This document shows positions 1 to 35,941 of a stretch of DNA of 35,941 bases, in pieces (position 1 is the first letter of the stretch; every line of letters starts with the position of its first letter). The position numbers and the translations under genes are program-made. The notes beneath the pieces were generated by a model that was given only the letters and a program-made list of their open reading frames with translations, was not told where the DNA came from and made no database searches. The stretch lies in the IMG/VR virus record IMGVR_UViG_3300017710_000021, positions 1-35,941 of that record; one strand, 5' to 3'. The stretch is from a virus.

Positions 1-411
1 GAAGATGAACCACAAAAAGTTATTACTGGATTGCAATTAAAACAACAAGGTATTATTGACACACAAACATTGCAAGAAAACTTAGACGGTCTAGATAATA
101 TTACAAACATACAAAATAGAATTAACTCTGAAAAAGCAGAGAACGTATTGTTTGAATCATTAATGGCACAAGCAGCACAAGGTAACCCTAAAGCTACTAT
201 GGCAGCAGCAGAGATACGAAAGAATCCTGCACAAATGACAAAGATACTAGATAAATTTTATACAGCAGAAGAAGAAACAAGTCCTGAAGAAGAAGCAGTT
301 ATTGGTGGACCACAAGGTCCAGTAGGTCCACAAGGACCACAAGATATTGCTTCTGTCTTAGCAGGATTAGCAGGTGGTCAGCCACCACAACCAGGAGGTC
401 CAGTTGGCTAG
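1..411 (+). CDS. C-terminal end of a larger protein, possibly portal (5' partial)
   Basis: The frame is open from the first base of the window, so the gene starts upstream and only about 136 residues are visible. They are Gln/Glu/Ala-rich and end in a short collagen-like Gly-Pro-Gln stretch (GGPQGPVGPQGPQ) followed by a Gly/Pro-rich tail. No catalytic motif is seen. The position, directly before a run of virion proteins and upstream of scaffold and capsid genes, fits the tail end of a portal protein, but this is inferred from gene order only. The stop codon overlaps the TTG start of the next gene, and the last codons contain that gene's Shine-Dalgarno sequence AGGAGGT. Confidence 0.6.
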   Translation, partial: EDEPQKVITGLQLKQQGIIDTQTLQENLDGLDNITNIQNRINSEKAENVLFESLMAQAAQGNPKATMAAAEIRKNPAQMTKILDKFYTAEEETSPEEEAVIGGPQGPVGPQGPQDIASVLAGLAGGQPPQPGGPVG

Positions 412-610
412 TCCAGAACAAGAACTTAAAAAACAATTTTATGACATAGTTAATGGAGAAGATTGGGATGACATGGGTTTTCCTGAACGTCCACAAACAC
501 AAGTACAAGAAGGAGATGTACCATTAGGAGATATACTTATACCTACTCCTATTCCTGGTGTATGGATACACTTAAACTTAAGTTTCGAAATAGAGGATGA
601 CACATGGTAA
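404..610 (+). CDS. small acidic hypothetical protein
   Basis: A 68-aa acidic protein that I do not recognise; it contains a Pro-rich stretch (IPTPIPGVW). I chose the TTG at 404 because a perfect AGGAGGT (393-399) lies 4 nt upstream. The longer frame back to a GTG at 374 would put that ribosome binding site inside the gene. The start overlaps the end of the preceding gene and the end overlaps the ATG of the next, so it is translationally coupled on both sides. By position it is probably a minor virion or assembly protein. Confidence 0.6.
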   Translation: MASPEQELKKQFYDIVNGEDWDDMGFPERPQTQVQEGDVPLGDILIPTPIPGVWIHLNLSFEIEDDTW

Positions 611-900
611 GAAAAAAAAAGATAGAAGTTCCTACTAGAGCAGAAGGCGACCCAACAGGTCAGACACAAATGTTACAAGAACAAATAGATGCAGTGTCTC
701 CAGGACAAGAAATAGCACAACCTACTCCACAAGTTGCTACACCACAACCTGTACAGGATGTCTTTGCTACACCTACACAAAAACCACAAGAAGCAGGTAA
801 CGTTACTGGAGATGAGACAATGTTTACTGCACAAAATGACATAGAAATTGTTAAACAAATCTTATTGGAGAAATTTCCCACATTAACAAGTAGGTTCTAA
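604..900 (+). CDS. small Pro/Gln-rich hypothetical protein
   Basis: A 98-aa protein with a basic N-terminus (VRKKKIEVP), a long Pro/Gln/Thr-rich middle that looks disordered, and a more ordered C-terminal helix (DIEIVKQILLEKFP). No family is recognised. The TAA stop shares its last base with the ATG of the giant gene (TAATG), so translation is coupled. It may be a small structural or chaperone-like protein for the giant product, but that is only a guess from position. Confidence 0.65.
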   Translation: MVRKKKIEVPTRAEGDPTGQTQMLQEQIDAVSPGQEIAQPTPQVATPQPVQDVFATPTQKPQEAGNVTGDETMFTAQNDIEIVKQILLEKFPTLTSRF

Positions 901-3900
901 TGGCTTCATATTACTTGAAGTGGGGAGAAGAAAGATTAGAAGAAGCTAATCAACTAGCAGCAGAAGAACAAGCTCTTGCCGTACAAAAAGATATGCTTGG
1001 CGATGAAGGCATAGATGCACTAGCTAACAAAACAGAAACATTTAAAGCTATGAATCCATTCGAAACAGATGATTTAGCTATTGCTTCTGCAACTATGAAC
1101 TTAACAACTCAGCAATATCAACAGCTATATATGCAAACTAAACCTATTGAATATACCTATGCAAGTGGAGAAACATCTCCTACTGTAGAATTTTCTAAAA
1201 AGTTTTTTAACAGAATAAAAGATGGTGTAAATAACACAAAAGAAATACAGAGACAAACACAGTTAGATTTATTTGGAGAAGCACAACTAAGAAAAAGTAC
1301 TGTTATTAATGCAGCGTTATTAACACTTAACAGTTTGTTTGAAAGTATTGGTACGCAGTTTGTCAATAGTATTGGTATAGAACAGAAAGCATATCAAGCT
1401 GAATGGGCAGCAAGTAAAGGTTTAGACATAGACAAAGACTTTGCACGATACGTAGGAGACAAAGATACAGATAAAAATGAAATACCTTTAGGTATAAAAA
1501 TTAAATCATTTGCTGCAGGTGTAGGTTCGTTTTCTGAAAACTTTGACAGAACACAAAGAAACTTTATAAATTCTCTTATTAATAAAGAAGCAGCGACAGA
1601 AGCACCATACATATCAGATAGAGCTAGAAACTTTTTAATGAGTAAAAATTTAGTTGATGATTTAGGTTATCCTATGTTGCAACAAACAGATTTAGAAGCA
1701 ATAGAAGAAGCATTTCCAGATGTGTTATCTGAACAAATAAAATTAAAAACTGGTGGTATAGAAAGAAAATTAACACTTAACGAAGCTGTAGAAGTGTACA
1801 CAGAATCATTTAACGAAGTACTTAGTTCTGGTAGCTCTGAAGGTTTAGCAGGATGGTTCGGTCGTGGTAAATATTTAGAAGAAGCAGAACAAACACGAGA
1901 AGGTTTTAAAAAAGCTAGTGTTGCATCAAACTTTGGAGACTTAGTTAGGTATACATTAACTGGTTCATTGTCTGGAGAGTACAGTCCTAAAATGGCAGTC
2001 CGTACAGAAATACAAGATGAAGCAGATACTAATTTATTTTTATTACAGTCAGCATACGACTTAGGACAAATTACAAAAGATGATTACGAAGTTGCTAAAC
2101 AAAAAGTTGAAGAACTAGAACAAGAACAACTTAGTGATATGGAGTTTGACCCTAAGCATGGTTTCAATGCTTGGATTGGTTTTACTTCTAATCTATATGC
2201 AATGGCAAAAACAGACCCTTTTCTTATGGCATCAAGAGGAGTAGGTGCAGGTGGTAGAGCCGTAGCCAGTGAAGAAGTGTTAACTGGAGTTGGCAAACAA
2301 TTAGATGAACACTTACAAGCAGGAGGAACTGCTGCAGATTTTTTTGCTAACGGACAAGATGATGCAATCAGAATACTTTCTGATAAAGTTGCTGAGTTAG
2401 CACAAGCAGATGCACCATTGTTTACAGAACTAACACTTAGAGGATTTAGTCCTGAAGTAGCTTTTCGCATAGTAGATAATCCTAAAAACAATCCACAAGG
2501 ATATTTTGATATTATAAAAAATTCTTTAACTAAAGGTTATATATCTGACATACGTGTTAACGGTAAAATGAATACAGCAGCTAAAGACGTACACTTACAA
2601 CCAAAAGTATTTAGCGATAACTTTCTTGATAACATAGCTGACACCATGACAGGCGATACTATAACTGCTAACTACATTAGAGGTGGTGGTGTTAAAGATA
2701 AAGGTAGGATAAGAACAGCTACATCAAGTATTAAAGATATTTTCTTAGGTTCTGATGTTAGGTTGCCTTCAAGACCGTTTGCATATCTAACAGACACTTC
2801 ACGTTCAGTAGATACGTTTACTAAAACAGGAAGAATGATGAGTATACCTACACCTGTTATAGAAGATTTGTCTAAACAGTTTTATGTAGCAATACAAAAC
2901 AAACAATATAAATTAGCACAGAGTATTTATTATGACGAATTAATTATGCGAGAAGGTGCTATACAACTTAAAGCAGTGTTTGGTTTGTCAGACGCAGAGT
3001 TACAAGATTTTTTCCAAAACAATTTAGACGACGTAAGAGGATTTACTGACCAGGGTAAAACATATAGAGCAGCACAAAATTCTAAATTTTATGAAGAAGG
3101 TTTTGTAGACCCTTTAACTAGAGCACAGTATGCTGACCAGATTATTAACGAAGAAGAGTTAGCACAATGGTCACAGAAATCTATAGGGCTAGCAGGACAA
3201 GCTATGGACTTGACTATTAACATACCTGATTTACGTGCCACGTTAAGACATACTGGTATTAGAAAAAGACTTAGAAATAAATTAGTAGGTTCTCAACAGG
3301 TAGATGAAAGCGTAGCTCTAATTAGAGCAGAAGCAGATAAAGGAACAAAGGGTACTTTCTTTGACCCAGATACTCCATTAGGTCAAATAACTAAAGATGC
3401 TTTTTCTGATTTACCAGATGAATCATTCTTGTATAAAAAATTAGTGATGGATGTACCATCTCGTGCAGAAGATATAACTTTTGGTTTAATATCAAGAGTA
3501 TGGATGCCCCTACAGTTAATAACACGTATTGCATTTCCACTTAAAATAACTACAGACGGTATGTTGCGAGTATCTACAAAAGGTTTAGCTTCTATATTTA
3601 GAGACCCTGCAGAATACATGAAGATGATATTTAATGACCCTGACGGTCTTATGATACGTTACTTGGAGACTAAAGGTATTGATGTAACTCCTCTTACAAG
3701 TTTGCGTGGACCTTTTAGAGTTACTAAACCAATTGAAGGTGGTAAGTTGTCAGAAAAATTGCCACTTAAATATAGAAAATCATTAGGTGCTTTGACAGAA
3801 GGTAATTCAGAATTTGGTGTACCAGAAGTTAGAGACCTGTATGAAAGAGACCCTAAGTTTACTTCTGTCTTTAGAAAAGATAATGGTAAATACGTTGACG

Positions 3901-6900
3901 TACAAAAAACAGTAAAAAAGAATGTAGCACAAACAGATGGAAGTACATTAGCTTTTAAATTAAATGATGACTATATAGAAACGTATATTGATTATTTAGT
4001 TACTCAAATGGCACATGACCCATTTATGCCTATAGTTGCAGGTGCTATGAGACAGGGATTGTCTGATGCTGATATTGTAAAAGCAATACAAAATAATAAA
4101 TATTTAATGGATGAGATAGCTTCTTTAAATAGGAAAATTATGTCAAGACAAAACGTTGATGGTAGAGCATCAAACATAGTTGTAATTAGAAACGATAAAG
4201 ATTTTTTAGACTTTGTTAAACATCATCGTATGACTATTAATAACTTTACAGGAGCATCTGATGATTTAATTAATGTTATAGCTCAAGGTAAAGTTGGAAA
4301 AGTTGACATACGTGATTTTGAAGTATTAAGAACTATGAACTCACAAAGTGTTAAGAATACATTGACACCACTCATAAATAGAAATGCAGAAAACTTACCA
4401 ACTACTGTACCTGGCATAGAAAAAGTAAGTCCTAAAGGAATGATAAGTAAATTTAAAGCATTTACTGACGCATTGTTTTTTACAGTAGGTCAGTCAGAAG
4501 CAGCACTTGTTCGTATACCTACATTCAAACAAGCGTACTTACATTACATAGATGCCAACATGGTGTTTGCACAAAGAAACGCATTAGCAGATATGTTAAA
4601 AAATCATTATGACCCTAACGTACCAGTTAACCTATCAGATGATTTAGTTAAAAAAGCTAAGAGATTATTAGATGACAAACGTTTAGACCAAGATGAAATA
4701 GATAATGTAATGACTAAAGTAGTTAAGCAGTCTGTAACTCAAAAAGATGACGGTCTAACATTAGTTGCTTATCATGCAGATGGTATTCACACACCAAGAA
4801 TATTAGGTGCAACAACTAAACATCAGTTAGAACTAAATGTAAATTTACAGAACGCAGAAAGAACAGCATACACTACAGACAAAAACATTGCCAACATAAG
4901 ACTAGGCGATGAAAATACTAAGATTGGTTCGTACTACTCTAATGTAAACAAACAAGAAGTAGTTGTTAACGGTAAGTTATTAACAGAACAGAAAGCATCT
5001 TTGCGTATAGTGTTAAGAGAAACATACGGTGCTAATACTAAAAAAGATATAGATGCTGTATTAAAAGATTTTGAAACATATCTAAAAGAAAACCCAACAC
5101 CTAGTGTTAAAGAGTTAAGAACACAATTAAAACTAGGCAACATGAAATATGAAGATGTTGTAACACTAGCACAACGTGGTGGGTTGCAATCTTTCTTAGA
5201 TGAGAAAACAGGTAAGTTTATAATTAACAATCCTAAACAAAGTCCTATTGTACAAGAACTGACAGAAGTAGATTATCACACAATGTTAGATAGAGCTGAT
5301 GTCAGAGCAGACATAACAAGAAACATGACATACGATGATTTAGATAGAAGAGCAGCAGAAGCAGCATTTGAAATACACAACAGATTGTTATACAACTTAC
5401 TTGAAAGAGGTTATGTTGCTGAAGCATACAGAGTAGGATTACCATTCTTTGAGGCGTATAGAGAAGTTCTTGGTCGATGGTTTCAATTAGGAACTACAAA
5501 CACTAGAGCTGCAGCACAAGTTGCATTTGCATATAGAAAAGGCGTAGAAGAAAATATCATCTATACAGATAGTTTTGGAGAAAATTATTTAATTATGCCT
5601 GTTGGTGGTACACCTCTAGAATCTTATGTACAAAGTGGTGGAGAAGGATTGTGGACAGATGACATGAGTATTGATGAAAGTGGAATTATACTTAAAAGAA
5701 GTTTTCCTACATCAGCATTAGGCGTTGCAGGTGGTGGATTGTTTCCACCATTAGGACCAGTTGTAGCTATACCTGTAGGTTTATTAACAGCAGACAATCC
5801 AGAAGCAAGAAGAGTATTAGAGAGAACTATATTTCAATTCGGTTTACCGTTTGAAGGTGGTGCAGGAGATTTAAAAAGTTTTGTTGGAGAAGTGTTACTT
5901 GAAGAAACGTTACCTGCTACAGGTAAAAATATACTTAACTCAGTTGCTTCTAAGTTAGGCTTCACAGGTTTAGATGAAGACTTGTATTTATTAGCTACTA
6001 CACAATCAACACAAATAGCTTCTATATTATTTCCAGAAGATGTACAAGACCCAGAATTTTTATTTGATAAAGCTGCAATTATAAGAGATAACATTTATCA
6101 GATAAAAGCGTGGGACAGAAACATTAACCCATTAGTACCAAAGATGAATGTTTTGTATAGAGCAGACTTAGAAGATAGCACGTTTCAAGAATGGTATGGA
6201 ACAGAAGGCGAAAGCAGTGGATTAGTTTGGAACAGTTTTGTAGAGTTATCTGTTATACATAGTTTTTGGAGAGACATTAAAACAGAGTATGCAACAACTA
6301 TGGGTGTTAAAGAAGCAGACTTTCAGGCAACTAAAGACCTTGTAAGGTTTTTAGGATTAGATAAGTATTCTTTAGAAGATAGTTTTACTTCTGCTTCAAT
6401 GCAAGTTAAAGGCAAATCAATTACTGAATCAGGTAAACTACCAAGAACAAAACCAGAGTATGATTTCTATTTAGAAAATCCAGAACTATTCGCTGACATT
6501 GGTGGCAATGCTTTATATTTCTTTGAAGGTCTTGGACAAGGAGAAGTTGATTTCTCAGCTTATGGTGCGTTAAAAGGAATGGGTATGGTAACTCCTTTAA
6601 CTCAAGAAGAGTTTTATTACAGAAGTGCAACCTATGCAGCATCAATAGTAGAACGTGCAGCTAAAGCAGAGAAAAAAAGAAAACATGAAGAAGGAGAGAT
6701 ACAAGGAAGTTTACAAGCTGAAATGGCAAAAGTAGATATTGTCTTAGCAAAAATGTTTCCTTTAGCTTATGGAGACCCTGTAACAAAAGCAGGAGAGTTA
6801 GCTAAGCTACCAGGTTATCAAACTACAGAAGGTGGAGACCGTTCTGCAAATGCAGAGTTAATAACTAAAGCTGTTAATGACCCTATGTATGCAGACTTTC

Positions 6901-7154
6901 CTATAACACCTGTAATAAAAGAGTATACAGATTACAGAGATGATGTATTAGAAGGTGTAAGAATTGGACAAAAAAAAGTTACAAAAGAAGACGCAGCGTT
7001 GTGGGTAGCAAATACTAACAGTGCAAAAGCACAAGCAATAAGAGATTTGTTATATCAGAAAGCATCAGAGATTATAGTAAAAGAACCTATGTTTGGTGTA
7101 GTCTTTGAAGAAGTGTTCTATAATGAAGTAGTTAAGTATGGAGTTGAAAATTAA
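900..7154 (+). CDS. giant 2084-aa putative internal virion (ejection) protein
   Basis: At 2084 residues this is by far the largest gene in the window. It is rich in Lys, Glu and predicted helix, with no signal peptide and no convincing catalytic motif. A hydrophobic Gly/Pro segment near residue 1600 (LGVAGGGLFPPLGPVVAIPVG) is the only candidate membrane-active stretch. Size, helical character and position between the probable portal end and the capsid genes, followed by further large virion-like proteins, suggest an internal core or ejectosome protein analogous in role to T7 gp16, though longer (gp16 is about 1300 aa). No homology to gp16 is visible. A virion RNA polymerase was considered and is not supported. 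It is coupled by TAATG to the previous gene and starts the next in the same way. Confidence 0.75.
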   Translation: MASYYLKWGEERLEEANQLAAEEQALAVQKDMLGDEGIDALANKTETFKAMNPFETDDLAIASATMNLTTQQYQQLYMQTKPIEYTYASGETSPTVEFSKKFFNRIKDGVNNTKEIQRQTQLDLFGEAQLRKSTVINAALLTLNSLFESIGTQFVNSIGIEQKAYQAEWAASKGLDIDKDFARYVGDKDTDKNEIPLGIKIKSFAAGVGSFSENFDRTQRNFINSLINKEAATEAPYISDRARNFLMSKNLVDDLGYPMLQQTDLEAIEEAFPDVLSEQIKLKTGGIERKLTLNEAVEVYTESFNEVLSSGSSEGLAGWFGRGKYLEEAEQTREGFKKASVASNFGDLVRYTLTGSLSGEYSPKMAVRTEIQDEADTNLFLLQSAYDLGQITKDDYEVAKQKVEELEQEQLSDMEFDPKHGFNAWIGFTSNLYAMAKTDPFLMASRGVGAGGRAVASEEVLTGVGKQLDEHLQAGGTAADFFANGQDDAIRILSDKVAELAQADAPLFTELTLRGFSPEVAFRIVDNPKNNPQGYFDIIKNSLTKGYISDIRVNGKMNTAAKDVHLQPKVFSDNFLDNIADTMTGDTITANYIRGGGVKDKGRIRTATSSIKDIFLGSDVRLPSRPFAYLTDTSRSVDTFTKTGRMMSIPTPVIEDLSKQFYVAIQNKQYKLAQSIYYDELIMREGAIQLKAVFGLSDAELQDFFQNNLDDVRGFTDQGKTYRAAQNSKFYEEGFVDPLTRAQYADQIINEEELAQWSQKSIGLAGQAMDLTINIPDLRATLRHTGIRKRLRNKLVGSQQVDESVALIRAEADKGTKGTFFDPDTPLGQITKDAFSDLPDESFLYKKLVMDVPSRAEDITFGLISRVWMPLQLITRIAFPLKITTDGMLRVSTKGLASIFRDPAEYMKMIFNDPDGLMIRYLETKGIDVTPLTSLRGPFRVTKPIEGGKLSEKLPLKYRKSLGALTEGNSEFGVPEVRDLYERDPKFTSVFRKDNGKYVDVQKTVKKNVAQTDGSTLAFKLNDDYIETYIDYLVTQMAHDPFMPIVAGAMRQGLSDADIVKAIQNNKYLMDEIASLNRKIMSRQNVDGRASNIVVIRNDKDFLDFVKHHRMTINNFTGASDDLINVIAQGKVGKVDIRDFEVLRTMNSQSVKNTLTPLINRNAENLPTTVPGIEKVSPKGMISKFKAFTDALFFTVGQSEAALVRIPTFKQAYLHYIDANMVFAQRNALADMLKNHYDPNVPVNLSDDLVKKAKRLLDDKRLDQDEIDNVMTKVVKQSVTQKDDGLTLVAYHADGIHTPRILGATTKHQLELNVNLQNAERTAYTTDKNIANIRLGDENTKIGSYYSNVNKQEVVVNGKLLTEQKASLRIVLRETYGANTKKDIDAVLKDFETYLKENPTPSVKELRTQLKLGNMKYEDVVTLAQRGGLQSFLDEKTGKFIINNPKQSPIVQELTEVDYHTMLDRADVRADITRNMTYDDLDRRAAEAAFEIHNRLLYNLLERGYVAEAYRVGLPFFEAYREVLGRWFQLGTTNTRAAAQVAFAYRKGVEENIIYTDSFGENYLIMPVGGTPLESYVQSGGEGLWTDDMSIDESGIILKRSFPTSALGVAGGGLFPPLGPVVAIPVGLLTADNPEARRVLERTIFQFGLPFEGGAGDLKSFVGEVLLEETLPATGKNILNSVASKLGFTGLDEDLYLLATTQSTQIASILFPEDVQDPEFLFDKAAIIRDNIYQIKAWDRNINPLVPKMNVLYRADLEDSTFQEWYGTEGESSGLVWNSFVELSVIHSFWRDIKTEYATTMGVKEADFQATKDLVRFLGLDKYSLEDSFTSASMQVKGKSITESGKLPRTKPEYDFYLENPELFADIGGNALYFFEGLGQGEVDFSAYGALKGMGMVTPLTQEEFYYRSATYAASIVERAAKAEKKRKHEEGEIQGSLQAEMAKVDIVLAKMFPLAYGDPVTKAGELAKLPGYQTTEGGDRSANAELITKAVNDPMYADFPITPVIKEYTDYRDDVLEGVRIGQKKVTKEDAALWVANTNSAKAQAIRDLLYQKASEIIVKEPMFGVVFEEVFYNEVVKYGVEN

Positions 7155-8134
7155 TGGTAAGTAGCATATATATACCAAGGACTGGAAGCGTATCAGATAT
7201 TATTGATACAGATAATGTAGTACCAGACGGAGAAGATAAAGATACAACACAATTAATTATTGATTTATTAACTGACCCTGATAGAAATAAACCTTTAGGT
7301 ACAGGATTTCAATCTAATTATGATATGCAAGTTGATGGACCTGATGGGACACAAATAATTAAACCTGTTAGTGCAGAAGAATATTTAACACAACAAGGAT
7401 ATCGTCATGTATATTTTGCTAGAGATGCAGGAGAAGTAGCAAGAGATTTAAATAAAGATAACATAGCACTTTTAAAAACACAGATGTCTAACGTAGGAAT
7501 TATGGATGCAAGTAAGACTATTGGTCTTGCTGTAGACGAAGAATTTATTAAAGGTATTAAACAATTAATGGAGTTTAGTATGAATACTGGTGGCAAGATA
7601 AGTTGGCTAGGAGCTTTATCTGCTGTACGTTCTGATTACAATGCACGTAAAGCAATGACTACAGGTTCTCCTAAAATAGAAAAAGAAGAAATAGATGAGT
7701 TACTTAATGATACTTTAACAAAAGCAAAAGCTAGAAAAGGTGGTGCATTAAGCACTGAAGAAAGAAACTATATATCTAGTAGGGTAACAGGAATAGTTGG
7801 TCAATTTAATAGAACAAGTGCAAACCTAGGACAAGGTACACCTGCAGAATTCGGTTATGTTGCTGCACGAGAAGGAAGCACTAGAGTTATAGAAGGAGAC
7901 TTAACAGTAAGTACTCCAAGCACAATGGCACAAGAAACGTTTACTCCAGGCACAGCAGCACAAGAACCAGACGTAGAGGGATTGCAAGAAGATATTAGTG
8001 GAGTAGTCGATGAAGTATTTGAAGGTAGAGAAGACTTAGAAAAACAATCACAAGCTGCAGGACAAATTGGTGCTAGAGCAGCAAACACAATAAACAGTCT
8101 TACTTCATTAAGCAGAAGAGCTGTAAATAGGTAA
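7154..8134 (+). CDS. putative virion structural protein
   Basis: A 326-aa soluble protein without signal peptide or membrane segment. Residues 1-60 are acidic. The middle is helical, with a small glycine-containing stretch (NTGGKISWLGALSAVRSDY), and the C-terminal third is Ala/Thr/Glu-rich and probably partly disordered. No named family is recognised. It is joined by TAATG to the giant gene upstream and to the lysozyme-like gene downstream, so it very likely belongs to the same set of internal virion proteins. Confidence 0.7.
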   Translation: MVSSIYIPRTGSVSDIIDTDNVVPDGEDKDTTQLIIDLLTDPDRNKPLGTGFQSNYDMQVDGPDGTQIIKPVSAEEYLTQQGYRHVYFARDAGEVARDLNKDNIALLKTQMSNVGIMDASKTIGLAVDEEFIKGIKQLMEFSMNTGGKISWLGALSAVRSDYNARKAMTTGSPKIEKEEIDELLNDTLTKAKARKGGALSTEERNYISSRVTGIVGQFNRTSANLGQGTPAEFGYVAAREGSTRVIEGDLTVSTPSTMAQETFTPGTAAQEPDVEGLQEDISGVVDEVFEGREDLEKQSQAAGQIGARAANTINSLTSLSRRAVNR

Positions 8135-9156
8135 TGGAACCTGATTCATATACAACGCAAGAAGTAATTGAAGCATTACAAAGTGTTGGTATCGCAGAAG
8201 AAATAGTTGAATATCTTGTTCCTATTGCAGGTTATGAATCAAGAGTAGATGGTGTACCGTTTACTAGAGATGCTTTAGATAAAGAATCTCCATCATGGGG
8301 TATCTTCCAGGCTAATTTAAATTCAATGGCTCCAGGCATATACAAGGCTATGAAAGAGTTAGGTGTAGTAGTACCAGGTGTTAGTGCAGAACAAGACAAA
8401 GTATTAGTAACCAATACTGCACAACCAGGACAAAAACCTTTATTAAAATTTACTACAGAACAAAAAGAATTTGTAGCAAATTGGTTTGCACAACAAGCAG
8501 ACCTAAATGACAATGCACTCGTATTTAAATACATGCTAGAACAAAAGTTAAAAGATAAAAAAACAGACGACTTTAGAATTGCAATGAATGAATTGTATGT
8601 TTTAACTATTGAAAAGTTTAATGACCCAGAAAATACAGATGCACAACAATTAAAGGCAAAGATAGAAAGTGAAATGTCTATGACACCACCTTCAACAACG
8701 ACTACAATACCTAGTACGACAACAACAACAGTGGTAGACAACGGAGATGATGTGGTAGAAACAACAGACCCTACAAAAAGAACTCAAAGAGAAATGGAAT
8801 TTAGGAATAGATATAATCCTAAAAGTAAGTTTGTAGAACAAGTGCGTTCAGGTACATTTGAGAAATCATATAATCAAATGGTAGATTTAGTAGAAGCACA
8901 GATAAATGCTCAAAGAGCTATGAATGGAATGGGTCCTGTTAAAAGACAAGTAGCAGAACAGAATGTTTACATGTCAGGTTCAGATAGTTTCCGTGAAGCT
9001 ATTGACGTTTTAAGAGGCGTATCAGATAACAAGCAAGATAGCAAAGAAGGTAAAAGCCTAGTAGAGAGAGGAAATGAATTCTTTTCTGAGTTACCAGTAG
9101 GTCCTATTACTAAAAAAATTAGAGATAAACTAGGTTCAGATAGCAATGACTCCTGA
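8134..9156 (+). CDS. virion-associated lysozyme/transglycosylase-like protein
   Basis: A 340-aa protein. The N-terminal 60 residues show the pattern of goose-type or SLT lysozyme folds: a helix, then AGYESR with a candidate catalytic Glu35, then SWGIFQANL (54-62), matching the usual S-x-G-L/I-F-Q-I/A-N motif. A run of threonines (187-199, TTTTIPSTTTTT) forms a linker to a charged C-terminal half of unknown function. In phages such a domain among internal virion proteins opens peptidoglycan during DNA entry. That role is inferred from the motif and position; the later lysis block is separate. The fold between residues 60 and 130 is divergent, so enzymatic activity is not certain. Confidence 0.6.
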   Translation: MEPDSYTTQEVIEALQSVGIAEEIVEYLVPIAGYESRVDGVPFTRDALDKESPSWGIFQANLNSMAPGIYKAMKELGVVVPGVSAEQDKVLVTNTAQPGQKPLLKFTTEQKEFVANWFAQQADLNDNALVFKYMLEQKLKDKKTDDFRIAMNELYVLTIEKFNDPENTDAQQLKAKIESEMSMTPPSTTTTIPSTTTTTVVDNGDDVVETTDPTKRTQREMEFRNRYNPKSKFVEQVRSGTFEKSYNQMVDLVEAQINAQRAMNGMGPVKRQVAEQNVYMSGSDSFREAIDVLRGVSDNKQDSKEGKSLVERGNEFFSELPVGPITKKIRDKLGSDSNDS

Positions 9157-10426
9157 AGAGATACTACGTAAAGTAGGTCTTAACGGTAAAATATTAAAAG
9201 AGTATTCATTAGGTAGATTATTAACTAATGGAGATGCTACTCATTCAACAGTTATATTAGGAGATGTAAGCAGATACTTAGAAAAGAAAAAAATACCTAT
9301 AGATTTAATTGGAGAAATTCAAGAAGCATTAATTTTTGAATTAAAGAGTATGGTTCCTGAGTCTCAGATGTTTAAAAGTATACTTAGAGGCTCAAAACAA
9401 ATAGGGGAAAGAGTTATAGATTTTCAAAACGCATTTAACAATTTAGTGAAGGCACACCTAAGAATGCCTTTATCTATGGATACAGTTAAAACATTAGAAG
9501 AAGGAACAAACAATCTTGAAAGGCTTTTTGACGAATTAAAAGAGATTAGAGAACCTGGTATGTATGGTATAAAAGACTCTGTTAATGAATTTGACGATTT
9601 TCAAATAGGCATATTTGATAGTACCTTTGATAGCAATACAAACTTTGAAGATTATGTAAACACTAAAGTTAAAAACGTTACAGAATATGTTGATGATTTT
9701 GTTATGCCAAAGGGCGTTGGTGGTGTAGATATACAACCTCCAGGCATGGCGTTTATGGGTAGTGAAATACCTAATGAAAAATTAATTACAGGACCGTTTG
9801 ATGACATGATTAAATTTACATCAGCACAAGAATTAAAAGGATTGATAGACCCTGAGTTAGCAGCAAAAGCTGCGAAGATACTAGAGTCAAGTCAAGAGAT
9901 AGGAGAAGCAATAGTTCTCTCTGCAAAGAAGTTTGCTAAAAATGCTTTAAAAGTATCAGGTAAAACTGTAGGAGCATTGGACCCAGGAGATGTAGTCATA
10001 ACTAAATCTATACCTAAATTACTTGCAGGGTTAGGAGTTGGTTCTTTATCTGCAGGTGCTTTAACATTGTATGCAATATACGAAGGAGCTTTACTGCTTT
10101 CAGACGCAGTTAGTGGCTTGCAAGAAGCTAATAAAAAAGCAGGTATAGGTGCAAACAAGAGTGAAGATTTTACAGGCTATTCTTTTACTGGTGGTCAAAC
10201 AATAGACGGTAGAGATGTTGCTTATCAACAAGCAGACTTTAGTAGTTATGGTAAAGATTTTTGGCAAGGCTTTACAGAAGACTCTGTATCTGATAAGTAT
10301 TCACTTAGTTATAAATTAAGTAAAGAAATACATAACAGTTTATTTGGTAGTGTCTATGGTACAATAGCTGAAACACCTAAGACACCTGTTGGTGCAAGTG
10401 GTGGAGGAAGAGTAAGAATTTTATAA
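9146..10426 (+). CDS. putative internal virion protein with a membrane segment
   Basis: A 426-aa protein whose start overlaps the end of the lysozyme-like gene by 11 nt. The first two-thirds are helical and charged. A hydrophobic stretch near residues 290-315 (LLAGLGVGSLSAGALTLYAI) could insert in a membrane. The end is Gly-rich and basic (GASGGGRVRIL). A single membrane-active helix in a protein of this cluster fits a role in the DNA-ejection channel. No family is recognised, and the assignment rests on position and hydropathy. Confidence 0.65.
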   Translation: MTPEEILRKVGLNGKILKEYSLGRLLTNGDATHSTVILGDVSRYLEKKKIPIDLIGEIQEALIFELKSMVPESQMFKSILRGSKQIGERVIDFQNAFNNLVKAHLRMPLSMDTVKTLEEGTNNLERLFDELKEIREPGMYGIKDSVNEFDDFQIGIFDSTFDSNTNFEDYVNTKVKNVTEYVDDFVMPKGVGGVDIQPPGMAFMGSEIPNEKLITGPFDDMIKFTSAQELKGLIDPELAAKAAKILESSQEIGEAIVLSAKKFAKNALKVSGKTVGALDPGDVVITKSIPKLLAGLGVGSLSAGALTLYAIYEGALLLSDAVSGLQEANKKAGIGANKSEDFTGYSFTGGQTIDGRDVAYQQADFSSYGKDFWQGFTEDSVSDKYSLSYKLSKEIHNSLFGSVYGTIAETPKTPVGASGGGRVRIL

Positions 10427-12216
10427 TGGCGAACGCACAAGAACGTAACTTATTAGTACAGCTAATCAATGGACTTATTGATAAGGATACCTATGAAAGT
10501 GAAGTAGCAAAACTTAGACCTGTTGAAACAACACCAGAAGAAGTTGCACAAAATCCTTTTAAATATACAGTACCTGGTCAAGGGTATCTTACATTAGAAG
10601 CTATTGAACAAGAACAACGAGACAAGTTGGTTACAAGTCTAGAACAAAATGATGGTGTTATAGATGTATCTGATGCTAGAAAAGCACAAGCAGAAGCAAA
10701 ACAAAAGATAGATTATCTTGTTTCTGATGAGTACCAAGAAGATTTAGAAAACTACAGAATGGACCAACTTAAAGAAGAAACAACAGAAACTGAAGGTATG
10801 CCACGTATAGACAAATTTAGAGCTATCAATGCTACCAATAAAACTTTAGAAGACGCAGCAGAAAAAGCTAAAGAAACTATAGAACAAAGAGCTACTGGCA
10901 CAGTACCTGAAACAACAACAACTGAATCTACAAATGTTGAAGACCCAGTAATTGTAGAAGACCCAGTAATTGTAGAAGACCCAGTAATTGTAGAAACTGT
11001 AGTAGTAGAAGATGACACATTATTTGGTAGATTAGGTGGACAGATATGGAATGTTGGTGGACAAAAATATGTAGCATTTGATATACCACAAACAGGTTTG
11101 TCTATGGCATATACTGCAACAGACGAACAGATAAATAACTTTTTTACTGTAGATAAACCACAAGAACAAACAATAGATTTAAACTCTGAGAAATGGAATA
11201 GTACATTTCAATCAGGAAACATTGTAGAAGTAGATATTAATAACATGGAAGCTACAGGAGTACAAGATGCACCAGGTGGTTTCTTTGAGCAGATAGCTTC
11301 TAACTTTGACAAAGTAAAAGAAGTAAGACCATGGATGGAAGATGATGAGATGTATTCACTATGGCTAGAAAGTATTGTTGAGAATAGAGAGATAGCAGAT
11401 TTTGAATGGGAAGGTACAGAGTGGTGGCAGACACACACTCAAGAAGAAAGAAGTTGGTTACTGCTTTCACAAGATAAAGATTTATCTAAGTTACCTGCAG
11501 ATGCTGAAGCATTACTAAAGAACAATCGTATAAAAGCAAGAGAAACTCTTAGACAGAATGGCGTTAGTAATCCTGACCAAGTTACATTTAATGGAGAAAC
11601 ATTAACACAATGGTTTGGTAATAAACTAACTACAGGTACCTGGACAGAACTAACATGGTTAAATCAAGCTAAAGCATTAGGAGACCCGTTATCAGGAATA
11701 CAAAGAGAAGATGCTTTGACATCTTGGTTAGAAGGTTCTGAAGCACAACCTACAGAAACACAAGCAGGATATGCAACAGCACAGGCATTAACAGAAGAAT
11801 GGCTAGGACCTTTGTATGGTACCTTTGAACAAGCAGATATCGATAAATACGCAGGTATAATTCGTAACGCTGAAAGTCCAGAAGTAGGTGCTCAACAAGT
11901 TAGAGACAGTTTAAAGAACATCAGGAAAGTATTATTTAGTACTGATGTTTATGATGAGAACTTAACTTATGAAGAAATAGCACAGCCTTGGAGAAACTTT
12001 TCTTTTCAATTACTTGGAGAAAGAGTAGATGAGAAAAGTACAGATTGGATAGAAGTATTAAACGCTAATGACCAGGCGAAAGCAACACAAGTACTTACAA
12101 CACATGGACTTAACAATGGTAACAAAACTATAATGGATAAAGTTACAGATGACGTAGGTTCTTTTTTAGGAACAGGACCACAAACTAGAGGCATAGTGAG
12201 AGGACAACCAACATAA
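10426..12216 (+). CDS. putative internal virion protein with Thr linker and VIVEDP repeats
   Basis: A 596-aa acidic protein. The N-terminal 150 residues are helical. A Thr-rich linker (ETTTTEST) is followed by three exact copies of an 18-bp repeat giving the hexapeptide EDPVIV. Then comes a Trp-rich globular region (EWEGTEWWQTHTQEERSW) and a C-terminal helical domain. The C-terminal part (AQPWRNFSF ... ATQVLTTHGLNNG) is of a kind I associate with large structural proteins of marine phages, but I cannot name the family. It is joined by TAATG to both neighbours. It is probably a virion protein of the pre-capsid cluster. Confidence 0.7.
   Translation: MANAQERNLLVQLINGLIDKDTYESEVAKLRPVETTPEEVAQNPFKYTVPGQGYLTLEAIEQEQRDKLVTSLEQNDGVIDVSDARKAQAEAKQKIDYLVSDEYQEDLENYRMDQLKEETTETEGMPRIDKFRAINATNKTLEDAAEKAKETIEQRATGTVPETTTTESTNVEDPVIVEDPVIVEDPVIVETVVVEDDTLFGRLGGQIWNVGGQKYVAFDIPQTGLSMAYTATDEQINNFFTVDKPQEQTIDLNSEKWNSTFQSGNIVEVDINNMEATGVQDAPGGFFEQIASNFDKVKEVRPWMEDDEMYSLWLESIVENREIADFEWEGTEWWQTHTQEERSWLLLSQDKDLSKLPADAEALLKNNRIKARETLRQNGVSNPDQVTFNGETLTQWFGNKLTTGTWTELTWLNQAKALGDPLSGIQREDALTSWLEGSEAQPTETQAGYATAQALTEEWLGPLYGTFEQADIDKYAGIIRNAESPEVGAQQVRDSLKNIRKVLFSTDVYDENLTYEEIAQPWRNFSFQLLGERVDEKSTDWIEVLNANDQAKATQVLTTHGLNNGNKTIMDKVTDDVGSFLGTGPQTRGIVRGQPT
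10939..10992 (+). repeat. 18-bp tandem repeat, 3 perfect copies
   Basis: Three identical 18-bp units lie at 10939-10956, 10957-10974 and 10975-10992, in frame inside the 596-aa gene, each coding for EDPVIV. They form an acidic/hydrophobic spacer just after a Thr-rich linker. Perfect identity at the DNA level points to recent expansion by slippage. Confidence 0.95.
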
Positions 12217-13076
12217 TGGCAACACTATCATCATCAGCTAGAGCATTAATTATCTCTGAAGCTAAAGCAAAATTTGGTCCAAACTTTTCAGACGCACTGT
12301 TGTCAATATACATTGACGCATATATAGATAGTGGTAATGATGGTACAGAAGCAGGTAATGTTATGAGACAAAGCACTGCGTATGCAGATGCCTTTCCTGG
12401 AAACTTAAATCCTGACGGTATAAGTGTTAAGTTTTCTGAAAGTGAATACTTACAGATAGTAGATTCTTATAAAAGAAAAGTAGAAAGTCTTGGCGTTAAT
12501 GCTGAACTTATTATTACTAATGACAGAATAGAAACATTAATAGAGAATGTAGTTTCTCCTCAAGAGTTTGGGGAAAGAGTACAGTCTATATATCAGAATG
12601 TTCTAACTGCTTTGCCAGAAGTAAAAGAATATTATCAATTAAATTTTGGACAAGAATTGACAGACGCAGAGATTATAGCTAGTGCTATTGACCCTAACAT
12701 AAGTCAACAACTAGCATCTGGTGCAATAGATGCAGCTTCAGTTGTATCGCAGAATATTGTCAGAGGACAGATAGGTGGTCTTGCTGCAGCAGAAGGTGTC
12801 AGTTTATCTTTGACTCAAGCTGAATCATTAAGACAGCAAGGACTAACTGCACAAACAGCTAGACAATCTTTTAGACAAGCAGGAGAAATACAATCTTTAG
12901 CAGAACAACAAGGTAGAACTTCAGATGTTGTAGATATAGTTGGTGGATTAAGTGGAGACCCTGACGAACAAAAAAGAATACAAAGAATATTAGGACAACA
13001 AGCAGGTCTATCATCAGCACAAGCAGGTGCCGTAAGAAGTCAAACAGGACAGTACACAGGTTTAGAAGAAATATAA
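12216..13076 (+). CDS. putative virion structural protein
   Basis: A 286-aa protein, helical and Gln/Ala-rich, with repeated coiled-coil-like segments in the C-terminal half (SLRQQGLTAQTARQSFRQAG). The middle contains YYQLNFGQELTDAEIIASAI followed by DPNISQQL, a segment type I have seen in structural proteins of diverse marine phages, though I cannot give a family name. It is coupled by TAATG to the 596-aa gene and is the last gene before the non-coding leader of the capsid genes. The stop at 13074-13076 ends the pre-capsid operon. Confidence 0.7.
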   Translation: MATLSSSARALIISEAKAKFGPNFSDALLSIYIDAYIDSGNDGTEAGNVMRQSTAYADAFPGNLNPDGISVKFSESEYLQIVDSYKRKVESLGVNAELIITNDRIETLIENVVSPQEFGERVQSIYQNVLTALPEVKEYYQLNFGQELTDAEIIASAIDPNISQQLASGAIDAASVVSQNIVRGQIGGLAAAEGVSLSLTQAESLRQQGLTAQTARQSFRQAGEIQSLAEQQGRTSDVVDIVGGLSGDPDEQKRIQRILGQQAGLSSAQAGAVRSQTGQYTGLEEI

Positions 13077-13280
13077 ATCTAAACTATACATTTATATAAT
13101 TCTGTTATAATTATCCTTGACCCTGTACTAAGGTCTGGGGGTTAAACTTGACCTAGATATACGAATACGGTCTTGATGCCTACTAACAAGACCTGCCAAA
13201 TAAAAAAAGTAGTGTAAAAAAAACAGAGGCAACCTAATAACCTCTCGCAAAAAAAACATTAGAGAAACGGACAAGTAAAT
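13077..13280 (+). promoter_or_regulatory. non-coding leader of the scaffold/capsid genes
   Basis: About 204 nt without an ORF, the longest gap on the plus strand. It contains an extended -10 promoter candidate, TGTTATAAT (13103-13111). It also has two clean hairpins, each with an 11-nt loop: GGTCTTG / CAAGACC (13169-13175 with 13187-13193) and AGAGG / CCTCT (13225-13229 with 13241-13245). A-rich runs lie between and after them. No ribosome binding site of AGGAG type precedes the next start. The likely role is a promoter plus structured 5' leader for strong expression of scaffold and capsid. Confidence 0.55.
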
Positions 13281-13739
13281 ATGACAGAAGAACAAGAGTT
13301 AAACTCTGAAGCTAATGGAGATAAGAATTGGAAAGCGATTCGAGAGGAAAATAAATCTCTCAAAGATGAGCTAGAAGGTTTTAAGGCACAAGCCAAAGTT
13401 TCTGTATTTAAAGATGCAGGACTAGATACTACAACTGGTATCGGTAAGGCTATAAGCCAGGTGTATAGTGGAGACATAAATGTCGAAGCAATACAATCTT
13501 TTGCAGCAGAAGAATACGGAGTTGATTTAAACACTAATGTTGGGCAACAAGACGGTATTCGTGAACAAGTTCAAGAGAGCCAAAACAAGTTAAACAATAT
13601 TAATAAAAACTCTGTAGTCGACAGCTTCAGTAATGACGACCTAATGGAAGCCATTGCTAAAACAGAAGCGACTGGCAGCGTAAGAGACTCTATGCGTCTA
13701 AAACTTGCAGCCCAAGAAGAAGCAAAAAAGAACGACTAA
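13281..13739 (+). CDS. capsid scaffolding protein
   Basis: A 152-aa highly charged protein directly upstream of the major capsid gene, the usual place for a scaffold. Residues about 14-40 form a coiled coil (NWKAIREENKSLKDELEGF). This is followed by a small conserved-looking segment (VFKDAGLDTTTGIGKAI) common in short phage scaffolds, and an acidic/basic alternating C-terminus ending AQEEAKKND, suitable for binding the inner capsid surface. Identification rests on composition, coiled coil and gene order. The scaffold would organise coat subunits during prohead assembly and then leave the head. Confidence 0.7.
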   Translation: MTEEQELNSEANGDKNWKAIREENKSLKDELEGFKAQAKVSVFKDAGLDTTTGIGKAISQVYSGDINVEAIQSFAAEEYGVDLNTNVGQQDGIREQVQESQNKLNNINKNSVVDSFSNDDLMEAIAKTEATGSVRDSMRLKLAAQEEAKKND

Positions 13740-13802
13740 TAGTAGCTTTTACTTCTTCTTAATAATAAAAGTAATAGATAATTTATACAGGAGAAGATTA
13801 AT

Positions 13803-14924
13803 ATGGGAGCAATATCCCTAACAAACAGTAGCATTTATGCTCAAAACATTAACAACTTCACTGGCGAATTGTTTAAAGTTGGTGGTCAAAGAACACCTTT
13901 TCTATCAGCCGTTGGTGGTTTAAACGGAGGAACTGCAATACAGTCAACCTTCTTTCAAATCCAAGCAGCTGATAATGCGACAGTATCTTCAGAACCTACT
14001 AAAGGTCAAGAAGGTGCAGCTCCAACAGAATACCTAGGTCGTGATAGAGTAGCTTATACTTTCACAACACAAGTATTCCATAAGGGTGTACAAATGACTT
14101 ACACAGCTTTGGCAAGTTACATGAACCAAAACCCATTTGACTTATCTGCAAACATTGCGAACTCTTCAGACGGAGACGGAACAACAACAGCAGGAGACAA
14201 ACTTGGACTTTTTGGTGGTAATCCAGTGACTGACGAATTCGCTAATCAATTAGAATTAGCGTTAGAAAAAGTAGCAAGAGAAGTAGAATGGTTCGCATTT
14301 AACGGAACATTCGCTGATGGTGCAAACACTACTCCAGGTGCAGGAACACGTGAAATGCGTGGTCTTAAACAATGGATTGGTTTAAATGCAAATGCTAACA
14401 ATACAGTAGCTCCAACATACGTTGGTGGTAACATTCATTATTGCGATGCTGACGGAGATGCAACTTCAACAGCTCGTGACCTTACATGGGATGCTATCGC
14501 TGATGGTATGAAACGTCTTTATGACGCTCATGCCCCAATGAAGCAACCTGTATTGGTAGTTACACCAAAGCAATTACTAGCTCTTAACAAAGAATTAGCT
14601 AAAGGAACCATAGGGTTGGCTGCAGCTATTCTTCCAAGAGATAGAAACATTGCAGGTGTCGACATTGATACCGTTGTTACACCATTCGGTTCTATTGGTA
14701 TGATGGTCATTGACCCTAATATCATGCCTTCAGGAACAGCTTACATCTTAGACATGGCTTTCATTAAGCCAGTGTTCACAAACATCCCTGGTAAGGGAAC
14801 AGTGTTTGTAAGAGACATTGACCAAGATGCTAACGCAAGAGTTGGTAAAGCAATTTACATGGAGATGGGATTCGATTTCGGACCTCCTTCATATCACTTA
14901 CTATTTGAACAAACAAATAGCTAA
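13803..14924 (+). CDS. major capsid protein (HK97-fold, SU10/DUF5309-like)
   Basis: A 373-aa protein with features of the SU10-type (DUF5309) coat family: an N-terminal segment with TPFLSAVGG (about residues 36-44), then FHKGVQMTY, a long helix ELALEKVAREVEWFAFNG, and REMRGLKQWIG. The start has a good AGGAGA 10 nt upstream. Base composition is richer in C-ending codons than in neighbouring genes, as expected for the most abundant protein. It sits after the scaffold gene and before a possible terminator. It would form the icosahedral shell. The family call is by motif recall; the role as capsid is well supported by context. Confidence 0.8.
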   Translation: MGAISLTNSSIYAQNINNFTGELFKVGGQRTPFLSAVGGLNGGTAIQSTFFQIQAADNATVSSEPTKGQEGAAPTEYLGRDRVAYTFTTQVFHKGVQMTYTALASYMNQNPFDLSANIANSSDGDGTTTAGDKLGLFGGNPVTDEFANQLELALEKVAREVEWFAFNGTFADGANTTPGAGTREMRGLKQWIGLNANANNTVAPTYVGGNIHYCDADGDATSTARDLTWDAIADGMKRLYDAHAPMKQPVLVVTPKQLLALNKELAKGTIGLAAAILPRDRNIAGVDIDTVVTPFGSIGMMVIDPNIMPSGTAYILDMAFIKPVFTNIPGKGTVFVRDIDQDANARVGKAIYMEMGFDFGPPSYHLLFEQTNS

Positions 14925-14941
14925 AGTTAAGATTGGAACTT

Positions 14942-14965
14942 TGGGAGTAGCTCCACCTGCTCCCA
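14942..14965 (+). terminator. possible terminator or attenuator after the capsid gene
   Basis: An inverted repeat TGGGAG (14942-14947) / CTCCCA (14960-14965) with a 12-nt loop, followed by TTGTTCT. It is the most GC-rich hairpin between the capsid gene and the next gene. The U-tract is imperfect, so partial termination is more likely than full. Confidence 0.4.
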
Positions 14966-15007
14966 TTGTTCTGCTATAGTTAGATAAATATATAAGGAAA
15001 AGATTTA

Positions 15008-15346
15008 ATGGCAAATAAATTAGTAGGTGTAACTTACTCTGGTAGTCAAACACAAAGTCCTGGAATACCAACGGATGGAATGTTACTAGCAGGATTCATA
15101 CCTAATTCAGCTTTCAATGGAACATCCGTTACCTTTCAATGGTCGCCAGACCAAGACGGTGGTGGCACATTTATAGATATAAAAGAAACAGATGGTACAG
15201 CAGTAACTTACACAGTAGCTGCTGACAAACTAACAAGAGTTGACCCATCGGGTTGGGTTTTTGCATCAGCAGGTTCTATTAGGTTTGTATCAGGTTCAAC
15301 AGAAGACACATCTTCAGCAATTACAGTATTACTTAGAGACGCTTAG
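15008..15346 (+). CDS. small beta-rich protein, possible head decoration protein
   Basis: A 112-aa protein of alternating Ser/Thr/Val residues with a beta-sandwich look: GTSVTFQWSPDQDGGGTFIDI in the middle and SIRFVSGSTEDTSSAITVLLR at the end. It follows the capsid gene with an AAGGA ribosome binding site (around 14995). Small Ig-like or jelly-roll proteins in this position often decorate the capsid surface. That role is inferred from position and composition; a minor tail protein is also possible. Confidence 0.6.
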   Translation: MANKLVGVTYSGSQTQSPGIPTDGMLLAGFIPNSAFNGTSVTFQWSPDQDGGGTFIDIKETDGTAVTYTVAADKLTRVDPSGWVFASAGSIRFVSGSTEDTSSAITVLLRDA

Positions 15347-15354
15347 GAGCAATT

Positions 15355-15540
15355 ATGGGTATGCTCATAATGCTCAAAGAGGGTAAGAATCAATTTAAAA
15401 TTGATATAGACTCTAAAGGTACCGATGAAATAGAATCATCTATATCTCTTATAGAAGATGAGGCAGAGAAGAGTGGCGAGTTCACAATGGCTACCTTCGG
15501 TATATCTGCTTATGCTAAAGAGATTGAGAGAGGTGCTTAA
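15355..15540 (+). CDS. small hypothetical protein
   Basis: A 61-aa acidic protein with no recognised family. Its start has a good AGGAG (15344-15348) whose bases overlap the stop of the previous gene. Its TAA stop shares a base with the ATG of the connector-like gene (TAATG), so it is translationally coupled to it. It lies among head-completion genes. Confidence 0.6.
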   Translation: MGMLIMLKEGKNQFKIDIDSKGTDEIESSISLIEDEAEKSGEFTMATFGISAYAKEIERGA

Positions 15541-16550
15541 TGAGTGCAAATATAGGAGCGTTAGTAGATAGAGTATTTAGAGAATACTTAGAACCTGCTG
15601 ATGAACTTAATTCATATACAGCAGTAGCTTCAACATTATCATCAAGTGCAACAACGTTATCATTTGACGCATCACTTCTTACACAAGAAGAAGAAGATGT
15701 TATGGATGCAGGAACAATACTAGAGTGCGAACAAGAACTTATGTATTGTACTGGTCTTGATACAGTTAATAACTTTGTTACAGTTGTTAGAGGAGTACGT
15801 GGAACTACAGCAGCAGAACATACTACAGGTAAGATTGTAAAGATTGCTCCTGCGTTTACACGACTAGCTGTATTTAATGCAATCATTGACCAGATTAATA
15901 ATTTATTTCCTACGCTATTCGCAGTAGAAACAAAAACAATGACAGCTTCTACAGGTTATACCTTAGTTGCTGATTACTCTAGTCCTGGCGATGCTAATTA
16001 TTTAGTATCTATACTCAGTGCTATTTCACAATTCACAGATTTTTCAGCAGGTAGCGATACTACAGGAGTTAACTTTGCACCTGTAACTTGTTCACTTGTA
16101 GAGTTACCTAATCCATTTGTATACAATGATGCTGATGGAGTAGAGAGAACAGTAACGTATACAACAGGACCTAGCGTTGTACATGCCGTACAATTCTCAG
16201 GTATATCACAAGGTCATACAGCATACGTAACTTTTAAAAAGAAGTTTATAGAACCAACAGCAGAGTCAACAACTCTAGCAACAGTTGGTTTAGAGAATGA
16301 ATACGAGCCAATTATTATGGCAGGTGTAGCAGCACAGATGATGTCTGGTAGAGATATACCTTCAGCTACGTCACAATATATTACAGAACAAATGTCAATA
16401 TCTGGATACCCTATTGGTTCTAGTAACAGTATTAGAAACTCTTTACTGCAATATCAACAGTTATTATTGAATCAAGCAAGGAAATATCTCAGAGCTAAAT
16501 ATCCTGAATCAGTATCTGTAGATGGTCTGGTTTATGGAATACAGGCATAA
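15540..16550 (+). CDS. putative head-tail connector or tail protein
   Basis: A 336-aa protein. Residues 1-110 contain a beta-rich region with the pattern TILECEQELMYC ... VVRGVRGTTAAEH, which recurs in structural proteins of environmental phages where new DNA-derived or fibre-like elements begin (R-G-x-x-GT-A-x-x-H). A similar SRDIDSKHGTDPTHAAG-like motif is present in the 740-aa fibre gene here. The C-terminal half is helical and ends in a basic segment. Position after capsid and before the tail proteins suits a connector or adaptor. No exact family is assigned. Confidence 0.55.
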   Translation: MSANIGALVDRVFREYLEPADELNSYTAVASTLSSSATTLSFDASLLTQEEEDVMDAGTILECEQELMYCTGLDTVNNFVTVVRGVRGTTAAEHTTGKIVKIAPAFTRLAVFNAIIDQINNLFPTLFAVETKTMTASTGYTLVADYSSPGDANYLVSILSAISQFTDFSAGSDTTGVNFAPVTCSLVELPNPFVYNDADGVERTVTYTTGPSVVHAVQFSGISQGHTAYVTFKKKFIEPTAESTTLATVGLENEYEPIIMAGVAAQMMSGRDIPSATSQYITEQMSISGYPIGSSNSIRNSLLQYQQLLLNQARKYLRAKYPESVSVDGLVYGIQA

Positions 16551-17896
16551 TGCCAAGAATAGCAACACGAGGAGACGTCTCTAATCCAAAAAGAAAAGGA
16601 TACGATTTTCGTATTGATGACTTTTTATTTAGAGCAGCAGTAGGTCCTAACAGACAGATGACTATAGAGTCATCAGATGTTAAAGGACAGGAGATAGATG
16701 TTAGACAAAATGCAGAAGACTTTACAAGAAACTTAGGTCGTATATATTCACGTAATGATTTTTCTGGTGGTAGTAATTTAGATGTAGCACATAGAAGAAA
16801 TGGTGGACCAAATGACATCAATAGATTTTGGGATAGTAAAGGTGTAGAAGTCTTTGGTAAAGATAGAGGAACTTCCTATGATTTACAATTACTACACACT
16901 ACACAGATAACAGCTAGTACAGCTTTTTCATCTACAGATGATGACAATGCTTTAGCTATAGTTGGTACAACTGTTTACATTTCAGATGATAACGTGTTAC
17001 AAAAATCTACAGATGGTGGAGATACATTTTCTACTGTCACAACAGGTTTGACTGCAGGTTATCACATAAAAGGATTAGCTGCACATGGAGATTTATTATA
17101 CATAACTGCGAACAATGGTTCTGCAGGAGAAATAGAAAAACTTACAAGTGGTGGAACATCCTCACAAGAAATGTCTGCAGCTATATACGATAAGATATTT
17201 TCAGTTAAAGGAAAGTTTTTAGTAACTATTGGTAATGCAATACATCAATACGATGGTGCTTCAACTGTAAGTTCGGCAATAATTACTTTACCTTCAGGAC
17301 AAACATTTACTGATGTAGCAGATGTTGGTGCCGTAGTATTAGCTACAGCAACTGACGGAAGAATATATGCAATAAAAGATGTAACAGGAACACTAACTGC
17401 TAATGGACAAACTGAGTTATCTAGTAATGAGATACCTACTTGTGTTGCAGAAGTACAAGGAGAAATTTTTTACGGAACAAAAGAAGTACAGACTTCAGCA
17501 TCTAAAGTAGTAGGAAGATTATATAGAGCATCACTTACTGTAGCTAACGACTTATATGTATTAGCTAATCAACAATTAATTAAAGAATGGAACATAGATT
17601 CTGTAACTGCACAACCTATGTTTTTGTTTACAACCAGGGATTCTGTCTATACAGGTATTAAAGAATCATCAAGCGAATCGTATTTGTGGAGATACTATTT
17701 ACCTACTGCAGGTATAGCTAGAGACCTTGAGTTTGAGGCAGGAGGATTAATAAAAGGTATTAATAAAGTAAATGAAAAATTAATAGCAATAGTTACTGGT
17801 AGTGGCTTTTACAAAGAGACTTCAAACTTTTTGACAGAAGGTTATTTAATATCAGCAGCAGCAGATTTCTTTACAGCAGAAAAAAACAATTTGTAG
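16550..17896 (+). CDS. tail protein, N-terminal part (beta-propeller-like), ends at a -1 frameshift site
   Basis: A 448-aa reading frame. A basic N-terminus (GDVSNPKRKGYDFRIDDFLF) is followed by repeated beta blades of the type ALAIVGTTVYISDDN, LYITANNG and ILATATDGRIYAI, suggesting a propeller. Such proteins form the nozzle or tail tube end of short-tailed phages; that function is inferred. The frame ends at TAG 17894-17896, nine bases after a heptamer A AAA AAC at 17881-17887 whose last two triplets are in frame. The -1 frame continues the protein without a break in sense (FFTAEK-KQFVEAQIE). Either ribosomes slip here or one A has been lost from an 8-A run. Confidence 0.75.
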   Translation: MPRIATRGDVSNPKRKGYDFRIDDFLFRAAVGPNRQMTIESSDVKGQEIDVRQNAEDFTRNLGRIYSRNDFSGGSNLDVAHRRNGGPNDINRFWDSKGVEVFGKDRGTSYDLQLLHTTQITASTAFSSTDDDNALAIVGTTVYISDDNVLQKSTDGGDTFSTVTTGLTAGYHIKGLAAHGDLLYITANNGSAGEIEKLTSGGTSSQEMSAAIYDKIFSVKGKFLVTIGNAIHQYDGASTVSSAIITLPSGQTFTDVADVGAVVLATATDGRIYAIKDVTGTLTANGQTELSSNEIPTCVAEVQGEIFYGTKEVQTSASKVVGRLYRASLTVANDLYVLANQQLIKEWNIDSVTAQPMFLFTTRDSVYTGIKESSSESYLWRYYLPTAGIARDLEFEAGGLIKGINKVNEKLIAIVTGSGFYKETSNFLTEGYLISAAADFFTAEKNNL

Positions 17897-18492
17897 AAGC
17901 ACAAATAGAAACAAGTAATATGCTTTCTGGAACATCTGCTGAGTTGCATGTTTCGGATAATTTAGAAAGTATTAATAGTAAAGATGATGCTGATTGGGAT
18001 TTAGCATTAAATATTATTTCAGGAGAAGGTACTGCAACAGCACAAACAAACAAAGTGTCTAGGTATATAGCATTAAAACTTGTTATTAAATCTGCAGATG
18101 CTACACAGACACCGAAAGTGTTAGCTATACAAACCCGTGCATTAGCTAGACCAGAACTTGTAGTTGTACAGATACCTGTAAATTTAAGTGACAGAGTAGA
18201 AAGACCTTTTAGAAAACCTATAACTGTTAAGAATTTAGGAGAAACAATTTATCAATCTCTTAAAGATAAAGAAGGAAGCTCAGTAACTTTAGAATTGTTT
18301 GACCCTGCTGAAGTTATAAGAGGTGTAGTAGAATCTATAGCATATCCTATAACAGGACAGTTAGCAGAAGTTGGAAGTGTAACTCAATATGCTATTATTA
18401 CAGTACGAGGAACAAGACAAGAAATTTATGGTAATGTTACATCAGGTAATATATACGCTGTAAATAGTTTTGCGAAAGTAAGATTTGGATAA
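17887..18492 (+). CDS. tail protein, C-terminal part, read in the -1 frame
   Basis: About 200 residues of beta-rich sequence ending NSFAKVRFG. The frame is open from 17803 and overlaps the end of the upstream frame. The first ATG is at 17920, but no Shine-Dalgarno lies before it, unlike most neighbouring non-coupled genes. Independent translation is therefore unlikely. The product is most simply the C-terminal domain of the preceding tail protein, made by -1 slippage at 17881-17887 (full product about 650 aa) or split by a one-base deletion. A possible weak 6-bp hairpin ATTTGT / ACAAAT (17889-17906) follows the slip site closely. Confidence 0.75.
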   Translation, partial: QFVEAQIETSNMLSGTSAELHVSDNLESINSKDDADWDLALNIISGEGTATAQTNKVSRYIALKLVIKSADATQTPKVLAIQTRALARPELVVVQIPVNLSDRVERPFRKPITVKNLGETIYQSLKDKEGSSVTLELFDPAEVIRGVVESIAYPITGQLAEVGSVTQYAIITVRGTRQEIYGNVTSGNIYAVNSFAKVRFG

Positions 18493-18522
18493 TAAATTAA
18501 CTATAAGTTTAAATAAAATGTG

Positions 18523-18536
18523 TATAATGGAGAAGA
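18523..18536 (+). promoter_or_regulatory. candidate -10 promoter element before the tail fibre gene
   Basis: A perfect TATAAT (18523-18528) lies 8 nt before the ATG at 18537, in a 44-nt gap. A start site 7 nt downstream would give an almost leaderless mRNA. The overlapping GGAGAA (18529-18534) would serve as ribosome binding site on longer transcripts. No good -35 is visible. Confidence 0.35.
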
Positions 18537-20759
18537 ATGACAGCAAGAGAAACTAATTTAGTAAACGCCTTTGAGACTACCTTAGCTGCACAGCTAGCTA
18601 GTGGTGGTACAACAATGAATTTGACAGATGACCCAGGTATTGATTCGCCTGTATATTTAGTAATAGACCCAGATAACGATAGCAACCGAGAAGTTATTCT
18701 ATGGTCTTCAGGCACTAACCATGCAGCAGCAACAGTAACAAGAGACATTGATTCAAAGCATGGAACAGACCCAACACACGCAGCAGGAACACAAGTACGA
18801 TTAGCTGTTGTTAAACAACACATTGAAGAAGCACATGATGCTATTCAACAAGGTTTCGTATTAGAAGATGGAGACGGCACAGAAGTTACTATTGCACCTA
18901 TTGTTTCATCAGGTGTATATACACAAAGAGAAGTAAAATTTATTGACACTGGTGGTCTTGATATTAACTGGACTGATACAGATGTAGGTAGTGATACAGA
19001 CCCATACGACTTAACTTTTACATTAGATTTAAATGGATTGACTGCAGCAGCAGTTGATATAGCAGCAGACAGTGTAGCTATAATTGATGCTAACGATTCT
19101 AACCTAACAAGAAAAGAATCATTAGCAGATGTCATAGCAGCTATAGACGGAACAGGTTTAACAGCTAGTTCTGGAGTATTATCTGTTGACGCATCACAAG
19201 CTATTACAGCTTTGACTGGTGGCGATTTAACAATTTATGATGATGCTAATAACGCAGATGTTTCACTTGCGTTAGGTACATCAGCTACTGAGTCATTAAC
19301 AATACAAGTTTTAAACGGAGCTTCTAACAAGACAGCAGAAGAAGTACATTTCTCTACAGCTACAGCTTCTGGAACTGCAGACCATGGAAAGATGGTATTC
19401 GATATTGATGGCACTGACATCCTAACAATAGATGACGGTGGTCTTGATATAGCTTCAGGCAAAACCTTTTCAATAAATGGAACAGATTTACCTACGACTG
19501 CTTTTACAGCAGGTAACTTAATAGATTTTGACGGAACAGATATTGACGTAGATTTAAGCGAAGCAGCAGAAGAAGCAATCGCTAATGGAGACTACATAAT
19601 ATTTTTAGATGGTGGTGCAACAGGTGCTGCTAAAAAAGAAAACATTGCAGACATTGCTACATTATTTGCAGGTACAGGACTTACAGCTTCAAGCTCAGTC
19701 ATAGCTGTAGATGCCTCCCAGGCAATAACAGCATTAACTGGAGGAGATTTAACTATCTTCGATGATGCTAACAATGCTGACGTATCACTTAAGATGGGTA
19801 CTTCTGCAACAGAAGCATTATCAATAGAAGTCTTAAATGGAAGTGGTAACAAGACAGCTGAAGAAATAAAAATTCAAACATCTACTGCGTCAGGTACAGC
19901 TAATCATGGAAAGATTTCTGTATACATAGATGATGTAGAAATATTAGACATAGATGATGGTGGAATAGATTTAGCTTCAGGTATGTCTTTTGCTATAAAC
20001 GGAACAGATTTACCAACTGCAGCTTTAACTGCAGGTAATCTAATAGATTTAGACGGAACAGATATAGACGTTGACTTATCAGAAGCTGCAGAGGCAGCTA
20101 TAGCTGACGGAGACTATATACTTTTCTTAGATGGTGGTGCTACTGGTACCCAATCTAAAGAAGCTCTTGCTGATTTAGCTACACTTTTTGCAGGTGGAGG
20201 ACTAACAGCAGCTAGTTCAGTTATATCAAACGATGTCATTGGTAAACAATCAATGTGGGTACCTGCAGCAGCAATGTCTCCAACAGCTTCAGCAGGTTGT
20301 GCAGCAATTACCTCAGTAGAAAGCACTGCAGGTAGACCTGACATAAAAGTTCTAGATTTCGATGCCTCATCAGACGAGAACGCACAGTTCTCAATAGCGT
20401 TTCCTTCGTATTGGAATGAAGGAACAATAACATATCAAGTATATTGGACAACAGCAGCAACAGATACAGATGGAGTTGCCTGGTCTTTAGCAGGTGTATG
20501 TGTATCAGACAACGATACAATAGATGTAGCATTTGGAACAGCAGTAGTTGTAACAGATGATGCACTTGGTGCTGCAGAAGACCTTTGCGTAACAGCAGAG
20601 TCATGTGCAGTAACAATAGCAGGAAGTCCTGCAGCAGGAGATTTAGCTTACTTCAACATAGAGCGTGACGTATCAGATGGAAATGATGACATGGCAGAAG
20701 ATGCACGACTAATAGGGATTAAAATATTCTATACAATAGATGACGTCCACGAGGCATAA
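18537..20759 (+). CDS. tail fibre/appendage protein with 174-aa tandem repeats
   Basis: A 740-aa acidic protein. Residues 1-110 form an attachment-like domain with the motif RDIDSKHGTDPTHAAGTQV. The centre holds two full 174-aa repeats (nt 19176-19697 and 19698-20219), each running from VDASQAITALTGGDLTI through LSEAAEEAIANGDYIIFLDGG to FAGTGLTASS. A partial unit lies before the first, and the start of a third after the last. The C-terminal 170 residues are a different beta-rich domain (WVPAAAMSPTASAGC ...) that would form the tip. Such repeats build trimeric fibres for host recognition. The assignment is by repeat architecture and location. Confidence 0.75.
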   Translation: MTARETNLVNAFETTLAAQLASGGTTMNLTDDPGIDSPVYLVIDPDNDSNREVILWSSGTNHAAATVTRDIDSKHGTDPTHAAGTQVRLAVVKQHIEEAHDAIQQGFVLEDGDGTEVTIAPIVSSGVYTQREVKFIDTGGLDINWTDTDVGSDTDPYDLTFTLDLNGLTAAAVDIAADSVAIIDANDSNLTRKESLADVIAAIDGTGLTASSGVLSVDASQAITALTGGDLTIYDDANNADVSLALGTSATESLTIQVLNGASNKTAEEVHFSTATASGTADHGKMVFDIDGTDILTIDDGGLDIASGKTFSINGTDLPTTAFTAGNLIDFDGTDIDVDLSEAAEEAIANGDYIIFLDGGATGAAKKENIADIATLFAGTGLTASSSVIAVDASQAITALTGGDLTIFDDANNADVSLKMGTSATEALSIEVLNGSGNKTAEEIKIQTSTASGTANHGKISVYIDDVEILDIDDGGIDLASGMSFAINGTDLPTAALTAGNLIDLDGTDIDVDLSEAAEAAIADGDYILFLDGGATGTQSKEALADLATLFAGGGLTAASSVISNDVIGKQSMWVPAAAMSPTASAGCAAITSVESTAGRPDIKVLDFDASSDENAQFSIAFPSYWNEGTITYQVYWTTAATDTDGVAWSLAGVCVSDNDTIDVAFGTAVVVTDDALGAAEDLCVTAESCAVTIAGSPAAGDLAYFNIERDVSDGNDDMAEDARLIGIKIFYTIDDVHEA
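19176..20219 (+). repeat. 522-bp coding tandem repeat (two diverged copies)
   Basis: Copy 1 is 19176-19697 and copy 2 is 19698-20219; both are exactly 522 bp and in frame. Protein identity is high (for example ALTGGDLTI-DDANNADVSL and GNLID-DGTDIDVDLSEAAE in both), while third codon positions differ, so the duplication is old and held by selection. A short extra piece of the same unit precedes copy 1, and the first residues of a third follow copy 2. Confidence 0.9.
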
Positions 20760-20762
20760 ACA

Positions 20763-21641
20763 ATGGCAGGACCAACATCATTCGGTTATCAAGTAGCAGG
20801 TTTCGGAGGTGGCTCTGTATCAGAACCTCTTGAAATATCTTTCTTAGTTATTGCAGGTGGCTCAGGTGGTGGAAATGGATTTCACGGTTCAGGTGCAGGT
20901 GCAGGTGGATATCGTAGTGCTTGGAATGGAGAAACATCAGGTGGTGGAGCTTCAGCACAAGCAGCTTTAGAATTAGACCCAGGCACTGATTATACCGTAC
21001 AAGTTGGTGGTGGTGGAAGTGCTAATGGTTATGGTGGCAACTCAATTTTCGCTAATGTATCTACAGTCCGTGGAGGTAAAGGTGTGAATAACATGCAAAA
21101 CGGAATCTCTGGTGGCTCTGGTGGTGGAGGTGGAGGCGAAGGTGGCAACGGTGGTGGTGCAGGAACTGCTAATGAAGGTCGTTCAGGTGGAGGTGGCTCT
21201 CCAGACGGTGGTGCTTACGGTGCAGGTGGTGGTGGAGGTGCTGGAAATAGTGGCAATGGTGGCGATGGAAATGTTGGTGGAAATGGTGGCAATGGTGTCG
21301 CATCTACTATCGGTGGAAACTCTGTAACTCGTGCAGGTGGTGGTGGAGGTTCAGTCTTTAATAATGCAGGTGGTACTGCAGGTGGCTCTGGTGGTGGAGG
21401 AAGTGGAGAAAGAGGCAATGGTGGTACTACATCAGGTGCAGCAAACACTGGCAGTGGTGGTGGTGGTCGAGACCGTCAAGGTGGTAGTGGTAGTGGTGGC
21501 TCAGGTATTGTTATTTTAAGATATAATTCAGGATTCTCTGCAACAGTAGAAAACAATTTAGGTAGTAACTCAGCAGATGGTGGCGATGGAAATACTATTT
21601 TAACAATTACTTCAGGTAACGGAAATGTTAGTTGGGCGTAA
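20763..21641 (+). CDS. glycine-rich tail fibre tip/adhesin protein
   Basis: A 292-aa protein. After a short N-terminus (ISFLVIAGGSGGG) comes a long stretch that is mostly Gly with Asn and Ser, typical of polyglycine type II helical bundles seen in phage adhesins such as the gp38 type. It closes with SGIVILRYNSGF, a segment found at the end of many Gly-rich phage fibre proteins. The gene lies three bases after the fibre gene. It probably forms the receptor-binding tip. Codon repetition (GGTGGT) gives open shadow frames on both strands that should be ignored. Confidence 0.75.
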   Translation: MAGPTSFGYQVAGFGGGSVSEPLEISFLVIAGGSGGGNGFHGSGAGAGGYRSAWNGETSGGGASAQAALELDPGTDYTVQVGGGGSANGYGGNSIFANVSTVRGGKGVNNMQNGISGGSGGGGGGEGGNGGGAGTANEGRSGGGGSPDGGAYGAGGGGGAGNSGNGGDGNVGGNGGNGVASTIGGNSVTRAGGGGGSVFNNAGGTAGGSGGGGSGERGNGGTTSGAANTGSGGGGRDRQGGSGSGGSGIVILRYNSGFSATVENNLGSNSADGGDGNTILTITSGNGNVSWA

Positions 21642-22087
21642 TGGCACATTATGCAATTTTAAATGATGACGATATAGTAATAGAACTTATTACTGGTCGT
21701 AATGAAGATGACACCATAGATGGTGTAGAACAGAATTGGGAAGCTAACTATGCTGCAAAGCATGGTGTTGCAACAGAAAAATGTAAAAGAACTTCTTACA
21801 ATACAGGTCACGGTAAATATTATGACTCAGAAAATAATTTACATTCTGACCAATCAAAAGCATTTCGTGCAAATTATGCAGGTATAGGTCAATTTTACGA
21901 TAGAGATAACGATGTATTTCATGCAGCTAATGTTGGAGGAGAAAGTTGGGTTTTGAATACAGATGGTTATTATTACGAACCACCAGTTGCTTATCCTTCT
22001 GATGGTCATAAATATAATTGGCATGAAGATGTTACCAACTGGGTTAAAGCAGTAGACTCTTCAGAACTAGATATAGACCACCCTTAA
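21641..22087 (+). CDS. conserved phage structural protein (MAHYAILND type)
   Basis: A 148-aa protein starting MAHYAILNDDDIVIELITGR. It contains CKRTSYNTGHGKY, FRANYAGIGQFYD and SWVLNTDGYYYEPPVAYPSDG. This order of motifs matches a small family widespread in marine T4-like and other phages, next to fibre genes, with no proven function. I take the ATG at 21641, which shares its A with the stop of the glycine-rich gene (TAATG), rather than a TTG at 21632. It is probably a virion protein or a peptide matured with the fibre cluster. Confidence 0.75.
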   Translation: MAHYAILNDDDIVIELITGRNEDDTIDGVEQNWEANYAAKHGVATEKCKRTSYNTGHGKYYDSENNLHSDQSKAFRANYAGIGQFYDRDNDVFHAANVGGESWVLNTDGYYYEPPVAYPSDGHKYNWHEDVTNWVKAVDSSELDIDHP

Positions 22088-22094
22088 AAACATA

Positions 22095-22301
22095 ATGGTG
22101 GAGCCATTAGATTTAGATAAAGTAAACATTTTTGACAACCCTATGCACATGAAGATATGGGGTCACATGTTTTCTAAAGCATGTGGTAGTGAAAAAAATA
22201 ATGTCAACCCTAATAAACAATTATTAAATAAACTGACAACTAAATTTATACAAGATTATACTAAACATTGTGGAAAAAATACCGATAAACATACACCCTA
22301 A
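22095..22301 (+). CDS. small hypothetical protein
   Basis: A 68-aa basic protein rich in Lys and Asn (KNNVNPNKQLLNKLTTKFI). No family is recognised. It starts 8 nt after the previous stop, and its last 32 nt overlap the next gene's frame if that gene begins at the GTG at 22270. It sits within the fibre-associated cluster. Confidence 0.5.
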   Translation: MVEPLDLDKVNIFDNPMHMKIWGHMFSKACGSEKNNVNPNKQLLNKLTTKFIQDYTKHCGKNTDKHTP

Positions 22302-23040
22302 AACTGAAGCTCATAAACAATTAATGGACTTGTATCCTCCAGAATTAGCTAATAAGTTTTTACCTGCTTGGTATAAGAAGCAAAAAATATATCGTAAAGA
22401 TGAAATACCACAAGGCAAAGATGTTAAAAATTGTCCTGCTATACAAGATACATTAACGAGTGGAATTATAATACCTTCTTGGAGTGATATATTAATTGAA
22501 AAGTTTGCAGCAGACGGCAAGTGGGAATGGCAAGCTACTGTTGGTTTAAGTTATGCTTATCGTGCAAATGAAGATTGGATTTTACATCAACCTGAGTCTC
22601 AGTTTAAAGGATTAGAAAAAGAAAAATTTAAACTTAATATAGTTAAAGGATATGGTGCGTTAAAACTAGCTTGTCCGTACTGGTTTAAGACACCACCTGG
22701 TTATGGTATAGAATTTACTGACCCTTTTTATCATCATCGAAGAAACATAAAGTTATTACCTGGTCGTGTAGAATCAGACAAATGGCACGAAACAAATTTT
22801 CCATTTGAATTTTATCAAGATGTAGATGACGAAGACAGCACACAAATTATTATTAGAGCAGGAGAACCTCTTATGATGCTGACTCCTTATAAAATAGAAC
22901 AAAGAGTGGAATTAATAAAACATGGTTTTGATATAGAATTTCATACAGAACAATTAAAAAACTCTCAAATCTTGGCATCTGTTACAAGTGACTGGAACAG
23001 ATATAAACAAAAGCACAATGAACTTCATACCGAAGAGTAA
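22270..23040 (+). CDS. conserved phage protein of fibre cluster (CPAIQDTLTSGIIIP motif)
   Basis: A 256-aa protein with many aromatic residues. The segment FLPAWYKK ... NCPAIQDTLTSGIIIPSWSDI and the later YHHRRNIKLLPGRVESDKW are typical of a family found near tail genes of marine phages and in some bacteria, of unknown function. The GTG at 22270 gives MEKIPINIHP, which fits the family's usual N-terminus, but the start overlaps the preceding frame and has no clear ribosome binding site. The end overlaps the next gene by 23 nt. A link to fibre or glycan biology is only inferred from its neighbours. Confidence 0.65.
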   Translation: MEKIPINIHPKTEAHKQLMDLYPPELANKFLPAWYKKQKIYRKDEIPQGKDVKNCPAIQDTLTSGIIIPSWSDILIEKFAADGKWEWQATVGLSYAYRANEDWILHQPESQFKGLEKEKFKLNIVKGYGALKLACPYWFKTPPGYGIEFTDPFYHHRRNIKLLPGRVESDKWHETNFPFEFYQDVDDEDSTQIIIRAGEPLMMLTPYKIEQRVELIKHGFDIEFHTEQLKNSQILASVTSDWNRYKQKHNELHTEE

Positions 23041-23683
23041 GAAAACTATTGCAAAGTATACTTTATTAAGTGACAATACTAACTTAGGAATTTATCCAAA
23101 TTTTGAAAATGCTTATACTAAAGACACTAACTGTCCTACAGTAAACTCTTTAAAAAATAGATTCTATAGTGTAAACTCTCCTTTTTCTTTAGATATAAAT
23201 TTTGATAAAAATAATTACAATTATAAATTCGACACCAAAGTACATACAGATAATACTGACATGCACAATTTAATTAAAAGAACATTATCTTTAGATACTA
23301 TGAAAAATGGTGTTACTAATTTACAAATGTTATCTCCTTATGCTTTTGTTACTGATGATAAAGAATTAGAAGTTACAATACTGCAACCTAATATAATAAA
23401 TAAAAATGTAGAGTTTGCTACTGGGTCGTTAGTTCCACATTCCTGGATTAGAACAATAAATAGTGCCTGGATTCTTACAGGTAAAGAAGGTAATGTAACT
23501 TATAGTCAAACAAAACCTATGTTTTATGTGTTGTTTAACAAACCAGTGGACTTACAATACGTTGAACCAACAGAAAAAATATTTAGATATTGGCAACATA
23601 GCAGAGATATAACAAGTTATACATCTAACATAACGAAACATTTTAATTACATAGTTAATAGAAGACCTAAGAAACTTTTATGA
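23018..23683 (+). CDS. conserved phage protein of fibre cluster
   Basis: A 221-aa protein beginning MNFIPKSKKTIAKYTLLSDN. The ATG at 23018 is preferred to an upstream GTG at 22988. It contains NCPTVNSLKNRFYSVNSPFSLD, which recalls the NCPAIQD... segment of the gene just upstream. The two are therefore probably a functional pair or distant relatives. Aromatic-rich, no membrane segment. The family is one I have seen next to fibre genes of marine phages, without known function. Confidence 0.6.
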   Translation: MNFIPKSKKTIAKYTLLSDNTNLGIYPNFENAYTKDTNCPTVNSLKNRFYSVNSPFSLDINFDKNNYNYKFDTKVHTDNTDMHNLIKRTLSLDTMKNGVTNLQMLSPYAFVTDDKELEVTILQPNIINKNVEFATGSLVPHSWIRTINSAWILTGKEGNVTYSQTKPMFYVLFNKPVDLQYVEPTEKIFRYWQHSRDITSYTSNITKHFNYIVNRRPKKLL

Positions 23684-23698
23684 TATAATCCATTAACC
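23681..23698 (+). promoter_or_regulatory. extended -10 promoter candidate
   Basis: TGATATAAT (23681-23689) matches the extended -10 consensus TGnTATAAT. It overlaps the stop of the previous gene and lies 9 nt before the ATG at 23699, which has no Shine-Dalgarno. A start site 7 nt downstream would give a nearly leaderless mRNA for the lysis block, a common arrangement in Actinobacteria. Confidence 0.4.
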
Positions 23699-23833
23699 AT
23701 GGATTATTTAATAGGATTTTTAGTAGGTTATTGCTGTAAAGAAGTATACAGAATACTTAAATATATGAGCACATCCGAAACTATTTTCCTAGATGAGGAC
23801 TGGGATATGTTATCCCATGATGACCTACCATAA
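23699..23833 (+). CDS. 44-aa small membrane protein
   Basis: A short frame read directly from the sequence. Residues 3-22 form one hydrophobic helix with two cysteines (YLIGFLVGYCC), then a basic stretch, then an acidic cytoplasm-like tail (FLDEDWDMLSHDDLP). It fits exactly between a candidate promoter and the next gene, with a TAATG junction to that gene. First gene of the lysis block; function unknown. It may help holin timing. Confidence 0.55.
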   Translation: MDYLIGFLVGYCCKEVYRILKYMSTSETIFLDEDWDMLSHDDLP

Positions 23834-24018
23834 TGACTACAGGTAACGGATTCACACAAAAAGAAATGTTGGTAATGATATTAGAAGGTCAAAAAGAAAT
23901 CAATAAACAGATAGATGAGTTACATGAAAAGGTTAATACAAAGATTGGACGACAAGAATTGTTTGGGTGGATTGTTGCTGTCGGTGCATTGTCTGCACTT
24001 GTCGGCAACCTAATGTGA
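23833..24018 (+). CDS. XhlA/holin-like small membrane protein
   Basis: A 61-aa protein. Residues 10-42 make a charged amphipathic helix or coiled coil (LEGQKEINKQIDELHEKVNTK). The C-terminal 18 residues form one membrane helix (LFGWIVAVGALSALVGNLM). This two-part layout is that of the XhlA (hemolysin XhlA/holin accessory) family. In a phage lysis block such a protein would anchor in the inner membrane and assist the holin. Family membership is inferred from layout, not from a clear signature. Confidence 0.55.
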   Translation: MTTGNGFTQKEMLVMILEGQKEINKQIDELHEKVNTKIGRQELFGWIVAVGALSALVGNLM

Positions 24019-24026
24019 GGAGTATG

Positions 24027-24083
24027 ATGGCAAAATATAATGGCGATGGCTGTTGTGGTGGTGGCTGCTGTGGCACTGTATAA
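24027..24083 (+). CDS. 18-aa Cys/Gly microprotein
   Basis: A very short frame, MAKYNGDGCCGGGCCGTV, preceded by AGGAG (24018-24022) at proper spacing (an ATG at 24024 is also in frame). Four cysteines in CCGGGCC recall a tetracysteine metal-binding turn. The stop codon lies in the loop of a hairpin CACTGT-ATAA-ACAGTG (24074-24089). The GTG start of the next gene, in the same frame, lies in the 3' arm. It is either a real metal-binding peptide or a leader that controls the next gene. Confidence 0.45.
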   Translation: MAKYNGDGCCGGGCCGTV

Positions 24084-24089
24084 ACAGTG
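24074..24089 (+). promoter_or_regulatory. hairpin spanning a stop and the next start codon
   Basis: A 6-bp perfect stem CACTGT / ACAGTG with loop ATAA. The loop carries the TAA stop of the microprotein and the 3' arm ends with the GTG start of the secreted protein. No U-tract follows, so a terminator is unlikely. The layout suits translation coupling: a ribosome finishing the microprotein would open the stem and expose the GTG. Confidence 0.45.
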
Positions 24090-26183
24090 TTACTTAGAAT
24101 ATGTATAGCACTATTCTTAGCCGTGCCTATACCTGCATTTGCAGATGAAACACCTACAACTACTACAACCACTACTACTACAATACCTGAAGGTCAAGTA
24201 GTAGAAACAGAAACCTTTGACGGTGGTGTAGATTCTAATGAACAGACAACAGATATAGTTGTACCTGAAACAGAGAATAATAATTTAGTAAACATAGACA
24301 ATACCTGGAGTGGTTTGTATGGTATGACAAACACTCATATAGAACTTGAATATCAAAAACATAGTGGTGGTTCTAACGACTATGAGTTTACCTTGCCTGA
24401 AGACCATGATGTCTATGAGGTAGGTTTTACTATAGGTGCATTAAATAATACAGGTAGTGTTGAGTACACACATAGTGATGACACTACACAAAGTAATACT
24501 ATAGATGCACAGACTTACAGTAATAACAATACAATGTGGGAAGATATTGTTTATAACATTTATGACCAAACAAATCTATTTATAGATAAGTTTGTTATAA
24601 CAATTAATGACTGGGCTTTAGTAGATGACATAGAGATAAAGTACATAGGCACTACTACTACCACCCTTGACCCTTTAACAATACAGAGAAATGCTAACTT
24701 TGCTTCGTATGGTATATCAGAAACTGATGAAGAAAAAGGTATAAGAGAAGAAGAAGAAGCTGAAGTCTTGGAACAAATTATTGTTATGGAGATACAAGAA
24801 GCAATAGAGGTTGAATCTAATATGGCTGAGACAGGATACAACGAGACCGATGAAGAAAGAGCAGAAAGAGAAGAGCGTACTAATATTGTTATTGTTGTTG
24901 GAGACGAAGAGGTTACATACACAGAGAAAGAACAGAACGATGGCACTATAGACCGTGACCAGGAGAGAGCTATGAACGAGCAGCTATATGGTGTAGCTCT
25001 TACAAATGAACAGATAGAAAGAGGAGACTTAGAATTATATGATGTCGAAATTATTGACGAAGATATATACGAAGAAGAAGAACAGTTTATTGATGATGCT
25101 GACATACTTGACATTGAATACATTGAACTTACAGAAGAAGAGATGGAAAGAGAAGCTAAAGAGTTGGAGTATGAGCAGGAGATTGAGTTCTTTGAGTTTG
25201 AATCTGAGGAAAAAGCTAGAGAGTTTATTGACACACTAATTGAACTAGAAGAGATGGACTTAGAAATTTATGAAGTAGAAATTTTTGAGGAGGATATTGT
25301 TATTGATGAGGTAGACTGGATAGATATATATGTAGAAAACGATTTGTTTCCACCTACTGAAGAAGAAATACAAGAAGATTTGTTGGAGGTACAAGATGAA
25401 AAAGTTAAAGAAAATGTCGAGGAAGTTTTGGATGAGTCGATACAGGAAATTGTTAGTGAAGATACGTCAACCACAACATTACCGAGAGTGGAAGAGGAAG
25501 AATCCATAGAGCTTACTGAAGAGGAAGTAGCTGTTGAAGTTGCAGAGATAGAAAAAGTTATTGTTATTGAGATAGAGATAGCTACTGAACAAGAGATAGA
25601 AGAGTTTACAGAAGAGGAGTTAGTAGAGTATGAAGAAGCTAAAGAAGAAGCAATACAAGAGTATGTCGAAGAGCTTACCAACGAAGAAGCATCAGAAGTT
25701 TTAGAAGAAGTTAATGATATTGGTGTACAGAACTTAGACCAGGCATCAGAAGAAGTACAAGAAGTTATACAGGCTGTAGTTGAGGAAGCTATTGAAGATG
25801 TAGCTGAACTTACAGAAGAACAAGTAGAAGTTGTAGCTGAGGTACTCCAGGTAGAGGCAGAAGACGTAGAGATAATAGCTGAGTCTGTTAAAGAGGACGA
25901 GGTTATAGCTGAGGCAGTAGAAGAGTACGTTGAGAGAGCCGTGGAGAACGCTGACGTAGAGAATTACACACTAGCTGACGTTGTGACAGAGGTATCTTAT
26001 GAATCGTTTATAGAAAATCCTATAGAGACATTCGTAGATTTTAATAATTTAGGAGACATAACTGTTGCAAACATAGGAGATGACATGACTCAAGACCAGA
26101 AGGAAAAAGCTCAAGAGGTTGTAGTGCCAGTTATTCTGACTAGAATAGCTAGTATGGCAGCTTTCATGTTTAGGAGAAGTTGA
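24087..26183 (+). CDS. secreted, membrane-anchored Glu-rich protein
   Basis: A 698-aa protein. Residues 1-19 are a signal peptide (LLRICIALFLAVPIPAFA, cut before D20). A nine-Thr run (24-32) follows. Residues about 60-190 are a beta-rich domain (HIELEYQKHSGGSNDYEFTL ... IEIKYIG), closed by another TTTTT. About 210-640 are extremely rich in Glu with Val/Ile heptads, probably long acidic helices. The end has a hydrophobic helix and basic tail (VILTRIASMAAFMFRRS). It would span the envelope from membrane to outside. It lies in the lysis block; roles could be envelope disruption or surface exclusion, but neither is shown. The GTG start has no own ribosome site and seems coupled to the microprotein. 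Confidence 0.7.
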   Translation: MLLRICIALFLAVPIPAFADETPTTTTTTTTTIPEGQVVETETFDGGVDSNEQTTDIVVPETENNNLVNIDNTWSGLYGMTNTHIELEYQKHSGGSNDYEFTLPEDHDVYEVGFTIGALNNTGSVEYTHSDDTTQSNTIDAQTYSNNNTMWEDIVYNIYDQTNLFIDKFVITINDWALVDDIEIKYIGTTTTTLDPLTIQRNANFASYGISETDEEKGIREEEEAEVLEQIIVMEIQEAIEVESNMAETGYNETDEERAEREERTNIVIVVGDEEVTYTEKEQNDGTIDRDQERAMNEQLYGVALTNEQIERGDLELYDVEIIDEDIYEEEEQFIDDADILDIEYIELTEEEMEREAKELEYEQEIEFFEFESEEKAREFIDTLIELEEMDLEIYEVEIFEEDIVIDEVDWIDIYVENDLFPPTEEEIQEDLLEVQDEKVKENVEEVLDESIQEIVSEDTSTTTLPRVEEEESIELTEEEVAVEVAEIEKVIVIEIEIATEQEIEEFTEEELVEYEEAKEEAIQEYVEELTNEEASEVLEEVNDIGVQNLDQASEEVQEVIQAVVEEAIEDVAELTEEQVEVVAEVLQVEAEDVEIIAESVKEDEVIAEAVEEYVERAVENADVENYTLADVVTEVSYESFIENPIETFVDFNNLGDITVANIGDDMTQDQKEKAQEVVVPVILTRIASMAAFMFRRS

Positions 26184-26368
26184 TGATTAAAAAGCTATGG
26201 GCTTGGTTTATCGCAGCAATTAAAGAAACATTAAACCTTAGTTGGACTTTGGTTGGTTTAGTTATTGCAACACTTACCTTGACAGGTTCTGCACAACAAG
26301 TAACAGGGTTAGCTACGTTAATAACATTAGCTGTATGGTTACTTACTATTAGTTTTAGAAAGGATTAA
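26183..26368 (+). CDS. small two-helix membrane protein, holin candidate
   Basis: A 61-aa protein with two hydrophobic segments (LSWTLVGLVIATLTLTGSA and GLATLITLAVWLLTI) and a basic end (SFRKD). The ATG at 26183 shares bases with the stop of the secreted protein (TGATG) and has AGGAGA 7 nt upstream; a TTG one codon earlier is less likely. A short protein with two membrane helices next to lysis genes may be a holin or antiholin. The 69-aa protein downstream is the better holin candidate. Confidence 0.6.
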   Translation: MIKKLWAWFIAAIKETLNLSWTLVGLVIATLTLTGSAQQVTGLATLITLAVWLLTISFRKD

Positions 26369-26964
26369 TGATGCAACTAGATGTTATTAGAACACAGTTC
26401 GGCAAGGATGCTACCAACGGTATGCTATTTATAGATGGTCTATTTGAATGTTATACATTAGAAGACCAGTATCAAGCAGTCAAAGTAATGCACGAGACCT
26501 GCATACCTGAGGGTACATACGATGTACAGTTTAGAAAGACTGGTGGGTTTCATGCTAAGTATACAGAGAGATACAAGAACGCACATTATGGCATGTTGCA
26601 CATACAAAACGTACCTAATTTTACTTACATACTGATACACACTGGCAACACAGATGAGCATACCAGTGGGTGTCTCATTGTTGGAGAAAGTCAACAGGAC
26701 TTAGACATATCTGCTGACGGATTTATAGGTTCAAGTGCCGTAGCGTACAAGAAAATGTATGCAAAGGTGGCTAATCAATTACTACAAGGTAAGAAAGTTA
26801 CCATTAAATACAATACAATAAACAATCTATTAGAAAATAAACCATTGGATAACAAAGCTAAAGACCATTTGATATTAGCTGAGTCTGTATATGATAAATT
26901 GCAAGAGATAAACGGTAATGTCATCAAGACTAATGCTATGATTAAAGGTAGATTAATAAACTAG
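26368..26964 (+). CDS. DUF5675-family protein, possible cell-wall enzyme
   Basis: A 198-aa protein. HTGNTDEHTSGCLIVG (residues 91-106) with His91, His98 and Cys102 is the signature of the DUF5675 family. The preceding segment FECYTLEDQ ... CIPEGTYDV also fits. The family is common near phage lysis genes and its His/Cys arrangement recalls L,D-transpeptidase-like catalytic centres, but its activity is not established to my knowledge. The C-terminal 60 residues are an extra helical extension. It is flanked by two candidate holins, so it is the best endolysin-like candidate of the window. Its start overlaps the previous stop (TAATG). Confidence 0.7.
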   Translation: MMQLDVIRTQFGKDATNGMLFIDGLFECYTLEDQYQAVKVMHETCIPEGTYDVQFRKTGGFHAKYTERYKNAHYGMLHIQNVPNFTYILIHTGNTDEHTSGCLIVGESQQDLDISADGFIGSSAVAYKKMYAKVANQLLQGKKVTIKYNTINNLLENKPLDNKAKDHLILAESVYDKLQEINGNVIKTNAMIKGRLIN

Positions 26965-26974
26965 GAGATTATAA

Positions 26975-27184
26975 ATGAGTGCAGAACTTAAAGATATGTT
27001 GGAGAGAACAAGTTGGACCTTCGTAGAAGCGTTCATCGGTGCTTTAACAGTAGCTCCATTGGTAGGTGTAGACGCTGAAGTACTTCAGTTGGCTGCTCTT
27101 GCAGGTGGTGGTGCAGCTTTAGCTGTAATTAAGACTTACGCCAAAAAACAAATTGGTGGTAACTCACAATCAGTCAGCAAATAA
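26975..27184 (+). CDS. holin (actinophage r1t-like type)
   Basis: A 69-aa protein. The pattern is RTSWTFVEAFIGALTVAPLVG, then VLQLAALAGGGAALAVIKTYA, then a basic tail KKQIGG. This matches the short holins of actinobacteriophages (R-T-x-x-T-F-x-Q-x-F-L-G-A-L ... A-A-L-A-A-x-L-S-x-I-K). Two membrane helices and a charged end suit a pore former that releases or activates the lytic enzyme. It has an AGGAGA ribosome site and directly follows the DUF5675 gene. It is the last gene before the metallophosphoesterase leader. Confidence 0.65.
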   Translation: MSAELKDMLERTSWTFVEAFIGALTVAPLVGVDAEVLQLAALAGGGAALAVIKTYAKKQIGGNSQSVSK

Positions 27185-27210
27185 TTTAATTAAATACACG
27201 ATTTCTAAGT

Positions 27211-27251
27211 AAACCTCTATAGACTGTTGGTAACAGGGCTAAAGGAGGTTT
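27211..27251 (+). promoter_or_regulatory. structured leader that hides the ribosome binding site
   Basis: AAACCTC (27211-27217) pairs with GAGGTTT (27245-27251), which contains most of the Shine-Dalgarno AAGGAGG of the following gene. Nested inside are TAG / CTA (27220-27222 with 27239-27241) and CTGTT / AACAG (27224-27228 with 27232-27236, loop GGT). The three stacked helices make a compact RNA that would hold translation off until opened. No known riboswitch class is recognised. Confidence 0.5.
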
Positions 27252-27252
27252 T

Positions 27253-28431
27253 ATGCCAAAGAAAAAAAAGCTATCCTCTGAAGAGTTAGGTAATAACTTT
27301 TACAAAGCAGGATGGATGCCAGGCTATGAGATAGATAATGTCACTGGTCTTGGAGAAATCACACACGTAGGAAACGACCCCAACTATCAATCAAAGTATG
27401 ATGACATACTAAAAGAGTGGGGCTTTGACCCAAACTTATATGAAATAGATGGGCAAGTTCGTGCATCTAGTTGGAATACACAGCTAAAAGGTGGACAAGT
27501 CGAGACATTCTATGCGTTTAAAGGTATTGTTCGCAAGAAAAAACCAGGTCACGACAAATACTTTAAGCAATTACTGAGTGCTGCAAAAAGAAAAGTACCT
27601 GTAAAGAAGTATGACAAGGGTGGAGACACAGCGTTCATGTTCTTTATGAGTGACTGGCAACTGGGTAAAAAAGATTACGGTGTAGTGAATACAGTCAAGA
27701 GATATGATGTAGCTTTACAAGATGCAGTACAAAGAATTAAAGAACTACGTAAAACTAACGTACAAATAGATGAGATATATATAGCAGGTGTTGGAGACCT
27801 TACAGAAAACTGCTACGGATTCTATGATTCTCAACCATTTAATATAGAGCTGACACTAATAGAACAGTACGCACTAGCTAGAAGTATGATGATGAAAACA
27901 ATAGATACATTCTTACCATTAGCTAAACGTATTGTATTGTGTGGAGTACCAGGTAATCATGGCGAGACCTCCAGGTCAGGCAAGGGTCAGGTTACAACTA
28001 CACGTTTAGATAACTCAGACACTATGCACATGGAAATATGCAAAGAGATTATGTCTGCTAATCCTGATAGATATGGACACGTAGAAGTAAACATACCTGA
28101 AGGATTTCATCAGAACATTACCGTCAAAGGTAAGACTGTTGCTATGACACATGGACATATGTCAACAGGTGGTGGTAACGCTGAAGCTAAGATAGAATCG
28201 TGGTGGAAAGGACAGATGTATGGTTTCTTACCATCGGGAGACGCAGAGATTCTTGTAACAGGTCACTATCATCACTTTCGTAGTAAGCAGCAAGGAGATA
28301 GAACTTGGTTTCAGTGTCCTTCATTAGATAAGAGCATAGACTTTACTGCAAGGACAGGTAACTGGTCACACCCAGGTGTCTTATCGTTTACTGTCAGCAA
28401 TAAAGGTTGGGATAACTTAAAAATCTTGTAG
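27253..28431 (+). CDS. calcineurin-like metallophosphoesterase
   Basis: A 392-aa protein. After a basic N-terminus and a 120-residue N-terminal region, the metallophosphoesterase motifs appear in order: SDWQ (Asp134, with Gln in place of the usual His), GD (181-182), GNHGE (234-238), THGH (299-302) and GHYHHF (337-342). This is the set for a two-metal phosphoesterase acting on phosphodiesters, possibly DNA. Such enzymes are frequent in actinophages and are often annotated as exonuclease or phosphoesterase; the substrate here is unknown. It is the last gene of the rightward block and faces the leftward block. The strong AAGGAGG is covered by a hairpin. Confidence 0.8.
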   Translation: MPKKKKLSSEELGNNFYKAGWMPGYEIDNVTGLGEITHVGNDPNYQSKYDDILKEWGFDPNLYEIDGQVRASSWNTQLKGGQVETFYAFKGIVRKKKPGHDKYFKQLLSAAKRKVPVKKYDKGGDTAFMFFMSDWQLGKKDYGVVNTVKRYDVALQDAVQRIKELRKTNVQIDEIYIAGVGDLTENCYGFYDSQPFNIELTLIEQYALARSMMMKTIDTFLPLAKRIVLCGVPGNHGETSRSGKGQVTTTRLDNSDTMHMEICKEIMSANPDRYGHVEVNIPEGFHQNITVKGKTVAMTHGHMSTGGGNAEAKIESWWKGQMYGFLPSGDAEILVTGHYHHFRSKQQGDRTWFQCPSLDKSIDFTARTGNWSHPGVLSFTVSNKGWDNLKIL

Positions 28432-28516
28432 TTTGTGTGGTACATAGTGCCACTACTATATTGTCTCTTGTCTGAGGGCAACCTCAAAGGGATAGATGCT
28501 CAATGTTTATAGGGTT
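28432..28516. terminator. convergent intergenic region with two hairpins
   Basis: The only junction where the two gene blocks meet tail to tail. It holds GTGGTAC-ATA-GTGCCAC (28437-28453, one wobble pair) and TGAGG-GCAA-CCTCA (28473-28486, GNRA-type loop). Neither has a long U-tract, but the place calls for termination from both sides, so they may act together as a bidirectional terminator. Confidence 0.4.
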
Positions 28517-28822
28517 TTAGTTAACAAGGTCTAAATTATACATACTGTATTTAAGAGTTAGTTCTTCCCCTGGTTCTATATTTTTTAGTGCCGTTAAGTA
28601 TTTGTATCCTTGTATGTCAACAGTTCTGCAGTTCGGTTCGTCATTATGATTAACAAAACCTCCGAGTGGTGTGCGAATAAATCTATTAGGAAATCTTGTA
28701 TCATGTACATGTGATATGCCTAAGCTATATCCTTGCTCGATAGCAGTAACACAAAACAAACCTAACCCATCTATATCTGATACTCGTATCGTTACACATT
28801 CAGGCAGTGGTGTGTACCCCAT
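28517..28822 (-). CDS. SET-domain protein
   Basis: A 101-aa protein with the core motifs of the SET fold: SDIDGLGLF (15-23, the usual S-x-x-x-G-x-G-L/V-F start), GGFVNHNDEPNC (54-65, the NH-S-x-x-PN-C knot motif) and GEELTLKY (85-92). SET proteins transfer methyl groups from S-adenosylmethionine to lysines. This copy is minimal, without pre- or post-SET cysteine clusters, like small bacterial and viral members. The substrate could be a host or phage DNA-binding protein, but nothing shows which. It is translated by a TAATG coupling from the upstream gene and is last in the leftward block. Confidence 0.75.
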   Translation of the reverse strand: MGYTPLPECVTIRVSDIDGLGLFCVTAIEQGYSLGISHVHDTRFPNRFIRTPLGGFVNHNDEPNCRTVDIQGYKYLTALKNIEPGEELTLKYSMYNLDLVN

Positions 28823-29130
28823 TAGAAAGGTGCCTCATCTTGTAAATCTTTATATACTTTCTGTTCATCTAAAGTACTTACAAGTGCATGACATGTTGCC
28901 CATGTCCAGGCATGTGGGTTGTATTCATCTACAAGTTTATACCTTGTAGCACAAAAGACATTACCCTCATTGTCGTAGTAGGTATCTTTATTATCTTTGC
29001 ACAAGTAAGGTGCTTTGTGTGTACGGTCAGGTTCAGCAGGAATATCAAAGTTATAAGTAGGGTATCTTTTTTTTATTCTATCTAGTAACTTGTTGATTGA
29101 TTCGCTGCTACCTATTTCTTCTAAAGCCAT
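28822..29130 (-). CDS. small protein with SSB-like C-terminal tail
   Basis: A 102-aa protein with no recognised fold. It contains APYLCKDNKDTYYDNEGNVFC, possibly a small metal or beta element, and a Trp-rich helix (AWTWATCHAL). It ends LQDEAPF, which resembles the acidic -DD-x-PF tip of SSB that recruits repair and replication enzymes; actinobacterial SSB often ends DEPPF. It lies next to the Erf-like annealing gene, overlapping it by 10 nt, which fits a recombination or replication role. A second small gene here (31572-31847) has a DEPPF end. Confidence 0.6.
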   Translation of the reverse strand: MALEEIGSSESINKLLDRIKKRYPTYNFDIPAEPDRTHKAPYLCKDNKDTYYDNEGNVFCATRYKLVDEYNPHAWTWATCHALVSTLDEQKVYKDLQDEAPF

Positions 29131-29981
29131 TTATCAAATGGAAAGTCTTTGCTACCTATGTACCAACCTTTACCACAACCATCTTTGTCTGCACCATAGT
29201 TGTCACAAGTAAAGTCAGGTATGTTTTTAGCTTTCTCATTAGTTGCTTTTGTTTCTCTGTTGTCCTTAATCCATTCAAACTTTTGACAGTCAGGACATTG
29301 CATTTGTGTATCACTTATATCAGTAGTCATGCTGTCTAACATAGCCTTGTCATCTTGCATAAGCGTACCGAAATGACCTAAGAAAGTTTTCATATCTCCG
29401 TCAGACCAATCCTCTATCTCTTTAGGCAGGTTGTCTTCCATTGATTGTTGCCAAGCAGAATCTTTAATTTGTTTTCTTAGCTTTGCATCAGGACACATGT
29501 CTTTAATGATATCTGATATTTGGTCAGCAACAGATTGTTCATCAGCTCCTATGTCTTTAGAAAAGTCTTGCTTAGCTTTCTTAAGTGCAGCATCTTCTTG
29601 TTCTATGACAATGTCTTTAACTCTGCCTGTCTTCTGTATTGGTTGTACCTTACTCATCTCTTCTTGTGACGGTCTCTTTTTAGTACTACCTTGATACTTC
29701 CAATTAGCTAATGCTCTACCGATAGCTGATGTTTCGCAATTTTCCATCCAAGCATCTGCGTTTGCAAATCCACCTTGACCTTTAGTTTCTTGTGCAAGAC
29801 CTGTTGATACAGGGTTTACATCTTCCCTATTTAGATAGACCATTGCTTTAACAATTACCATAGTGCCGTCATCACTTGTTTTTACAACCTCTGTAAACAC
29901 ACGTCCATCAGGGTAATCCTTCCAAAACTTTTTTAGTCTTACCTCTACTACTTCATAATCATCTTTATTATATTTAGCCAT
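29121..29981 (-). CDS. Erf-like ssDNA-annealing/binding protein with zinc ribbon
   Basis: A 286-aa protein. Residues 1-100 include NPVSTGLAQETKGQGGFANA and CETSAIGRALANW (82-94), followed by KKRPSQEEMSKV. This block is typical of the Erf/Rad52-like single-strand annealing group common in actinophages. A charged helical middle follows. The end has a zinc-ribbon pattern: CPDC (229-232) with Cys259 and Cys269, seated in aromatic surroundings. It would bind and anneal single-stranded phage DNA in recombination or replication. The family is recalled from motif only; related proteins have sometimes been annotated as SSB. Confidence 0.65.
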   Translation of the reverse strand: MAKYNKDDYEVVEVRLKKFWKDYPDGRVFTEVVKTSDDGTMVIVKAMVYLNREDVNPVSTGLAQETKGQGGFANADAWMENCETSAIGRALANWKYQGSTKKRPSQEEMSKVQPIQKTGRVKDIVIEQEDAALKKAKQDFSKDIGADEQSVADQISDIIKDMCPDAKLRKQIKDSAWQQSMEDNLPKEIEDWSDGDMKTFLGHFGTLMQDDKAMLDSMTTDISDTQMQCPDCQKFEWIKDNRETKATNEKAKNIPDFTCDNYGADKDGCGKGWYIGSKDFPFDKWL

Positions 29982-30200
29982 TTATTCTCCCTCGTTAAGT
30001 ATCTTGTAGACACGTTGCCTACTTAGTTCCGTTGCTTTGCTTATTTGTATTACGCTCCAACCCTCAGCAACAGAATCATTTATTAGTTTAGTCCTGACTT
30101 GTGACAATTTATTAAGCTCATCCTTTTTACTATCCATTAATAGTTTATTAAAAGATAATAGTTCTAGTCCCACTTCATTGCTTTGTCTTTTATTAGTCAT
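29982..30200 (-). CDS. small helix-turn-helix protein
   Basis: A 72-aa basic protein. The C-terminal 25 residues form a clear helix-turn-helix (GWSVIQISKATELSRQRVYKIL), of the type found in resolvase-like and small phage regulators. The N-terminal 45 residues are a charged helix that may dimerise. The ATG at 30200 is chosen over the adjoining GTG at 30203. It overlaps the end of the upstream gene (ATGACTAA) and stops next to the start of the Erf-like gene. A regulator of the leftward block is likely. Confidence 0.65.
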   Translation of the reverse strand: MTNKRQSNEVGLELLSFNKLLMDSKKDELNKLSQVRTKLINDSVAEGWSVIQISKATELSRQRVYKILNEGE

Positions 30201-30471
30201 CACTGTTTAACCAATCTCCAATGTCTCCATCACTAACGTTCCACTCTACCTCTTCATTATTTTTTAAATCAATAATTCTATAACGTGTACTTGATAATGT
30301 ATTTTTTAATTCATCTATACTGTTGAGTTCTTGCAGCTTTATTTTTCTTAGCTCTGTTAAGGTAATACCAAAACCTATGAACACATCTCTAAGTATTTGT
30401 ACTACTGTTATACATATACCTGTTAACAATACAGTCATAATAACTATCAACACAACCCATTGTATCTCCAT
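30193..30471 (-). CDS. single-span membrane protein
   Basis: A 92-aa protein starting MEIQWVVLIVIMTVLLTGIC. One long membrane helix (residues 3-27) is followed by a charged cytoplasmic-like part with a coiled-coil stretch (LTELRKIKLQELNSIDELK) and an acidic end (DGDIGDWLNSDD). I take the ATG at 30471, placed two bases after the stop of the upstream gene with GAAGAAGAG before it. The longer frame to 30543 would overlap that gene. No family is recognised. Confidence 0.6.
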   Translation of the reverse strand: MEIQWVVLIVIMTVLLTGICITVVQILRDVFIGFGITLTELRKIKLQELNSIDELKNTLSSTRYRIIDLKNNEEVEWNVSDGDIGDWLNSDD

Positions 30472-30472
30472 A

Positions 30473-30733
30473 CTACTCTTCTTCCTTGAACGCCTCGTTC
30501 TCCACGGTGTCAGGATTGTCTGCCTGGTATTGTCCCTTTTCATTTCTCGCTCTTACTAACTCTCCGTCTTCATCAACTTCAAGTGTTTGTACAACTACAG
30601 GTACAGTCGCAGTCATTCCTGTAAGTATAATCTTATTGTCTACTCGTATGACGTTACCTGTAAACACTTGCTTGTCTTCTATCTTAAGTGCCATTAGTTC
30701 TGCAACTAAATCTTCTACTGTCATTTCGCTCAT
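30473..30733 (-). CDS. small hypothetical protein
   Basis: An 86-aa protein with a beta-rich centre (QVFTGNVIRVDNKIILTGMT) and an acidic end (AFKEEE). No family is recognised. The last codons contain a GAAGAAGAG stretch that can act as the ribosome site of the next gene. Its start overlaps the stop of the previous gene (ATGA). Confidence 0.6.
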   Translation of the reverse strand: MSEMTVEDLVAELMALKIEDKQVFTGNVIRVDNKIILTGMTATVPVVVQTLEVDEDGELVRARNEKGQYQADNPDTVENEAFKEEE

Positions 30734-30939
30734 TCTTCCTCCATTGCTTTTTCTACTTCGTGTATTTGTATAACCATATCATTATGGTCTTTGACAAACT
30801 GTTCTATAAGTTCATCTACTTTACTTACATTAGTTTCTTTTATTACTAATGTCTTCTCTACTGTTTGACCACCACATGCGTTGGCTAATTCAATAGCCCA
30901 CTTTTTTAGATAGTTAGGTTCGCCAAATAAATTAGCCAT
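30730..30939 (-). CDS. small hypothetical protein (MANLF start)
   Basis: A 69-aa helical, acidic protein starting MANLFGEPNYLKKW and ending KAMEEE. It has a good AAGGAG 5 nt before its ATG. The first five residues are the same as those of the 91-aa protein at 31572-31847, hinting at a shared N-terminal signal or old duplication. Function unknown. Confidence 0.6.
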   Translation of the reverse strand: MANLFGEPNYLKKWAIELANACGGQTVEKTLVIKETNVSKVDELIEQFVKDHNDMVIQIHEVEKAMEEE

Positions 30940-30969
30940 GATTCTCCTTATCCTGTATTGTTTTGTTAT

Positions 30970-31134
30970 CTAGACAACAACAGTAGAACTTGTTGTGAAC
31001 TTGACCACATATCTGCTCGGTTGGTCTTTCAGTTCTCTGACTTTCCTGTTAGCGTCAACAAGATTGTCGAACTCCCACTTACGTTCTTCACTATTGTATA
31101 TATCTATAGCCGTAACTACATACATCATACTCAT
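30970..31134 (-). CDS. 54-aa hypothetical protein
   Basis: A short frame read directly on the minus strand: it starts MSMMYVVTAIDIYN and ends STVVV. It fills an otherwise empty 235-nt gap and has normal amino-acid make-up (KWEFDNLVDANRKVRELKD). No strong ribosome site is seen. A plus-strand frame over the same bases is less protein-like. Confidence 0.5.
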   Translation of the reverse strand: MSMMYVVTAIDIYNSEERKWEFDNLVDANRKVRELKDQPSRYVVKFTTSSTVVV

Positions 31135-31174
31135 AATGTTACTACACATTTACAAATATTGACAACTATCATTG

Positions 31175-31456
31175 TTAAACTAACTTCAAGTTGTTACTTG
31201 TTTCTTCGTCAGGCATTGACAACAAGTAATAAATGTAGTGTCCCTTTTGTTTTGCACGTACAGTAGCTATGTCATAACCCTCTTTTCTTAGGTCGTGCAG
31301 TAGTCCACCGAATCTAGTACATCGTAACTCATAGACAAATTCTCCATTGCTTATCGGTTCTTCATCTCTGAATCTAACTAATGCCCAGGCAATTAAATCT
31401 TTCTTATACTTAATATGCCAGGGTACTCTTGTATTTCTAAACGATTTCACAATCAT
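31175..31456 (-). CDS. winged-helix DNA-binding protein
   Basis: A 93-aa basic protein. The C-terminal half reads RFGGLLHDLRKEGYDIATVRAKQKGHYIYYLL with the N-terminal GEFVYELRC before it. This is the pattern of small phage winged-helix proteins, in which L-R-x-x-G-Y-x-I-x-T lies on the wing side. It probably binds DNA as a regulator. Its ATG overlaps the stop of the 39-aa gene upstream (ATGA). Confidence 0.6.
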   Translation of the reverse strand: MIVKSFRNTRVPWHIKYKKDLIAWALVRFRDEEPISNGEFVYELRCTRFGGLLHDLRKEGYDIATVRAKQKGHYIYYLLSMPDEETSNNLKLV

Positions 31457-31572
31457 TCTTCCTCCTCTTGTATCTCTTCTATCCTTGCGTCAGTTAACAT
31501 GTCGATAACTAAGTTAGGATTTTCCTTGTAGTCTTTGTTGTTAAACATAATCCAATATGTTTTAGTCGGCAT
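31453..31572 (-). CDS. 39-aa hypothetical protein
   Basis: A short frame starting MPTKTYWIMFNNKDYKENP and ending IQEEEE. It fits exactly between its neighbours: its ATG shares a base with the upstream TAA (TAATG), and its own TGA overlaps the next ATG. The codons for the Glu run (GAGGAGGAAGAA) are the ribosome site of the next gene. Perfect coupling on both sides makes it likely to be real. Confidence 0.6.
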   Translation of the reverse strand: MPTKTYWIMFNNKDYKENPNLVIDMLTDARIEEIQEEEE

Positions 31573-31847
31573 TAGAACGGTGGCTCATCTAAAACTGCGA
31601 AGTTATCTCTTGCTATATCTTCTATCATGTCGCCTTTCTCTAGCTCCTTGTATAGAGATTGTAGATATTTATGATGTTGTTTTAGCATGTATCTTTGCTC
31701 ATCATATCTTGTATACCTTGCATCACTCCAGGACTTTATGCCTCGTCGCTTTTCTACATTGATTCTGTTTAACTCGTCTTGCAATCTATCAGATAAAAAA
31801 TCCAACAGCTCGTAAGAATCAACATGTCCTTTAAATAAGTTAGCCAT
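31572..31847 (-). CDS. small helical protein ending in an SSB-like DEPPF tail
   Basis: A 91-aa protein starting MANLFKGHVDSYELLDFLSD, helical and charged (RLQDELNRINVEKRRGIKSW; MLKQHHKYLQSLYKELEKG). Its C-terminus NFAVLDEPPF is close to the conserved tip of actinobacterial SSB (DDEPPF), the docking site for RecO, RecQ, PriA and others. A short helical protein with such a tip could lure or recruit SSB partners. It is coupled by TAATG on both sides. Confidence 0.65.
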   Translation of the reverse strand: MANLFKGHVDSYELLDFLSDRLQDELNRINVEKRRGIKSWSDARYTRYDEQRYMLKQHHKYLQSLYKELEKGDMIEDIARDNFAVLDEPPF

Positions 31848-32011
31848 TATTCTTCCTCCTGTAATTTTAAAGTAATAGTATCACTTGTGATTATGTGTTG
31901 TCCTAATCCATTCTCTTGTACCCATTCGTGTATGTGGTCAAGTGCCGAATAAGTTTCTCCACAATCTTCAGTAATTATATCTATTGTTAGTCTTTCAATT
32001 TTCATAGCCAT
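31847..32011 (-). CDS. 54-aa hypothetical protein
   Basis: A short frame beginning MAMKIERLTIDIITEDCG and ending KLQEEE. The make-up suggests a small beta-alpha unit (SALDHIHEWVQENGLGQHI). It is joined at both ends by TAATG, and its last codons hold the ribosome site for the next gene. No family is recognised. Confidence 0.55.
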   Translation of the reverse strand: MAMKIERLTIDIITEDCGETYSALDHIHEWVQENGLGQHIITSDTITLKLQEEE

Positions 32012-32154
32012 TATTCTTCCTCCTTTGTATTTAGTTTCGTAACCCTTTGTCTATCTAATTGTTCTGCATGTAACTTAAGTCCGAATGTTGGGTGGTTCAT
32101 TTGTGTCCCACCTTTTTTATTAGAAGCTAGTCTACGTCTTTGACTTCTATTCAT
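32011..32154 (-). CDS. 47-aa basic protein
   Basis: A short frame starting MNRSQRRRLASNKKGGTQ, strongly basic at the N-terminus, ending NTKEEE. It shares ATGA with the upstream stop and TAATG with the downstream start. A basic small protein of this kind may bind nucleic acid; nothing more specific is visible. Confidence 0.55.
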   Translation of the reverse strand: MNRSQRRRLASNKKGGTQMNHPTFGLKLHAEQLDRQRVTKLNTKEEE

Positions 32155-32393
32155 TCTTCCTCCTGTACTTGTGTAAACTTACCGTCTACTATCTCTTCGC
32201 TATGTATAAACGTTGCCTCTGATACATACGTTGGGCTATGTTTCATAAAGGTAATGAGCTTCTCGTCTGCTTCTTTCTTAGTAGTAGCCATGACAGTTAG
32301 CTCTCCGTCTATCTTGTACTTGTATTTCTTTATCATATTCTCCTTTGTTAACTCGTCGTCTAAGTCGTCCAATATCTCATCATCGAACCACAT
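32151..32393 (-). CDS. small hypothetical protein
   Basis: An 80-aa protein with an acidic N-terminus (DDEILDDLDDELTKEN), then a beta-alpha segment (YKYKIDGELTVMATTKKEADEKL) like small phage proteins that fold as compact alpha/beta units. The end is VQEEE. The start is uncertain: the ATG at 32393 is only two bases from the repeated upstream element. An in-frame ATG at 32336 has a strong AAAGGAG and would give 61 aa. Confidence 0.6.
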   Translation of the reverse strand: MWFDDEILDDLDDELTKENMIKKYKYKIDGELTVMATTKKEADEKLITFMKHSPTYVSEATFIHSEEIVDGKFTQVQEEE

Positions 32394-32395
32394 AA

Positions 32396-32426
32396 CTTAG
32401 ACTCTCTCCTGGTGCATTTGGTTACA
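32396..32426 (-). promoter_or_regulatory. bipartite early element, copy 1
   Basis: Minus-strand TGTAAC (32426-32421), exactly 18 nt, then GTCTAAG (32402-32396). It lies upstream of the 80-aa gene; the TAA inside TGTAAC is the stop of the gene before. The spacing and motifs equal those of six other copies. It resembles an ECF-sigma -35/-10 pair. Confidence 0.7.
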
Positions 32427-32646
32427 CATTAGTTGTAGGTTTTCCCCATAGCTTTACGACTGCTAGAAGTATGTAGAATATTTGCTCTATCTGTTCCTCG
32501 TTGAACAGCTCGTCATCCTCAATCATCTCCATGCTTAGTGTCAGTATCTTCATTACTCTTGGATTGTTTACCTCCCACATATCTGATTGTGACACTGCGT
32601 CTTTCAGCAATTCGAATCTCCTATCTATGAAACTTCTATCTACCAC
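32422..32646 (-). CDS. small helical hypothetical protein
   Basis: A 74-aa acidic, helical protein (FELLKDAVSQSDMWEV; MEMIEDDELFNEEQIEQIFYI). Its stop codon is made by bases of the early element that follows. It starts at the base where the previous gene ends. No family is recognised. Confidence 0.6.
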   Translation of the reverse strand: MVDRSFIDRRFELLKDAVSQSDMWEVNNPRVMKILTLSMEMIEDDELFNEEQIEQIFYILLAVVKLWGKPTTNV

Positions 32647-32891
32647 TAGAACATCCCAGGAAATTCTACGTTGTGTTGTAGTTCCTGCATGTTTTCTAAC
32701 TCGTCTGCAATCTCTTCTAAGTTTTGTATAGCTTCCTCTAGTTGCATAGCTTTCTCACTTGCCTGTAAATTTTCAGGCATGTTGTCGAGCCATTGTTCTA
32801 ACTCCTCCCTAAGGTTATTGACTTCGTCAATGTTTGTTGTTAAGTCCATGGCATTACTTAGTCTTGTTGCTCTGCTCTCATACTTCGGCAT
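32646..32891 (-). CDS. conserved coiled-coil phage protein (FPGMF end)
   Basis: An 81-aa protein: RATRLSNAMDLTTNIDEVNN, then LREELEQWLDNMPENLQASEK, then a long acidic helix and NVEFPGMF at the end. The LREEL-x-x-WLDN-x-PENLQ-x-S-x-K core and FPGM end mark a small family present in many unrelated phages, of unknown function. It has GGGAG before its ATG and an early element 27 nt upstream. It probably forms a coiled-coil dimer. Confidence 0.65.
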   Translation of the reverse strand: MPKYESRATRLSNAMDLTTNIDEVNNLREELEQWLDNMPENLQASEKAMQLEEAIQNLEEIADELENMQELQHNVEFPGMF

Positions 32892-32918
32892 ATTATCTCC
32901 CTTGTTATTACTTACTTA

Positions 32919-32949
32919 CTTAGACGATGCAACCCTGGAAAAGGTTACA
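32919..32949 (-). promoter_or_regulatory. bipartite early element, copy 2
   Basis: Minus-strand TGTAAC (32949-32944), 18 nt, then GTCTAAG (32925-32919), followed by the TAAG-repeat GTAAGTAAG and GGGAG before the 81-aa gene. The stop TAA of the gene before lies inside TGTAAC. The spacer has a short AACC / GGTT inverted repeat. Confidence 0.75.
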
Positions 32950-33247
32950 CATTAATTTCTTTTTTTCTCCATCCATGAATTGGGTGGTAACTGTTTTGAT
33001 ACGCATGTTTATATTCACTCGCATGTCTCTCTCTAACATAGTTCAGTAGATTGGTATAACTACTGTATCTTTCCTGCCATTCTTCGTGTGGAGTCATGCC
33101 ATTAGCTTGTTGTCTTTCAAATATAAATTCATCATTGAAGCCATAACTTTTAGACACTTCAATAAATTTTTCTACACTTCCCTCTAATGTTTTTCTTCCT
33201 CCGTCTTCTAAGTATGCGATTATATCTTTTAGTTCTTTTACTTTCAT
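32945..33247 (-). CDS. small hypothetical protein
   Basis: A 100-aa protein. The N-terminal half (KELKDIIAYLEDGGRKTLEG) recalls small phage proteins that begin with a degron-like or coiled start. The rest is helical and rich in Tyr, His and Glu (HEEWQERYSSYTNLLNYVRE), with a basic end. No family is recognised. AAAGGA lies before the ATG and early element copy 3 lies 20 nt upstream. Confidence 0.6.
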   Translation of the reverse strand: MKVKELKDIIAYLEDGGRKTLEGSVEKFIEVSKSYGFNDEFIFERQQANGMTPHEEWQERYSSYTNLLNYVRERHASEYKHAYQNSYHPIHGWRKKEINV

Positions 33248-33267
33248 AATATCCTTTCTTTCTATTA

Positions 33268-33298
33268 CTTAGACTATTGCTTCGTCTAAAACGTTACA
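33268..33298 (-). promoter_or_regulatory. bipartite early element, copy 3 (inside a gene end)
   Basis: Minus-strand TGTAAC (33298-33293), 18 nt, then GTCTAAG (33274-33268). Here the element lies within the last codons of the 57-aa gene, whose stop TAA is part of GTCTAAG. Spacing is still exactly 18 although the bases between now code for protein, which argues that spacing is selected. Confidence 0.75.
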
Positions 33299-33442
33299 TA
33301 AATTATTTAAAGTTTTTTGTCCACCGTCTGACAACTTGTCTGCATCCCATGTCAAGTCGCCTACTAAAGTTTGTATCTTTAGATATCTGCCTCTTGTCAT
33401 GAAGATATACTCAAGTCCTCCGATTGTTATATACTTACCCAT
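33269..33442 (-). CDS. 57-aa hypothetical protein
   Basis: A short frame read directly: it starts MGKYITIGGLEYIFMTRGRY and ends LNNLCNVLDEAIV. The make-up (LKIQTLVGDLTWDADKLSDGG) is protein-like. Its ATG overlaps the stop of the 45-aa gene (GATGGGTAA), and its last codons carry early element copy 3. No family is recognised. Confidence 0.6.
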   Translation of the reverse strand: MGKYITIGGLEYIFMTRGRYLKIQTLVGDLTWDADKLSDGGQKTLNNLCNVLDEAIV

Positions 33443-33572
33443 CTGTTATCCTTTCTGTATTTTCAACAATAAATTTGTTGTAGTTTTTATTTATATATTT
33501 AGTCGGAGAATATATTTTTTGTGATGAGCTTTTTTTCTTTGAGGCATTTGCCCTCCTGTATGCTCTGTTCAT
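33435..33572 (-). CDS. 45-aa basic protein
   Basis: A short Lys/Asn/Ser-rich frame, MNRAYRRANASKKKSSSQ at the start and RITDG at the end. It is joined to the Cys-rich gene upstream by TAATG with GGAGGGAAG before it, and overlaps the next start. Probably a nucleic-acid-binding or linker-like peptide; function unknown. Confidence 0.5.
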   Translation of the reverse strand: MNRAYRRANASKKKSSSQKIYSPTKYINKNYNKFIVENTERITDG

Positions 33573-33862
33573 TATCTTCCCTCCATTATTTTTAATATTA
33601 CTTTTGTTCTTGCAGGATTAAACAAAGTAGAGGAGCAACCTGTATTGAATGCAGGACTAAAGTCTGCTCCGTTCTCAGGCATACCTGCTTGTATCTCCTC
33701 GTACTTCTCACAATAATATTCTCCTGCCTCATCTCCACCTAGGTAGACACAAGCAAAGTTTGTTTTGCTTGTAGCCTTACCGAATGGACATGGCTTCTGC
33801 TTACAACAGAAGCCACTCCTAACGCAGGGTGCATAAGTTGTGTCTGTTTCTAGAACTCCGAT
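33572..33862 (-). CDS. Cys-rich conserved phage protein with non-standard start
   Basis: A 96-codon frame with YAPCVRSGFCCKQKPCPFGK, then FACVYL ... YYCEKYEEI and FSPAFNTGCSSTLFN. This matches a small family common in phages (APC-x-SGFCC-x-x-x-PC-x-x-G ... PAFG-x-GC), probably metal-binding. No in-frame ATG, GTG or TTG exists before the conserved part. The best start is ATC at 33862-33860, with AGAGGA 7 nt upstream; a -1 frameshift from the overlapping upstream gene is the alternative. Standard gene callers would miss or truncate it. It is coupled by TAATG to the next gene. Confidence 0.65.
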   Translation of the reverse strand: MGVLETDTTYAPCVRSGFCCKQKPCPFGKATSKTNFACVYLGGDEAGEYYCEKYEEIQAGMPENGADFSPAFNTGCSSTLFNPARTKVILKIMEGR

Positions 33863-34164
33863 ATAATTATCCTCTCAGTTCCCTCGACTTCTATTACTGA
33901 AGTGTTGTGTTGTAGCTCTTCCATAGTTTTTATGTCGTCGTTGCCTACCTCTTGCAAGCACTCTTCTAAGCTATCGTACTCTGAGAACTGTACAATTAAC
34001 GCTATAGCATCCATCTCGAATGGGTTCTCCTCGTCGTAACATTCCATTATGTAATCGTACAAAGAACTTAATCCCTCGTATGTAAACTGGTTGTTATAAC
34101 TTGATTGTTCTCCGAAGTTAAACTCGTCTACGAAATCGGCTTTGCTTAGTTGTTTTATTATCAA
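33850..34164 (-). CDS. conserved small acidic phage protein
   Basis: A 104-aa acidic protein: FTYEGLSSLYDYIMECYDEE, then MDAIALIVQFSEYDSLEEC and MEELQHNTSVIEVEGTERIII. The pattern F-S/T-Y-E-G-L-x-x-L-Y-D-Y-L ... D-x-IAL-x-x-x-F-x-E-Y is that of a small family seen in many phages and plasmids, function unknown to me. It starts at a TTG (34164) with AAGGAG 6 nt upstream. Its end overlaps the Cys-rich gene by 13 nt. Confidence 0.65.
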   Translation of the reverse strand: MIIKQLSKADFVDEFNFGEQSSYNNQFTYEGLSSLYDYIMECYDEENPFEMDAIALIVQFSEYDSLEECLQEVGNDDIKTMEELQHNTSVIEVEGTERIIISEF

Positions 34165-34195
34165 TGTATCTCCTTATATTTTTATTACTTACTTA

Positions 34196-34226
34196 CTTAG
34201 ACTATGCAACCTCCGAAGAGGTTACA
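34196..34226 (-). promoter_or_regulatory. bipartite early element, copy 4, with UUCG hairpin
   Basis: Minus-strand TGTAAC (34226-34221), 18 nt, then GTCTAAG (34202-34196). The spacer is a perfect dyad: AACCTC-TTCG-GAGGTT on the minus strand, a stem closed by a UUCG tetraloop. The flanks ACTATG / CATAGT extend it (34201-34230). Upstream lies an A-rich stretch like an UP element. Confidence 0.75.
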
Positions 34227-34244
34227 TAGTTTTTATTTCTTTTA

Positions 34245-34775
34245 TTACAACGCTTTAAACATTGTCCACATAAGATTCATTTCCCAACTATCGTAATCTG
34301 TTGGTTCATGTCCCCACTCTTCCGAACCGTAGCTCCCTGCTAGTGTTTGCTCGCATCTTCCACTATCAAACATTCTTAGGTAGTTTGCTTCGACGTGAAT
34401 CCCGAATACAAACTTGCCATCGTCATCGAATCCACCTCGTATCACGGTCTCAAGGTCTGTCTTCTTTTCGCCTGTAGTTCTTACAACGTCCTTATGTTTA
34501 ACAACTATTGTTATAGTTCTGTCAGCAACTTTATGACTTTTTAAGGTATCATTCATATTTGTCCAGTGTGTCCAATAAACCAAATCAATCTCTAAATTAA
34601 ATAATCTATCTGTCACGAGCTTATAACTAGGAACTTCTTTAATTCTTAGCTCATCTGTTGGTAACTGTTTGAACTCTGCCTTAACTCCGTAATGGTCGTC
34701 TAACCAATACTCGATATAGTTTTTAATCTCTTTGACTTGCTTATTAGTCATTTGTCTTTTAATTCTTTCGCTCAT
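34245..34775 (-). CDS. hypothetical protein
   Basis: A 176-aa protein, the largest in the right part of the leftward block. It is helical at the N-terminus (NKQVKEIKNYIEYWLDDHYG), then beta-rich (DRTITIVVKHKDVV, KFVFGIHVEANYLRMF), ending in a Trp-rich helix (SWEMNLMWTMFKAL). I chose the ATG at 34775, which has GGGAGG 7 nt upstream and overlaps the stop of the 35-aa gene. The longer frame to a GTG at 34826 lacks this and overlaps that gene. No family is recognised. Confidence 0.65.
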   Translation of the reverse strand: MSERIKRQMTNKQVKEIKNYIEYWLDDHYGVKAEFKQLPTDELRIKEVPSYKLVTDRLFNLEIDLVYWTHWTNMNDTLKSHKVADRTITIVVKHKDVVRTTGEKKTDLETVIRGGFDDDGKFVFGIHVEANYLRMFDSGRCEQTLAGSYGSEEWGHEPTDYDSWEMNLMWTMFKAL

Positions 34776-34879
34776 TCGTCGTCCTCCCTTTGTGTCTGAT
34801 AGTTTTCTATGCTTCCGTATAGGCACTGTATACAGTCTCCTAGTTTTGTGTAACCTTGGTTACATTCTCCCTCTGTCAT
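34772..34879 (-). CDS. 35-aa Cys-containing microprotein
   Basis: A short frame starting MTEGECNQGYTKLGDCIQC and ending TQREDDE. It has three cysteines (6, 16, 19; a CxxC pair). Its ATG shares a base with the upstream TAA (TAATG) and its TGA overlaps the next ATG; its last codons are the next gene's GGGAGG site. It may hold a metal with help from its neighbour, which also has CxxC pairs. Confidence 0.55.
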   Translation of the reverse strand: MTEGECNQGYTKLGDCIQCLYGSIENYQTQREDDE

Positions 34880-35115
34880 TATTCTTCCTCTCCCAAATAG
34901 CTAGCTTTTTCATCTTCATCTAAGCTATTTATATAATCCTGTTCGCACTCATCACAACAGTAACCTTCTACTATTGCTTCTTCTTCTTCGCTATATATTT
35001 CAGCAGGGTATCTGTTAACGTATCTTCCACTGCCGTAACTTGTATCCTGTCGACAGTGCACGCAGTCGTTACCTATATAAACTTTGTCTTCTCCGTTAAT
35101 TTTTAATCTTGTCAT
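34879..35115 (-). CDS. small zinc-ribbon-like protein
   Basis: A 78-aa acidic protein with two cysteine clusters: CVHC (residues 18-21) and CCDEC (53-57), about 31 residues apart, which fits a zinc ribbon. It ends YLGEEE. Such small proteins in early phage regions often bind host proteins. No family is recognised. ATGA overlap upstream, TAATG downstream. Confidence 0.6.
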   Translation of the reverse strand: MTRLKINGEDKVYIGNDCVHCRQDTSYGSGRYVNRYPAEIYSEEEEAIVEGYCCDECEQDYINSLDEDEKASYLGEEE

Positions 35116-35216
35116 TCTTCCTCCTTTACGAAGTTGCCTTTACTGTCTATTACGTGGTCGTTTATATTTAATAGTGCTTCGATTTCTTTTCTTTGTTGTT
35201 CTTTGCTCTTGCTCAT
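35112..35216 (-). CDS. 34-aa hypothetical protein
   Basis: A short frame starting MSKSKEQQRKEIEALLNIND and ending KGNFVKEEE. It has GGGAG before its ATG and early element copy 5 lies 19 nt upstream, the same layout as confirmed-looking genes nearby. Its TGA overlaps the next gene's ATG and its last codons give that gene's ribosome site. Confidence 0.55.
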   Translation of the reverse strand: MSKSKEQQRKEIEALLNINDHVIDSKGNFVKEEE

Positions 35217-35235
35217 TTGTTCTCCCTTTGTATTA

Positions 35236-35266
35236 CTTAGACTCTGCAACCTCCGAAGAGGTTACA
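35236..35266 (-). promoter_or_regulatory. bipartite early element, copy 5, with UUCG hairpin
   Basis: Minus-strand TGTAAC (35266-35261), 18 nt, then GTCTAAG (35242-35236). The spacer is the same UUCG dyad as in copy 4. The flanking pairs differ from copy 4 at matching positions (ATG/CAT against CTG/CAG), a compensatory change. It lies between the 95-aa gene and the 34-aa gene. Confidence 0.75.
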
Positions 35267-35281
35267 GGGTATTTAATTTAT

Positions 35282-35569
35282 TTAGCTATTCATCCATTCA
35301 TTGCTATATGCCCAGATTACGGAGCTACTCCTTGAAAGTATGTTCTCTCTTTTTGGCTTGAACTCTACCCACTCAGGATTTATAACGTAGCTTTGACGGT
35401 CTTCAGATAATATTTTCTTCTCGATTTCCTCAATGTCTGCAACGTTTCCAGTCCACCTATAGACTGCATTCGCTAGCATCTCCAAGGCTTCGTCTTCGTC
35501 CTTATGGTTCACGGCTATTTTGCTCTCGAATCCGTATCCTATAGTTACTTTGTATTTTCTTAGTTTCAT
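35282..35569 (-). CDS. small hypothetical protein
   Basis: A 95-aa protein with a beta-alpha start (KYKVTIGYGFESKIAVNHKDEDEALEMLANAV written in part), of the type where a beta strand pair precedes a helix. The rest is charged and ends NEWMNS. It has AAAGGAGA before its ATG and early element copy 6 lies 18 nt upstream. No family is recognised. Confidence 0.6.
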   Translation of the reverse strand: MKLRKYKVTIGYGFESKIAVNHKDEDEALEMLANAVYRWTGNVADIEEIEKKILSEDRQSYVINPEWVEFKPKRENILSRSSSVIWAYSNEWMNS

Positions 35570-35587
35570 TCTTTCTCCTTTGTATTA

Positions 35588-35618
35588 CTTAGACTCTTAG
35601 CCCTGTTGATTGGTTACA
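35588..35618 (-). promoter_or_regulatory. bipartite early element, copy 6
   Basis: Minus-strand TGTAAC (35618-35613), 18 nt, then GTCTAAG (35594-35588), followed by TAATAC and AAAGGAG. The outer bases AGACT / AGTCT and inner AGCC / GGTT again form an inverted repeat although the loop sequence is unrelated to copies 4 and 5. Confidence 0.75.
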
Positions 35619-35624
35619 GTCTTT

Positions 35625-35846
35625 TTAAAATAATTCTTTCGTTGCTTCGTTTATCCCTGTCGCTTCTCTAAATTTCCAAGGGTCAAAATTATCGTTAAAG
35701 TCTGCGAAATCATACTCGAATCTTCGAATTAGATTGCTTAATAGTATTAAGGTAGCAACACTTTCGTTGTCGTCTTCTATATTCTCGGCACTCTTTACAC
35801 CTAGATATAATGTTCTTGCTATTGCTTCAAAATGTTTCTTGGTCAT
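35625..35846 (-). CDS. conserved small phage protein (MTKKHFEAIA type)
   Basis: A 73-aa helical protein starting MTKKHFEAIARTLYLGVKSA. It contains LILLSNLIRRFEYDFADFNDNFDPWKFREATG. The layout (M-T-K-K-x-x-E-x-IA, a helix, then N-x-x-FD-x-x-x-F-x-x-A-x-G) fits a small protein common in many phages, function unknown. AAAGGAGA precedes the ATG and early element copy 7 lies 26 nt upstream. Confidence 0.65.
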   Translation of the reverse strand: MTKKHFEAIARTLYLGVKSAENIEDDNESVATLILLSNLIRRFEYDFADFNDNFDPWKFREATGINEATKELF

Positions 35847-35872
35847 TGTTTCTCCTTTGTTTCTCTTACTTA

Positions 35873-35903
35873 CTTAGACTCTTTTAGATTGAATTAGGTT
35901 ACA
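35873..35903 (-). promoter_or_regulatory. bipartite early element, copy 7
   Basis: Minus-strand TGTAAC (35903-35898), 18 nt, then GTCTAAG (35879-35873), followed by TAAGTAAG. The spacer has no strong inverted repeat, so the two boxes and their distance are the constant part. The last 38 bases of the window beyond it hold no visible gene. Confidence 0.75.
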
Positions 35904-35941
35904 AGTTATTTAGATAAAGAATGGAAACTTTTTTAAGTATC

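Follow-up and report, generated by a model that had tools for sequence, protein, structure and literature searches.

Phages relying on the RNA polymerase of their host are normally read first via the primary sigma factor. The early region of the actinophage phiC31 contains, much like the locus described here, several copies of one promoter type which does not follow the sigma-70 consensus; a phage product was reported to be needed at these promoters, unlike what is proposed below. E. coli sigma-E, which serves an envelope-stress regulon, reads promoters with a GGAAC -35, a T-tract after the AAC and a GTC -10. The ECF sigma factor sigma-D of the actinobacterium C. glutamicum serves a cell-wall regulon of its host and reads GTAAC[A/G]-N17-18-GAT promoters, in which an Ala/Val pair of the sigma factor contacts the T of GTAAC (PMC6338062, PMC11588781). 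A further multi-copy and oriented sequence is found upstream of non-structural genes in cluster K mycobacteriophages, the Start-Associated Sequences, half of which carry an inverted-repeat extension; they overlap the SD, were proposed to have a role in translation and are absent from the host genome (PMC3203893). No paper describing a host ECF sigma factor that reads early promoters of a phage was found in the open literature, and none on phage use of sigma-D promoters in the literature searched.

The DNA analyzed here (the window), a virus record of 35.9 kb (IMG/VR IMGVR_UViG_3300017710_000021), contains a bipartite element, TGTAAC-N18-GTCTAAG, in seven exact copies. All of them are located on the minus strand within 32396-35903, and no copy is present elsewhere in the window. 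A motif scan, which returned these seven copies and one additional match with two mismatches elsewhere, confirmed the original prediction on this point, as shuffled sequences gave on average only 1.42 matches with two mismatches allowed and none of 100 shuffles reached eight. When the two boxes were searched at any spacing from 8 to 32, only one extra pair appeared in the window, at a spacing of 26. The copies do, as had been claimed, lie just upstream of genes, with the start codon 2, 18, 19, 20, 26, 27 or 31 nt past box 2. The copy at 35873..35903 is preceded by A-rich sequence and followed by an SD and an ATG 26 nt past box 2, while the ATG follows after 18 nt at 35588..35618. Two copies, 35236..35266 (ATG 19 nt past box 2) and 34196..34226 (TTG start 31 nt past box 2), share an inverted repeat in the spacer, TGTAACCTC-TTCG-GAGGTTGCA. 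The copy at 33268..33298, with its ATG 20 nt past box 2, overlaps the 3′ end of the ORF 33269-33442. The remaining two copies are found upstream of the gene 32646-32891 (32919..32949) and 2 nt before an in-frame ATG (32396..32426). The genes that these putative promoters would serve form an early, non-structural module of mostly small ORFs on the minus strand (28517..35846), which includes a 73-aa HTH protein (29982-30203) and a Rad52/ERF-like protein (29121-29981). The capsid protein of the window is of the SU10 type with actinobacteriophages as its nearest isolates (about 30% identity), and its exonuclease belongs to a family common in actinophages.

Related phages were taken from IMG/VR, and carrier loci were fetched with stricter versions of the motif. 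In these loci GTAAC-N(d)-GTCTAA occurs 203 times with d = 18, 35 times with d = 17 and at most four times with any other d. Loci fetched by exonuclease homology instead of the motif (680 kb) yielded 41 occurrences with d = 18 and at most three for each other d between 5 and 35. The 18-nt spacing, which had been called invariant, holds for all seven copies of the window; in the family it dominates without being invariant, as 17 nt is about a sixth as frequent. Within nearly every carrier contig all copies are held by one strand. The carriers belong to two almost unrelated phage lineages sharing 0-9, mostly 0-3, ORFs, and the widest early-gene family among the 11 carrier genomes compared is a Rad52/ERF-like recombination protein.

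In a logo built from 193 unique copies the sequence upstream of GTAAC is rich in A in two stretches, at -19..-14 and at -9..-5 relative to this box. GTAACC is followed by a T-tract, the spacer is almost unconstrained, and an A precedes GTCTAA. An SD and a start codon follow at a median distance of 25 nt (10-90%: 18-31), and both were found within 75 nt for 88.6% of the copies, compared with 18.6% of random same-strand positions. These features fulfill the description of an ECF promoter, namely an AAC-core -35, a GTC-type -10 and a spacing of 16-18, here GTAAC-N17/18-GTC. They also fulfill that of an UP element, in which a proximal and a distal A-rich subsite precede the -35 and are spaced by one helical turn. 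The two A-rich bumps, which support the earlier suggestion of possible UP elements, can be called UP-element-like only, as no data on alpha-CTD contacts are available. As far as can be judged from the sequence, the 193 copies are built like promoters equipped with an UP element. The claim that the spacer varies freely has to be qualified. It holds for the logo as a whole, but an inverted arm, GTTRC, is present in the spacers of 26/193 copies (5 expected) and a direct repeat, GWAAC, in 16/193 (4.5 expected). These repeats, which sit at a fixed place in a minority of the spacers, may represent a second regulatory layer.

A further indication of what the element does comes from the sister phages G008, G009 and G011, in which it is absent. 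In these phages TTGACA-N16/17-TATA[AG]T stands before the early genes, again with a short leader. These promoters occupy the same place before orthologous genes and leave the same short 5′ UTR as the element, but they are of the type read by the primary sigma factor. In phage G008 the ortholog of the gene 32646-32891 (70% aa identity, L216:6205) carries TTGACA-N16-TATAAT in place of the bipartite element. As the element thus replaces a consensus sigma-70 promoter before an orthologous gene, it is itself most simply a promoter. The statement of the original prediction that it is not a sigma-70 promoter fits with this exchange, and TTGACA and TATAAT, the mark of a promoter for the primary sigma factor, were not found at the element sites.

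The host of the window phage can only be inferred, and this indirectly, from MAG binning, genome type and the presence of WhiB, an actinobacterial marker, in one carrier phage. An Actinomycetota MAG (G017) includes phage contigs whose MCPs are relatives with 70-75% identity; no exact copies of the element were seen on the two MAG phage contigs. The 42 genomes of the GTDB order of this MAG have sizes of 0.6-1.1 Mb, and most of them contain two sigma-70 region-2 genes, one for a primary sigma factor of about 350-360 aa and one for an ECF sigma factor of 194 aa. Two of the host genomes, G053 and G047, have a GC content of 32-34% and are to about 96-97% coding. This matches the published Ca. Actinomarinales (1.1 Mb, 32.5% GC, 97% coding, 2 sigma factors; PMC7771536), and the host order is accordingly described here as Actinomarinales-like.

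A matching sigma factor is available in the host in the form of its single 194-aa ECF. The recognition helix of its region 4, ISVTAAKVRLHR, is present in all 16 genomes read, and the protein has Ala and Val where sigma-H, which reads GGAA, has Thr168 and Ser171. This pair is the one known from C. glutamicum sigma-D. For region 2 the best alignment was obtained with E. coli sigma-E, whose -10 is GTC. A sigma-D-like reading of the -35 together with a sigma-E-like region 2 predicts GTAAC-N17/18-GTC independently of any promoter search. The element itself resembles sigma-D promoters in its -35 and its spacing, whereas its -10 is GTC and not GAT, and it shares the -10, the spacing and the T-tract with sigma-E promoters but has T and not G as second base of the -35. 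The gene overlapping the stop codon of the ECF gene encodes a 123-aa protein with an HxxxCxxC motif and one C-terminal hydrophobic helix. These are features expected of a zinc-type membrane anti-sigma factor; as the protein was not recognized in a Pfam search, such a function remains a suggestion.

The same boxes are also found before host genes. In the noncoding DNA of two host genomes (800 kb) GTAAC-N(d)-GTC occurs three times each with d = 17 and d = 18, and twice in total over all remaining d from 10 to 26. In 31/31 host genomes examined, GTAAC-N18-GTC (once N17) stands before the primary-sigma gene, at 6-10 nt from the ATG and with boxes conserved to 100% compared with 68% for the spacer. 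A gene for an AI-2E-family transporter carries GTAAC-N18-GTC[AT]AA exactly 5 nt before its start in at least 20 genomes, with a drifting spacer; in one genus-like group the second box is GTCTAA, identical to the phage box. That this host family (A) is merely a coding coincidence, given its overlap with the end of the ORF before it, was considered and rejected, since GTCAAA variants with drifting spacers precede the same transporter start. In a second host family (B, d = 17) the gene that follows has a phage relative, and the site can for this reason not be regarded as independent evidence. The host ECF gene itself showed no GTAAC-GTC promoter, so that autoregulation of the ECF is not evident. 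Autoregulation is common among ECF sigma factors, yet it does not define them. The short distances between box 2 and the start codon at the host genes and at the copy 32396 would put the start of transcription about 7 nt past GTC, provided that these start codons are the true ones. For the copy 32396 a leaderless mRNA, as at the host genes, would then be predicted if its ATG is the true start.

Taken together, the seven elements are, with good though not complete confidence, best explained as ECF (group IV) promoters which are read by the host RNA polymerase with the single ECF of the host; the binding of the ECF to the elements and the initiation of transcription there are inferred, as is the host. 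In the proposed mechanism GTAAC(C) and the following T-tract would form the -35 and GTCTAA the -10, separated by 17-18 nt and preceded by the A-rich UP-like region. Host polymerase carrying the ECF would read all seven elements, with transcripts predicted to start about 7 nt past GTC. Each early gene or small operon would thereby be driven by a separate strong promoter, belonging to the class which precedes the primary-sigma and AI-2E-family transporter genes of the host. The earlier view of the element as an ECF-type two-box promoter is thus supported by the spacing profile, the 193-copy logo, the exchange in the sister phages and the host promoters with the same boxes. Against this explanation stand the lack of transcript and binding data, the indirect host assignment, the two MAG phage contigs without an exact copy in view, the absence of such a promoter at the ECF gene, and the -10 boxes of the host, which are mostly GTCAAA, while those of the phages are GTCTAA.

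The original prediction had left open whether a host ECF, a phage ECF or a dedicated activator reads the element, and of these the host ECF is favored, as nearly all genomes of the host order have exactly one ECF, the carrier records searched gave no sigma domain, and the element is shared by two phage lineages that are almost unrelated. A phage-coded sigma factor or activator too divergent to be detected would be an improbable reader, even though many phages encode such factors and the window contains the 73-aa HTH protein as well as many small proteins of unknown function. A search for sigma region 2 (PF04542) in 35 carrier phage records gave no match, and neither did one for PF08281 over the cut-off in 11 carrier records; as some of the phage records are fragments, the absence of a gene from them is weak evidence. 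The HTH family is present in only four of the 11 carrier genomes compared, all of lineage I, its relatives also occur in phages without the motif, and none of the protein families is found throughout the 11 genomes, not all of which are complete records. A 286-aa protein common to both lineages was considered as phage regulator and rejected, as its lineage-II relatives are, upon inspection of their sequences and without a Pfam match, Rad52/ERF-like proteins of 146-158 aa. Moreover, the same boxes at the same spacing precede host genes which are not linked to phages. The reader of the element is thus probably a host factor and not a phage one, a judgment made without any data on sigma binding.

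That the copies are operators, at which a repressor or an activator acts on other promoters, appears very unlikely. Repeats at a fixed position, either inverted (GTAACC..GGTTRCA) or direct (GTAACC-N6-GWAACC), do occur in some copies and more often than by chance, but they are restricted to a minority (42/193), and the element is non-palindromic and oriented, keeps a constant distance to start codons and has an UP-like region. The early module contains fewer sigma-70-like sites than its shuffles (eight compared with 24.5), and in the sister phages the equivalent place is taken by a sigma-70 promoter itself. An operator layer overlapping the promoters could nevertheless exist. There is hardly any room for an RNA or translation element in the manner of the Start-Associated Sequences, despite the position just upstream of non-structural gene starts and the hairpin-forming spacers of some copies. 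Start-Associated Sequences contain the SD and lie 3-7 bp from the start, whereas the SD is located downstream of the element described here, at a median of 25 nt to the start. Most copies lack a hairpin, Rfam and tRNA searches of the phage regions gave no match, and the upstream A-rich bumps and the fixed box spacing fit recognition of DNA. At the host genes and the copy 32396 only 2-10 nt separate the element from the start codon, so that there it would even lie upstream of the transcript. Chance or coding constraint can practically be dismissed: GTAAC-N15-GTCTAAGT is likewise frequent in an unfiltered viral scan, as background in a huge collection, but this excess lacks a shared context and the counts in related phages collapse onto 17/18. 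The unfiltered free-spacing scan of the collection was itself discarded as evidence, since it is dominated by chance and its excess at 15 is meaningless.

If the elements are indeed ECF promoters read by the host polymerase, a further scenario can be put forward, which at present is speculative and rather doubtful. A large group of marine phages might have moved its whole early programme away from primary-sigma promoters to promoters of the only, probably membrane-tethered, ECF of its host, and infection, by disturbing the envelope at DNA entry, might release the ECF from its anti-sigma factor and thereby activate the early genes of the phage jointly with the primary-sigma gene of the host. 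Reading of phage promoters by host polymerase is known as such; what is new, and supported by the present data, is the probable use of an alternative ECF sigma factor for most of an early programme, while the sister phages use the primary sigma factor. As the promoters of orthologous early genes are of the primary-sigma class in one phage and of the ECF type in another, the choice of sigma class by phages becomes directly amenable to study. For a highly streamlined group of ocean bacteria the analysis provides a predicted promoter class and a partial ECF regulon, comprising the primary-sigma gene and a transporter gene, and the element offers a sequence signature by which many anonymous marine phage contigs could be assigned to hosts of this group.

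Within the spacers of the element, two sub-patterns were found at fixed positions among the 193 distinct copies from related carrier phages: an inverted arm, GTAAC-N10-GTTRC, which is present in 26/193 copies versus 5 expected, and a direct repeat, GTAAC-N6-GWAAC, in 16/193 versus 4.5 expected. Spacer sub-patterns were noted in the family copies as well as in the window, at 34196-34226 and 35236-35266. It appears possible that these inverted and direct repeats form an operator layer.

The relative G004 (L213/L214) has a 92% identical exonuclease and retains the distal early genes; the ECF-type element is absent there, and clear sigma-70 promoters are likewise absent. A 101-aa early protein of the window (28517-28822) contains a partial SET domain, namely its C-terminal portion (PF00856, 3e-9), which is uncommon for a small phage. 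Just past the window's right end, the relative G001 exhibits ~0.85 kb without listed ORFs (L208:10230-11090), which separates its divergent late and early modules and is possibly an origin or a regulatory RNA region.

Host genomes carry GTAAC-N17-GTCTAA at the head of an accessory small-gene cluster (L283-L290), whose first gene often codes for a relative of the window gene 32422-32646. The cluster starts with a conserved leader of ~90 nt, absent from Rfam, whose two stems show two covarying pairs.

The gene overlapping the stop codon of the host ECF gene (L258:1481-1852 and equivalents) encodes a 123-aa protein with an HxxxCxxC motif and a single, C-terminal hydrophobic helix, a candidate membrane anti-sigma factor. 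An ECF-type, near-leaderless promoter is predicted before the primary sigma gene in 31/31 genomes inspected from the streamlined host order (L227-L256, L274), and the housekeeping sigma factor of this order may therefore, in turn, depend on the ECF sigma factor.
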